DNA of 64,000 nucleotides. Origin: Gambelia wislizenii. Lineage: Eukaryota; Chordata; Lepidosauria; Squamata; Crotaphytidae. The notes below the pieces were generated by a model that saw only the letters and a list, made by a program, of their open reading frames with translations, made no database searches and was not told the origin of the DNA. The stretch covers positions 287,970,028 to 288,034,027 of the forward strand of contig JAUMIR010000002.1 in the NCBI GenBank assembly GCA_030847615.1, given 5' to 3'. A program made the position numbers and the translations under genes. Shown piece by piece: positions 1-64,000 of this stretch. Numbering within the stretch: the first letter of the stretch is position 1; the number at the start of each line of letters is the position of its first letter.

Positions 1-3000
1 TTAAAATTTCTCTGTGGATAGCAGTGAGAGATATCCATACTCAGATCAATGGAGAAATCAAAGATTTAAATGTAGCTGGGATTGGGACTTTACATATAGT
101 ATGTCCTGTCCACCCCACCCACAAAAGGGGAGGAATCCAAAAGAGGTCAACCATGCTCACTGGGCAGAAATTGCTGATTACTGGGAGGTGGGTGGAGAAC
201 AGAATGGAGCAGCTGGAACTAGGAACAGAAGTACTCCACCCTGCAGCAATTTCGATGCATAACTCCACTTGGACAAACTATTACACTAAAGTTTGTATGC
301 TTTTCTGGAAAGATTAATATAAGCATTCAATTAAGGACTTTAAAGTGTATGTTACTTGAGAGAATAAACAGAAGTCATCCTTGCCAAAGCAGTGTACAAT
401 CTAAATTTTGGTGTAACTGGAGACAAAGATGAGAAAGGTAGAACTTTCTGTTGAAAACAGACCATTGAAGGGGATCAAGAGAGGGCAAACTGAATCCCTC
501 TGGCTGTTTTTATAGCACTGAAACTCTTCCCCACTATTTTTCTGGTAATAAATAAACAACCCTGGTGAACTGCTTCTCATGAAAGCTTCTTGAAGAAGCT
601 AGTCATCTTTTAAATAGTGCAAGGGCCCTTTCTTGTACCAAGCGACTTTCACTCCATGCTAAACATGAAATTGAAATCTTATAATGTAATCCTATGCTTA
701 TTTACTCCGAAGGAAATCTAACTATTCAGTGAGGCTTATTTTCCAGTGTCTTTAGGATTACTGTACAGCCTTGACCTCAAGACTTAGCAAAGTTACTACA
801 GACATATATAGAGGCTATGATAACTTGTTACTATGGATTGACATGTGATCTTATCTTACACATAATCAGCTGTAATGTAATTCAACCCCATGAAGCATGC
901 TACTAGGGAAGGAAGGATGACCCCTATAAAGGGTGTTCCTGTACAAAACATGCAGTTAGAAAGACTACAGGAATGAGTAACAAGATAGTATGAAGATTCC
1001 GAGTGCCCTGACTTCAGCTATTTATTTCTTGAAAATTTCTAATTAAATCTAATTAGCAGTTGCTATTAATAAAACAAAGCTCTGTGCATTTAAAATACTT
1101 TAATTCAGGGAGATGAGCAATGTGAAGTCAAAGGCTTTCACAGCCGGCATCCATAGATTTTCCTCACAGCCCGGAAAAAAACCCAAGGAAAATCAGGGAG
1201 ATGACTTTCCCCATGGTTCCCCAGCAAAGAGGACACTACCAATCTTATCAACCAATATAGCCAAGAACATTCAATTTTCAGCCTTACTTGTGAAAAAACA
1301 GAAAAAAATATCTAGAGGAAAAGAGTGTGCTGGGGACTTTATCTGCTCATGCCATACCTGGTCTCACCCATGGATGTAGAGTGAAGTTACCTATTTTTCA
1401 AGAGCTACTTTGTATTGCAGTAGGAAGTGTGCATCAGTATAGATAATTTCACCATTAATTCATAGGATCTAGCACCTAAGCTATAAAAATAAAGATGCCC
1501 AACCATATTTTAGTTTGCTACCCTTGCAGCTATCATAACGAAAGCAAATCTTACCTGCCATGTAATATGTCTGCAGAATTAGCTGTGCTTTTATCAGTAT
1601 TTTACTTACTATTTGTTTTAAGATATGAAAATCCAATTTATTTCATGTTCCTTCTCCTTGCCATGTAATTTTTAATATATCCAAAATAATCACACCTCTT
1701 TGCTTGACTTCAAGATAGTTCCACAGGCCCACCTGAGTTTTGACAGTAAGCTTTCAAAGAATGTTTAAAGGAGGTAGATCTAGTGTTAAAGAAAATAATT
1801 AGAACTGTATAAAATGCATGCCATAGAATCATAGAATCTCATTCTGAACAGTTATGTTAGTGAACAGATTGTACAACACGTTGTCATGATAGGTTAAAAA
1901 GTCCATCATTAATGTAATGTGTTTTTTTGCCACTGTAACAAGACAAATGACCCATCCTAACAGGAATGGAATGGCTTGTCCTCAGTAAATAGCTACTATA
2001 GCCATTTTCTACAAAGACGATATTCAAAATATCCCAAATATCCAAAATGATATTCAGCTACATATATCTATTTTATATAAGCAGACATCTGTAAGAAATT
2101 TTAGACACAATTCTATTTTTCAGAACTCTAAATTGTTAAAAGAACACAAAGACATAAAAGAACAGTACTAAAAATATTTGCCACCTGAGGAGACTATTTT
2201 TAATTTTTGAAATTCCAGAAACAGTATTTAGCTGTCTGATTAATGCCTTTAAAAAACAAATTTTTCATCTGTACAGTACTTTCATTTTACCAAAGGTGGC
2301 AGCACCAGTTAATTTTCTCTCATCTCTTTTCCTCCCTCCATATCAGATAGATACTAAAACTGCATTGATCTAACTGGCCAGATATTTTCTTCTAATCATC
2401 TTTCTTCAATTGACATGGAAATGGAATACTCTTAAAAACTGCTGGTGATGTTTTTGGAAAACGCAGCTGATACAGATCAGGTTAATTTGTGCAGACATTA
2501 AACAACATCCACGCAGAATTATTAATATACAGCTGGCAGAACAGCACTAAGGCACTCCCAGGTGTCACTCCCAGGAGTAAATGCACTGCTGAACCAGGAA
2601 GCATAGATCAGCACCAGGATTGTGCAATTCTGCTTCAAAGCACCAGTCATCCTAAAAAAGACTGGAAGTGCCAATTACAACTTGCTGAACTTATGGCACT
2701 CATATGAACATTAACATACATGCAAAACTCTCCTGCGACTGCTAACAGAGCAAACAATTAGCTAAAATAAGCTGATTTAATGGAAATCTTTCATATTAAA
2801 AAAACCCATTCACTTCTTAAGGTCTATAAAAGAGGTACATTTTTGGAGAAGCAGCTATAAAGGACAATTTCACATCACTCTCACAAAGTCAAGAGCAGCC
2901 AACCAAACAAAATACAGTATTAAATAGCAGTTCTCTATCAAGAAGACAAACACTTTCAAATTGGCTTAAAACCTTTTTGGAACAGATGTGTGGTAAAAAG

Positions 3001-3020
3001 TGGAGTAAGAAACACTAGTA
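1..3020. other. ANP32B intron 1, no further exon recognised
   Basis: This AT-rich stretch lies 3-prime of the ANP32B first exon on the minus strand, so it is intron. No stretch matches the leucine-rich-repeat exons expected next, so exon 2 is probably off the left edge. The only repeat trace is a short 'atagaatcatagaat' motif near 1822-1838, which resembles the octamer tail of an antisense CR1 LINE. Short open frames here lack splice logic or recognisable domains. Confidence 0.6.
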
Positions 3021-3235
3021 CAGTTGTCCCTTCGTATTCGCTGGGGTTTGGTTCCAGGACCCCCCATGGATACCAAAATCCGTGAGTACACAAGTCCCAT
3101 TCTATGCAATGGCATAGCAAAATGGTGCCTTCTATATAAGATGGAAAAATCAAGGTTTGCTCTTTAGATTATTATTTTTTAAATAATATTTTCAAGCCGT
3201 GAATACCTAAATCCATGGATATTGAGGGACAACTG
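3021..3235 (-). mobile_element. Tigger-like (TcMar) MITE
   Basis: The element starts with CAGTTGTCCC and ends with GGGACAACTG, so the ends are inverted repeats, and both ends are flanked by TA, the target duplication of Tc1/mariner-type transposons. The interior carries the 'ccaggacccccc...ggataccaaaatcc' and 'caagccgtgaatac' blocks shared with the copies at 6007, 37267 and 61863. It is non-autonomous, with no transposase frame. It lies in ANP32B intron 1. Confidence 0.88.
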
Positions 3236-3237
3236 TA

Positions 3238-4439
3238 CTGTACTTTTTTTGCCACATCTACCAAAAGGGGCCTCCAGTTTTCACTAGAGAAAAGGAGAAC
3301 TCCACTACTTGAAACGGCTTGTTCTTTTACCAACATATTTATCCAGTCCTTTGGACATCCCCACCTTCTAAAAATATCTTTAAGTTGTACAGGCATTAAG
3401 CACCTAAAGATTATAATAAGTGCACATAACATTTTGGTACAGTGACTGGGGCGCTTCCCCCCCCCTTCTGTTCTATTAACAGCAACCAGTCACTGCAGAA
3501 ATCAAACAGATTAAGCTTTTTGGCAGAGAGATGAAAATGACAAATGTTAGAAAGCTTCATTTTAATTCACATAGTGGTACACTTGTTATTAAAAAAACAC
3601 ACAGAGCAACGAATTTTTTGAACAAAGAAGAACATATGCTAGGAAAGCTCTGATTTCTATGTACAGTATTTCTGTTTCTGTGTTTGGTTGTGAAATCTGG
3701 AAAGTGAAGAAAGCTGTCACGAGTAAAACTAACATATTTAAAATGTAGTGCTGGACAATTCTGCAGATAACATGGCCTGCCCCCCCCCAAAGGGTGGTGG
3801 TGGTAATCTGAGAACAAATTAAACCTGAACTCTCCCTAAAAGCCAAAATGAGATTATCCAACTTTGGCCCTATCATGAGAAAACGTGACTGGTTAGAAAA
3901 GACAATGGCTAGTAAGTGAGAAGCAATGGGAAAAGAGGACGACCACGTTTAGGGGGGGGGGTCAAGGAAGCCACAGCTGAGTCTGCAGGATCTGAGGCAG
4001 GGCTATTGATGACACGGTGGCCTTCTCTCATCATAGGGTCGTCATAAATCGTAACTGACTTGATGGCAATTAACAAGGAGAGGTCCAATCTTCTTGTGGC
4101 TTTAATAAAATTTAACTCTCCTTTCATGTTTTTTTTATTACGCCGGTTCAAAATGACGCCGTTTGCTTTGAACGGGCTTTATTTAAGTCGAAAAGCAGAA
4201 CGTGTGTGTGTTGTTTTTGAAACTGTACTAATTTTAATTTGTTTGCCAGACTGAATCCCAGTTTTGGAGAAAAAGGTGAGGAATAAATAAAAAAAAAGTT
4301 AACCAGAGCAACAACGACGATGATGATGGTAAAAATACTGCTCAGGGAACTTGAGTGTCTCTCTTTTTAAATAAACGCTCTCCTAGAAATCAATAGGACT
4401 TTTAAAGGTCTAAATTACATTTCAGTTTTATTTGTGAGT
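3238..4439. other. ANP32B intron 1, no gene seen
   Basis: AT-rich intronic sequence with homopolymer runs (C-runs near 3459 and 3780, G-run near 3951). No supported coding, RNA or transposon feature. Confidence 0.5.
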
Positions 4440-4539
4440 GAAAGGAGACGCGCGCGGGGCGGGGGGAACAGAGGCAAGTTTTTGGCGGGAATACGAGCTT
4501 TGCGATATGGTGGGTGAAGAGGAGGGAGGGAGCGAGGAA

Positions 4540-4577
4540 GCTAGCTAGCTAGCTAGCTAGCTAGCAAGCAAGCAAGC
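4540..4577. repeat. (TAGC)n / (AAGC)n microsatellite
   Basis: Six to seven tandem TAGC units pass directly into AAGC units. The run of CTAG steps is self-complementary. It sits at the left edge of the CpG island. Confidence 0.9.
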
Positions 4578-4856
4578 GCGCTCCCGCCCACCTACTCGCC
4601 CGCGAGCATTCTCGCCCTCTCTGCAGCTGTCGCCCGTTTATAAAGGGGGAAGAGGGGGGTTGGGAATGACTGGCGAGAAAGCCTCAGCGCGCGCGCACTC
4701 GCACAAGCTCGCGCTGGCCGAAGAAAGCAAGCTCTTGTGTGGAGGGTGAAGCAAGCGCGCGCCTGCTCACCCGCCCGCGCCCCCCCCATTTGCGCAGCTG
4801 TTGCCCGTTTAAAAGGGGGGGAGAGAGAAGAAGGGCGCGCCCCAGCGCACGCACGC

Positions 4857-4990
4857 GCACCACTGGCTGCGAAGGAGAACGCGGCGGTTGGTGCGCGCGC
4901 GCGCCACTGGCTGCGAAGGAGACGCGGCGGTTGGTGCGCGCGCGCGCCACTAGCTGCGAAGGAGAACGCGGCGGTTGGTGTGTGTGTGCG
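4857..4990. repeat. Three-copy 44-bp minisatellite with alternating CG runs
   Basis: Three consecutive copies of a unit of about 44 bp read '(a/g)ccactggctgcgaagg', then 'acgcggcggttggtg', then an alternating CG or TG/CG tract. The second copy has lost one A and the third has a G-to-A change. The alternating purine-pyrimidine tracts are of the type that can adopt Z-DNA. It lies inside ANP32B intron 1 within the CpG island. Confidence 0.88.
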
Positions 4991-5093
4991 CGCGCGTGTG
5001 TAAAACGCCAACCGCCTCTCTCTCTCTTTCTCTCTCTCTCTCGCTGAAGGCAGCCCACGCTCTCTCACACAGTATGAGACGCAGCGGCGGAAC

Positions 5094-5105
5094 AACATGG
5101 CGGCC
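5094..5105 (+). promoter_or_regulatory. YY1-type motif in ANP32B intron 1
   Basis: AACATGGCGGCC matches the known YY1 consensus (AAnATGGCGGC). It lies about 240 bp inside intron 1. The ATG opens a 125-codon plus-strand frame, but that frame shows no recognisable protein, so a binding site is the better reading. Confidence 0.45.
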
Positions 5106-5337
5106 GTAGAGTCTCTCCTCAGCCGCTCGCCCGAGCAAGCTCTCCTCCCCACGCTTGGTTTTTTCCCCTCCCCTTTCCCCCTCCGTAGGCTGGCAGGGAC
5201 CACTCTTCCTCAGCCAACCCCCCTGAATGTAGAATTAAACCCCCCCACCTCCGCGCTCTCTCCTTCGGCTTTACTGTGGGGGCGAAAAAAGGGGTCAGGG
5301 GGTATCCCGGGCTTCCCGCTTTCCCGCCCATGCTTAC

Positions 5338-5391
5338 ATCCGGCGGGGTCCGGTTCCGCAGCTCCAAGTGGATCCGCTTCTTCATGTCCAT
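5338..5391 (-). CDS. ANP32B: ANP32B, first coding exon
   Basis: Acidic leucine-rich nuclear phosphoprotein 32 family member B is a nuclear histone-binding and chaperone-type protein with N-terminal leucine-rich repeats and an acidic tail. The minus strand encodes MDMKKRIHLELRNRTPPD, the family's N-terminal cap. The second residue D and the following MKK fit ANP32B better than ANP32A. The ATG has an ideal context (GCCGCCATGG). The exon ends at 5338 in GAT followed by a GTAAGC donor, leaving an intron in phase 0 after codon 18, the place expected from the family. The rest of the gene would continue leftwards out of the window. The divergent neighbour HEMGN reproduces human synteny and separates this gene from its paralogues. 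Confidence 0.93.
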
Positions 5392-5794
5392 GGCGGCAGT
5401 GGCGGCGGCGGCGGCGTAGGAACAAGTGGTACAGGCCCAGATTCAGGCCCTGTGTGCGGACGGCGCCGAGTTAACTCGGAGGGCAGAGCGGCGGGTGAGG
5501 GGGAGTTGCAGGCTGGAGGAGGAGGAGGAGGAAGGCGGGAGCGCAGGGCGCCTCCTTCGTCGCCGTCGCAACTGCAGTTAAACTGGCAACGAGAGGGCCT
5601 TGCCTGAGCTGAGGCGAGCCGACGGACTGAGCGACCGCCAGGGGGCGCGGCAAAAAGGCCGAGAAAGAGACTCCCCGGAACTTCTTGTCATAACCGCGCC
5701 CTCCTTCCTATCTGACGACGATGACGGCCCACAGCGTCTGCCCTCCCCTCCCCTGGCCAAAATGCGGCTCTAAGCAGGCGGCGCCGTCTTCGCG

Positions 5795-5803
5795 GCCGCC
5801 ATC
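5795..5803 (-). promoter_or_regulatory. YY1-type core near the ANP32B promoter
   Basis: GATGGCGGC on the minus strand, about 400 bp upstream of the ANP32B ATG and in the direction of its transcription. It is a partial consensus only, placed in the GC-rich promoter region. Confidence 0.3.
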
Positions 5804-6006
5804 GCTCCCTGTTGCTCGCGCATTCGTCCCCTCAGCGTTTTTATACAAGAGGCCTTTTTCCTCATGTCGAGAGCAAACCTCACCGGCAGGACATAAAATG
5901 TAAAGATTGGCGCTTTCATCCAGGCCTGCGAAAATTGTGAACCGTCAAGCCAAATGCGAGCTCGCTGACTCAAAAGCCGTGCTTCCGCCTCACAAAAACA
6001 TTCATA

Positions 6007-6218
6007 CAGTTGTCCTTCCATAGCCACGGATTTAGGTATTCACGGCTTGAAAATATTCTTTAAAAAATAATAATCCCCAAAGCAAACCTTGATTTTGCCA
6101 TCTTAGATAAGGGACACCATTTTGCTATGCCATTGCATAGAATGGGACGAGTATTCACGGATTTGGGTATCCTCGGGAGTCCTGGAACCAAACCTCAGAG
6201 AATATGAAGGGACAACTG
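6007..6218 (+). mobile_element. Tigger-like (TcMar) MITE
   Basis: CAGTTGTCC...GGGACAACTG ends are flanked by TA on both sides (6005-6006, 6219-6220). The interior has 'ggtattcacggcttgaaaat', then a TA-rich centre, then 'cattttgctatgcc', the same layout as the copies at 37267 and 61863. No coding capacity. It lies just upstream of the ANP32B CpG island. Confidence 0.9.
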
Positions 6219-6220
6219 TA

Positions 6221-7497
6221 CTACTTTTCTGGAAAGTTTCCTGGGAGGTTTCAGCGGCTGACTGCCGTCTTGAGCAGAATATGAACCCGCCCCCACCACA
6301 AAACTGGTGAAAAATGAGATCTAATCCAGCCTTTTTATTAGGCGTAGTGGCTAATCAGATGCTTTCATAAATCCCAGATGCAGAGATGAAGGCAATCTTG
6401 GTGTATTGCTTCATAAATTGATAAACACGTCATCGTGCGAATGAATGGCATGAATTATTTATTATATGAAGAGGTTGTCATCAGTTCTGCCACTCTGTTT
6501 CATTGGATGACCTGAGTCATCAAGACCCAAGGAGGCTTTTATGTAATCAGCCTGTCTCAGTCACAAGATTTTACAGGGGGAGTACTGGCAACATCTCCCA
6601 CTTAGGAGCCTCCATTGCTGCTTCCATTTTTTATTTTAGTTAATAAGAAAACATGAAGTATCAAGCATAAGGTATTTCAGTTGCTAACACAAGTAACCAT
6701 TTGTTTAAATGAACCTCTAGCAAGAGAGGGAGGAAAACATGGTGTATAATTTTATAGACTTCCAGTATGTTTGACAGTAGTTTTTTTTAAAAACTTGATT
6801 GTTCTCCTTTATGGATAGACTACTACCTGATCATAACTGCTCCCTAGCACCCTCTCCCATCTAGTAGAGCCAACAAGGCTACATGGCTGAGGGTGGTTCA
6901 ATGGACTGAGTGATTGTTAGAGCAGCACCCAAATGAATATGGACTAGAATTTATTTTAGGCTTTCCTCTGTTAAAATCCTGCTTTTGCAAGAGTTTTGTA
7001 TCTTTGAATTAGCTATTTATATTGCTATATGTTGCTGCTATTTTTGTTGCTGGCATTCTTGTTTTATTGCTCTAGTGGTTTATTTATATAAAGGCAGAGA
7101 TTTTTTTAAAAAGTTTTTTTTTTTAATTTCCAATGCTTTCCCCAGGACTTTCTACCATTAAAATTGCTTTTTTTGCAACTATGGCATGTGTTGTTTTTGA
7201 ACAGTTAACAACTAATTCAAACTTATCTAGAGTTTAGTAACAGACTCATGTTGTAGGCCTGATAGACCTGGAATATGTCTTCTCTTAGTGTGAGGTGCCT
7301 TTAGTCCTCCAGAAGTTATCAATTACAACTGCCATAATCCACTGCCATGGGCTGTAATGGCAGGGATATCTGGGAGTTAGCATTCTGGAGGGCCAAAGTT
7401 TCCCAAGCCTTGCTCTGGTTTCATGGAAGAGAAAAGGCAGGGAATTTGATCTGGGCAGTACATAAGGCAACAATGGACACTATGTTTGTATACAACA
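6221..7497. other. Intergenic sequence, nothing recognised
   Basis: AT-rich sequence between the ANP32B promoter and the next MITE. A short palindromic block near 7300-7400 ('gccataatccactgccatggg...gtaatggcagggatatctggg') resembles a worn hAT-type MITE but its ends cannot be set. Confidence 0.4.
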
Positions 7498-7499
7498 TA

Positions 7500-7793
7500 C
7501 AGGTTGCCTCCCCCCATTTACGTGGGATTGGTACCTGAGATTTCACCCACGATCAGGGAGGGAGAGAGCTCCCTAGGCATCTGGAAGAGAGGTGGTCTCT
7601 CTAGGCATCAGGAGGCCCTCCAGAAGTTGACCATAGAGTTGTGCCAGATGCCTAGAGAGGTGTCCTCTCTAAACATTTTCTAGGTCCTCTGGTGTGATTC
7701 TATGGTATAATATGGCAATTTGCTATTATACGCAGTTTCACATATCTGCAGTAAGTCCCGGAACGTATCCCCACATAAACAGGGGGCCACCTG
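7500..7793. mobile_element. TA-flanked Tigger-like MITE, divergent subfamily
   Basis: The ends are CAGGTTGCC and GGCCACCTG, flanked by TA at 7498-7499 and 7794-7795. The sub-terminal 'cccccatttacgtgggattggtacc' mirrors 'ggaacgtatccccacataaacaggggg' near the other end. Inside is a near-palindromic block ('cctaggcatctgg', 'ccagatgcctag'). No coding capacity. Confidence 0.75.
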
Positions 7794-7936
7794 TATTACA
7801 TATTCAGTAGATGTTTTCACTGAGTAGCCACCATGTCCTTGTGATTTTCCTCATCAGTGCATAGGAAGTTAGGATTTTTTTAAAAAAATATTTTTTGCCA
7901 CCATGAGCATCACTTTTAACTTGCGTGTCTCTTCCT

Positions 7937-8135
7937 CACTACACATTTATAACACTTTGATACCACTTTAACTTCCATGGCTGCATACTGTGAAATCCTG
8001 GGATCTGTAGTCTAGGGAGGCAGTAGAGCTCTTTGGCAGAAAATTCTAAATACTCCTCCCTAAACAGCAAACCCCAAAATTCCATAGGACCGATGGCCGT
8101 TAAAGTGATACCAGTGTGCTAGAACTGTGTAGTGA
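7937..8135. mobile_element. hAT-like foldback MITE
   Basis: The two halves are imperfect inverted copies: CACTACACA and 'taccactttaac' on the left mirror 'gttaaagtgatacc' and TGTGTAGTG on the right. The copies at 10243 and 53386 share the 'ctttaac..cCatgg/atagct' and 'ggaatcctggga' blocks, so this is a dispersed family. Non-coding. Confidence 0.65.
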
Positions 8136-8329
8136 ACATAAATTTTATTTACATATTCTTTATCAATGTATCAAATCTGAAAGACTCCTTTTGCAGTCTG
8201 CTCAGGCAATCATTTCCCTCAATTGCTTCTTGTCATCTCCAAACTTAGCCAGTTCCCAGTCCTGACTCAAAATATGAACAACTAGCAGCACAATAGCTTT
8301 CCCATACTTCTTGTGGTTGTTCAAATTGT

Positions 8330-8840
8330 TTATTACAGAGGTGGGTAGCTCATAGCACATGCATTGCAAGTAGACCCTGATGCTCTACTGGTGGTGATCC
8401 ATGGTATCTTCTTAAACATTACTTTCCAAGTGAATTGATTTTTTTTTCTTGTCTGCTTTCTTTACTGTCCAGCTTTCACATCCATATGTAGAAATCTGAA
8501 ATACTATGGCATGGATGATCCAGACTTTGGTATTCAATTATAATTCTTTGGATTCTAGTAGTTCATCTAGTTCCTTCATAGCTGCCATTCCAAGTATTAG
8601 TCTTCTGATTTCTTGATTGCAGTCTCCATTTTGATTAATGACTGAGTCCAGGTACAGAAAATCTTTAACATTTTGATGTTTTCCGCACCCACTTTAAAGA
8701 TATATAAATAATCTGTGGTCCTTATTGTTTTTTTTCTTAGTACAGTATTTAGCTGTAACCCTGTTTTTGCAGTTACTTTGCTAACTTTCTTCAGTAGTCA
8801 CTCCAAGTCTGCTATTTTCTGCTAGTACAAGTGTAACTCC
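8330..8840 (-). pseudogene. BovB/RTE LINE ORF2 C-terminal fragment
   Basis: Read on the minus strand, broken frames give YLGSVINQNGDCNQEIRR and, after a stop, VIHAIV..STYGCESWTVKKADKK-type residues. These are the conserved post-reverse-transcriptase region of RTE/BovB non-LTR retrotransposons. Stops and short indels break the frame. BovB LINEs mobilise the Sauria-type SINEs present elsewhere in the window. Confidence 0.75.
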
Positions 8841-8989
8841 TTAACCAAGCTAGAGACAAAGAAGCTCCTTTTTACAAAGTCTTTTTTATGGGAGTCCAGC
8901 CCAGCCCTTTCCTTTCTTGTCTTCTAACTAATTTTTGTTTGTTTGTTTGTTTTGGCAGCATTGGCATTGGAAGGCTCGTGAAGGAGGGC

Positions 8990-9320
8990 TAGAGAAAGAC
9001 AGAGAGCCTTCCTGCACTCCGAGGAAAAGCAGCAAAGCAGAAGGAACATTCCATTTTTCCTGCTGCCTTTCCACATGACATTGGTGTCCTGGTGTTCTCT
9101 TGTTCCGCTCACATGGGAGACAGGTAAAACCATGTCTTTTTACTGGTCAGAAAAACCTGTTAGCAAAAAGACATGGTTTTACCTCAGTCCCCCATGTGAG
9201 CGGAATGAGAGAATGCTGGAAGGATGCCGGTATCATGCAGGAAGGCAGCAGGAAAAACAGAACATTCCTCCTGCTTTGCCGCGTTTCCTTGGAGAGCAGG
9301 GAGCCTCAGACTTTCAGTTC
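8990..9320. repeat. Long inverted repeat (foldback MITE-like)
   Basis: Left arm 'gttccgctcacatggg..gacaggtaaaaccatgtcttttt' pairs with right arm 'aaaaagacatggttttacctcagtccc..tgtgagcggaa'. The pairing continues outward through 'tgctgcctttcc'/'ggaaggcagcagg' to 'gcaaagcag'/'ctgctttgc'. The loop is about 25 nt. The core 'tctttttgctaac'/'gttagcaaaaagac' recurs at 63470-63725. The interior is non-coding. A transcript would form a hairpin of about 150 bp. Confidence 0.8.
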
Positions 9321-9481
9321 TGGGTTTTCAGCTGCGTGTCTACAGTAAGCAATTCAATAAAGCTTGACCTGGGAAAGAATGAGATTTTACTGTAGACAAG
9401 CCTACTATAAGTGTGTGTGCATATGTACAACAGGCAAGGTAAACAGCTGCTTCCAGAATAACTTATTGAGCATGTGTAAAG

Positions 9482-9722
9482 GGAGCCAGTGTGGTGTAGT
9501 GGTTTGAGTGTTGGACTATGACTCTTGAGACCAGAGTTCAAATCCCCACTCAGCCATGAAACCCACTTGGTGATCTTGGGCAAGTCACATTCTCTCAGCC
9601 TCAGAGGAAGGCAATAGCAAACCTCTGAACAAATCTTGCCAAGAAAACCCTGTGATGATAGGTTCACCTTAGGGTTGCCATAAGTTGGAAATGAGTTGAA
9701 GGCATACAACAACAACAACAAA
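9482..9722 (+). mobile_element. Sauria-type tRNA SINE
   Basis: A pol III A box (TGGTGTAGTGG) and B box (GAGTTCAAATCC) sit at tRNA-like spacing. They are followed by 'gatcttgggcaagtcac', a lineage body, and a 3-prime end 'ttgccataagttggaaatgag' plus (ACA)n. The tail resembles the BovB 3-prime end, which is how such SINEs borrow the BovB reverse transcriptase. It is nearly full length. Confidence 0.92.
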
Positions 9723-10242
9723 GAGCAAAACAGAAAGAAAAGGGGAAAGCAGATTAACTTACCTCACCAGCTACCCTGGTGTGTAGAAAAAGCATAAAGC
9801 TTTTAAGTTTTGCCACCATAATGGAAATCCTAAGAAAAATGGAAGCTGTTGAAAAAATATCATCCAGGGATACATTTTGGAAGAACACATTTTTGTTTAC
9901 TTCTTCAAGGTTTACCCAACCTGGTTGTTTCATTTTGAATAAAAGTTTGGTTCAAGCCTATTGAATTGCACTTCTTGTGTGTGCTGTAGGAACCTATTCC
10001 TATTCTTTCTATGTTATTTCTACCTCAGGTACCAAAGTTTTTATTAAAGAAGTAAAGCCCAGGGACACATCTGCATCATTAACTGAGGTATACCTGTAAT
10101 ATGTATCATCTTCATATCTTAAATTGTTGATGTTTCTTTCTCCAGTTTTCACACTTTCCAAGTCTAATTCCACTTCCGGTATGATTGGTGTGATATGATG
10201 AAGTAGACACAGCCTTTTGCTACAACCTTTTCTCTCTCAGTT
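9723..10242. other. Intergenic sequence, nothing recognised
   Basis: AT-rich sequence between a SINE and a foldback MITE. No supported feature. Confidence 0.4.
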
Positions 10243-10455
10243 AGAGCCTTATAGCAACACTTTTATTCTGCTTTAACTGCTATGGCTGCCTCCTGTGGAA
10301 TCCTGGGATTTGCAATTTAGGGAGGGGCATTTAGAAGTGTCAGCCAGCGGGCTCTTAGGCCTCACTAAACTACACATCCCAGAATTGCACAGGAGTCAGC
10401 CATAGCAGTTAAAGTGGAATAATAGTGCTATAACAGTGCAGTGTGATAAGGCTAT
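10243..10455. mobile_element. hAT-like foldback MITE
   Basis: The outer ends are AGAGCCTTATAGC and its partner GTGATAAGGCTAT. The inner arms 'tttaactgctatggctg' and 'cagccatagcagttaaa' are perfectly inverted, as are 'aatcctgggattt' and 'catcccagaatt' approximately. Same family as 7937 and 53386. No coding capacity. Confidence 0.75.
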
Positions 10456-10487
10456 AATTGCCTTATAGTCTCAAAGGTGCTACAATA

Positions 10488-11054
10488 TCTATCTATCTAT
10501 ATAAAACTCTTGGGTATGCATAATGGCCTTAGGTATGTAGGTATGTCGCCTCTTGGGTTCGTACAATGAATTTTGGTATGTTGCATCTTTCAATGTGCTG
10601 ATTGGCCACTCCTGTCACCCCCTCAGCTGAATCACCACCCACATGCAAATCACCACTCACATGCAAATTCCCTAGCCACCTCACAACCCACTCCTGCCAC
10701 TCATAGCCAATCTGCATACTGGGAGTGACCAAAGAATGTGCTACAGTGTTGGCTATAGTTGCTAAGACTGCAGGCCTTTCTAGTTCACTAATGTCTCTGG
10801 GCTGCACAATTCCCACTTATGATTTAAATTTACACAGTAATATCATTTCTATTCCTGCAGCGATGGGATTCAGGCAGTCAACTGGTGGCGGCAGTGGAGG
10901 GAAGCCACTGCTGTTGCTGCGACTGGATCCAGACAGTCTACTGGCAGCAGCAGCAGGGCGCTGCTGCAGCTGCTGCAACAGAACCCAGGCAACTGGGTGT
11001 GAGGTCTTCCGGGCATTTTGGGGGGTAGTTTTTTTTAACGGTGGGTCTAGCTAG
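10488..11054 (+). mobile_element. Non-autonomous Helitron-like element
   Basis: It begins with TC after an A ('A|TCTATATAAAACTC', several register choices in a TATC run) and ends ...GGGTCTAGCTAG|T, fitting the A|TC...CTRR|T rule for Helitrons, which leave no target duplication. The 'ctcttgggtatg' start, the 'accacccacatgcaaattcc' block and the 'caggcagtcaactggtggcgg' block recur at 37259-37912 and at 56985-57547 (minus). No Rep/helicase frame is visible. Confidence 0.65.
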
Positions 11055-11074
11055 TTCCTCTGAATACTGATCCA

Positions 11075-11235
11075 GACTAACACAGCTATATCTTTGAATT
11101 GCTGTATGATAGGTTCTGCATATAAATTTAGAAGCTAGGGTGACAAAATGCACCATTGTCTGACCCCCTTGCCAATTGAAAACCACGCTGTTTCTCCATA
11201 TTCTGTCTGGGAGTGACCTCTTGTTCAGCATATAG
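11075..11235 (-). pseudogene. BovB/RTE LINE fragment (reverse transcriptase)
   Basis: Minus-strand residues in broken frame (YAEQEVT.., then a GKGVRQGC-like stretch read as ARGSDNGAFCHP) correspond to the RTE/BovB region just after the first catalytic aspartate. Short and decayed; it abuts the left end of the DIRS element at 11237. Confidence 0.6.
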
Positions 11236-11589
11236 GTTCTTCTTCATGGTCTCTGAATTCACACATTTGGGTAACTGCACATGCGCAGAACAGCATTTGG
11301 AACATTCTAGACCAGTTAGGTAAGATTTTTTTTGTGGTAGCTCCACCCACCTCTGTATGGTATATAAATACCGAGCCTGCCAAAATTACCTCAGTACTTT
11401 TTCATCTGCCATGCTAGCAGCTATGGAACATTCTATCATGACTCAGCAGTTTTTTCTTTGGTTTCTACTGTGATTTGATCTCTTGGATCTTGAGGATATC
11501 TTCAACCTCTTTCAAGCACTGAATGGTATGCAGCTCAGATTCCTGGCTGCAATGGGCATTAAAGAGCCTCATTTGCTTGGGTAAATCTT

Positions 11590-11979
11590 ATGTTGTTGTT
11601 TCATGCCCTCACTGCAAGGCTTCCACCCCACAAGCCAGACGAAATGGGATTAAGGCTCAAGGCACTTCTGTATGAGCAATCCCTGAAAGCACCCAACAAT
11701 CCTTCATCTTCTTGGTCTCATCCGAAGCCTTTGGAGTCTCACCATGATTCCAAGACTCAATCACTGACGGTGCCTATGTCCTCTAAGGAGGCTTCCAGGG
11801 ATGCTTTTAAACGATCTTTGTCTGAATCCACTCTTTGGCATTTGAAGTCAGATTCATCTTTGAAATCTCACGGAACCTCGAAGCCTTTTCATGGTGAAGT
11901 GGATGCCCACCCCTCCACCTTGAAGCGATCTTGTGGTGAATTGTTGATGATGAAACGACCTATGACCCTCCATGTTTGA
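11590..11979 (+). pseudogene. DIRS gag-like fragment, 5-prime part
   Basis: An open stretch rich in Ser, Lys and His (about 129 codons) occupies the place of the DIRS gag-like ORF1. It keeps the Ser/Lys-rich low-complexity character seen at 39800-40300 in the better DIRS copy. The CxxC...HxxCxxC N-terminal region of that copy is not evident. No enzymatic function is implied. Confidence 0.5.
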
Positions 11980-12189
11980 AGGGTCAAGAATCTCCAGTTG
12001 TGATCCCACCTAGTCAGTGGAGGCCGACCGTTCACATTCGGAGGAAAAGAGGAAACATAAGAAGAAGGACAAGTCTGTGGATCGTTCTTCCTCTCCTCTA
12101 CCTCCCATTCCAGCAGAGAATCTGTTACTGCTGTTACCAACCCTGACATCCCCTGCCCCATATCTATAATAATTTGGCAATATTTAATA

Positions 12190-14624
12190 CAGTTGTCCCT
12201 CCACATTCGCGAACTTGACATTCGCGGTTTCGGTTATTCGCGGTTTTGGGAGGGTCCCCCCCCGGGCCCCCCCAAAACCGTGACACGGGGCCTCCAGAGG
12301 CCCCGTGAAAGACATAGAGGGAGCGGGGAGGCACAGGGAGGCGTCCACGGGGCCCCCGGAGGCGCTCCGGAGGCCCCATGAAGGCCTGGGGAGGGGTGGG
12401 GAGGCGATCCTAGGGCCTCCGGAGACGCTCCGGAGGCCCCAGGAAGGCTTGGGGACGGGGTGGGGAGGGCTGGGGAGGCGATGCTGGGGCCTCCGGAGAC
12501 GCTCCGGAGGCCCCAGGAAGGCCTGGGGACGCGGTGGGGAGGGCTGGGGAGGCGATCCTGGGGCCTCCGGAGACGCTCCGGAGGCCCCAGGAAGGCCTGA
12601 GGACGCGGTGGGGAGGACTGGGGAGGCGATCCTGGGGCCTCCGGAGCGTCTCCGGAGGCCCCAGGAAGGCTTGGGGACGGGGTGGGGAGGGCTGGGGAGG
12701 CGATCCTGGGGCCTCCGGAGCATCTCCGGAGGCCCCAGGAAGGCCTGGGGACGCGGTGGGGAGGGCTGGGGAGGCGATCCTGGAGCCTCCGGAGACGCTC
12801 CGGAGGCCCCAGGAAGGCCTGGGGATGGGGTGGGGAGGGCTGGGGAGGCGATCCTGGGGCCTCCGGAGCATCTCCGGAGGCCCCAGGAAGGCCTGGGGAC
12901 GCGGTGGGGAGGGCTGTGGAGGCGATCCTGGGGCCTCCGGAGACGCTCCGGAGGCCCCAGGAAGGCTTGGGGACGGGGTGGGAGGGCTGGGGAGGCGATC
13001 CTGGAGCCTCCAGAGACGCTCCGGAGGCCCCAGGAAGGCCTGGGGATGGGGTGGGGAGGGCTGGGGAGGCGATCCTGGAGCCTCCGGAGCATCTCCGGAG
13101 GCCCCAGGAAGGCCTGGGGACGCGGTGGGGAGGGCTGGGGAGGCAATCCTGGGGCCTCCGGAGACGCTCCGGAGGCCCCAGGAAGGCTTGGGGACGGGGT
13201 GGGGAGGGCTGGGGAGGCGATCCTGGAGCCTCCGGAGACGCTCCGGAGGCCCCAGGAAGGCCTGGGGATGGGGTGGGGAGGGCTGGGGAGGCGATCCTGG
13301 GGCCTCCGGAGACGCTCCGGAGGCCCCAGGAAGGCCTGGGGACGGGGTGGGGAGGGCTGGGGAGGCGATCCTGGGGCCTCCGGAGCATCTCCGGAGGCCC
13401 CAGAAAGGCCTGGGGACGGGGTGGGGAGGGCTGGGGAGGCGATCCTGGGGCCTCCGGAGACGCTCCGGAGGCCCCAGGAAGGCCTGGGGACGGGGTGGGG
13501 AGGGCTGGGGAGGCGATCCTGGGGCCTCCGGAGCATCTCCGGAGGCCCCAGAAAGGCCTGGGGACGGGGTGGGGAGGGCTGGGGAGGCGATCCTGGGGCC
13601 TCCGGAGACGCTCCGGAGGCCCCAGGAAGGCCTGGGGACGAGGTGGGGAGGGCTGGGGAGGTGATCCTGGGGCCTCCGGAGCATCTCCGGAGGCCCCAGA
13701 AAGGCCTGGGGACGGGGTGGGGAGGGCTGGGGAGGCGATCCTGGGGCCTCCGGAGACGCTCCGGAGGCCCCAGGAAGGCCTGGGGACGCGGTGGGGAGGC
13801 TGGGGAGGCGATCCTGGGGCCTCCGGAGCATCTCCGGAGGCCCCAGAAAGGCCTGGGGACTGGGTGGGGAGGGCTGGGGAGGCGATCCTGGGGCCTCCGG
13901 AGACGCTCCGGAGGCCCCAGGAAGGCCTGGGGACGGGGTGGTGAGGGCTGGGGAGGCCCCAGAAAGGCCTGGGGACGGGGTGGGGAGGGCTGGGGAGGCG
14001 ATCCTGGGGCCTCCGGAGACGCTCCGGAGGCCCCAGGAAGGCCTGGGGACGCGGTGGGGAGGCTGGGGAGGCGATCCTGGGGCCTCCGGAGCATCTCCGG
14101 AGGCCCCAGAAAGGCCTGGGGACGGGGTGGGGAGGGCTGGGGAGGTGATCCTGGGGCCTCCGGAGACGCTCCGGAGGCCCCAGGAAGGCCTGGGGAGGGC
14201 TGGGGAGGCGATCCTGGGGCCTCCGGAGACGCTCCGGAGGCCCCAGGAAGGCCTGGGGACGGGGTGGGGAGGGCTGGGGAGGCGATCCTGGGGCCTCCGG
14301 AGGCCCCAGAAAGGCCTGGGGACGGGGTGGGGAGGGCTGGGGAGGCGATCCTGGGGCCTCCGGAGACGCTCCGGAGGCCCCAGGAAGGCCTGGGGACGGG
14401 GTGGGGAGGGCTGGGAAGGCGATCCTGGGGCCTCCGGAGATGCTCCGGAGGCCCCAGGAAGGCCTGGGGAGGGCTGGGGAGGCGATCCTGGGGCCTCCGG
14501 AGACGCTCCAGAGGCCCCAGGAAGGCCTGGGGAGGGAGGGGGGGAGGGGTGTCGTTATTCGCGGTTTTTTCACATTCGCGGGGGTCCGCGGAACGGAACC
14601 CCCGCGAATGTGAAGGGACGACTG
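12190..14624 (+). mobile_element. Tigger-like composite element filled with a 74-bp hairpin array
   Basis: The ends are CAGTTGTCCCTCCACATTCG and CGAATGTGAAGGGACGACTG, inverted to each other and flanked by TA on both sides (12188-12189, 14625-14626). About 100 bp of unique left flank contains a small GC-rich palindrome ('cggttttggg...cccaaaaccg'). About 85 bp of right flank holds 'attcgcggttttttcacattcgcgggggtccg'. Everything between is the tandem array described separately. A second element with nearly identical flanks lies at 19275-21952 in the opposite orientation, so the whole unit is a transposable family. No transposase is visible; transposition would need a related Tigger transposase in trans (inference). 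Confidence 0.88.
12286..14545 (+). repeat. 74-bp GC-rich satellite array, about 29 units
   Basis: The spacing between successive 'ggcgat' marks is 74 bp (for example 12551, 12625, 12699). Each full unit has a perfect 17-bp stem TCCTGGGGCCTCCGGAG / CTCCGGAGGCCCCAGGA with a 3-nt loop (ACG, CGT or CAT), followed by 'aggcctggggacg' and a G-run GGGGTGGGGAGGGCTGGGG that fits the G-quadruplex pattern. A few units are truncated (near 13945, 14190, 14300, 14480). Because 74 is not a multiple of 3, each frame reads the same 74-residue repeat in rotation. That makes long Pro/Gly/Arg-rich open frames on both strands; they are not evidence of genes. Confidence 0.95.
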
Positions 14625-14774
14625 TAATTAGGTCAAATGTGGCCTTCCTCACATTGCAGCCAGTAAAGTTGGGGAAATTCCAAAGCCAGGAATCCCAAAG
14701 ACTAGTGTTCAGACTCAATCCTATCCCAATACTTCCTACTTTATTCACTAGCCTTGTGTGAATGCTTGAATCCT

Positions 14775-14930
14775 GAGTTTCTGCAACCGGACTTGTTTAT
14801 CTCGGATTGGCCTTTTTAGTCATCAGCGCACTTGCAGAAAGTGCGGGATGAGTCCTTCCTGAATCTTCGTTTGCGAAGAAAAGCCAGAGAAAGAAAGAGA
14901 GAGAGAGAGAGAGAACGTTGTTATTGTTGT
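14775..14930 (+). mobile_element. 5-prime-truncated LINE tail with zinc-finger end
   Basis: 'gcaaccggacttgtttatct..attggcc' and the following 'gcgggatgagtccttcctgaatcttc' match the 3-prime end of the longer copy at 46106-46605. They encode the last half of a C-terminal CxxC...HxxC finger followed by a short 3-prime UTR and a GA-rich tail. It ends in (GA)n. The family is not named with certainty. Confidence 0.7.
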
Positions 14931-15141
14931 CTTTCAAATAAAGAGCACTTATTGTACTATCTAGCTTAATGTCTCCTCCTGACTACCGGTATATACAGGT
15001 CAAAAGTTCCTGCTATCTGTTTCCTCCTCTCGCATAGCCAAGCTGAGTATATTAATTCTCCAAATTAATATCGATATTTGGAGGGTCCTTAAGACCCCTG
15101 AGCATTTAGGGTAACACCTCCTGCTATCACACCGATACGAT

Positions 15142-15414
15142 AGGGCCCTGGTGGCGCAGTGGTTAAATGCCAGTACTGCAAGTCACCACGTTGCAAGTTC
15201 GATTCCAGAGGGCTCCAAGGTTCACTCAGCCTTCCATCATTTTGTAGGTCGGTAAAATGAGTACCTGGCTTGTGGGAGCAATTAGCTAACACACATTGGA
15301 AACTGCTTAATGCAGTGTAGATGTGTACATTGCTATTGCTTAAAACAATTTGTAAGCCGCTCTGATAGCCTTGTGGCTGAAGAGCGGGGTATAAATAAAT
15401 AAATAAATAAATAA
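15142..15414 (+). mobile_element. tRNA-derived SINE with L2/CR1-like tail
   Basis: A box TGGCGCAGTGGTTAAATGC and B box GTTCGATTCC lie at tRNA spacing. The body carries 'gtcggtaaaatgagtacc' and the tail 'taagccgctctgatagcc...ggggtataaataaata', a tail type shared with L2/CR1-like LINEs. It ends in (AAAT)n. It differs from the Sauria-type SINEs, which have a BovB-like tail. Confidence 0.9.
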
Positions 15415-15421
15415 TCTCCAG

Positions 15422-17246
15422 TTTGAGTGTTGACTTCTCCATCCCAAGTTATATGTTCAACAGTTGAACCTTTGAACATCATTCAAATTAAGATTTCTCT
15501 GGAGCCTGTGGTGGAGGAAAGGCCGAATTCTTCCATTGGAGTGCAGATTTCTCTTCCTGCTGCTACCGAACACATCCAGGAACCTACAGCTGTGATTGTC
15601 GACAAGGCCCTCCCCACGTTGTCCGGCCTAAATCTCAATGCTGTACTCCTCCTCTACCTTCTGAAGGGCATTGGACTCCTCAGTCCTGGTCTCGCTCTTC
15701 TGACTCTTCTATTGACTCATTTGGATTGGTCTGACTCCTCCACTTTGAGGAGCTGCTCCAGGTGTTGCCACTGCAGGCACAGATGTGACAATTGTCAACA
15801 CTGAGACCAACATTACCGTTCACACTCTAGGTGCCATTGATGCCGACATTCTTCATTATACAATTTGTACTATGACAGCCCGGAGAGTGTTTATCTCTAC
15901 AATCCATGCATTTCCCCCACCACAGACATCCTCCCATCCAGTGATGTTCTCCTGCCAAGAAGAGACATAGATCTCCTTCTTGTTCTTCCTCATTTGCCCA
16001 TTCTGTTATTATACATCCTTCTTCCAAAGATCAGGAAACCCTGCCTCCACATGGATCTCCTTTGCATGTTGTAGCAGACAATCCTGTGCTGCTTGAAACC
16101 AATGCTACATGACTTGAAGCTTCAGCCACTCTGTCACCTTGTCCTGCTCATCGATCCAACTCAATCCGCTCACACTGGCATAGACATTCCTCTTCTGATT
16201 CAACAGATGCCTCCTCTGTTGAGACTGAGATGTCCCATCACCTTCTGTCTTCACCCCAGATTCTTGGTGATGATGAATCTGCTTCTCCAATGGATGCTGT
16301 TATAGCCTTTGCAGAACAGATAGTTCATATGGCCAATGCTCTGGATTTGAAGATTAACTATTCAGAGGATGACCCAATAGACTCTGTCTACAGCCAAATC
16401 CAGACAAGGGTTCCAACCCCTCCTTCTATTTCTCTCCTGCCTTCGGTCCTTCAAATTGTCCAGTGTTTCTTGCTTGACGTTTTCTACTATTCCTTCTGCT
16501 TCCAAAAAAATTGACTATCTTTACCAGATTATTGAACAAGTTGCTGACTGGCTTTCCCACCACCCAAAGCCTAACTCCATTATTGTTGAAGCTTCCCAAT
16601 CTAAGTCTTTCCAGAAAGTTCATACAATTCCTGCAGACTGTGAAGGCAAAAAGCTGGACTCTATGTCCAAGAAATTCTACGCATCCACTGCACTTGGGAT
16701 TTGAATTGTGAGCTACTTGGCCTGCATGTCTGCACACCAACAGCACCTATGGGAGCTGGTTTCCCCCTGCTTGACAAACTGCCTGATGTCATCAAATGGT
16801 TAGCCATGGCTCTCTACAACGAGACTCATTCTCTAGCTGGGCACCAGATCAACTCCTTTGTGATTTCACGGATAGTGCTGCCAAAAGCTTGGCTGGTTCC
16901 ATCGCCCTTTGATGTCATGCTTGGCTATGGTGCTCAGGTTTGGGAAGCCAAGCTAGGGCAACAATCAAGGATGAACAACATTTGATGAAGGGTACCAATG
17001 GGAAGCTTGAACTCATGGAAAAGATGTGATCTAAGGCCCAAAAATTCAGCTTCCCTACCCAGCCTCACTTCCCTTCGAAATCTCATTATGGTTGGCCCCA
17101 GTCTTCCTTGGGTCAGCACACCTACAGCACTTCTCGGTACTGCCGCTCAAAACCTGATCAGCAGAATCTTCCCTCCCTTCAACAGAAGGCTCCCTCTTAG
17201 TACTGACTGCAACTTCAAAAGAAGCTGGCAGATGCTGGAAAGTGTC
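15422..17246 (+). pseudogene. DIRS gag-like sequence, 3-prime part
   Basis: Broken frames at 16290-16440 ('gcctttgcagaacagatagttcatatggcc..gctctggatttgaagatt') align with the gag region of the third DIRS copy at 40718-40860 (AFSEQMVRM..ALDLKI). 16800-16985 aligns with its 41220-41330 region. Many stops and frameshifts are present. Read-through stops at the L1 junction near 17247. Confidence 0.7.
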
Positions 17247-19274
17247 TTCTTTTTAATTTTTTAAATTAATTTAAAAAATTAAACAACATACAATTTATAC
17301 ATACAACTTAACAAACACAGATAACAGTGATTCCCTCCACCCAGGGACTTCCCTTTACATTCATCCCTCTTTCCAAAATGCCATTGTTTCCAACTCAGGT
17401 TTGCTTCCTCTCCCCTTTATTACTATAAATTCTAAGAATTTACTCTATTTTTCACCAAAACATTCTTATTTAGCCCTCCTTTTTTCCCCCCTTTAACCAT
17501 ATTTGTTAATTTCTCATTTATAGCTATATTCCATACTTCAATATACCATTCTTCTATTTGGTATTCACCTTGTGTTTTCCATTTCTTTGCTACTATTAAC
17601 CTTGCTGCTGTCAGCAGGTTTGTTAATAAATCCTTAACAATTTGAGATTCTTGTATTTTTTCACAATATGATAATAATGCTATTTCAGGGCATAAAGGTA
17701 TATTTATCTGGAGTATCTCACTTATTTCATTCATTACTATTTTCCAAAATCTCTGCACATATTTGCAATTCCACCACATATGAATATACGTCCCCAGTTC
17801 TTGACATCCCCTCCAACACTGTGCTGAATACTTTTTATCTATTTGATTTAATCTTACTGGGGTTAAATACCATCTCCATATAATCTTATAGTAATTTTCT
17901 TTTATTCTTACTGATAATGTTTTCAAATGATGCATATTCCATATTTTTCCCCACTTTGATTTATCTATTACAATCGCTACATCTGTTTCCCATACATCTT
18001 TAAGATAATCTTGTACTTCTTCATTATCCATTACCATTTTATATATTTTACTTGTAATACCTTTTATATTAATTTTTTCTTGAGTAGTTTGTATAATCAG
18101 TTCCTCCAATTTTGTATTTTTTCTACAACTTCCTTCCTTTAACCATTTTTTTGTCCATCGTTCTAACTATTAGTTTAAATCATGTGAATCCTTGCTCTTT
18201 TAATATTTTTCCATATAATTATTATTTTTCATTATCCCCATCCATTCCTTCAACCTTATTATTTCTTGTCCTCCTAACTTTGCTTCCACTTCATTTCTTA
18301 AATTTGCTGGGAAACCCTCCAGCAATATTACTGGCGTTAATGGAGATATTCCTGGAACTAATACCTTTTTATATTTAATCCAAATATCTAGTATATTTTT
18401 TAAGGAGACAGACTGTACTATTTCCCTAAATTACTTTTTTGGTTTACAAAAGATATATTTCTTAATTTTAAATCTATCTCTTGTTTATTTATTTCCATCC
18501 ATTCCATTTCTTTTACTTTCGCAACACTATCAATAATATATCTCAATTGATTCGCTACATAATATAGCTTCAAATTGGGTAGGCCTAGACCTCCTTTTTG
18601 GGGGCATTTATACCATCTATTTTTATTAATTCTTGATCTTTTGCCTCCATTACAATAATTATTTATCATATTTTGCCACTTTTTAAATTCCGTCTCTGAT
18701 ATTTTAATAGGCAGCATTCTAAATAAAAAAAAATATTTTTGGTAAAATTTTCATTTTAACAAGTGCTATTTTTCCAAACCATGAGAGTTTAATTTCCCCA
18801 TATTTCTCTATTTTTTCTCTCCATATCTTTCCTTAATATAGTAAAAAAAAAAAATCCTCTAATTTTTCCAATTCTGCCACAATATTTATTCCTAAATATT
18901 TTATTTGCTCCTTTATTTTAATATATTTCTTTTTACTCTTCATATTTTTTGCTCTGCCTCTGTATAATTAAATATCATCATTTCTGATTTATTCCAATTT
19001 ACTTGTAAACCTGTCATTTTCCCAAACATTTCCAAATGTTTCTCTATCTCTTGCATTTTTTCCAATGGACCTTGTATTGTTATTAAAGTATCATCTGCGA
19101 ACATATTCAGCTTAATCTCTTCAATATTTCCTATCCCTTTAATACCTTCGTCCTTCCTAATTACATTAGCTAATATTTCTATTACCATAGCAAATATTAT
19201 TGGGGAGACTGGGCAACCTTGTCTTGTTCCCCTAGTTAAATGTATTTGTTCTGTCTTTCCATCATTTACTATTA

Positions 19275-21952
19275 CAGTCGTCCCTTCACATTCGCGGGGG
19301 TTACATTCCACGGACCCCCGCGAATGAAAAATCCGTGAATAATGACTGCCCTCCCCCTCCCCCACTATAGCGGCCATGGGGCCTCCGGAGGCCCCATAGT
19401 CGCCTTCCCCAGCCTCCCCACTCCCTAGGCCTTCCCGGGGCCTCCGGAGACCCTCCTGAGGCCCCGTGGAGGCCTCCCCGGCCCTCCCCACTCCCCACCA
19501 AGGCCTTCACGGGGCCCTGGCGGAGGCCTCCCCGGCCCTTCCCCCTCCCTCCCCAGGCCTTCGTGGGGCCTATCAAGGCCCCGCGGAGGCCTCTCCTAGC
19601 CCTCCCCCCTCCGTCCCCGGGCCTTCGTGGGGCCTCCGGAGCGTCTCCGGGGGCCCCGTGAAAGCCTCCCTGGCCCTTCCCACCTCCTCCCCGGGCCTTC
19701 ATGGGGCCTCCGGAGCGTCTCTGGGGGCCCCGTGAAGGCCTCCCCGGCCCTCCCCACCCCCTCCCCGGGCCTTCGTGGGGCCTCCGGAGCATCTCTGGAG
19801 GCCCCATGGAGGCCTCCCCGGCCCTCTCCACCCCCTCCCCCCCGGGCCTTCGTGGAGCCTCCGGAGCGTCTCCGGAGGCCCCATGATCGCCTCCCCAGCC
19901 CTTCCCACCCCCTCCCCGGGCCTTCATGGGGCCTCCGGAGCGTCTCCGGAGGCCCCATGGAGGCCTCCCCGGCCCTCTCCACCCGCTCCCTCCCAGGCCT
20001 TCGTGGGGCCTCCGGAGTGTCTCCGGAGGCCCCATGATCGCCTCCCCAGCCCTTCCCACCCCCTCCCCGGGCCTTCATGGGGCCTCCGGAGCGTCTCCGG
20101 GGGCCCTGTGAAGGCCTCCCCTGCCCTCCCCCCTCCTTCCCAAGGCCTTCGCGAGGCATCCGGAGGGTCTCCGAAGGCCCTGCGGAGGCCTCCCCAGCCC
20201 TCCCCCTCCCTTCCAAGGCCTTCGCGGGGCCTCCGGAGGGTCTCTGAAGGCCCCGTGGAGGTCTCCCCGGCCCTCCCCTCTCCCTCCCTGGGCCTTCGTG
20301 GGGCCTCCAGAGCATCTCCGGGGGCCCCGTGAAAGCCTCCCCGGCCCTCCCCACCTCCTCCCCGGGCCTTCGTGGGGCCTCCGGAGCGTCTCCGGGGCCC
20401 CCGTGAAGGCCTCCCCGGCCTTCCCCACCCCCTCCCCGGGCCTTCATGGGGCCTCCGGAGCGTCTCCGGAGGCCCCATGATCGCCTCCCCAGCCCTTCCC
20501 ACCCCTTCCCCGGGCCTTCATGGGGCCTCTGGAGCATCTCCGGAGGCCCCATGGAGGCCTCCCCGGCCCTCTCCACCCCCTCCCCGGTCCTTCGTGGGGC
20601 CTCCGGAGCATCTCCGGAGGCCCCATGTTCGCCTCCCCAGCCCTTCCCACCCCCTCCCCAGGCCTTCATGGGGCCTCCGGAGCGTCTCCGGGGGCCCCGT
20701 GAAGGCCTCCCCTGCCCTCCCCCCTCCTTCCCAAGGCCTTCACGAGGCCTCCGGAGGGTCTCCGAAGGCCCCGCGGAGGCCTCCCCAGCCCTCCCCCTCC
20801 CTTCCAAGGCCTTCACGGGGCCTCCGGAGGGTCTCTGAAGGCCCCGTGGAGGTCTCCCCGGCCCTCCCCGCTCCCTCCCCAGGCCTTCGTGGGGCCTCCG
20901 GAGCATCTCCGGAGGCCCCATGGAGGCCTCCCTGGCCCTCCCCACCCCCTCCCCGGGCCTTCGTGGGGCCTCCGGAGCATCTCCGGGGCCCCCGTAAAGG
21001 CCTCCCCGCCCCTCCCCACCCCCTCCCTGGGCCTTCATGGGGCCTCCGGAGCGTCTCCGGGGCCCCGTGAAGGCCTCCCCGGCCCTCCCCCTCCTTCCCA
21101 AGGCCTTCGCGAGGCCTCCGGAGGGTCTCCGAAGGTCCCGCGGAGGCATCTCCCAGCCCTCCCCCCTCCCTCCCCGGGCCTTCATGGGGCCTCCGGAGCA
21201 TCTCTGGGGCCCCCGTGAAGGCCTCCCCAGCCCTCCCCACCCCCTCCCCGGGCCTTCGTGGGGCCTCCGGAGCGTCTCCGGAGGCGCCACAGAGGCCTCC
21301 CCGGCCCACCCCACCCCCTCCCCGGGCCTTCGTGGGGCCTCTGGAGCGTCTCCGGGGCCCCTGTGAAGGCCTCCCTGGCCCTCCCCACCCCCTTCCCGGG
21401 CCTTCGTGGCGCCTCCGGAGCGTCTCTGGAGGCCCCATGATTGCCTCCTCAGCCCTTTCCAGCCCCTCCCCGGGCCTTCATGGGGCCTCCGGAGCATCTC
21501 CGGAGGCCCCATGGAGGCCTCCCCGGCCCTCCCCACCCCTCCCCGGGCCTTCGTGGGGCCTCCGGAGCGTCTCCGGAGGCCCCATGATTGCCTCCCCAGC
21601 CCTTCCCACCCCCTCCCTGGGCCTTCATGGGGCCTCCAGAGCATCTCCGGGGGCCCCGTGAAGGCCTCCCCGGCCCTCCCCCCTCCTTCCCAAGGCTTTC
21701 GCGAGGCCTCCGAAGGCCCCGCGGAGGCCTCCCCAGCCCTCCCCCCTCCCCTCCAAGGCCTTCGGGGGCCTCCGGAGGGTCTCCGAAGGCCCCGTGGAGG
21801 TCTCCCCGGCCCTCCCTGCTCCCTCCCAGGGCTTTCACGGGGCCTCTGGAGGCCCCGTGTCACGGTTTTGGGGGGGCCCGGGGGGGGCCCTCCCAAAACC
21901 GTGAATAATCAAAACCGCAAATGTCAGGTTCGTAAATGTGGAGGGGAGACTG
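19275..21952 (-). mobile_element. Second Tigger-like composite with 74-bp array, inside L1 ORF2
   Basis: Read on the minus strand it starts CAGTCTCCCCTCCACATT and ends GAATGTGAAGGGACGACTG. It is flanked by TA (19273-19274 and 21953-21954). The unique flanks match those of the element at 12190-14624, including the 'cggttttggg..cccaaaaccg' palindrome, 'attattca(c/g)cg' and 'cgcgggggtcc(g/a)' blocks. Removing it with one TA restores L1 codons across the join, which confirms the boundaries to the base. No transposase frame is present. Confidence 0.92.
19377..21862 (-). repeat. 74-bp GC-rich satellite array, about 33 units
   Basis: The same 74-bp period and 13-bp core stem GGGGCCTCCGGAG/CTCCGGAGGCCCC as the first array. 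The unit has diverged: 'gaggcgatcatgg' or 'gaggcctccatgg' replaces 'gaggcgatcctgg', and several units have GGGG replacing GGAG in one arm, which weakens the stem. Higher variation between units than in the first array suggests an older or less homogenised array. The long open frames on both strands (up to about 766 codons) are repeat artefacts. Confidence 0.95.
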
Positions 21953-23546
21953 TACTGTAGCTATATTTTTTTTATACTGTTGGTCAATCACACCCCTAAA
22001 TTTTTCTCCAAATCCAAATGTTTTCATTATATTTTTTAATGCCGGCCATTCCACACAATCAAAGGCTTTAAATATGTCCACGGCTAGAAGCCCTGCTTTA
22101 ATTTTCATTCTTCTGATTATATCTATTATATTTATTACTCTTCCAGTTAAATTAGCCATCTGTCTTCCTGCTATAATAAATCCACATTGATCTTTTTGTA
22201 TATATTTGTGCATACATTTATTCATCCTTTTCGCCAATATTGCTGTTAATATTTTTGCATCTTGATTTATTAATGATATTGGTCTATATGATTCCTGATC
22301 AGTCAGATCCTTATCTGGTTTTGGAATTAATATAATCAAAGATTGTTTCCACGATGGTGGGATCTCATCTCCGTTTAAAATGTTGTTATATAATTCCTTC
22401 ATTCTAGATATTAATATACTTTTAAATGATTTGTAATATTCAGCTCCCAAACCATCTTCTCCTGGGACCTTCCCCAGTTTCAATTTGTTTATAATATCCT
22501 CTATTTCCTCTTCTGTTATAGGTTGTTCCATTAATTCCTTCTCCTTGCTAATTATATCCTTACAGTTTTCCTGTATATATTTCCCTAAATCTTTCAGTGG
22601 ATCACCTGCTGAGTATAATTTTTGATAATATTCTTGAAATATCTTTAATTTATCTTTCATCAAATTACTTTTTTCCCCTTTTTCATTTTTAATAATTCCA
22701 ATCAAACTTTTAGATTTCTTTGCTTGTGTGGCCCTTGCTAGAATTCTAGAATGTTTATTACTATATTCAAAAAAAATCTCTTTTCATAAATAGCAGATTT
22801 CTTTTTACTATTTCTATATTTCCCTTTTCTAATTCTTTTCTCTTTGCTTGTATTAATGTGTTGATCTGTTTAATCTCTGTTTCTAAAATATTCTTTTTCT
22901 AAACCTTTAATTTCTTCTTCTAGTTCCCTTTACTTTTTTCCTGTTTTTTCCATAATATATGCGCTTCCCTAATAAATATTCCCCTTGCTACAGCTTTCAT
23001 TGAATTCCACAATAATGCTTGACTGCTTTGTCCTACTCTATTTATTTCCCATATTTCTTTTAATTCTACCTGTATTTTTCCTACTATATTTTTATAACCT
23101 AATATTTTTGTATCCTATCTCCATCTTTTTGCTTGTTTATAATCTTTTGTAGTCCTTATATCTGCTGTAGCTACTGCATGATCTGTAATTTTTATAACTC
23201 CTATATCTGTGTTTACAATTTGTGGGACCAGATTTTTGATATAAAAATGTAATCTATTCTCGAATAGGTTTTGTGTGTTGGTGAATAATAAGTATATCTC
23301 TTTTCTTCTCCTTTCCATTCTCTCCACACATCTCGTAATCCATTTCTATTTATAATTTTGTTCAAACCAGTTTCATACATTTTCTTGTCCTCCTTAGTAG
23401 GATTAGATTTATCTTTCTGCTTATCCATTACCATATTAAAATCTCCCGCCATTATTATAGATCCCTCACTTATTTCATTTGTTGCTTTAATAACTTCTTC
23501 ATAAAATTCTATTTGACCTTCATTTGGGGCATACAGATTAACCAGA

Positions 23547-23622
23547 GTGAGTTGTTCCTTACCCCTAATTCCTTGTATAATTATGTGAGTTTTTCCTTAC
23601 CCCTAATTCCTTGTATAATTAT
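23547..23622. repeat. 38-bp direct tandem duplication inside L1 ORF2
   Basis: 'gtgagttgttccttaccc' through 'gtataattat' is repeated immediately as 'gtgagtttttccttaccc' through 'gtataattat', with one base difference. It is not part of normal L1 and shifts the endonuclease frame. Confidence 0.9.
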
Positions 23623-24372
23623 ATATCTTCCTTTTAAATCTTTTTTAATTTTCTTAACAATAAAACCACATCCTTTTGACAAAATAGTTGCTACTCCTCT
23701 TGATTTTGATGTTCCAAAAGCTTTTTCATATATAGTTGCCCATTTCAACTTCAATTCATTCGCTCCATCTTTATTTTGATGTGTTTCTTGAAGGAATATT
23801 ATATCTGCTTTAGATTTATTTAGTAAAGATTCTATTCTTTTCCTTTTGACTACATTTCCTAATCCTTTTACATTTAAGGTCAATATTGTCAATCTGCCTC
23901 CATATTATGCATACTATTTTTCTATTTCTATTAGTCCCCCATAGTACACAAATGCTATAATACACAAATAAACAACAACAATCCCCCCTGCACCACCCTC
24001 CACCTTCCCCCCATTCCTCCCTCCTCCCTACCCTTACCACATACACAGTTCTTCACCCCCTCCTAATCCCAGGGATTACTATCCCCACCATAGCTACAAA
24101 ACTTTGAGGGGGGGGGATGGGGTGGCACCCATCACCGATGCCACCTTTGACCTCATCTCTTTCAGTTTTTTCCCAGTCCCCTGTCTTTATATCTTCAGTT
24201 CTCCTTTCCTCCTGTTGCACCTTTCAGCTCAGCTTGATCTTTTTCTGCTTCTTGCTCTTCCTCTCTCAATCCCAGCATTGTCAGCAATTGTAATCCTTCT
24301 TCCAGTGTTTTTATTTTGTAATATTTCCCAGCATACTTGAATTTCAAAAATATTGGGTATCCCCAATTGTAG

Positions 24373-25248
24373 TTAATATTGTTTTTTCCCCAATATAGCT
24401 ATAATGGGTTTGATACCCCTTCTCCATTCCAATGTTTTCGCACACAAATCATTGAAGATCATCACTGGTGTTGATTCAAAAAGTATTTGGTCACCAAGTT
24501 TCCTGATTTCTTTCATAAATGTCTCTTTTTTGTAGTAACTGACCACTTTCACCAGTACATCACTGGGAGTTGTTTTCCTGAATCCAGTTCTATGAATTCT
24601 CTCAAAATCTTCTTGCACCCACTGTAATTGGGGTGTCAGTTGCTGGAGCCAGTTTATTATTTTAATTCTCAGCTGGGTTGCAGTTTCTCTTTCAAAATGT
24701 GGTATATTTCTAATTCTTATATTTGTTCTTCTGTCTCTATGTTCCTGGGCAATAATCTGTGTTTGCATCTCAGAAATTGCAGCTTGATGCCTCTGAAGCT
24801 CATCTTTATTTTCATTAACAAATTTTTTCAACTTTTAAAATTTCTTTACACAATCCTGCCATTTCCTGATTAATTTGCTGCATAGCATTTTGTAGTTGTT
24901 TAGAAACTTCCTGTATTGTTTCTTGTTTCAAAGTCTGAATTTCATTTTGTAGCTCAAGTATATGAGCTTTAAAACTTTGAAGTAATTTTTCATTATTCTG
25001 TGCCAGCAAAGATTGTAAATCCTCTTGCCCTGACAGGTTTTCTTTACTTTTTGTGATAGCCCCTGGTGGAACTTTCTGCCCATTCTTTTCTCTCCCTGCG
25101 CCAGTTGCCATTTTTTTAGTGTGTCGGTCTGTGCTTCTCCCTCCACCTTTTTTGAGCTTTTAATCTTTTCAGATACTGTTAAAATCTCAGCTGAGACAGC
25201 TCTTTCAAGTCTTGAAATTGTTTTATCAGAGGGTTTATTTTTCCCCAC
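24373..25248 (-). pseudogene. L1 ORF1 (RNA-binding protein), broken
   Basis: The N-terminal part (about 25248-25115) is charged and runs into a second frame at an A-run, giving MATGAGREKNGQ. A coiled-coil-like stretch rich in Q, E, L and K follows (LQNEIQTLKQETIQEVSKQL). A second frame change near 24830 leads to the RRM-like and C-terminal part (RTNIRIRNIPHF..., RIHRTG..., DVLVKV). These are the hallmarks of L1 ORF1p. At least two frameshifts make it non-functional. Confidence 0.85.
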
Positions 25249-25587
25249 AAGGGAGCCTGGAACTTATTCCCCACAAGGGAATTTGCAAGGATTTTTTCTT
25301 TTCCCTGCCTCCCCTCGACATTAGCTTCCCTCATAAATTACCAAGCTCCGAGCTATCTGTTTTTAGATAAGGCAGAATTTACTCACAGCATTCCGACACA
25401 GGAGAAAGGTTTCTTTGCTTTAATTAACTGCTTCAACAAGGTATTTTCTTTGTTTCAAAGATATCGCATCAAAGGGAGATGGATTCTATGGCCACATCCA
25501 GTGGGGCGTGACTCCACCCCCCCAAAGCATCTTCTTTGACTCCTTGCAGGGCCCTCCTCTTCATCCACTATTTCCTTTTGTAACATA

Positions 25588-26996
25588 TTATCTTCTTCGT
25601 GGTCTCTGTGAATACACACAGTGGGTAACTCCTGCGCCTGCGCAGAGCACTCGGAACACTCTAGAATCACTAGGCAGAACACGTTTTGCAACATTTGGGT
25701 GGTAACTCCGCCCACCCTAATGGTCCCTTTAAAGGCGTTCCCACCTAAACCCCCTCAGTTTCTTTTCATCCACCATGCGAGCAGCATGAAGGAACCTCTA
25801 TTGCTAGAGCTCTTTCACTTTCGGTCTTACTTTCATTGGATTGACTCAGACTGTTCTTGGACTTTGATTTTGATTTTCTCTTGTTGTGATTTCTGGCTTT
25901 GACCTTTGGACTGTTTCGTCTCTCTCGTCTCTCTGCAACCCTTTGGCTTTGCTTCTGTCAGATTTGGCATGACCCAGACTGGCTTGACCCTTCTGCCTCA
26001 CCCTATTTGTTAGTTATGGCGAGTCCTTTTTGTAGGACCACCGTTGAATCCTCCTCCATGAACACTGTGCTCCAGTTCCTCCTCCATCTTTTGGATTCAG
26101 GACTATCTCTTTCGTCTCTGAGATGCTATCTGGCAGCCATCTCCACTGAACTGCAGGCACGGGGCTGACCTTCTCCATTTTGTGATGCACTGGTCAAGAA
26201 ATTCCTGAAGGGCTATGCCAACCTCCATCCTCCTGACATGGAGCCCACACCGGCTTGGAGCCTGGAACTTGTCCTTTCTCAGCTGTCGAAGCGCCCCTTC
26301 GAGCCCTTGGCTCCTACAGACCTGAGGCTTTTTTCTTGGAAAACAGCCTTTCTTGTAGCCATCACTTCTGCCCGTCGGGCTGGTGAACTTTGTGTACTTC
26401 GTGCCAATTTTCCATATTTGGCCTTCCACAGGCACAAAGTTGTTCTGAAACTGGACATTTCTTTCCTCCCCAAAGTGGTTTCTAGCTTTCACTTGAACCA
26501 ATCCATTGTCCTCCCGGCCCTCATTCAGGAACCAAAGGATGACTTTGAATGGTCTTTCCATTCCTTGGATGCTCGGAGAGCCCTTGCTTTCTATATACAG
26601 TGGACAGCTCCGTTTCCAAAGTCTCCAAAACTGTTTGTCTCCTATGCAGACTCTAAATTGGATGTTCCTATTTCTCCACAGCATTTGTCTAAATGGGTGG
26701 CTTCGACCATGTCTCTTTGTTATGAACTGGCCCAGAAGCCCTTGTCTTCTCGGGTTCGAGGACACTCCACCAGGGCTGTTTCCGCTTCAGCTGCCTTCCT
26801 CTCTGGGATCCCGTTGGAGGATGTTTGCCGGGCAGCTACATGGTCCACACCATTGACATTTATATCTCATTACAGATTGGACACTCGGTCTCGTAATGAG
26901 GCTGTGTTTGGGAGGGCAGTGTTGTTATCCTTTATTCAATGAGTGAGTTCTTATTATGGTCATCTTGGTACTGTATGGTTATTGCTTATTCTGATA
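25588..26996 (+). mobile_element. DIRS retrotransposon 2, internal deletion derivative
   Basis: The left terminal repeat 'atcttcttcgtggtctctgtgaat' to about 25770 matches the DIRS copy at 38954. It is followed by about 240 bp of leader and then directly by the tyrosine-recombinase region, so gag, reverse transcriptase and RNase H are missing. The right terminal repeat and internal complementary region are also missing; the copy stops at about 26996 against an antisense BovB fragment. Confidence 0.85.
26016..26942 (+). pseudogene. DIRS tyrosine recombinase, one in-frame stop
   Basis: Tyrosine recombinases integrate the circular DNA intermediate of DIRS elements. The frame reads an N-terminal core-binding part (TVLQFLLHLLDSGLSLSSLR), then a TGA at 26166-26168, then an uninterrupted 234-codon catalytic part. 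Visible catalytic signature: R in ITSARRAGELC, HSTR as the HxxR box, a Trp/His region ATWSTPLTFISHYR with the nucleophile Tyr. At the stop the paralogue at 43940 has a sense codon. Apart from that it is much better preserved than its surroundings. Confidence 0.85.
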
Positions 26997-26997
26997 T

Positions 26998-27262
26998 TAA
27001 TACACGATAGTGCTTCTGTTCACAGTACTTAGGAGATTTTCAGACAGGATTTTAGAGATGTTGTGACACTCCAATTCTTTTAGAATGTTCCATAGTTTTA
27101 CATATTGTATGTAGTCAAATACTTTGTTGTATTCTATAAAGCACAAGCTAATTTTCTTCTGAAATTCTTTGGTGTGCTCCATTAGACCACATGTTTGCAA
27201 TATAATATCTAGTGCCTCTTCTTTTTCTAAATCCGGCGTGGATGTCTTGTCATAACTCACCC
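26998..27262 (-). pseudogene. BovB/RTE reverse transcriptase fragment
   Basis: The minus-strand frame gives EFQKKISLCFIEYNKVFDYIQ, where IEYNKVFD corresponds to the (I)DY.KAFD block holding the first catalytic aspartate of RTE/BovB reverse transcriptases (here Asp is replaced by Glu in the first position). It continues from the upstream parts at 27820-27944 and 28436-28630, which lie at higher coordinates. Confidence 0.8.
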
Positions 27263-27819
27263 TCTGGACAATTCAGAAGAGGAGGCAGATGGCTAGAAAT
27301 CTCTAGCTCTTGATAACACGGGTCTCTTCGTGTCTGGGGAGCTGGAGGCTGACACAGTGGGAGGCCCAACTCCTCAGCAGGTCTTGGCAGATGCTGAAGA
27401 TGTGAAAGACACACACCCATGCTTTGCCGAACTCCGAAGAGAGAAATGCCAATCCCAGAGGCTATTAAGTAAGAGACACTGACCTACTTAGACATCTGTG
27501 TGCTGCCTATACATCTCACAGCCATACTCAGGCAGCTTTCAACTCTCCTACTTGGCTATTAGCAGCAATTCTTGATGCTCCTGTTTCCTTGACCCTTGAC
27601 TGGCATACTTAATGACTCTGATTTACTACTGACTTGCTTTGCTTATCTGCACTTATCTGGACCTTGCTGCCTGACTTCTGGACTGGCTGATGACTACTCT
27701 TGCTTCTCATTTCAATCCACTGGATACTCTGACACTGACCTGGACTGGACTGACTACTCAGCAGCGTGTGCATTCTAACTACTCATTTCCTGAGGCACTT
27801 ACTGACTGGAGCATTGGAC
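27263..27819. other. Unclassified insertion inside antisense BovB
   Basis: About 550 bp with no BovB similarity separates two consecutive BovB blocks. The plus strand is pyrimidine-rich with many 'ctgacttgct', 'ctgg' and 'ctgac' steps, and 'gaactccgaagagagaaatgcc'. It has no clear inverted ends. It could be an LTR or retrotransposon fragment; the class cannot be decided by eye. Confidence 0.4.
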
Positions 27820-27944
27820 ATGTCTGGCATTTCTTGTTCCATATACTGAAAAAGTGTTTCTTGTAAACCTTGAGCATCATTTTGTTTGCACGGGAGATTA
27901 GTGAATTGGTTCAATGGTTGCTACAATTCCTGGTGATCCCTTTC
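27820..27944 (-). pseudogene. BovB/RTE fragment, upstream of the catalytic block
   Basis: Minus-strand sequence encodes, in broken frame, the region between the PKKG block and the FIDY block of RTE (residues such as ..IEPIH.., MLK.., YMEQEMPD). It lies directly next to the foldback element at 27948. Confidence 0.65.
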
Positions 27945-27947
27945 TTA

Positions 27948-28432
27948 GGACTTTTTCAGACAGGACTTACCGTGCAAGGAGACTCCGGAACAGTTACAAC
28001 ACTGTCGCGCGGCAGGGGGTCTGTTTTGGACGACGCCGTCCCTCTCTTGGCGTCGTCCGTGACTGTTCTGGGTATGATTGAAGGCAGCCGCGTCATTTTT
28101 TACTCACGGAAGTTGTCTAGCTTCCAATGATAGATGCTTCTTACATTCCATGTTCGTATGTGTATGTGTTAACAGGTGAACATCCTTTCAACTTTGAGTC
28201 CAATTGTGTCATTAACCACAACGCTACTCATAATTGTCCTCTACTGTACCCTGTACATTACAGAAGTTGTCTGTGAGTAAAAAATGGTGTGGCTGCCTTC
28301 AGTCATACCCAGAACAGTCACGGACGCCGCCGAGAGAGGAATGGTGTTGTCCGAAACGGACACCCTGCCGCGCGACAGCGTCTTAACTGTTCCGGAGTCT
28401 CCTTATGCAGTAAGTCCTGTCTGAAAAAGTCC
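27948..28432. mobile_element. Harbinger-like foldback element with TTA target duplication
   Basis: Two inverted arms of about 170 bp (27948-28118 and 28263-28432) start GGACTTTTTCAGACAGGACT and end with its complement. Both sides carry TTA (27945-27947, 28433-28435), the 3-bp duplication typical of PIF/Harbinger elements. Between the arms is about 143 bp of antisense BovB sequence. Removing the element with one TTA leaves BovB sequence that aligns without a gap to the plus-strand copy near 30440-30470. No transposase is present. Confidence 0.85.
28116..28258 (-). other. BovB 5-prime segment inside the foldback element
   Basis: The reverse complement ('gaagcatctatcattggaagctag', 'gttcacctgttaacacatacac', 'ttggactcaaagttgaaagg') matches the plus-strand BovB copy at about 29185-29330, the region around the start of its endonuclease. 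It is out of order relative to the surrounding antisense BovB (which is mid-ORF), so it belongs to the foldback element, not to the flanks. Confidence 0.85.
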
Positions 28433-28435
28433 TTA

Positions 28436-28630
28436 GATACTTGCATGTATATTGAATGTTTCCTGTCTGCGAGGCATTGTTTTGATTTTCATATTTGCTG
28501 GCAGATTTTCGTTAGACTTTGGATGGATTTTGTCCCTAATAATTTGAAGCTGCTATATTGGTTTAGCATCTCTTCCTGGTGGTTTATTTCTCCCATGTGC
28601 TTTTCAAGCAACTTCTACTTCACTTTCTAA
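28436..28630 (-). pseudogene. BovB/RTE fragment, pre-catalytic region
   Basis: The reverse complement ('gcacatgggagaaataaacc', 'aacgaaaatctgccagcaaat') aligns with 30288-30440 of the plus-strand BovB copy (ALRALGRNKSP to ICQQIWK-type residues). It is the upstream neighbour of 27820-27944, from which the foldback element separates it. Confidence 0.75.
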
Positions 28631-28794
28631 AATTGTAGGTTCTTTGTGTTGTGTCAGTCCAAATTAAAAATACCCACTTATAACATGACTGATAAATTTG
28701 CATGGAATCTGGTGGTGGAGTTTCAAAACTCTTTTAACAGACCAAGTATCAAATATCCACCAGAATACCCTTATTGACATTTAGTTGCTAATTT

Positions 28795-30515
28795 ATATCC
28801 CTATTCCCCCCTCCCCACCAATGGCACTGCCTTTCCGTGGTAGTGGAATTGTGTGCTTCTGTGAGGCAAGAGGCTGTGCTGATGGCACCAGTGCTCTGGT
28901 AGGGTCTCATATGTCAGACAGCCTTTTGTGGAGGAGCCAGAATATATGTCCAAACAGCTACTGGGCAGTAGCAGTGAAGGTGGGAAGTGACACTGGTAGA
29001 GGATCTTGGAGAGACTACAGCAGTGACACCTTAGCTAACACTTGTTAGTACAGTACAGAAGAAGGCATGGTAAACCCCTTTTGGATGTCTTTTACCACAA
29101 AAAAACCCCTATGATGAGACAATCTAAAATGAAACAAGAGATAGTGCCAAAAGATGAAACTCCTAGGCCAGATGGCATTTAATGAGCTACAGGTACACTA
29201 GAGGACAACTATGAGTAGCTAATTACACAATTGGACTCAAAGCTGAAAGAATGTTCACCTGTTAACACATACACATATGAGCATGGAATGTAAGAAGCAT
29301 CTATCAGTGGAAGCTAGACATAGTAAAACAAGAAACAGAACATACAGACATTGCAGTACTTGGGATGAGCGAGCTACAGTAGACAGGAATGGGACATTTT
29401 GAGTCAGATTATTACACAGTGTTTTACTCAGAAAATAAAAATCTAAGAAGAAATGGGATGGCATTAAAAGTGAGGAGAGATGTAGCAAATGCAGTCAAAG
29501 GATATAATGCAAAGACTGACTGAATAATATCAATAAGACTTCAGGGAAAACCCATCAGTATTACCATATTTCAAGTTTATGCGCCAACTACAAAGGCAGA
29601 AGAAGAAATCCAAAAATTCTATTGTGATTGGAATGCAAAAGTAGGAAACTAAGCAGAATCAAATATTGTAGGAAAATTTGGCCTAAATGAAGCATGAGAG
29701 TGATAGGTTGAATTTTGTGAAGCCAACAGTTTGTTCATCACAAACTAATTCCTTAAGCAACCAGAGAGATGACTGTATATATGGACGTTGTCTGCTGGCC
29801 AATATAAAAATCAAGGAGACTACATATTTGGAAGGAGAAGACAAGCTCCATTCTCGCTGCAAAAGCAAGACCAGGAGTAGATTATGGCACAGATCATGAA
29901 CTGTTAATATCAAAAGTTAGAGTAAAGCTTAAAAAAAACAAACAAACAAAAAACAACACAAAACTAAACCAACCACTGTGCCAAAATACAACCTGAGAAG
30001 CATCCCTGTAGAATTTAAAGATAATTATTAAGCTTTGACCAGGAGCCAGAAGAACTCTGGATTGAAGCCAGGGACACTATCGTTGTCAGGGAGTAATGAA
30101 AAAAGACACTATCTGCAGCCAAGAAGAAAGAGTAGGCTCAATGGATGACAGATAAAACCCTTCAATCAGCTAAGGGCAGATGAAAAGAAAAAGTAAAAGG
30201 GGACAGAAATAGAGTCAGAACCATATGATATGAACCACATGAAGATAAACCTACAATTTTATAAAGTAACGTAGAAGCTGCACTCAGAGCACTTGGGAGA
30301 AATAAATCACCAGTAACAGATGTCATACCAATAGATTTGCTTCAGGCTACAGAGACAGAATCTATTCTAGTTCTAACTAAAATCTGTTAACAAATATGGA
30401 AAACAAAAGAATGACCCACAGATTGGGAACTCTCAATATGTATTCCAATCCCCAAGAAAGGGGACACCAGGGACTGCAGAAACCACAGGACCATTGCATT
30501 TGGGGGAGTTTAATA
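28795..30515 (+). pseudogene. BovB/RTE LINE, 5-prime UTR plus endonuclease, truncated
   Basis: A 5-prime UTR-like region (28795-29270) is followed by a decayed APE endonuclease: WNVRSMYQWKLDIVKQE, LGMSEL, NLRRNGMAL, FQVYAPTT and DWNAKVG with intervening stops. From about 30270 comes the region before the reverse transcriptase (ALRALGRNKSP, IWKTK, IPIPKKGDTRDCRNHRTIAF). It ends abruptly near 30515 before the catalytic blocks. Several deletions are apparent. This family supplies the machinery for the Sauria-type SINEs. Confidence 0.85.
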
Positions 30516-30649
30516 CTCCTCATATGTATTGTTTTCTTGCTCTAAAACACTTCTTCTAAGTTGTTATTTCCATTTATGAGAACATATTTGTTATTTGGGG
30601 AAATAGCCCAGGTCCAAGATCTAATATAATGCTGCTGCTGTGATGATGG

Positions 30650-30888
30650 TGGTAGTGATGCGCCTTCAAGTCATTTCTGACTTATGGCAACCCTAAGAAA
30701 AAACTATTACAGGGCTTTCTTGGCATGATTTGTTCAGAGGGCATTTGCCATTGCCACCTTATGAGACTGTGTGAATGTGACTTACCCAAGATCACCCAGG
30801 GGGTTTCTGTGGCTGACCAGGGATTCAAACCCCTGTTCTCCCAGAGTCCTAGTCCAACAGTCAGACCACGGCACCACACTAGCTCTCA
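30650..30888 (-). mobile_element. Sauria-type tRNA SINE
   Basis: On the minus strand: 'gagctagtgtggtgccgtggtctgactg' start, B box 'ggtttgaatcc', 'gatcttgggtaagtcac', 'aaatcatgccaagaaagccc', and 'ggttgccataagtcagaaatgac' at the 3-prime end. Same family as 9482-9722, with an A box altered at the CpG-like step. Confidence 0.9.
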
Positions 30889-31537
30889 ATATAATGCTGC
30901 TGAAGCAAAAAGTCCCATCACTGTACCTATGCAGGATGTTGGGCTTACGGACAGGGAAGATGGAGGATTGCCAGCTTTTTGGGGCACAGGGGTGGGGATG
31001 GGGGTGGGGGAAGATACATCAGTCTGAATGGACAGGGAGCTTCTAGTAACCCTCTTTGGGCTAGTCATTGGCAGTTTTGGCTTATGGAGTGGATGTAGAC
31101 CTGACTGAAAGCTTTGAAAAATACAACTGGCATGAGTGCAGTGTCTCTTTGGAATCCTGATCTAGGGATTTTGTTGTATAAAACAAGGGTTAAGTGTGAT
31201 GTTACATAAATGGTAATTATGGTTTGTGTTTATTACGGTATTACAGTATATGGTTAGGAGAGCATATAATGACTGTCAAGGTTAGAATGCAGGGAGGGAT
31301 ATGTTTGCTTATGGATGGTGGATGGGCTAAAAGTGTGATAGTTGGGAGTGCTCTTGGAATGAAGTCAGAGCATCAGATAGGATGAGAGTTTGGAAGTGGA
31401 GAAAGGGAGAAAGTCTGTGAGGGGTGATTGTGTTCAGTAGTTAAGATTTGATTTGTTAGTATTATATTAAATATAAAAGAAACAGCAGCTTCCAGTGTTT
31501 GGTGCCAGCCAATGAAGAATGAAATAATATCCACATA
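30889..31537. other. Intergenic sequence, nothing recognised
   Basis: Contains a G-rich stretch at 30980-31010 ('ggggtggggatgggggtgggggaag') that fits a G-quadruplex pattern. No coding or transposon signature. Confidence 0.4.
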
Positions 31538-31769
31538 TAGTCAGCCCTCCGTATTCACGGATTCTGCATCCACGGAGTCAACCATCCATGGCTTGACAAT
31601 ATTCCCCCCCCCCAAAAAAAATTCTAAAAGGCAAACATTGGGTTTGCCATTTTATATAAGGGACATCATTTTAGTATGCCATCATTTTAATGGGACTTGA
31701 GCAGCCATGGATTTTGGTATCCACAAGGGGTCCTGGAACCAAACCCCAGCAGATACCAAGGACCCACTG
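31538..31769 (+). mobile_element. Tigger-like (TcMar) MITE
   Basis: Left end (C/T)AGTCAGCCCTCCGTATTCACGG, right end ACCAAGGACCCACTG, flanked by TA on both sides (31536-31537, 31770-31771). The interior has 'ccatggcttgacaatattc', 'gggacatcatttta' and 'ggtcctggaaccaaacccc', the layout of the other copies. The first base of the terminus is mutated. Confidence 0.85.
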
Positions 31770-31771
31770 TA

Positions 31772-33915
31772 GCATTTTAAGTTGTACTTAAATAAATTAT
31801 ATTATAGCCAGACCTACCATCTAGTCACAGAATAAATGCTGTAGAGAAGTCGAACTAAGAGCCTGAATGAATGGCGTTATATACAGAAACAGTACTGGAT
31901 GTGGATCCAGCAAAGGACCCTGATGCCAACAGTGTCCTAGAACAGGTAAGCAACTGCCCCTGGTTTAGGGTCTGCACCCACACCAGTCCTTATCCTTATT
32001 CCCATTTTAGTTTCTTAATTAAAAAAAAAAAATAACTGGAAAAGCCTCCTGCCTTGAGAGGCCATAAGGGACAATTTCGCTAGGCTTTGGGGCCTCCCTG
32101 GCCTATTTTAGGCCCAGGAGAGACTGTTTTTTCAACAAAAAGTGACCAGAACCCCAATTCCCTTTGGAATAAAACAGCTGGGGAGGAGGGCTGTAAACCT
32201 GATGAAAATGCCTGCCACAGTCCTTAAACGGTGTGTGAGACTGCATTGGAGTCTGTAGACAACCCTTTGACAAGCTGTGCCCTAGGAATAGCATAGGACC
32301 ACCAAAGATGGTGATTAGTGATGGGATCACTTTGAAGGGATTACCACATTAAACGCTAACGTTGCCATAACTTAAGTTCAAAGACCCTTATGCTAGTTTT
32401 AAGGAGTGTAAAATAAATGTTGATATGATCCTATCACTGAACTTGTTCTTCATGACTAATTTGTCCATCTAAATAGAACTGGAAAGTCAATGGCTTTGAA
32501 ATTACAAACATAATCAATCCCTCCTTGTTCCCCATGTGTATTAGACATGTGGCTTAGTTTGGCCTTCTGAACATGGTGGTCTTCTTAAAGTGATGTAATG
32601 GTACAAGATTAATTGAAATAAGTGCTATTTTTTCTCCCATGACTATATCTGTCACTTTTTAAAAATGGGCAGAGGTTGTGCACCCATTACAGATGTGTAG
32701 CAGGCATTATGATGTGATGTTTTCTCCAACATGGAGATGTGCTGACAGAAACAGCATAATCTGTTAATGTCTACATCCTGTGCAATTGTTAAACAAGCAA
32801 ACTGTTTATTAAAGAAGACAAAGAAGCAATGCTATTCAGCTATTTTCCTAGCCCAAGTAGGGCTACCAGTTGTTATCAAGCAGGATAATTGAAGTGGCTA
32901 GCCAAAAGCAAGCTTCTGAAGCTTTCCCCATAATTGTATCTTGATGCCAACAAAGGCTTAATCTATTGTATTTCTGTATGTTATGCAGCTGCTGAAAGTT
33001 CAAGAATCCTGACAAAAGAATTGGACAGTTCCCCTTCTGTGCAATCCCATTCTCAGTTTTGATTCTTCCATTTAACAGATGCATGACACACACAAGCCAA
33101 ACCTTGTTGTTAAATCACTTCTTAATACCATACGTTTTGAGAAGTGTTTCCTGTTATGTAGCTTTTAAAAGCCTAGAACACAGAAACGTCTATGTAATGC
33201 TGATGTTAATACTAAGAGCAGGTGTCTTCCCTCTTACCCTCCATTACCACCGAGAGGCAATAGGCAGTTGTGGCAACAGGACTTGCTGATATCTTAGTCT
33301 ATGGGATGGAGGTTTACATGACCTACTATTGCTCCCTCTTGGCCTCAAGTGACCTTCCCTTTAAACCAGTTGATGACTACTGAGCTGTTTATCTTAAGGA
33401 GCCTTTGAGCTGTAACCAACAATTCTACAGAAGCTACAAATTGGCCCATAGCAAGCTATTCACTTCTCAGGCCCTGCCTTTAGTCTGGTTTGAGCCTTAT
33501 TGCTTTCGTATGAGTGCTACTGTATCTCCACAATGCAACTTTTAAAAAGAACCTAAATGGAGAGTACTGTAACACTGATTACTCTTTTAGGGACTTGATT
33601 AAGAATTACCTTGAACATGTTATGTCACAGTTTTCACCAGGAGGTGGTGCTCATGTTACATATTGGCATTTCCTACTTTTGCAAAAAGGAGGGAAAGGGT
33701 TGATACCAGAATGTGTAAATGCTTAGATTGTGCATTTTATAATTTTCATCTCATGAACAACATTCTAAACACAATATTACTTTCAAAATCTCACTATTTC
33801 CTTGTCAACAGAGTCTCTTGGAGGTCACTCATGTATAGCTGCCAACTTGACAGCACATAACAACAACAGTTTAGGAACCCATGAGCATTCATCCTTTTTC
33901 TTCACTCTTTATAAT
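31772..33915. other. Intergenic sequence, nothing recognised
   Basis: More than 2 kb of ordinary AT-rich sequence without a recognisable gene, RNA or mobile element by eye. Short open frames have no domain logic. Confidence 0.4.
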
Positions 33916-34551
33916 CTGGGGGCTTGTCTATTCAAGGCTATAAAATGTGGATTGATGTGCAGTAATGCCTATTTGCAGCATCTTTCACTTGTCTCCACAA
34001 TTTTTTTTTCAAGATCGCAGGCATGAGAAGCCATACACATTTGTTGTTCGAATGTGTTTTTATTATCTCACATTATACTCACATTTTTATTGTCACCAGT
34101 TGCCACCACCAAACAGTATTTTTTAAAAGCATATCCAAGGTATAGAAGTGAGATATTCCATTTAAATAAACAGAAAAAAAAGAGGGAAAAGGCTGGTTTG
34201 TCACCTTGGCGCACGATCATTACGGCAAAAATCCAACATGGCAGTTCTGGGCATTTGCCCTGCAAGCAAGCTCCACCCCCTGCTCACATCCGACCAATCA
34301 ACCTTCCACTTCACTCTTATCAGGAATGCACAGCAAAGCAAATCAGTTGTCCCAACAAGCAGGAATGTGCATTTCTTTCAGAGTTGTTTTTTTTAAAATG
34401 GGAAAAGCCACAAAGGCTTTTCCCACTGAGTGTTTGGCATTTTTGGCCCTGCTCTTTCTGAATAAGGTGGATTGATGCAGGATCCCATTTAGACAAAACG
34501 TATTCTCCTCGAATTCTACGATGAGTATTTTTGCCCTATAGACAAGCCCCG
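33916..34551. mobile_element. hAT-like element with GGGCTTGTCTA ends
   Basis: The ends GGGGGCTTGTCTAT and ATAGACAAGCCCC are inverted. The interior ('aaaatccaacatggcag', 'gggcatttgccctgc', 'gaccaatcaacc', 'gggaaaagccac', 'gaattctacgatgagtattttt') matches two other elements at 51455-52315 and 54867-55482. No transposase frame. A target duplication is not clear here. Confidence 0.65.
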
Positions 34552-36097
34552 GGAAGCAGTAAAGAGAACTTGGGAAAGTAGATCCAGTGATATAACCTCA
34601 ATTTGATTTTCACAGGAGGCCTAAAAAGAAGCATCCAGCTGAGGGCTGCAAGATACTGTAATTTCTAACAGATGCCAGAAAGCTTTCCATTTCATCCTTC
34701 TCTCAGTAATTCCATTGCCAACAGCTAGAAAATCTCAACATATGCAGCACCTTGGAGAGTGAGCAGTCAGAGGAGTGAGGTTTCCCAGTTAATTAACATT
34801 TGCCAGAAGCAATTGAACAGCTGCTACAGGTGCCAGAAGCTTCTGAGCCCAAATTTTTGGGGAAATGTTATGTGCATGGACTTCTACAGAGAGCTGGGTA
34901 GAATATATTGTCATTTTTCTTCTTTTTTCTTTTTCTTTTGGTTACCTTAACACACACAACTAGGACTGGAGAGGTGCATGTTCCTGTTCATAGGCAGGAG
35001 GCAGGGATTATCTAGTCTTCCCCTCTTGCCTTTCAACATTTTGCTGAGTCACTGTCATAACGTACTATCAATCCTGAACAGACTGTAAGAAGAGTGCAAT
35101 ACTTGTTCTGAATGCTTTTAAGGGTTTCAAGGATGCCTTCATGTGGAAGTGTACAGTAACCTGCCTTATTCTTTCTATTATTTTATTATTTTAAGTTCAA
35201 TTACATTTACCATTCAGTTTATATTATTGTGCTGTTTCACAGCTGGATTCTAAATCATTAGTTTTGAAAGGATATAAACAGTTTACATTGTGACAGGTGG
35301 TCAAATTTAAGGTATCTTATTTTCCTATGTCTAACTGAAATGCATAGGTGAAAATAGCAGAGTGTTGCCATTAAAGAATGTGGAGTTTATTTGTTTCTAG
35401 AATATGTATAACAAAGTTCCTCCAATGGTGTATGCAAGTTTTCCTGGCTGCCACCCCCCCCCCACAAATTTAGTCACACCTTAGCTGTGAGATGTTTGAC
35501 TGGAAGAGTGTGACTGGCCTCCCATTACCCAGTAAGAACTTTATGGATGAGTAAAGACTTCAGTCTAATAGTCCCTAGTCTGATACTGTTGCGTTACACC
35601 ACTCTCAAAAAAACTGATGGAATATTGCTATAATCATGATATTCTAGTATATCATGCAAAAATAGCTTTTTAAAAACTCAGGGCTAGACTAATTTTGAAA
35701 TGGGTAAAGTGGCTGGGATGTTCTTGTAAAATGGAAGTCATAGCAGTTGATTATGGAGATTATCAGACATGGCAATAACCGTGTCAGAAGACTGTGATGA
35801 GAACAGGAATGGGTGACATTATCAGACGATGTCATCCTTCAGTGGTTCGGGGGCATAGTGTGGGTGTGAACAAAGCAACAATTTTTATTGGTAGCTTAGC
35901 CCCATTAATAAAAAAGTGAAGCCTCGTCTGCGCCAGTGCTACATCCCAGGAACAGCTGAGGACACAGGCATCTGATAATGTTGGCCCTTTCTGTTCTTGT
36001 TGAGTTCTTCTGATGCAGTTTGGGGTGCGTTTTTTTTTGCTGCATTTCCCCACGTCTGATAATCTCCTATATCATGACTATGCAAGGATGAACTGAG
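34552..36097. other. Intergenic sequence, nothing recognised
   Basis: AT-rich, with one C-run at 35453-35463. A 'gaatactatc/attatcagac' palindromic trace near 35756-35830 and 36050 may be a worn MITE, but its ends cannot be set. Confidence 0.35.
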
Positions 36098-36545
36098 CGA
36101 GAGAATCATAGAATCATGGAGTTGGAAGAGACCATAAGGGCCATCTAGTCTAACTCCCTGCCATACAGGAATACACAATCAAATCATTCCCGACAGATGG
36201 CTGTTCAGCCTCTGTTTAAAAACCTCCAAAGAAGAAGACTCCACCACACTCCGAGGCAGTGTATTCCACTGCCAAACAGCTCTTACTGTCAGGAAGTTCC
36301 TCCTAATGTTTAGATAGAATCTCTTTTCCTGTAGTTTGAACCCATTGCTCCATGTCCTAGTCTCTGGAGCAGCAGAAAACAAGCTTGCTCCATCCTCAGT
36401 ATGCCATCCCTTCAAATATTTAAACATGGCTATCATGTCACCTCTTAACCTTCTCTTTTCCAGGCTAAACACACCCAGCTCCCTAACCCACACCTCACAG
36501 AGCATGGATTCCAGACCTCCCACCATTTTGGTTCCCCTCCTCCAG
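36098..36545 (-). pseudogene. CR1 LINE 3-prime end (ORF2 C-terminus)
   Basis: The minus strand has an open stretch (36526-36179) with RELGVFSLEKRRLRGDMIAM and later WNTLPRSVVESSSLEVFKQ, the highly conserved C-terminus of CR1 ORF2. A short 3-prime UTR and the ATTCTATGATTCT octamer repeat end follow at 36098-36115. It is 5-prime truncated, as most CR1 copies are. The remaining C-terminal frame is intact. Confidence 0.93.
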
Positions 36546-37258
36546 CTTGTTCCAGAAAAACTGCAATTTTAGCCTAGCACATAGTTTATAAAGTAAGGGT
36601 CAACTGGATGGCAGGTACAAAATGCCCCCACAGAAAGGAACCTAAGCACAATGAAGTGGGAAGTTATGAATTTCATTTCTCCCTGTAAAAGAAGAGGAGG
36701 TTTTCTTAGCTGTTCAGTGAGTCTTCGCTGTGAATGCCTTGCCCCTACCTATCATACAGTACTGGCCCAGTACTGCCTGAGCCAGAGCAACGAATGCCCC
36801 CTACCTCTTTCAAGACAAGGTACATAGTACCCAAAGCAAAAAATCCCACAATCACCTCTTTCTTTCCATGATACCCCAACTCAGCTGCCTGGGGTGACTG
36901 CCTCACCCTGCCAATCGTAGGGCCATTCCAGCTATCACAGAAGACAGGAGGTGTACTTGGTTCCCTGCTGTTGTCATGACTTTTGGAGTCTGCCCCACCT
37001 TCCCAGAGTGGCTAAATAATCTGCATCAAGCACAAGGGAGATGTTCAAAAGATCAGGGGAGAGACAGTGCAAATACTAATGCAGAAAGGTTGCAAACATT
37101 TTAGTAAGGAAACTAAGGAGTCTACTTTGAAAAGGGAAGGAGAAAGCAACAGGGAGTTAAGGTTTATGAATGAGGAAGTATCAGGATGGTTTTCTCCTGG
37201 GCTTAATTTAGGCTGGCTATACACAAATTCAGCTTATGATATGAAAATGCCACTGAAA
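36546..37258. other. Intergenic sequence, nothing recognised
   Basis: No supported feature between a CR1 fragment and a Helitron-like element. Confidence 0.4.
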
Positions 37259-37912
37259 TCTATATACAGTTGTCTCTCCATATCCACGGATTTGGTATCC
37301 ATGGATTTAAGTATTCATGGCTTGAAAATATTCTTTAAAAAATAATAATCCAAAAAACAAACCTTGATTTTGCCATCTTATATAAGGGACACCATTTTGC
37401 TATGCTATTGCATATAATAGGACTTGAATATTCATGGATTTTGGTATCCACGTGGGGTCCTGGAACCAAACCCCAGCAAATGTGAAGGGACAATTGTATA
37501 TAATTCTCTTGGGTATGTTGCCTTTCCCAGTGTGCTGGTTGGCTGCTCAGGAAACACACCCAACCTACACCCAGCCAATCACCACCCACATGCAAATTCC
37601 CTCTCCACCTCACAATGCACTCCTGTCACTCTGTGGCCCATATTGGGACCTGGGCAGTCAACTGGTAGCAAGGGCGGGACAATGCTGCTTCTGCTGCAAT
37701 GGGCCCCAGGCAGTCAACTGGTGGTGGCAGCGGCAGCAGGGGCAGGGCAACAGAGCGAGTCACCCTTAGCAATTCTGGGAAAAGTGTGGAATGCTGAGAA
37801 GGGGGAGGAGGAATTTAGAACCACTGGCCTACCTTACAAGGTTGTTGTGAGGTCTAATGGGCATTTTTTTGGGGCGTTTTTTAACTGAGTATGGTATGCT
37901 GAGTCCAGCTAG
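37259..37912 (+). mobile_element. Helitron-like element with a nested Tigger MITE
   Basis: It starts A|TCTATATA and ends GAGTCCAGCTAG|T, the A|TC...CTRR|T rule of Helitrons. A Tigger-like MITE (37267-37496) is inserted into the TATATA next to the 5-prime end. The remainder shares 'ctcttgggtatg', 'accacccacatgcaaattcc' and 'gggcagtcaactggt' blocks with 10488 and 56985. Non-coding. Confidence 0.7.
37267..37496 (+). mobile_element. Tigger-like (TcMar) MITE nested in a Helitron-like element
   Basis: CAGTTGTCTCTCC...GGGACAATTG, TA at 37265-37266 and 37497-37498. Interior as in the copies at 6007 and 61863 ('catggcttgaaaatattc', 'gggacaccattttgctatgc'). The nesting shows it is younger than the Helitron-like copy. 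Confidence 0.9.
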
Positions 37913-38734
37913 TGAATTTATACTTTCCCTGTAGTTTTTACATTGTGAAGCTTTCTTGTGAAGTAATTCTCATGGGGTAAACCTGCATGTTTGTAAAATG
38001 ATACAGGTTGTGACCAGGGAAATAAATCTCATCATGTAGAGGCAAATGGAGGAAATCATTTCACCATCTGGAAATTCCATTCAGGATGTCAGGCTCAGCC
38101 TGCTGACTCATTTCTAAGCAACCCAAGAAGACACAGGAAAGGATGGGCCCATGAGCTTTTGCGGTCTCAGGAACAGTGAATTGCTTTTTATCCACACCCA
38201 CTGAAGTCAAGGTGAACAATAGTACTCAAGAACAGCTAGGTTGTTTTGATGTGTGAAGCAGAATAGTCCTACAAGCACTGCCCCTGCCCCCCATTCCTGG
38301 AAGTGATACCAAGGAAAAATTAAAGAAGTAACATGTTACTGCCTTTTCATGATATCTAGTATCTCTTACCTAAGAAAGCCACTTCATACCACCTAATAAC
38401 AGGAATCACCCCAAGCAAGTAGAGCTTGACAGACACACACACTGTGAGTACACTTCATCTGAACCTTCTCTTTATGATGTCACCCAGAAATATGATGGAC
38501 ACAGGAACCCTTATTCTCTGTTCCCTAACTATTGTTAACCAGGTAAGTTCTTTGAAGAATGGTTAAGCTGTTATTCTAAATGGTCTATTTAAATGGTCTA
38601 TTTTTAAAATACAGTATTCCTTTCATTCTGTAAGTAAGTTTATTTGAGTTCAAGTGCTTTGGAATGCTATTGGAATGGATAACTCTACACGATGAGAGAC
38701 TTTTACAGCTTGAGGGACATGATCTGCAATTCGG
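37913..38734. other. Intergenic sequence, nothing recognised
   Basis: No supported gene. The exact left limit of the L1 fragment that follows is uncertain. Confidence 0.35.
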
Positions 38735-38953
38735 ATGGCATGCCTATTCATAGTATGAAAAGGTTAAAGTAAATGCAGATTTTAATAACCATTGTATAAG
38801 GCGTGCCATCCTGAGAATCTGGGAAAAATATAAACATAAGTTTTATTTGAAAACACCTCTCTGGATTTCTACACAAGAGACCTTCTATAGAATAGACAAA
38901 AAAATCAGGTGAAAAATGGCTGTTATACCAAGATTGGTTAAAATGGAACAAAT
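38735..38953 (+). pseudogene. L1 ORF2 C-terminal fragment, left part
   Basis: Broken plus-strand frames give GVPS.ESGKNINISFI and KHLSGFLHKRPSIE-type residues corresponding to the R-I-W-x-KYK..TPLW region of L1 ORF2. It is continued at 45288 after the inserted DIRS element. Confidence 0.65.
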
Positions 38954-39140
38954 GATCTTCTTCATGGTCTCTGTGAATCACACAGTTGGAGTTGGGTTAT
39001 TCCTGCGCCTGTGCAGAGCGTTCAGAACCTTCTGGAATCGCTAGGCAGAATGTGCATTGATACATTTTTGGTGGTAACTCTGCCCACCCTAACGGTCCCT
39101 TATAAGGCACTCCCGCCTAATTACCCTCAGTTCCTTTCTT
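38954..39140 (+). repeat. DIRS left inverted terminal repeat
   Basis: 'gatcttcttcatggtctctg' followed by 'ttggagttgggttattcctg' to 'accctcagttcc' is the reverse complement, with few differences, of 45078-45240. Slightly different outermost bases from the right repeat are explained by the internal complementary region. Confidence 0.9.
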
Positions 39141-39325
39141 TCCGCTGCGTTAGCAGCTTGAAGGAACATTTGTTCGCTAGTTTTTTCCTCACTTTCAATT
39201 TGATTGGATTTTTGACTACGATTTTTTCTCACTCCTTTGGATTTGGCATTCTGTCCATGAATTTAGTATTGACTTGGATCATTTTTCTTGACTCTTACTC
39301 TTTGCCCATCGGATTTGATGACCTT

Positions 39326-41594
39326 ATGAGTACAATGGCTTTGCAAGCGGCCTTTAAAAGGTGTGCCATCTGTCAGGCCAAACTCCCGAGCACGGATGGC
39401 CATTCCTGTTGCCTTGTTTGTCTTGGTGAGTCCCATAATGTGGACTCTTGTGTGCACTGCAGGGCCTTCACACCTCAAGCCCGTAAGCGCAGGATGTCCT
39501 GCCTGAAATCATTTTTATATGAAAAGGCTCTAATTCCGGCAGCTGCCTCGGCCCCGGCCTCTGCTCCGGTGTCTGCTCCACCAAAACGGGGCCGCTCACC
39601 ATCTCTGAAGTCAAAGACTCAAAAATGACATCGGTCCCGTAGTCTGTCCCGACGCCGTTCGGTTGCTTCGGATTCGGAGACAGTGCGAGGTTCGCACAAA
39701 CATGCTGCTCTCTCAGATCCAGGTTGGGATCGAGCACACTCGACACCTTCAACCTCTACACAAGACCAGGAACCCTCGACTTTTTAAGGCTGTCCCTTGG
39801 GACCAGGTGCCTTCTGAAACCACCAATCGGGTTGGTGCTTCGGAGGAAGCCTCCAAGTCCTTAAAAAAGAAGAAGGACAAGCACTCCTCTTGGCATGAGG
39901 ATAGCTCTAAGTCTAAGAGCAAGCCGAAGGATGCTTCCAAGAAGTCGAAGCCGATGACCGTTCCACTGACGGTCCATACTAGTACAGCCACTAAGGCTAT
40001 TGAAACCGCGGAAGTACAGCGTGCCGATGATGCTGAGGCCACTTTGACCCGACCATCCCAAGCAACAGCTGTTGAGGGAAATCTACCATCCCGTGCTCCA
40101 ACTTCTGCGGCTTCTGTAGAAACTGTCGCAGTTGAAGTGCCCTTGGGTGCCGATACGGATGTGTCACCCCAACGGAAAGACCATTCACCGGTCCTCATTG
40201 TTTTGAGCGCTCTTGAACGCTCCACTTCCAACGTCGAAGTTGAGGTTGTTGAATCCGAAGACACCACTCGAACTTGTCCCTTTTCACCTAGGATCCATGA
40301 TGATGAGCCTGCTTTCTCCGCCTACGACCTGGCATGCTCCATCTAATGTGCCAAATTCACCTCACTGATTGGCTCACAGGTCCTAACCACCCGGGCCTTT
40401 GACTTCACAGAAATATATGCGGGTCGGAGTGTGCGTCGTTCCCCACAATGCCTGGGATTCGTGGAACCGTGGGGTCTAGCTAAGAAGGATGTGGAGAGTC
40501 AGGTATCTCCACGTCCGGACCAACGTCCTCTGTCCCTGACTCCTCCCACACCACTGCTTCGTACCACTTCTCTGCTCCAAGGTGGCCACAGCCCATTGCC
40601 TGTGGATTCGACCTCTACTTCATCGGAGTCGGAGGATCCATACTTCCGTTATCTGCCGTCTCCACAACTTGATTTGGTGGAGGACGATTCTGCTTCACCA
40701 ACGGACAATATCCGTGCTTTTTCTGAACAAATGGTTCGCATGTCACACGCTTTGGACCTCAAGATTGTGGAAAAGGAGTCAGAACCAGTGGATCCTATAT
40801 TCCATCGTATACAGTCGAAGACGCCTCCTACTGCCAGTTTCCCAGTTTTGCCGTCCCTTCTGAAACTCACTCTGGGTTCATAGGAAAACCCCTCTTCGAT
40901 CCAGTCCACTTCAAAGAAGATTGATAGACTGTATCGGGTTGGAGGTGAACATATCGAATGGCTTCAAACTTATCCTCGCCCCAATTCTGTGGTAGTTGAG
41001 GCCTCTCAGACCAGAAGGCAACGCTGTCCGCAATCGACGCCACCTGACCCAGAGGGGCAGAAGCTTGACATAATTGGGAAAAAGATTTACTCCACTGCAG
41101 GCCTGAGTTTCTGAGTGGCCAATTACTCTGCTTGTATGGGGGCATATCAGCAGGTACTCTGGGAGAGGATGATGCCCCTCATTCAAGATCTCCCAGATGA
41201 AAGACGAAGATTGGCGGAGGCAATCCAGTCAGAAGTGCAGTTACTGGTGGGGCAACAAATGAATTCTGCCCAACATGTTGCAGATTGTGCCACCAAGACG
41301 ATAGCTGGATCCATTGCCCTGCGTCGTCACGCATGGCTCCGATCCACGGGACTCACTCACCAAGCCTCAGCTACCATCGAGGGTTTGCCATTTGATGAGT
41401 CGGGCCTTTTCGACAGCTCCACGGATGAAAAATTAGAGTTTACCCAGAAGATGAGGACCACCGCCAAGAAGTATGGTATGGCTGCTTCCTCATCTTCTTT
41501 ATACCGCTCCAGGAGCCGTACCAACTGGCAGGCCTCTACATCTGGCCATCAGTTTAGATGGGGGGTTACTGGCCAATCTTATAAATGCTCCTGA
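39326..41594 (+). pseudogene. DIRS gag-like ORF1, broken
   Basis: It begins at ATG 39326 with RCAICQAKLPSTDGHSCC and CLGESHNVDSCVHC, a cysteine/histidine zinc-binding module. It continues through a Lys/Ser-rich and acidic linker in another frame (39760-40346), a middle part (AFSEQMVRMSHALDLKI, 40431-40883) and a C-terminal part (RRHAWLRSTGL, IEGLPFDESGLFD, 41115-41594). Stops at 39626, 40344 and 40881 and frame changes break it. In the family this is the structural nucleic-acid-binding protein. Confidence 0.85.
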
Positions 41595-41848
41595 TATCTG
41601 CCATCCCCTTCATTAGCCTCATCGGTGAGGAGCCAGGGGTCAACTTCACGATACTGACCCCCTACAAAGCAGAGGTCCAAGGATCAAGCCAGGAGAAAAT
41701 TCTGAATTTCCACCTCATTCTCTCTCTCTCTTTCTCTCTTCTCTTTAGACTCCACTGTTTGGAGATTGACTGTCGACTTTCCAAGAAGCCTGGTCTTCAA
41801 TAACATCAGACCGCTGGGTACTTCAAATCATCCAGAACTGCAATTGGA

Positions 41849-43591
41849 TTGAATTCGACTCACTACCTCCAACAGGTCGGGTTCAATCAACACTGCCCTC
41901 CCCTCCTCGAGGAGGTGCAGATGCTGCTGCAGAAAGGGGCCATCGAACCCGTGGACTCCGAACTTCACCACTTCTGCTTCTTCTCGAGGTACTTCCTGGT
42001 CACAAAGAAAGATGGTGGTCTCCATCCCATTCTCAACCTTCGCGGAGTGAATTGGTATATAGCACCAAAGAAGTTTAGGATGGTTACCCTGGCTTTCATC
42101 CTACCGCTCCTACAGCAAAACGACTGGTTTGCTTCCATAGACCTCAAAGATGCCTACTTCCACATCGGGATCAATCCATCCCACAGACGGTTCCTGGCAT
42201 TCCAGATCGAGACCGAGTCATTCCAATTCCGGATCCTCCCATTTGGACTTTTGACCGCTCCAAGAGTCTTCATGAAGTGCATGGCGGTGGTAGCGGCCTT
42301 TCTACGTCCGCTTGGAGTGGTGGTCTTCTCCTACATCAACGACTGGTTGATTGTGGCAAACTCTCGACATCAGCTCGAACTGGACATCAGTCTCACCTTA
42401 GATGTGTTAGACGGCCTGGGACTTGTTGTCAACACGTAAAAGTCGCAACTCCAACCATCCCAATCTATCCAGTTCATCCAGGAGCTCAGTTGGATTCGCT
42501 TACAGCCGCAGCCTACCTACCCCGGGACCAATTTGACACCCTTCAGTCCTTGATCCATGCCTGCTGCCGATCCCGAAGACTTTTGGCCCATGCCCCATGC
42601 AGTCCAGGTACTTCTTGGTCATATGGCAGCTACTACCTATGTGACATGCCTCGCCAGGCTCCGATTCCACCCGCTTCAACACTGGTTCCTACAAGTGTTC
42701 GACCCCATGCACGACTCCCCGAACAAACTGCTCACAATGCCATGGGCAGTTCAACGGGCGCTGGGATGGTGGTTGGTGCCGGAGAATGATTTGTCGGATA
42801 TGCCTTTTGACCCTCCTCAACCAGACATCTCTCTAACAACAGACGACTCAATGTTCAGATGGGGAGCCCATCTCAAATCCTACGAAATCCAGCGCACTTG
42901 GGATGCCAACGAACGGACATGCCATATCAACATCTTAGAGCTTCTCGGTGTCCAGAAGGCATTACGGGCTTTTGAGACCCTAGTGACGGACAAGACCATC
43001 CTGGTGGTAACAGACAACACATCGGTGATGTACTATCTGAACAAGCAAGGAGGAATGAGATCCCCTCAGCTTCTTCAACTTACACTGGACATCTGGGATT
43101 GGTGCATATGCAAGAACATTTACCTCCAATCCATCCACCTGCCGGGGGAAGAGAACACTCTTGCAGACGGACTCAGCCGTTCCAGCCTCTCCATCCACAA
43201 ATGGATGTTGCACAGGTCAGTGACATTAGACCTGTTCCGACAATGGGGAACTCCCCAAGTGCACTTCTTTGCATCACCAGAAAACAGTCAGTGCCACCAG
43301 TTCTGCTCCAGACGTTGCGCCCCAGGTTCGAGGGGCAACACATTCCTCTTTCATTGGACGGGACCCCTTCTCTACCTCTTCCCTCTTTTTCCACTACTGA
43401 TGAGGGTAATCGCCAAGCTACGTTGGGACCGAGCGGATGCCATCCTCATCACTCCGTGGTGGCCCTGTCAACCTTGGTTCGCAACCCTCCTGTATCTAGC
43501 CAGGCACCGATTCATCCGACTCCCGACCCGTCCTGATCTTCTCACCATTCAGAATGGGAAGGTCAGACACCCAGATGTACAAGCTCTATGA
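41849..43591 (+). pseudogene. DIRS reverse transcriptase / RNase H / methyltransferase-like ORF, broken
   Basis: Reverse transcriptase blocks: VTKKDGGLHPILNLRGVN, SIDLKDAYFHIGI (first catalytic Asp), RILPFGLLTAPRVF, and YINDWL where DIRS enzymes normally have YLDD or YxDD, so one catalytic aspartate is Asn. A TAA at 42437-42439 stops the frame. About 42480-42560 reads in frame 1, then returns to frame 2. RNase H follows with Asp, Glu and Asp in TTDDSMFRWG, NILELLG and VVTDNTSVMYYLN, and HLPGEENTLADGLSR. The end (HFFASPENSQC to WWPCQPWF) is the methyltransferase-like domain of this family. Not functional as it stands. Confidence 0.9.
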
Positions 43592-43734
43592 CTGACAGCA
43601 TAGAGGCTACGGCCTTGAACTCATCCTCCGTTCAGAGGGCCGGGGTCACTATGGCCTTGGAGTCGTCCTCGGTTCCGAGAGGCCGGGTCTCTCCATCTCT
43701 GCCTCCAGAGGTTCAGACTGTCATCGATGCTGCC

Positions 43735-44708
43735 TGACGACCTGCTACCTGTAAATCATATTACTACAAGTGGAAAAAGTTTGAAGCCTTTCTGGCTGAT
43801 TGGGGACTGGCTATGGAACCGTACTCCATCCCGAAGGTCTTGGAATTCCTTCTCCACCAGTCTACCACAGGGCTTTCGCTTTCATCGGTCCGGTGCTACT
43901 TGGCAGCCATTTCTGTCGAATTCCAGGCTAGAGGTCACCAGTCTCCTTTTATGGATCCAACAGTCAAAAAGTTCTTGAGAGGCTATGCCAACCTTCATCC
44001 TCTGGTACTCGAGCCTACACCGACATGGAACCTCGAACTGGTCCTCTTGCAGCTGGTTCGACGTCCCTTCAAACCCATGGCATCTACTAATTTGAGACTC
44101 CTGTCTTGGAAAACTGCTTTCCTTATTGCTATTACTTCAGCACGTCGAGCTGGAGAACTCTGTGCCTTGCGCTCGGACCCGCCATACACTGCCTTCCACA
44201 AACATAAGGTAGTGCTCCGTCCCGACATCTCCTTTCTCCCGAAGGTGGTGTCAAGCTTCCATCTGAATCAGTGTATCACTCTCCCTGATTTGATTCAGGA
44301 CCCGAAGGACGAATTCGAGCGTACCCTCCACTCCATGGATGTCAGGAGCTTGCCTTTTACATCCAGAGAACTACTTCCTTCAGGAAGTCACCTAAACTGT
44401 TTGTTTCCTATGTTGACTCGAGACTTGGAGAACCTATTTCTCCACAACGTCTGTCAAAGTAGGTGACATCTACCATAGCTCTCTGCTATGAACTGGTGAA
44501 GAAGCCGCTGCCGCCACGAATTCAAAGACACTTGACGAGGGCTGTCTCCACCTCAACAGCCTTCCTCTCTGGGGTGCCTCTAGAGGATGTTTGTAGAGCA
44601 GCAACTTGGTCATCACCTTTGACTTTCATTTCCCATTATAGACCTGACACTCGTTCTAGAAACGAGGCTGCCTTTGGGAAAGCTGTGCTTTTTTCTTCTA
44701 TTCAATGA
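43735..44708 (+). pseudogene. DIRS tyrosine recombinase, broken
   Basis: The N-terminal core-binding domain (YYYKWKKFEAFLADWGLAME) and the first half of the catalytic domain with ITSARRAGELC (catalytic Arg) read in frame 1. A frameshift near 44340 moves the rest to frame 3, and a TAG at 44461-44463 replaces a Trp codon conserved in the copy at 26690. The HLTR box and WSSPLTFISHYR with the nucleophile Tyr remain. Compare the better preserved second copy at 26016-26942. Confidence 0.9.
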
Positions 44709-44901
44709 GTGAGTGTTAAATGTGTTGCCAAGTCATTTTATCGATATGCTTGATATGCTGATATATATGCTTGATCTGTTTTCTCATGCTTAAGAATGTG
44801 CTGTCAAAAAAATCTAACTATTGGTTTGACTGTGCAGCTTGGTCCTGATGTCAGCATGTATAGGACATACCTTCCTCCTGGAGTGAAGCTTGCCAGTCTA
44901 C

Positions 44902-44996
44902 CCAACTGTGTGATTCACAGAGACCACAAAGAAGATGGACAGGTTGCTTACCTGTAACCATAGACCTTTGAATGGTCTTCTGTGAATTCACACAGA
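44902..44996. repeat. DIRS internal complementary region
   Basis: 44902-44935 ('actgtgtgattcacagagac', 'cacaaagaagat') is the reverse complement of the extreme left end at 38954-38990. 44937-44996 ('ggacaggttgcttacctgta', 'ggtcttctgtgaattcacac') is the reverse complement of the extreme right end at 45229-45287. In DIRS elements this region bridges the two ends of the linear intermediate to make the circle. Confidence 0.92.
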
Positions 44997-45077
44997 CCCA
45001 CCCATCCTCCCCTCTGTGTCCTACTACATCATATAAACATGCTTATGTTCCTGATGCTGCTGGTAGTGGCGTCATTT

Positions 45078-45287
45078 AAGGAACTGAGGGGAATTAGGCG
45101 GGAGCACCTTATAAGGGACCATGAGGGTGGGCGGAGTTAGCGCCAAAAATGTATCAATGCACATTCTGCCTAGCGATTCCAGAAGGTTCCGAACGCTCTG
45201 TGCAGGCGCAGGAATAACCCAACTCCAACTGTGTGAATTCACAGAAGACCACTCAAAGATCCATGGTTACAGGTAAGCAACCTGTCC
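45078..45287 (-). repeat. DIRS right inverted terminal repeat
   Basis: Inverted copy of the left repeat ('aaggaactgagggg', 'agggtgggcggagttagcgc', 'acattctgcctagcgattcc'). It extends beyond the left repeat by the outer 'ggttacaggtaagcaacctg' segment that pairs with the internal complementary region. Confidence 0.92.
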
Positions 45288-46105
45288 TTACTAGAATTAG
45301 AAATGGAATCAGAACTGATAAAAAAAACTGTATGATTAGATGGGTGCAAGATATAGGCCATAATATAGATTTGGAAAAATGGGGGAAATTATGGATAAAA
45401 GGAAAAGAAATTGCATGTTACGATCTCAAGGAGAACATCTACAAAATGATATTTAGATGGTATCTGACACCAACTAAATTATCCAAGATTTATAAGCAAC
45501 CAAATAAACGCTGTTGGAAAAGTGAGAAAGAAGATGGTGCGTTTTACCACATTTGGTAGACATGTTCGAAAGCAAGAATTTTTTGGCACAAGTTCCAAAT
45601 TTGGATACAAGAAATTTTAAAACTAAAAATATGTCTGGATCCAGAGTTAATGCTACTAGGAATCTTTTGCAATCATTTAAAAATTCAAAATAGTAAAATG
45701 CTGCATTATATGATCATTGCTGCAAGGGTGCTCCATGCACAAATATGGAAGACTACAGAGACACCAACCAAAGAAAGCTGACTTTTAAAAGTGCTTAATA
45801 TAGCAGGAATGGATAAACTCTCATTATTACTAAAGGATAAATCAATTGAAAATTTTATAAATGACTGGAAACCCTTGTTAGACAATATAAATTATAAAGA
45901 AGGTATAAATATGCTGGAAGTTTAAATATATATAGTTATTTAAGGATATCAAGCTGTAAGGATAAATTTCAAAAAATTATGTAAATATTAAGGAAGTTTA
46001 AAATATTGTAAATTATTGATTTTGATCAATAGAGGGAGAAGGTCAGTGTTAAGTGTGAGTGTAGTAAGTGTATATAAATGTTTAGAAAGAGGTGTATGTA
46101 TGTGT
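45288..46105 (+). pseudogene. L1 ORF2 C-terminal fragment and 3-prime UTR, right part
   Basis: Plus-strand frame with MIRWVQDIGHNIDLEKWGKL, MIFRWYLTPTKLSKIY and DGAFYHIW, then after a stop RIFWHKF, LMLLGIF, MIIAARVLHAQIWK. These are the C-terminal domain of L1 ORF2, homologous to the antisense copy at 18109-17432. The 3-prime UTR follows from about 45925 and resumes at 46606 after a LINE-tail insertion. Confidence 0.88.
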
Positions 46106-46605
46106 ATGTCAATAATATGTGTCCTTGAGCAAGCAGGGATCACCAGCATTGAGGCCATGATATTGGGAACACAGCTGTGCTGGGCAGGGCACGTTTCTAG
46201 GATGGAGACCATCACCTCCCTACAGTGAACTCGCCATGGGTCAGCGTAAGAGAGGCGCTCCAAAAAAGCGATACAAGGACTCCCTGAAACAACATCTCAG
46301 GCTTGGCCAAATTGATCACCAACAATGGTCTGCCATGGCCTCACATTGGGAGGCTTGGAGACACACTATCCACAATGCTGCAGCCTTATTTGAGAGCTCA
46401 CACGGAACAAGTCTTGAAGAGAAATGACAACGCAGAAAGAATCGCAACCCAGAATCATCACCCAAGGAGACCTTCTGCTGTGCTTTCTGCAACCGGACTT
46501 GTTTATCTCAGATTGGCCTTTTCAGTCATCAGTGCACTTGCAGAAAGCGCGGGATGAGTCCTTCCTGAATCTTCATTTGCGAAGAAAAGCCAGAGAGAGA
46601 GATGT
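46106..46605 (+). pseudogene. LINE 3-prime end with C-terminal zinc finger
   Basis: Residues LCWAGHVSRMETITSLQ, then RKRGAPKKRYKDSLKQHL, then CCAFCNRTCLSQIGLFSHQC: the C-terminal tail of a non-LTR retrotransposon ORF2 ending in a CxxC-H-C finger, then a short 3-prime UTR ending in (GA)n. A second, shorter copy is at 14775. It sits within the 3-prime UTR of the sense L1. The family (CR1/L2/Rex-like groups) cannot be fixed by eye. Confidence 0.7.
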
Positions 46606-46725
46606 TAGTTAATGTAAAGTACATCAATGACACATGTTAGTAAATATAAAATGTAAGTATAAAGTGTAATGTTGTACAGTTACATAAGAGATAAAAAAAT
46701 AATTTAAAAAATCTATTAAAAGGAA
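46606..46725 (+). mobile_element. L1 3-prime end, resumed after LINE-tail insertion
   Basis: 'gtaagtataaagtgtaatgt' and 'aaaaaaataatttaaaaaat' resemble the 3-prime end of the antisense L1 (17247-17330 read on the minus strand). It closes the plus-strand L1 fragment begun at 38735 and 45288. Confidence 0.55.
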
Positions 46726-47110
46726 TGCTATTGGGAAGATTCCTCTATTTTCTATTAATATTCCATCAGTTCTGAAAGCAAATGCTGTCATGAGTTTTAG
46801 GCAAGGCTATGTAACTAAACTGAAGGGGAATGAGAGCGGCCAACATATATATGGTAAATGAAAAAGAACTTTGGACTCCTGCCTTGGAAGCTGCCCCATA
46901 CATCACTGAAGTCGATCAAGTTTAGCAGAAGATCCCAAGCTCAAAATGGTTGAGAAATGGTATGTTCTTTTTTGGGGGGTGGGGGGAGTACTTGCTGCAA
47001 AGTAGAAAAAAGCATGTTCATATTTGGTCAGGGATATGCCTCACTGGAAGCATGAATTTAAACACCTTTGCAACATGATAAGGAAATGTAGTATTAACAT
47101 ACCAGTGTTC
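46726..47110. other. HEMGN 5-prime flank, nothing recognised
   Basis: No supported repeat or gene. A non-coding first exon of HEMGN could lie here or further upstream, but no splice donor can be chosen with confidence. Confidence 0.35.
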
Positions 47111-47115
47111 ATAGC

Positions 47116-47122
47116 AGATAAG
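47116..47122 (+). promoter_or_regulatory. GATA-type motif upstream of HEMGN
   Basis: AGATAAG is a full WGATAR match located 139-145 bp before the HEMGN ATG. Mammalian HEMGN is known to be driven by GATA1 in erythroid cells, so the position is meaningful. Function here is inferred. Confidence 0.5.
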
Positions 47123-47129
47123 ATGCTTT

Positions 47130-47136
47130 GGGCGGG
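47130..47136 (+). promoter_or_regulatory. GC box / KLF-type motif upstream of HEMGN
   Basis: GGGCGGG lies 8 bp after the AGATAAG motif. GATA plus SP/KLF pairs are frequent at erythroid promoters. No other GC-rich context is present. Confidence 0.4.
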
Positions 47137-47260
47137 TAGTTTCTTTCTTTTTTTTTTTCTTTCTCTTTTTGGTAACACTCATTTTGCACTAAAGCGCTAG
47201 ATGTGCCAGATGAGGGGAAAGCTCTTTTTATAGCTAAATATATAAAATAAACCATTGCAA

Positions 47261-47342
47261 ATGGCAAGCCTAGAAAAGGACCATTCATATTCTGGAAATT
47301 CACAGCAGACAGCAGCAACAGCGGAAGATTATGCAGTTCCAG
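47261..47342 (+). CDS. HEMGN: Hemogen, coding exon 1
   Basis: Hemogen (EDAG) is a nuclear regulator of blood-cell development. This exon encodes MASLEKDHSYSGNSQQTAAT and seven more residues ending in ..AVP, then a GTAATA donor in phase 1. The ATG is the first in its frame after a TAA at 47243-47245 and has G at +4. Joining to exon 2 gives P-E-V, as in mammalian hemogen, which also opens with a short polar N-terminus before the same motif. The four exons together give 185 residues: 1-28 from exon 1 and the junction, 28-59 conserved basic helix, 60-155 basic then acidic region, 156-185 tail. The mammalian protein is much longer because of a repeat region not found here. The divergent ANP32B at 5391 matches human synteny. 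Confidence 0.8.
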
Positions 47343-48293
47343 GTAATAACTTTTATGCTGGGAAGAGGGATTTTTAAAGTGGACCCATTGTTTTGCTAGA
47401 ATTGTATGCACTCCAATTCTTCCTGCTTTCTAGCACTTTATATATAAAATCTGTTCCTAATTCACCTTTGGGGGGAAATGTTGGGGATCCCTTTTCCATA
47501 TTTTGTGTGTCTGCAGCAGGAATCTTCAAGCACCAGCTCCTCCCCATTACAAGGGTGAAGACAGAAAAAACATTTTAGGAGTGGCAGAAAGGACTTGGCT
47601 GTGCATTTTTCTGCCCCTCAAGTTGCTGCAGTGGAACTAAGGAGCCCCCAGTTCACATTTCCACTCAGCTACACTGAGTAATCTTTGGCCAGTTGCTCCC
47701 TCTCAGGCAACACAGGGTGGTTGTGAAGACGACATGAGTGGTGAGAGAAGCTTACTGGAAGAAAGGGGGGATATAAACATAGTTAAGTAAATGCAGTTGT
47801 TCAAACCTCTTCCACTTAGAGTTTTCTGTCTACACCCAAAAGTTAAATCTTTGGAGTGGAGATCAAATTCACCAAGTGAGGGCAGAACATGAATATTGTT
47901 ATAAACAAGGGTTTGCTGAAATAATGCAAAAGAAGGGGGAAGGGGAATTGGCAGGGGAGTGTTGGTGCAAAATAGGTAGTAGCCTTACGTCTTTCCATAG
48001 AAGGCCAAGCCCAACGATTGGAAAAGTTACTTTTTAGGACTACAAATCCCAGAATCCCACAACCAGCATGACTATTTTCCCAGGCTTTCACCCAGTGCCA
48101 CTATTGTTAGAATGAGGTGGCTGCCTCAGCCACCTAATTTCGTATCGCATGGAAGGAGAACAAATTGTTAATACTGTAGTTTAATAGATTGTTTTTGCAT
48201 TTTCATTCCCAAGAAACTGCAGTGATATTTTTGGGATTTTCAGGTATCAAAATAACTTGACCTGGCCTTATTCATCTTGATTTGAGGAGTGTG

Positions 48294-48916
48294 TGGAGAT
48301 TTTCACACAGGGCCAAAATGCCCCGTTACTGTCCCGCCACCTCCTCTCCCATTCCTGCCACGGAATAACATGAATCTTTCACACACTTACCTTAATTTTG
48401 TGGCAGGAACGGGCTCCCCCTTCCCTCACTGGCCGGCCATAAAAGCAGCCATCGTAAGGCTGCTTTTACAACCGGCCGTCTGAAATCCTGGCCGTTATTG
48501 CGTGATAACGGCTGGGTGGTAAATTTAAAAAATAAAACTCCCCCAAACATAAAATCAGTTCACCAAGTACAAAAACCCACTTTAAATCACACAGTCAAAA
48601 TAGGGAGGGTAAAAAAAAGGGTGCCACTTACCTAGATGTCCAGATCGTACCAGGAAGTGCTCAGAACGGACCTCCCCTTTGCGGCAGTCATTTCAGAACA
48701 GGAATGGGGCTTCTGTTTGCACACCCATGATTGCATGATAGCGACGGAACAGGAGGTCTATTCATGATGAAAAATCATGATTATATTTTTCTGGAACAGT
48801 CACGGGAGCAGGATGGATGCAGGACAGAATAGGGTCAATGTCGTCCGAAAGGGAAAACCTTTCCTGCCCCTGTTCTTTTCCTGCCACAGGATATATAGCC
48901 CATGTGAAAATCTCCT
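48294..48916. mobile_element. hAT-like element, GGAGATTTTCACA ends
   Basis: GGAGATTTTCACACAGGGC on the left is inverted to GCCCATGTGAAAATCTCC on the right. Both ends abut 'gtgtgt', which may be an 8-bp duplication inside a TG run. The interior has inverted blocks such as 'ttcctgccacgg' and 'ttcctgccacagg' near the ends and 'ggccgttattgcgtgataacggc'. No transposase frame. Confidence 0.75.
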
Positions 48917-48929
48917 GTGTGTGTGTGTG

Positions 48930-49141
48930 CCTTCTAGTCACCTTTGACTTTTGGTGACCCCATGATTTTCATAGGGTTTTCTTAGGGAAGGAATATTCAG
49001 AGGTGGTTTTGCCAGTTCCTTCCTCTGAAATACAGCCTAAAGCACTTGGTATTCATTGACAGCCTCCCACCCAAGTACTAACCAGGGCTGATCTTACTTA
49101 GCTTCCAAGATCAGACAGGAGCTGGTATTCGCTGCTGTGAT
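48930..49141 (-). mobile_element. 5S-rRNA-derived SINE
   Basis: On the minus strand 'ccagctcctgtctgatcttg', 'gaagctaagtaagatcagcc' and 'ctggttagtacttgggtggg' reproduce the 5S rRNA internal promoter region. The body and tail with 'aaaaccctatgaaaatcatg' and 'gggtcaccaaaag' resemble BovB-type ends. It ends in a TG repeat on the plus strand. Confidence 0.88.
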
Positions 49142-49901
49142 GGTCAAATACAATATTATACAGGAGTGCTCCACCTTGAAAATTGTGCAGAAGAGGGAAT
49201 TCTCAGTTCTTCACAAGCAAAATTTTCTTTACTGGCCTTGTTTCCCATCTGGGAGTCTGGGTGGAGAAAATGGGTTTAAAGGAGATTGGATTGGGGGAAG
49301 TCATTTCCCTGGGGCAATGAGGGTGTCTTGCTACCACCTGCCCCAATCCTAGTTTCTCCCCGATGGATATAATGGTGGCAACAACAATTCTCGGGGTGGG
49401 AGGGGCATTTGTACTTCTTGCCTCTGGGTCCCTGGGCACTAATCTGTGCCCCAGTTAAAATGGCTGAAGTTGAAGTGATTTGAATGAGTGATTACTGGAG
49501 AATCCTGCCAATTCTCCCTTGTAAATGCCCACCTAGCCCCATTATTGGCCTGTTGAGGAGGAAAACAAGCATTATAAGGCAAACCTGGGATCCTAAATAG
49601 ATGCCTGTTTTCCTCCTGGTCAGGCTGATAATACACAAATTGGGCCCAGTACACCAGAGCAGTACTTCCCTTTCACCTTCACATAATGTCCTACCCAGAC
49701 AGTCAAAGTTGCTGTGTGTATTTGAACTGCAGCTATTCTGTGAGCTCAACTAGCTCCATGGTAAGACTGAACATGCACATATATTTATTTAATAAACTGT
49801 CACTGTCAGTCTGTGCATCAGGCAAATGCCTTTAGCAAGCTTGTCATTCTGCAGGCAGTGCTGGGAGTGCTGAGGCATTCAGCCTGATTGTGAGTCTACA
49901 G

Positions 49902-49998
49902 ATCATAGAATCATAGAATTGTAGAGTTGGAAGAGACCACAAAGGCCATCCAGTCCAACCCCCTGCCACGCAGGAATCACGATCAAAGAATCCCTGTT
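49902..49998 (-). mobile_element. CR1 LINE 3-prime tail
   Basis: On the plus strand 'atcatagaatcatagaattg' and 'gttggaagagaccacaaaggcc' are the reverse of the CR1 3-prime UTR and octamer tail, as at 36098. Only about 100 bp is kept. Confidence 0.88.
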
Positions 49999-50207
49999 GT
50001 TCACAAATACACAAGGATGCCCTTAAAAAATACATAACTCCATGAAATGGGAGAAGAATTAGGGTCTGGAATCAGGGAAGAGATTGAACAAGTATAAACA
50101 TCAATCGCATGCATGATTGACACCTTGGGAAAGTAACTTTACTGTTCCTTGAGTATTTGACATAGAGTGCCAGATACAAAAGAAGAGAAGGCTACTGCCC
50201 TTTCATG

Positions 50208-50405
50208 GTTGTGTTGTTGTTCCTATCATGGGGTTTTCCTGGTAAGATTTATTCAAAGGAGGTTTGCCATTGCCTTTCTCTGAGGCTGAGAGAGTATGAT
50301 TTGCCCAAGGTCACCCAGTGGGTTTCCATGGCCGAGTAGGGATTCAAACTCTAGTCCCCCAGAGTCCTAGTCCAACACTCAAACCACTACACCATGTTGG
50401 CTGTC
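50208..50405 (-). mobile_element. Sauria-type tRNA SINE
   Basis: On the minus strand: A box 'tggtgtagtggtttgag', B box 'gagtttgaatcc', 'gaccttgggcaaatcat', 'ggcaatggcaaacctccttt' and a (ACA)n tail. Part of the BovB-like 3-prime end is missing. Confidence 0.9.
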
Positions 50406-50931
50406 AAAAGCCACTTGTGCAGAAGGAGGAATGTCAGTTTCCATAACAAGCTACATTTGCTAAAGTTATCTCTTTTACATAACTGTCTTTTTTTACATTT
50501 GGCCACCATATTTGTAAATAGACTTGTGAGTGTGTTATGTTATTCTGATTATAGTATTCGATTGGCACTTTGTCTTCCTTTCTTTTCTTTTGATTTAGGA
50601 TGGAGCAGGGGAAAGGGGACAAATAGTCCAGACACTTTCAGACGTAAACAGATTTAACAAAATATCTTGTCCTCACCCTGTTATCTTCCCCCCAAAAGTG
50701 TTCTGTTAAACAGATGTAATAAACATGTTAGGCACATGAACTTATTTGGGAGATGTTTAACATCTGAGATAGCTCATTTAAAGCTCAGACTAAAACTCAG
50801 AGCAGATTCATCACCTCGCTAACATTGGAGCCACCAGCTGCCCACTGCTTTTAAGAGATTTATTCTCTACCAGAGTGGTCTCTTATTGTATAATTCCCTC
50901 CACATTTAGTTCTTGTTGCTTTCCTTTTCAG

Positions 50932-51025
50932 AAGTGGTCATCACTCGCCGTTTGAGAGACCGAGAGCTTCTCAGAAAAAGGAGAGCGGAAGCAGAGGAAA
51001 AAGACACTCACCAGTGGGTTCTGGG
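50932..51025 (+). CDS. HEMGN: Hemogen, coding exon 2
   Basis: 94 bp between an AG acceptor and a GTAAAT donor. After completing Glu28 it encodes VVITRRLRDRELLRKRRAEA and EEKDTHQWVL, then two bases of the Gly codon. This is the most conserved hemogen segment: the (L)R(D/N)RELLRKR(K/R)AE..EK(D/E)T..QW block. The clustered Arg/Lys form a predicted nuclear localisation signal and the heptad-like Leu/Ala pattern a short helix. Confidence 0.92.
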
Positions 51026-51454
51026 GTAAATTAGGATGATGTTAAAGTTGACACTTTATTTTAAAAGCAAAGTGATCTGTTAAGATCCTTATGGGCATAC
51101 ATGGCTTCTAAAAATGGCTACTTAGATCCCAGTCATAACCCTGACTGGGTTTCTAGTATTTTGTCTAGAACCCACAACAAGCTGTTCATGCTTAAGTTCC
51201 ATTGAAACCAGTGCCATATTAGTAACAACTAACAACTCCTGTTAAGAGAGCAGGAGTTGAGTGGCTGAGGATGGCAGAGTTGCAGGTGATAGCTTATTAT
51301 GGGTAGGACTACATTAGGAATAGGGTAAGGAGGTAGATGTGAGCCTCAGATTCCTGTTGCTTAAAAGGGGCCCCACCCATTTTCATTTACTGCACCCTGT
51401 GCTTGGAAGTCTATCCATTAAGTGGAATTATGTACCCTTCCCTCTCCAGGGGGT

Positions 51455-52315
51455 TGTCTAGATGAGAAGGTATAATGCTGATTGCTTTGCATTAATGCAA
51501 ATTCACAGCAGCGATAATTTGTCTCCATGGTCCTTTGGCAAAATCGCTGGGTATGCAAAGCTATTTGTGTTTGAAGTTCACACACAGCCATACCTGAGAA
51601 TCAAGATGGTGGCCAAGTAAATTACAGTGTATTATTACTCTTCACACATTGTCGCCGCTGCACATACAGCATTTTTTCCCCAACTGTAAATCAAAGGTGT
51701 GCAAGTGTTATCTTCTGCTTAAAAAAGCAGTTTGGTTGCCTCAGCACAGCAAAAAAAGTGCACAATCAATAACACAAGACTCCTAAATGGCACTTCTGGC
51801 CACTTCCTTGCCAGTAAGCCCGCCCCCGCACACAGCTGACCAATCCGCTCTCCACTTCCACTCTCACTGATAATGTGCAATGATGCAAATGGGATGTCTA
51901 TACATTACTCAAAACACCTCAGGAGAAACTGTAAAGGCTTTTCCTGTGCAGTAGGTGGAGTTCTTAGCCCCTCTCCTTCCAAATACTGTGAATCTCTTTC
52001 ACAGTGTGTTGGGACAAAAGGTATTCTCCTTGAATTCTATGAGGAGTACAGTAGAACCCCTGTATCCACTGATTCATTATCCACTGATTCAGATATCCAT
52101 GGGACACAAAACAGCACACCTACCATAGAGTCTTCCTAGAAAATGTGTCCTCTTTAGCCATTTTGTAGGTCGTCCAAGGTAACTCTATGGTATTTTAAAC
52201 TGGAAGACCCATTATTTTCAATGGTGTTTGCTATTATCCACGGTTTTTGGTATCCACGGGCCAATCCCCAGCGGATAACAGGGGTCCTACTGTATTTTCA
52301 TTGTCTAGACAAACG
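51455..52315. mobile_element. hAT-like element with nested Tigger MITE
   Basis: Ends 'ggggttgtctaga' and 'tctagacaaacgcc' are inverted. 'caagatggtggccaag', 'gctgaccaatccgc', 'ggcttttcctg' and 'gaattctatgaggagta' are shared with 33916 and 54867. The Tigger-like MITE 52049-52292 splits it close to its right end. Confidence 0.7.
52049..52292. mobile_element. Tigger-like MITE, CAGTAGAACCCC subfamily
   Basis: CAGTAGAACCCCTGTATCC and its partner GGATAACAGGGGTCCTACTG are inverted ends, with TA at 52047-52048 and 52293-52294. Inner 'catagagtcttcctagaaaa' and 'ggtatccacgggcc' blocks. Non-coding. Confidence 0.9.
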
Positions 52316-53385
52316 CCTGGTTAGTTCTTCCTTCCCAGCAGAAACAAACCTTAACTATCCCATTCGTTATCTTCCATCCCTCAATATCTTGGCCTCTCTC
52401 TCCTCCTTCTAATGGTTTGTTAACTATCTTCTTATGTTGTTATCCTCTCATTCACATTGTTGAAATTTAGGTGCAAGGTTCTTGGGATGTAATGATCTAC
52501 TTTTAAAAAAACAACATCCACAGCAGTGTGTCTTCCACATTAAATAATTTAAAATGCTGAGGCCAGAGGGACCAAATTCTGTGTCAAGAAAACTTGGATT
52601 CTGCATTAGGGCTATAGAACAGATTTGTATAATTTGTTTTATTTGAAATAATTTATTTTGCAAGATTTAATATTTTGTATGATTTATTCTGCTTCTAATA
52701 GTCGGAGAAAGTCTAAACTCAGGTACCTCTTTTGGCTTCTGGGATTTCGTGAAGCAGTGCCTGTATGCCTTCAAGCACACAAAATAATAGCTAGACTCTT
52801 TCTAAGAACAAAAACAAACAAACAAACAAATAAAATTAAACTGCTTTATCTAGTCACTTGTGAAGCACACATTGTCTTTCACCCATTAATAAATACATTT
52901 TTATCTCAGCAGGCTTTTTGCCTGCTAATAATTTGCTTTTTTATGTAAAGGTTATGGCAAATATCTGACCTCTACTTTTGTTATACAGTGGGTTTTTTTT
53001 TTGTATTTTATGGAATTGTGATTTTAAATTGCTGTATATCACTCTGATTACTGCATAGACTCTAGTAGCGTGGGACAGAAATTCCTCTATAAATTCCACT
53101 GCTGCCTTATGTGATGTTAGCCTTGCTGCCTGACTGACTCTGTTATAAAGTGCCCTGTGAGAAAGAGCTTTGCAGTGGAGGAGGGATAGGTGAAAGTGTA
53201 TGTTACCTAATCTTTTAGCTACACATGACCCCTATTCCACATACTTCCAAAGTCGTAACTTGGGAAGTTACTTTTCAGGATAATGTATATAACAACATGC
53301 TGAAGACATCCATAATCGAGTAGTAGTCAGGATGAGTACCTTTCCATGCTCTTCCTGTCCTAGACAGCATGGAGACACTGCACAG

Positions 53386-53597
53386 TTACAGAAATTTGAT
53401 ACCACTTTAATTGTCATAGCTCCCTCCTATGGAATCATGGGATTTGTTATAACTTAGAATTCTCTGCCAGAGATTTCTAGTGCTGTAATTCAGGAGACAG
53501 CACTAAAGCTCTCTAGAAGACCAAACTGCAGATCTCAGGATTCCATAGGAAAGAGCCATGACAGTTAAAGTGGTATCAAATGGCTATAACACTATAC
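53386..53597. mobile_element. hAT-like foldback MITE
   Basis: 'gataccactttaattgtcat' pairs with 'atgacagttaaagtggtatc', and 'tcctatggaatcatggg' with 'ctcaggattccatagga'. Same family as 7937 and 10243. Confidence 0.75.
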
Positions 53598-53606
53598 TCT
53601 ATCTCA

Positions 53607-53747
53607 GTGGTTCCTAAACTTAGGTCCTCCAGATGTTTTGGACTTCATCTCCCAGAATTTCTGACTATTGGCCAAGGTGGTTAGGGCTTCTTGGAGATGA
53701 AGTACAAAGCACCCAGAGGAACAAAGTTTGGGAATCACTGTTCTAGA
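53607..53747. mobile_element. hAT-like palindromic MITE (CAGTGGTTCCTAAACTT)
   Basis: 'cagtggttcctaaactt' is inverted to 'aagtttgggaatcactg', and 'gacttcatctcccagaa' to 'ttcttggagatgaagt'. About 140 bp. Non-coding. Confidence 0.75.
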
Positions 53748-54097
53748 TACACTCCTAGTGCAAGGGTGGCAATCATGCAGTCCACAGGTCAGGTGTGCCC
53801 CCAAAGCCATTTTTGCACAGCCATACAGAGAGCTCTGCTAATGTCTTTTGAAGACATTTTTATTCCAACGCGTTTTTAGAACTGAAGTTTTTAAGGAAAA
53901 AGGTTACCATACTGTTTTAAATTGTACTGTTTTTAATTGTACTTTCATCGTTTTAAAGTATATTTTTAAAAGATGTTTTAATATTGTTAACAGTTTATTT
54001 CTGTCTTAATCTCCACCTTTTGTATGTTTTTAACTATATTGTAAGTAACTTTTGTTTATAAGTTTCTCAATCGTGAGTCCCAGTTTTGTGGGAAAGG

Positions 54098-54125
54098 TAA
54101 TAGTAGTAGTAGTAGTAGTAGTAGT
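54098..54125. repeat. (TAG)n microsatellite
   Basis: About nine consecutive TAG units in HEMGN intron 2. Confidence 0.95.
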
Positions 54126-54348
54126 AATTGCTGTAAAGATGATGTAAAATAGGATCATCCCACTGTCATCTCAGAAGATGAACTATTGTTAAAAACAGTG
54201 GGAGAATTTCAAAGTATCGAAATCTTGACAAGCAGCTAGCCACAAATTCCCATTAATGTCTGTGCAAACAAGGGGGAGGGCCCTTTGCAATAATCTCTTA
54301 GCTCCCTGTACTTTCCTCATTGGAATGCCTTTGTGCACTTTTTGACAG

Positions 54349-54638
54349 GGATCAGAAAAAGAGTAAACGGGCACGGAGGGGAAGAGGGGCCGGGAGAGGC
54401 CGAGGCCGACCCCAGGCTCAAGAACTGCAGCCAGAGATACAGCCAGAAATACAACTGGAAGTAGCAGAGGAGAAGGAGCCAGAAACACAGGTGACCCAGG
54501 TGGAGGAGAAAGCTGAAGCTACTCTGGATTTACCAAGAGAGGCTTCCATTCCTCTTGTGGAAGCTGAAGAGCTGTACACTCCACACCAGGAGGTAGCTGA
54601 GGAGGCAGTCCCAGCCGGGGACACTCTTTTCTCACCGG
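54349..54638 (+). CDS. HEMGN: Hemogen, coding exon 3
   Basis: The first base completes Gly59. The exon then reads DQKKSKRARRGRGAGRGRGR, a strongly basic stretch matching the (E/D)QKK.K...G.G.RRGR region of mammalian hemogen (second part of the nuclear signal). It then turns acidic and Glu/Gln/Pro-rich with short imperfect repeats (QPEIQPEIQLEVAEE, EVAEEAV). It ends ..TLFSPG at a GTAAGG donor in phase 1. At about 96 codons this is far shorter than the corresponding mammalian region, where a long acidic repeat array is present. Confidence 0.9.
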
Positions 54639-54771
54639 GTAAGGCATGTCCAGAATCAAATCTTTCTTGTAGAGAAACAGTCAAGTTATTAAGGAAATGG
54701 GGAACATGTGATGCCTCTTCTGTCTTTTAGAGCCCCTACAGTATTTTTCTCTTCTCACCACGGTGTGTGTC

Positions 54772-55590
54772 CTGTATATCTGTCGTCAAGTTGCCTGTTG
54801 ACGTATGGTGACCCCATGCAAGAAATACTCAAAGGCAGTTTGCTGTTTCCTTCCTCTGATATATAGGGCTCGTCTATATGAGCGGGAGGGATGGGACGGA
54901 TTGCTTTGGCATAGTAGCAATTCACAGCAGCTGCGAACTGTCTTAATGGTTTTATAACCACCATAAACTTTTCATGCCCCCTAGCCAAGATGGTGGCCAC
55001 GAGTGAATTACTTGCACTTTTAAACCTGCCGCTGCTAAAAATTAAGAAAAAATACTATGGTGTGCACAAGCAATATTTCACCTTTTCAAAAGAAAAAAGG
55101 AGAAAAGAGAGGAAAAGACCACCGTTTTTTCGCCTTACCGATCTCTCGCTTAGCTGAAAATCCAACATGGCAGCAGCGGGCACTTGCCCTGTTTGCAAGC
55201 CCCACCCCCATGCTCATCCAGCTAATCAGCTTGCGCTGCCTCTCCTATGGAAAAGCACAGTGATGCGAATGCAACTGTCTTAACGAGTGGACATGTGTAT
55301 TTTCTACGGAGCTTTTTAAAAACTCTGGGAAAAGCTGCGAAGGTTTCCCCGACAGTTTACAGTGGATTTGGCTGCCCTCCTTCTGAATACAATGCATCAG
55401 TGCAAATGTCCATTTAGATAGATCACCTTCCATGCAAATTCCATGAGGATTATTTTGACCGTTTAGACAATCCCATAGCCTATAGTACCAGATATTCATT
55501 GGCAGTCTCCCATCCAAGTACTAACCAGGTCTGACTCTGTTTAGCTTTCAAGATCAGATGAGATCTGGTGCTTTTAGGGTTTTTAGGCCA
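54772..55590 (-). mobile_element. 5S-rRNA-derived SINE split by a hAT-like element
   Basis: The tail ('ttgacgtatggtgaccccat', 'tttgctgtttccttcctctg') lies at 54772-54866 and the 5S part ('cccatccaagtactaaccag', 'tagctttcaagatcagatga') at 55488-55570. They adjoin directly in the intact copy at 48930-49141, so the element 54867-55482 was inserted between them. Confidence 0.85.
54867..55482. mobile_element. hAT-like element, GGGCTCGTCTA ends, nested in a 5S SINE
   Basis: GGGCTCGTCTA on the left mirrors TAGACAATCCC on the right. The interior shares 'caattcacagcagc', 'ccaagatggtggcca', 'aaaatccaacatggcagcag', 'gggcacttgccctg' and 'attccatgaggatta' with 33916 and 51455. Its ends coincide with the break in the host SINE. 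Confidence 0.8.
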
Positions 55591-55654
55591 ATCTCACTAC
55601 AGTACCCCAAGGATAGATCACTGATAAGTTGGAGCAAAAAACAAGGTATGGCAC

Positions 55655-55772
55655 CTCCTTCAAATGTTTCTGGACTGTAGTTTCCATCAGCCCTAGCCAG
55701 GGCGGCCAGTGCTGATGGACAATGGGACCTGTAATCCAACAACATTTGAGGGCCCAGAGGTTGCAGCCCCTG
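55655..55772. mobile_element. hAT-like palindromic MITE
   Basis: 'tcaaatgtttctggactgta' mirrors 'gtaatccaacaacatttgag', and 'ccatcagccc' mirrors 'gctgatgga'. The layout is of the common 'actacaactcccatcag' palindromic MITE type. Ends approximate. Confidence 0.55.
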
Positions 55773-56088
55773 AGATAAAGGTATTCTTATACCAGCTATA
55801 CTGCTGGGTTTAAATCTACCCTAAAATATCCTTCAAATAAATTATTCTTCCATCACTTCTTGGATTTTTGAGCAGAAATAACACTTCACAGCTGATCTGG
55901 CTTAGGGTTGTGCCTGGACTACCAAAGAAAACCTCAGCCAATTTACTATCTATAATCTCACCAAATTGTACTTTTCCTTAGCAATTTGGTGATAGGGTCA
56001 ACAACATCATCATGGGTATAATATCAGCTTATTAGAGTCAAATTGCAATGTTATTCCCCCAGGACTGGAAGGAAGGGGCTAAACCAGT

Positions 56089-56273
56089 GTTTCTCAACCA
56101 GGGTTCCCTGGAACCCTAGGGTTCCCCAAGAGTTTGCTAGGGGTTCCTCAAGAGATTGTGATGGGGGGGGAAGCAATAGCAGTATATAGAATAGTGTTTA
56201 GGCAGGGGTTCCCTGAAAACTGAAAATTATTTCAAGGGTTCCTCCAGGATAAAAAGGTTGAGAAAGGCTGGGC
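56089..56273. mobile_element. hAT-like MITE (CAGTGTTTCTCAACC ends)
   Basis: CAGTGTTTCTCAACC on the left is inverted to GGTTGAGAAAGGCTG on the right. The interior has 'agggttcc' repeats and a G-run. Non-coding. Confidence 0.8.
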
Positions 56274-56984
56274 TAAACATCCCTCTGCCTCAGTGCTGCT
56301 ACTCCACATTAAGAATATTATTGTTTTACACACACATTAAAAATTGTAGTGAAAGACATTTTTGTCACTCGTTGCCTGTTGTGAATAGTTACTGTCTTGT
56401 GAGTCATAACAAGAAGCAGTAGCTCCTAGGGTTAGAAAATGGAAACAGAAGTCCTTCGGTTGTCTTGTTGCTGGGGTTAAAAAAATAGATGCAGAAGCTT
56501 CTTTCAGCCTCCTTGGCAGAAAGTCCATTGGGGAGTTCAGTGGACATAGGTTGTTGCTAGGTGTGGGCTGATGTTGTTTTCCAGCAGACTTGGCTGTAAT
56601 GCTTACAGAAAGGCACATCTGTAAACTAGCCTGAACATACAAAGTGATCCCAGAACAATGTATGAACTGTCATACATAGGCCCCACTCTTTCTCTTCTTT
56701 GCCGGGGAGGCTATAAAATTAAAGGCTCATATCAACATTTGTGATGGCACTCTAGTAAAGTATCTACATTCTGGGATACAGTCTTTTTTGAAATAAATAA
56801 TACCATTAACCAGCATCTTACAAAGAATCCAGAACTGGCACCTCCTGGGTTCTTTCTAGGTGACCATGGAAAAGCATCTCACAAACTCTCAATTGGTTAT
56901 TTATTGGTAACTGCCAGATTGGTCATCACTAGATTTTGGAATGATTTAAAGGTGACATCTGTGACAACCAGGTATAAAAAGATA

Positions 56985-57547
56985 CTAGCTGGACCCGGCG
57001 TACCATATGCTGCTCTCCTGGAATTGTTGAGGGTGACTCCCTCTGTTGCCCTGCCACCACCGTGGCTGCCACTGCAGCCACCACCACCACCACAAGTTGA
57101 CTGCCTGGGTTCCATCGCAGTGGCATCCGCTGCCTCCACCACCAGTTGACTGCCTGGTCCTATTGCAGTGGGGGCAGAGCTGTCCTGCCGCTGCCACCGC
57201 CGCAAGTTGGCTGCCTGGGTCCCATTGCAGCGGTGGCAGTGGCAGCCCACCACCGCCATCAGTTGACTGCCTGGGTGCTGTTGCATCAGCAGTAGTGCCG
57301 TCCCACCACTGCCAGTTGAGTGTAGCTCATGACTGGTGAGTGGCTGAGGGAGTGAGAGCAGGGAGCGACCCTTGTGAGGCTGGGTGTGTAGATTTGCATT
57401 GAGTGGCAGGAGTGGATTGTGAGGTGGAAATGGAATTTGCTTGTGGGTGGTTATTGGTTGGGTGTTTCCTGAGCAGCCAATCAGTACATTGGGAGAGGAA
57501 ACATACCTAGGCCTATTGTACATACCCAAGCCATTTTTATATATAGA
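56985..57547 (-). mobile_element. Non-autonomous Helitron-like element
   Basis: On the minus strand it begins A|TCTATATATAAAAATGGC and ends GGGTCCAGCTAG|T, fitting the Helitron A|TC...CTRR|T rule without target duplication. The interior has 'aaccacccacaagcaaattcc' and repeated 'ccaggcagtcaact' blocks with CAG/CCG-rich spacers, shared with 10488 and 37259. No helicase frame. Confidence 0.72.
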
Positions 57548-58726
57548 TGGCAACTATCTCTGATTGAAAAATTAACTAACCATCTTCAAATAGCCAAAGG
57601 AAGGAAGGAAAACACAAGTTTATTATGATTTAGAATTGTTTTGTTGAATATATGGGGTGGGGGTGGAGGGAAGATAATATTGGTCTTCCAAGAGAATTTG
57701 AGAATTTTTTTGGACATCTTTTCTTTTGGTATTATGGCTGTGTAACTTAATTGAAAAGTAATTTTGTGTACCGCTGCCAGAGGAGGGGGCAGGATCAGAG
57801 ATGATGTTACAATAAAGAATCAATTTTAAAAATTTAAAAAGTGATCTCAGGATGTGATTCAGTAGGCCAATGGGACTAAGATGATGCCTCTAGTGAAAGC
57901 TGTATTTTGAGACTACTGTGACATAGGTAGGAAAAATTTAGCAATTTTCTTGAGCATTTTGATCAGATGCAAAAGAGGACAGGTCTCCTACATCTTTAAA
58001 ACTGGGTAAATTTCAGCAGGTGCAGCCCTGTCCCCTTCTACATCTGACTATCTTAATTTTCTCAAACCAACCCACCCACCCACTCCAGAATCCACCCAAC
58101 AATTTTGTACCATGCCTAAATGATATATTTGTTTTTAAAACATTGCTTTTTGTTCTCATGTTAGGTACAATTTTCCTCCTTAATTTCTTATACCAATATA
58201 CCTATTGTTATTGGTATGGACAATTTAAAAACCTTAATAGATTACTTATGGGGGTGGTGGAATTGGAGAGATACCTGGATTGGAGAGATAAATTTTTATC
58301 CTCAGTCTGTCAGCAAGCAAGTTCAGTGGATGTAATTTTATTCTATCTACAGTGCCTAGTCAAATGCTAGAGAAGGTGCTCTAGAAATAATAGACATAGA
58401 AATTAAAGTTAGTGTCAAGATCAGAACATTTTAAAGCAGAGAGGGGAACTTTGCTGCCTTTCAGAAGTTTGTGGGACTTGTGACTTTCATTATCCCTCAC
58501 CACTGGCTATGCCAATTAGGACGGATAGGAGTGGAAGTTTTAACTGTTTCTAGAGAGCCACAAGTTGCCTGCCTCTATTTTGACTTTTTTAAAAAATTGC
58601 AGACTTGCTTTCCTTTGGTATTTTGGCCTATAAATATTCTGAGCCCTTCTTCAGAGATGTATTCAAAAAGCAGTCTGCAGAAATTTCTGATAGCCAATCT
58701 CCAGTATAACTTGATATTGGGTAGTT

Positions 58727-58895
58727 ATTTGCCATCAAATCAACTTCAACTTCATATGGTGACCCTATGAATGAGAGACCTTCATGGAGCTCTAGTCATC
58801 AACTGCTTTTTTCAGATTTTGCAAACTCAGGGCCATGGCTTCCTTAATTGAATCAATCCATCTGTAGTGCAGTTTCCCTCTTTTCCTAACTTACA
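58727..58895 (-). mobile_element. BovB/RTE-type 3-prime fragment or SINE tail
   Basis: 'gccatcaaatcaacttcaac', 'ttcatatggtgaccctatga' and 'ttgaatcaatccatctgtag' are typical of the antisense 3-prime part of BovB/RTE-type elements and their SINEs. Limits approximate. Confidence 0.55.
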
Positions 58896-60484
58896 GAACA
58901 ACTTAGGCTGAATCCATATGAGAGCTGTATCCCAGCTCCAGTGCTTAGCATCCTGCCCTAGTTTGGCCCCATTAATGTTACACTCACTCCTTTTAATCTG
59001 AACTCAAATTGGTTTTGAAAGCCACACAGTTACCTCACCCTGAAGTCTCCTCAGTATAAAAGGGCATTTCTACCATTTTCATGTGTTCAGTGTTGGATTA
59101 TTTTAGGTCACATGACTATAGTAGCTATGTTTATTTTCTTCCCGGCATGCATACGGATATACGTATATTCACATATCCATATAAACTAATAGTCTTTCTT
59201 GTTTTCCTGTCATTTTTACCACCCACCTGCACTCCCATTGGATGGTTCACCAGGCTCTCTTGCCCCACTTTGCTTCTTTCCCCCCTCTGTATTCTCCAAT
59301 AGAGCTGTAATCCTCTGCTCATTTACCTGGGAGTAAGTCCCACTGAACTCGTTTGGACTTACTTCTGTGTAGGAATGTATAAAATTTCACTGTTAATGAA
59401 CGGTGGGGCAGAAGTGTTGTTGGGATGCTTGGGGGTCCTTCGGATGGAGGAAGGGGTCGATCTCTGATTGTTCACAATTTGAGCCTGGCAAGGGTGGGAG
59501 ATTAGCAAAGTTCATGATGAGAAGAGTTCCAAGGAGGTTTACCTTGGCATCCATGTCCCGCAAGTGTAGTATCAACATTTTAAAAAGTTCGGTGTATGTA
59601 TGTATGCATGCAAATATACACATATTTGTATAGCCAAAGGCTCACAGGGCTTCCCTTTGGCTATTCAAATATGCTGATATATGCATGCATAAATACACTG
59701 AACTACCAAAAAAATGTCAACACTATGTTTGCCGGACATGGATGCCAAGATAAGCCCCTTTGGGCCCCTTCCTGCCATGAACTTTGTCTACCTCTCACCC
59801 ATAGATGCACTGAATGTTAGTTCTGAAAGGTACACTTTTGTTTCAGAAGCCCTGCAAGCCTTCGTTTTTTTGGATATTCCCATACATACACTTAACATAC
59901 AAAAATGGAGACACCACGCTTGCTGGACCTAGGTAACCACCCACCCATCTGTCCCACCTTCCAACCACACTACCCCCAGATTCCACCCCAATCCCAATTT
60001 AGGGCACAGGGCACATGTTTTTCCTAGAAATTGCAGAGTAAAATTGTTTTTTTTAAAAAAATCACATTAAAGCCTTCTGGCATCTAAAAGAAATGCTTTC
60101 ATTTTGAAACCGGAGGAATGTCTTGTGTTCCCACAGGATTGGGACTGAGGTATGGTTGAATTATTTTGGCAGGTGTGGATTCAGTCTTAGCGGTGGCTAA
60201 AACTGTCTTTATCAGAGAGTACTTTATCAGAAATTTCTGCAGAATGATTTTCCAGTAAATCTCAGGAAAAGGCCTCAGAATATTTTGGGGTGAAACGCAT
60301 CGGGCTTTTTGCAATTAAATGTAACTTTATAGAATTTTTAGATGGGTCATCTTCTTTTATGGGATTTTGTTGTTGTTGTTGTCGTATGCTCTCCAGTTTT
60401 TGCCTTTCTCACCCCTGCTTTAAACCAGACCAGATTGATACATTTGGATTTAATATGTTCTTTGTTTCTCATCTCTGCCTCCAG

Positions 60485-60576
60485 GACTTGAAGAGATTCC
60501 AAGCTCAGAAGAACCAGAAATTCCTAAGTTCCTGGAAAATGACCATTTGGAACAGGAGTATTATAGCTCTCTTTAA
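60485..60576 (+). CDS. HEMGN: Hemogen, last coding exon
   Basis: After completing Gly156 it encodes LEEIPSSEEPEIPKFLENDH and then LEQEYYSSL, with stop TAA at 60574-60576. The pattern EEP.IP..L...H.E...YS..L matches the C-terminal end of mammalian hemogen, the acidic part associated with transactivation. The join from exon 3 is in phase, and the acceptor 'ctctgcctccag' is strong. Confidence 0.85.
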
Positions 60577-60665
60577 TTTAAAACCTGGAGTGCAGGCAGT
60601 AATTGTAGCTGATTGGCATGAAAACACTGTTAGAATGTAGGATACCCGCTGTTCTTGTGTGCACA

Positions 60666-60671
60666 ATTAAA
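60666..60671 (+). terminator. HEMGN: Possible HEMGN polyadenylation signal
   Basis: ATTAAA about 90 bp after the stop codon, followed by a GT/T-rich stretch ('gaatttgtttttatgtag'). AATAAA occurs only further on (near 61121). The true site is not proven. Confidence 0.4.
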
Positions 60672-60676
60672 ATCAG

Positions 60677-61862
60677 TGGTCTCTGAATTTGTTTTTATGT
60701 AGCGTCCCCATTTATCCCTGACATGCGAATTGATTATGGCACTTCCCAGTTCATCAAGAGCTCAGAGGCTCTGGGGCAATAATAGCACTAACTTAGCCTT
60801 GGCTCCTTGTGGAGAGGAAAGCACTAAAGATTTATGTAATTTTTGATTATTTGAAAATATTCCATGGCACTACAGCACAAGTAGAGACAAGCCCAATGCA
60901 TACTCTAGGCAGTAGACCTACTATCTTACATTGGATTTCCAGAGCAACGTGTCTCAATGTACTTAGCTCATACTCTCAGCCTCTCTCAGCACAAATCTCT
61001 CTCTTTTTCTCTCTCTCTTTCACACACACACACACACACACACACCACTACCAAGTCCCCCAAGTTCAAAGAGGAAAGGGTATATTACTTTCTAATCACT
61101 GATAGCCTCCCTCATACAAAATAATAAAGAGATATCTCCCAAATATTTTCTAAGCACTAGCTCCCATTGAGGAAACATCTCCACCTCCTGTCACTTTGGG
61201 CCATTAACAAGCCATCTGCTCGCTCATAGGAGTCAGCTTTTCCAAGTAAAGGCTTCATAAGAGTACATAGAATCCAGAAAGCACACTAAAGCAGAGCAGT
61301 GAATGTCAATTTATTAATCACTGGACAACTACAAAAAGGAAAGATTAAGGGAGGCTTTGGGCAACTCCCTCCCTTCCTCACTCAGTGGTGGTGGGTGATT
61401 CCATATTAATACCCACAGGTGGTAAATCTGTTTTGGGTTTTACTCTGAACCTTAAAGGAGCCATTCAAGGTGTGGAACCCATTTTGGAGATAGGGTTTAA
61501 TGTAATGGATAGTTTCTTTCAAGTTCAGACTAGAGCCCAAAGTGGATTTATCACCCACTGATATGAAAACCACCAGTCTCCTCTGCCTCCATTCATGCTT
61601 CTTACATCTAGGAAGGAGGACAATAAACAATGGAGAACAGCAAGTTAGGAAGAGATTATCTCCTTGCCTCTACCCTTTTCTTCCCCCATTGACTATTTGC
61701 CTTGTCTAAAATAGTAAAACTAGGTGGTACCACTTTTAAATTCAAACGGGGACTCTTATGACTGAGTGCTATTCATTAAAAAAACAAAAACAAAAACAAA
61801 ATCTCAACCCCCCCAAAAATAGATACCATGGAGATAGATTCTAGCCTAGTCTTTGAGATATA
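60677..61862. other. Downstream of HEMGN, nothing recognised
   Basis: Contains a (CA)n microsatellite at 61021-61043 and an A-rich run near 61780-61800. In human the next gene on this side would be TRMO, but no exon of it is recognised here. Confidence 0.4.
61021..61043. repeat. (CA)n microsatellite
   Basis: An uninterrupted CA run, preceded by a CT-rich tract. Confidence 0.95.
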
Positions 61863-62093
61863 CAGTTGTCCCTCCACATTCATGGATTTGACATTCACGG
61901 ATTTGAGTATTCACGGCTTGAAAAATATTCTTAAAAAAATAACAATCCTAATAGCAAACCTTGATTTTGCCATCTTATATAAGGGACACCATTTTGCTCT
62001 GCCATTGCATATAATGGGACTTGAGTATTCACGGATTTGGGTATTCACGGGGGGTCCTGGAACCAAACCCCAGCGAATGTGAAGGGACAACTG
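61863..62093 (+). mobile_element. Tigger-like (TcMar) MITE
   Basis: CAGTTGTCCCTCCACATTC and GAATGTGAAGGGACAACTG are a perfectly inverted 19-bp pair, flanked by TA at 61861-61862 and 62094-62095. It is the best preserved MITE in the window. Its termini are the closest to those of the two array-bearing composites. Confidence 0.95.
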
Positions 62094-62353
62094 TATACAT
62101 ATTCTATGCATAGGAATCCATTTTTAGGAGGGGCTTAGGTAACGAAGGCCAGCTCAAGTCATTTTGATGTCAGGGGAGGAGGTTCAATCCATCCCTCCAG
62201 TCCAAGTTCAGAAGCTGGCTAGAATAGGGATTGAATCTCCCTTCAGCCCTGCAATGAGATAGTGTCCACCATGACACCAGAGGCAGCGAAACTCAGTTTA
62301 GAGGTCCCAGGAGAGGTTGCCTGGCATATACAGAGCTTGGAAATAAACTATTA

Positions 62354-62412
62354 CAGTTGTTCCTCCCCATTTGTGGATTAAGCATTCACAGTTTGATTAT
62401 TCAGGGATTACT
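62354..62412. mobile_element. Tigger-like terminal fragment
   Basis: 'acagttgttcctccccattt' followed by 'attcagggattactgta' resembles one end of the same MITE families. It may be the left end of a longer G-rich element that runs to about 62870. Undecided. Confidence 0.4.
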
Positions 62413-63137
62413 GTATTTGCCTCCACTGCCCTGCACCATTTTTAACAGGGGCTTTGATAACACCAGTGCAGCTGGGAGGAAATCAAACTGGTGGGGTGGC
62501 TGGGCCTCACGTGGAGGGAAGGGGATGGGATGGGGGAGCGGAAAGAGGGAGAGTATGTGCATGCAGTTCCTTGCTCATATGGGCGAGCAGCAGGATGGGG
62601 GGGGGTTCGAGGAGGGAGGGTGCATGCATTCACTCACTCACACAGGCGGGAGTCCCCTTTCTCCCTCCGCTTGCTCCCTCCCATCCCCTTCCCCCCTGCC
62701 TGCCTTTGTGAGTAAGGGAGGAAATGCACACATGGCGGTACAGGTACCTTTTTGTGTGTGCTAAGTTCGGGGTTTTTTTGAGGGGGGGGTAGAGATACCA
62801 GTATTTTTTTCCCACTTTTGCAGGGGGGACTGCACCCCTCCCCTCTGTAAAACTTGAGGACTTACTATATTTTTCTTGGATTACAACTTTCAGAATCCCA
62901 TAAACAGCATCGCCAGTGGTTTCTTGCCCCACTACCAACCTGAGATGATGTCTCCATCTGCCTAACAGCAGGGCCAGCTTTGCAGGGAAGGTTTATTGTT
63001 TTAGTGATAAGTAGAGTGCTATGGATATATAAAAGGATCCTTACTTCCTGTCTTGTGCCAAGTGTTTAAAGGGAGAGGCAGAAAGTTGCAGAAGGAGGAA
63101 ATAATCACTCCACTAACTCCTCAAACTAGGGACATGT
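62413..63137. other. GC-rich intergenic sequence, no gene seen
   Basis: G-rich blocks (62500-62600, 62783-62830) and CT-rich blocks (62660-62700). Short open frames without domains. Confidence 0.35.
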
Positions 63138-63295
63138 ACAGGCATCAGACCCCATCTGATCTTGGAGAATAAGCAGGGGGGTTAAGGAATACCAGGTGCT
63201 GTAGGCTGTATTTCATAGGAAGGAGAAAGCAAAGCACCTCTGAGTATTCCTTGCCTAACAAAACCCTATGAAATTAATGGGGTGGCCACAATTAG
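63138..63295 (+). mobile_element. 5S-rRNA-derived SINE
   Basis: 'catctgatcttggag', 'aataagcag', 'ggaataccaggtgctgtagg' follow the 5S rRNA order, with an internal deletion. The tail 'aaaaccctatgaaattaatg', 'gggtggccacaa' matches that of the copy at 48930 in the reverse direction. Confidence 0.85.
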
Positions 63296-63471
63296 ACAGG
63301 CAATATGAAGGCACACATGGTGCACATATACACACACCTTCTGGGCCTTTCTGATCTAAAAGGCAGAAGAGGAGGCAAGAGTGCCATCCAGTGTTGTCAT
63401 CATATTGAGATATGGACTGTTTGTTATGAGTTTGCTGCCAAGTGACATTGACCAGAAAATGGCTATTCTCT

Positions 63472-63725
63472 CTTAGAGCCTTATCACACAAGGGAAGGAA
63501 AGCAGCTTTAAAGGCTGAGAATAGCGTGGCCTGCCTTGCCTTATTGCATGATGTCTGTGTGCTTCAGCTGTCCTTCTATTCTGGTCCTGTGGAAGACAGC
63601 AGTAAATGCAAGTCTTTTTGCTAACTGGAAAAATCGGTTAGCAAAAAGACTCACCTTTACCACAGTCTTCTATGGGACTGGAATGAGAGAACAGCTGAAA
63701 CACACTGATGTCATGTGATAAGGCA
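63472..63725. repeat. Long inverted repeat (foldback MITE-like)
   Basis: 'tctttttgctaac' and 'gttagcaaaaagac' bracket a loop of about 12 nt. Outward, 'cctgtggaagac' pairs with 'gtcttctatggg' and 'gtgtgcttcagctgt' with 'acagctgaaacacac'. The outer end 'agagccttatcacac' resembles the terminus of the MITE at 10243. Related to 8990-9320. Confidence 0.78.
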
Positions 63726-64000
63726 GGGCTGGACATACTACTCTCACGCTTTACTTCCACTTCCCTTCCCTCATGCAATAAACCCCTTAATCTGAATAAA
63801 GTTAAATTTTAAAAATGGATTTATATTTGACAGTATTTAAACACATTTACTGACTGACTACTTCTAATTACTGATCACTGTGATTACTCTTGCTTTAAAT
63901 ACTCCTGCTATACAGGAAGCCCCCTGCTTATCCAACAGGTTATGGACTGCAGAAGTGTCAGAAACCAGTTGGTCAAAAAGCAGAATACATGTAGAGAACA
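63726..64000. other. Intergenic sequence, nothing recognised
   Basis: A 'ctatacaggaagccccctgcttatccaacaggtt' stretch near 63910 may be the start of another Tigger-like element cut by the window edge. Confidence 0.35.

Follow-up and report, generated by a model that had tools for sequence, protein, structure and literature searches.

How tandem arrays are born and how they spread is an old open question, and it is touched by a locus in the genome of the squamate Gambelia wislizenii. In a stretch of 64,000 nucleotides from contig JAUMIR010000002.1 (the window), tandem hairpin units lie between inverted ends that are flanked by TA. Is this array a host repeat next to transposon ends, or does it belong to the transposon and travel with it? 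The answer that we favour, with a probability of roughly 0.88, is that the locus belongs to a non-autonomous, Tigger-like cut-and-paste family, that palindromic units, variable in number and arrayed in tandem as two modules, make up its interior, and that this array is inherited and then resized.

The boundaries of the array-bearing copy W1 were exact to the base: TA precedes CAGTTGTCCCTCC, which begins at 12190, and TA follows GGGACGACTG, which ends at 14624. The ends of the element family are of the CAGTNGTCCCTYCACATTCGCG type. The following features make up the locus.

12188..12189, no strand: left TA target duplication of W1
12190..12211, plus strand: left terminal inverted repeat of W1, 22 bp, 20/22 matching the right one
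12190..12255, plus strand: left end of W1, with 1 difference over 66 bp from the majority of 37 copies
12287..12304, plus strand: first short hairpin (GGGGCCTCCAGAGGCCCC), the left boundary unit S
12339..14540, plus strand: array of 29 long-hairpin A-type units (mostly 74 bp) with G-rich spacers, boundaries approximate
14569..14614, plus strand: right subterminal palindrome with arms TTCACATTCGCGGGGGT and ACCCCCGCGAATGTGAA
14603..14624, minus strand: right terminal inverted repeat of W1
14625..14626, no strand: right TA target duplication of W1

The first-pass annotation had reported TA duplications and inverted ends, and both were seen at coordinates that are right to the base. Its estimate of about 29 tandem units agrees with the 29 long hairpin cores that we counted, mostly 74 bp apart (exactly 74 in 20 of 28 spacings). 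A perfect 17-bp stem with a 3-nt loop had been claimed for each unit; it is present in 16 of the 29, with a 15-bp stem in six more. The four G-tracts ascribed to every unit form a motif within the spacer of 22 of the 29 W1 units, but not in the others. Stems that pair perfectly over 13 bp or more numbered 22, compared with a mean of 0.0 in 50 dinucleotide shuffles, and G-quadruplex (G4) motifs numbered 24, compared with a mean of 15.4 and a maximum of 22 in 200 shuffles. The W1 hairpins are therefore far above the expectation from composition and not due to chance, while the G4 excess is modest. At its right end, W1 differs from the 37-copy majority at two positions in the last 82-84 aligned columns, both of which are subfamily marks. 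Within the window, no junction-spanning match to an empty site of W1 was found.

A second copy had been claimed at 19275. It is real, inverted and flanked by TA, but diverged.

19275..21952, minus strand: W2, the second, inverted copy, 2678 bp, 30 long units, with TA at 19273-19274 and 21953-21954

W1 and W2 align at both tips. W2 is inserted in the reverse-transcriptase frame of a LINE, which we take to be of the L1 type, and when its flanks are joined with one TA, an uninterrupted frame of 199 codons runs across the junction. The LINE frame upstream of this junction matches Pfam RVT_1 (E 8.5e-14). Against the 37-copy majority, W2 shows 10 differences over the first 66 bp and 12 over the final 82-84 columns of the alignment, and only 1 of its 30 units has kept the perfect 17-bp stem. 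Judged by its sequence, W2 is an old, diverged copy.

The size of the family was assessed in the genome that holds the window (2.47 Gb in 68 contigs). The exact 32-base right end including the TA occurs 2182 times genome-wide, the reversed control 0 times; this count misses variants, such as a two-ended copy at C1:184 kb that differs in the tip. For the left end there were 1085 first-look candidates, of which the 40 scored were 97-100% identical and spread over 10 contigs; for the right end there were 560, and each of the 40 scored was 100% identical over 84 bp. The genome of this animal holds some two thousand copies or more. We inspected 42 copies: W1, W2 and 40 fetched places, comprising 20 of the 39 other left-end matches (L009-L028), 10 of the remaining 19 (L029-L038), and 10 places selected by their right end (each tenth entry among the first 100 listed for contig C1). 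Since the fetched copies were picked by high similarity to the left end of W1 or by an exact right end, young copies are favoured in this sample.

Among the 42 inspected copies, 41 are complete, and all 41 of these are flanked by TA on both sides. Together with the restored frame at the W2 site, this shows TA-duplicating insertion; what inserted was either the whole unit or an ancestor shorter than it. The first-pass annotation was therefore right that the element is a family and not a one-off, and its expandable structured array between TA-flanked inverted ends is borne out by lengths that vary between complete two-ended copies. End to end, these measure 405-3708 bp (7535 bp in L012, which carries a nested insert). 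The shortest has 3-4 units and the longest without a nested insert has 45 long units; inspected copies with these ends hold tandem units and are not array-less. Over 37 copies, long-core units range from 0 to 45, and the copy without any long core (L045) has six C units (see below). The right-end sample was complete in 10/10 cases (521-2864 bp, mean 1399); multiplied by 2182, this mean gives about 3 Mb or about 0.12% of the genome, a rough figure based on ten copies, one contig and exact right ends only. The insert in L012 is about 6 kb long, lies at about 2500-8900 and has long open frames including a reverse transcriptase (Pfam RVT_1); it is presumably an LTR retrotransposon of the Ty3/gypsy type. 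In a different place, L029 (1370-2260), the element stops within a hairpin unit, where it is joined to an AT-rich TCTAGATAGATA-type repeat, and its right end is lost.

The interior follows a fixed order: the short hairpin S, then A or B units, then C units, then the right end. This order was derived from 41 typed interiors (37 complete and 4 partial when typed), and typing by pattern misses decayed units. A units are 74 bp long with mostly ACG or CAT as loop, B units 63 bp (GCC), and C units 64 bp (CCTAGGAAGG). One unit class is missing from some copies; W1 and W2 are without a C unit by the typing pattern. Copies were also grouped by right-end haplotype, using sites picked after the 37-copy end comparison had been viewed and leaving untyped the four copies completed later. 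Haplotype A was accompanied by A arrays in 8/8 copies and haplotype B by B arrays in 12/12. With haplotype C, 9/11 copies had C units without B expansion and 2/11 had B units, so that the linkage between haplotype and array is not absolute; 6 of the 37 typed copies, W2 included, match none of the three haplotypes. As the right-end haplotype tracks the array type, the array travels with the element.

The array also changes after it has been inherited. The eight A copies have eight different lengths (990-3708 bp), while their ends carry few private changes, 0-1 across the first 66 bp and 0-2 across the last 82. Near-identical ends combined with a roughly fivefold range in the number of A units indicate that arrays change fast. 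Unit types a and b were found in 7 and 8 of the 8 A copies, respectively. The derived type b unit combines a linked AGAAAGG change with a loop that is both flipped and altered, and the eight copies that have it lie at different sites; multi-unit blocks are repeated within L010, L020 and W1. Arrays are inherited, then quickly resized.

The scheme that fits these observations best is as follows. A transposase acting in trans would recognise the ends of about 22 bp and place the complete element into a TA site. Transposition would pass the array on, so that it marks the subfamilies A, B and C, and units would be gained or lost within a copy, one or several at a time, presumably by exchange or slippage. 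Unit number would change much faster than the ends mutate, and palindromes that form hairpins in the cell during replication or repair might sometimes have their loop flipped.

The three unit types have different inner sequences, and a strong inverted repeat is kept in all of them. When single-stranded DNA folding was compared with shuffles, an A unit from the window gave z = -5.9, and the consensus sequences of B and C, both typed by us, gave -3.7 and -3.3 (2/200 shuffles were as good as C). Loops were found in both orientations. Among 191 A-unit loops, there were 115 ACG and 5 CGT, 11 ATG and 53 CAT, and 5 GCG and 1 CGC. W2 has ACC five times and GGT once. The C-type hairpins have AGCA 87 times and TGCT 6 times, and ATCA and TGAT once each; the commonest C loop, AGGA (131), is without a flipped form. 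The reverse complement is present for 12 of 17 distinct loop triplets, making six pairs against 2.15 expected (P 0.0013), a value from a crude null with evenly drawn triplets, in which some pairs are single units and the flips span 3-4 nt. In 5/5 CGT cores the arms of the core are unchanged, and since the step from ACG to CGT alters all three bases and leaves the arms intact, a flip is simpler than substitutions. Loops in both orientations are likely to be the footprint of hairpin-mediated inversion. In each of two copies (L047 and L057), several C-type hairpins carry the flipped TGCT loop, so that loop orientation may also differ between subfamilies.

More tentatively, at somewhat less than even odds, the loop flips may be germline footprints of hairpin or cruciform folding, and this folding may also be what makes units come and go. 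In that case the family, with thousands of scattered copies that hardly differ in their ends, would provide a natural experiment, replicated many times, on how hairpins destabilise repeats in a vertebrate, and the transposon would carry new unstable sites to other places. Selection on the stems, sought through covariation, was not supported: the stems of W2 are largely decayed, those of A barely vary, and double-sided change is scarce in the pair table (at one position of the A units, A-T replaces C-G).

The hairpins had been described as alternating with G-quadruplex motifs. This holds for A and C units, since the four-tract G motif is present in 177/184 A intervals of 73-74 bp and in 156/158 C intervals (37 copies), but not for B units: it is absent from all 96 B intervals of 63 bp, as well as from all 11 shortened 63-bp intervals in A copies. 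The B intervals therefore rule out the G-quadruplex as a conserved feature of the family; the inverted repeat is the family trait.

Does the array also exist without the element? Exact matches to the A hairpin number 23,057 genome-wide (the pattern is self-complementary, so that both strands report the same sites). Fifty listed sites form eight clusters within the first 11.4 Mb of C1, and although these were located by unit sequence alone, an element end is on or near all eight. Of the six clusters that were fetched, five are two-ended and one has the right end only, its array reaching past the limit of the fetched DNA; the other two, judged by their listed positions, precede an exact right end by 0.2 and 0.9 kb. 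An end-less array was seen in none of the eight, and the proposed seeding of free satellite DNA by the element is so far unsupported in this part of C1; nor is the array always free of these ends. The sampled copies are dispersed and, without a nested insert, at most 3.7 kb long; in length and dispersal they differ from classical satellites, whose long arrays are concentrated in heterochromatin.

We therefore weighed whether something other than transposition of the array could account for these data. A host minisatellite that lies beside transposon ends, or was invaded by them, would be independent of ends that are merely incidental to it; tandem arrays are common, this one is GC-rich, and its A hairpin is very abundant. 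However, both ends with TA on both sides accompany the array in 41/42 inspected copies, each of the 8 clusters located by unit sequence has one end or both, on it or close by, the array type follows the end haplotype, and the LINE frame is interrupted by the entire 2678 bp of W2, which makes this origin highly improbable. Only slightly better are the chances that each array expanded independently after a short element had inserted, so that the structured satellite was not really transposed. Short copies do exist (405 bp with 3-4 units) and all eight A copies differ in length, but the derived type b units common to 8/8 A copies at different sites, and the match between array type and end haplotype, indicate that independent expansion alone is insufficient and that inheritance and resizing both act.

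Another possibility, unlikely but deserving more weight than these two, is that the palindromes or G-runs have been selected as mobility aids, for example as extra transposase sites or for escape from silencing. Three unit types with differing inner sequences all retain a strong inverted repeat, and CCCCGCGAA is common to B units, C units and the right end. On the other hand, of eight comparisons only that of C with the right end gave a low P (0.008, uncorrected for the eight), with 0.084 for B and nothing for A and W2; A units are without the shared word, yet young and numerous; no B interval has the four-tract G motif; and most perfect stems have been lost in the old W2. An origin of the array unit as a copy of the end palindrome was rejected, as the similarity to the right end has a low P for C alone (again 0.008, uncorrected). 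We thus retain the reading of a transposon family whose array is inherited and resized.

The putative affinity to Tigger suggested by the first-pass annotation rests on the length of the inverted ends (22 bp, where about 20 bp is typical of Tigger/pogo-group MITEs), on the TA duplication in 41/41 complete copies, and on CAGT...TTCGCGG ends, which are Tigger-like. Consistent with a non-autonomous, MITE-like element, arrays without a transposase fill all 41 complete interiors by unit typing. A search for DDE_1 gave 248 candidates, of which 150 were scored, with 151 matches; eight of those listed have an unbroken 456-aa frame. In the three of the 151 matches that were read, the ends differ from those of the array element, and no autonomous partner was found among them; one of these three loci has Pfam DDE_1. 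On C1 below 96 Mb, 0/7 DDE_1 places lie within 290 kb of a right end (49 of the 100 listed right ends compared). The 456-aa family was rejected as partner, since three members (about 455-461 aa) have a different terminal sequence by eye. It is a multi-copy DDE_1 transposase family in its own right (L053, L058, L059), with ends unlike those of the array element, and it may be recently active.

The window also contains four array-less elements (212-231 bp), in which both ends are related to those of the array element at lower identity.

3021..3235, minus strand: array-less 215-bp element with related ends
6007..6218, plus strand: array-less 212-bp element with related ends
37267..37496, plus strand: array-less 230-bp element with related ends
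61863..62093, plus strand: array-less 231-bp element with related ends

The array-bearing form thus has small array-less relatives with a different interior. From 62354 onward, another Tigger-like left tip is followed by a G-rich, non-tandem interior, possibly a further relative.

Transposon-borne satellites are as such a known kind, as exemplified by Xstir and miDNA4 in Xenopus and Tetris in Drosophila. The original studies of Xstir and miDNA4 are reportedly those of Hikosaka and Kawahara (2004) and Scalvenzi and Pollet (2014). As the reviews present them, Xenopus MITEs with internal satellites include Xmix/Xstir and the Tc1-mariner MITE miDNA4, whose arrays are thought to feed satellites (PMC9659126, PMC12628747). 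Like Xstir and miDNA4, the family described here is a vertebrate non-autonomous element with a tandem array of variable number between inverted ends. It is set apart from them, by the reviews' descriptions and not by sequences, through two successive array modules that keep a set order, through units that are palindromic and G-rich, through inverted loops, and in that no free array was seen among eight clusters. Tetris of Drosophila virilis likewise carries variable internal tandem repeats on a non-autonomous DNA transposon, and is described as sharing end portions with the MITE DAIBAM (PMC4079207), as the array element does with the 212-231-bp elements. Unlike the Tetris foldback, with repeats of about 220 bp within its inverted repeats according to the same account, our element has ends of about 22 bp and an internal one-directional array, and only 1-2 G motifs are on the other strand (22 copies).

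For Tigger elements (pogo group, Tc1/mariner), a survey gives a TA duplication, inverted ends of 8-33 bp and a presence in reptiles (PMC9219625); compared to these, the array element is without a coding region and has arrays in place of the interior. BrickBuilt of Porphyromonas gingivalis, as described, also encloses a tandem minisatellite between a leader and a tail that have inverted ends, but it is bacterial, with a 23-nt unit and 19 copies in one strain (PMC4596501). Satellites derived from SINEs in squamates resemble our case as mobile-element-borne tandem repeats of reptile genomes, but are reported to be of retroposon origin and likely subtelomeric, not part of a DNA transposon (PMC10702118). 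Within the titles and abstracts of the open-licence literature searched, with Repbase and Dfam outside the comparison, we found no Tigger element with such an array, in line with the earlier remark that no described family was known; neither the family nor its abundance, the order of its two modules or the flipping of its loops was found described there.

About two thousand or more array copies lie in one genome, each marked by TA as a single-step insertion, and they fall into three subfamilies whose ends are near-identical. With such insertions, array gain, loss and inversion become measurable copy by copy. The GC-rich palindromic G-runs may cause difficulties when this genome is assembled and its variants are called.

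Neither the right end nor the hairpin nor the array-less MITE had a match in scans of viral contigs (0 each), a result that is uninformative for vertebrate DNA. Elsewhere in the window, positions 17435-18166 gave no match to a Pfam family. On the minus strand, a 5S-rRNA-like stretch at 55477-55588 scored above the Rfam gathering score and is perhaps part of a 5S-derived SINE.
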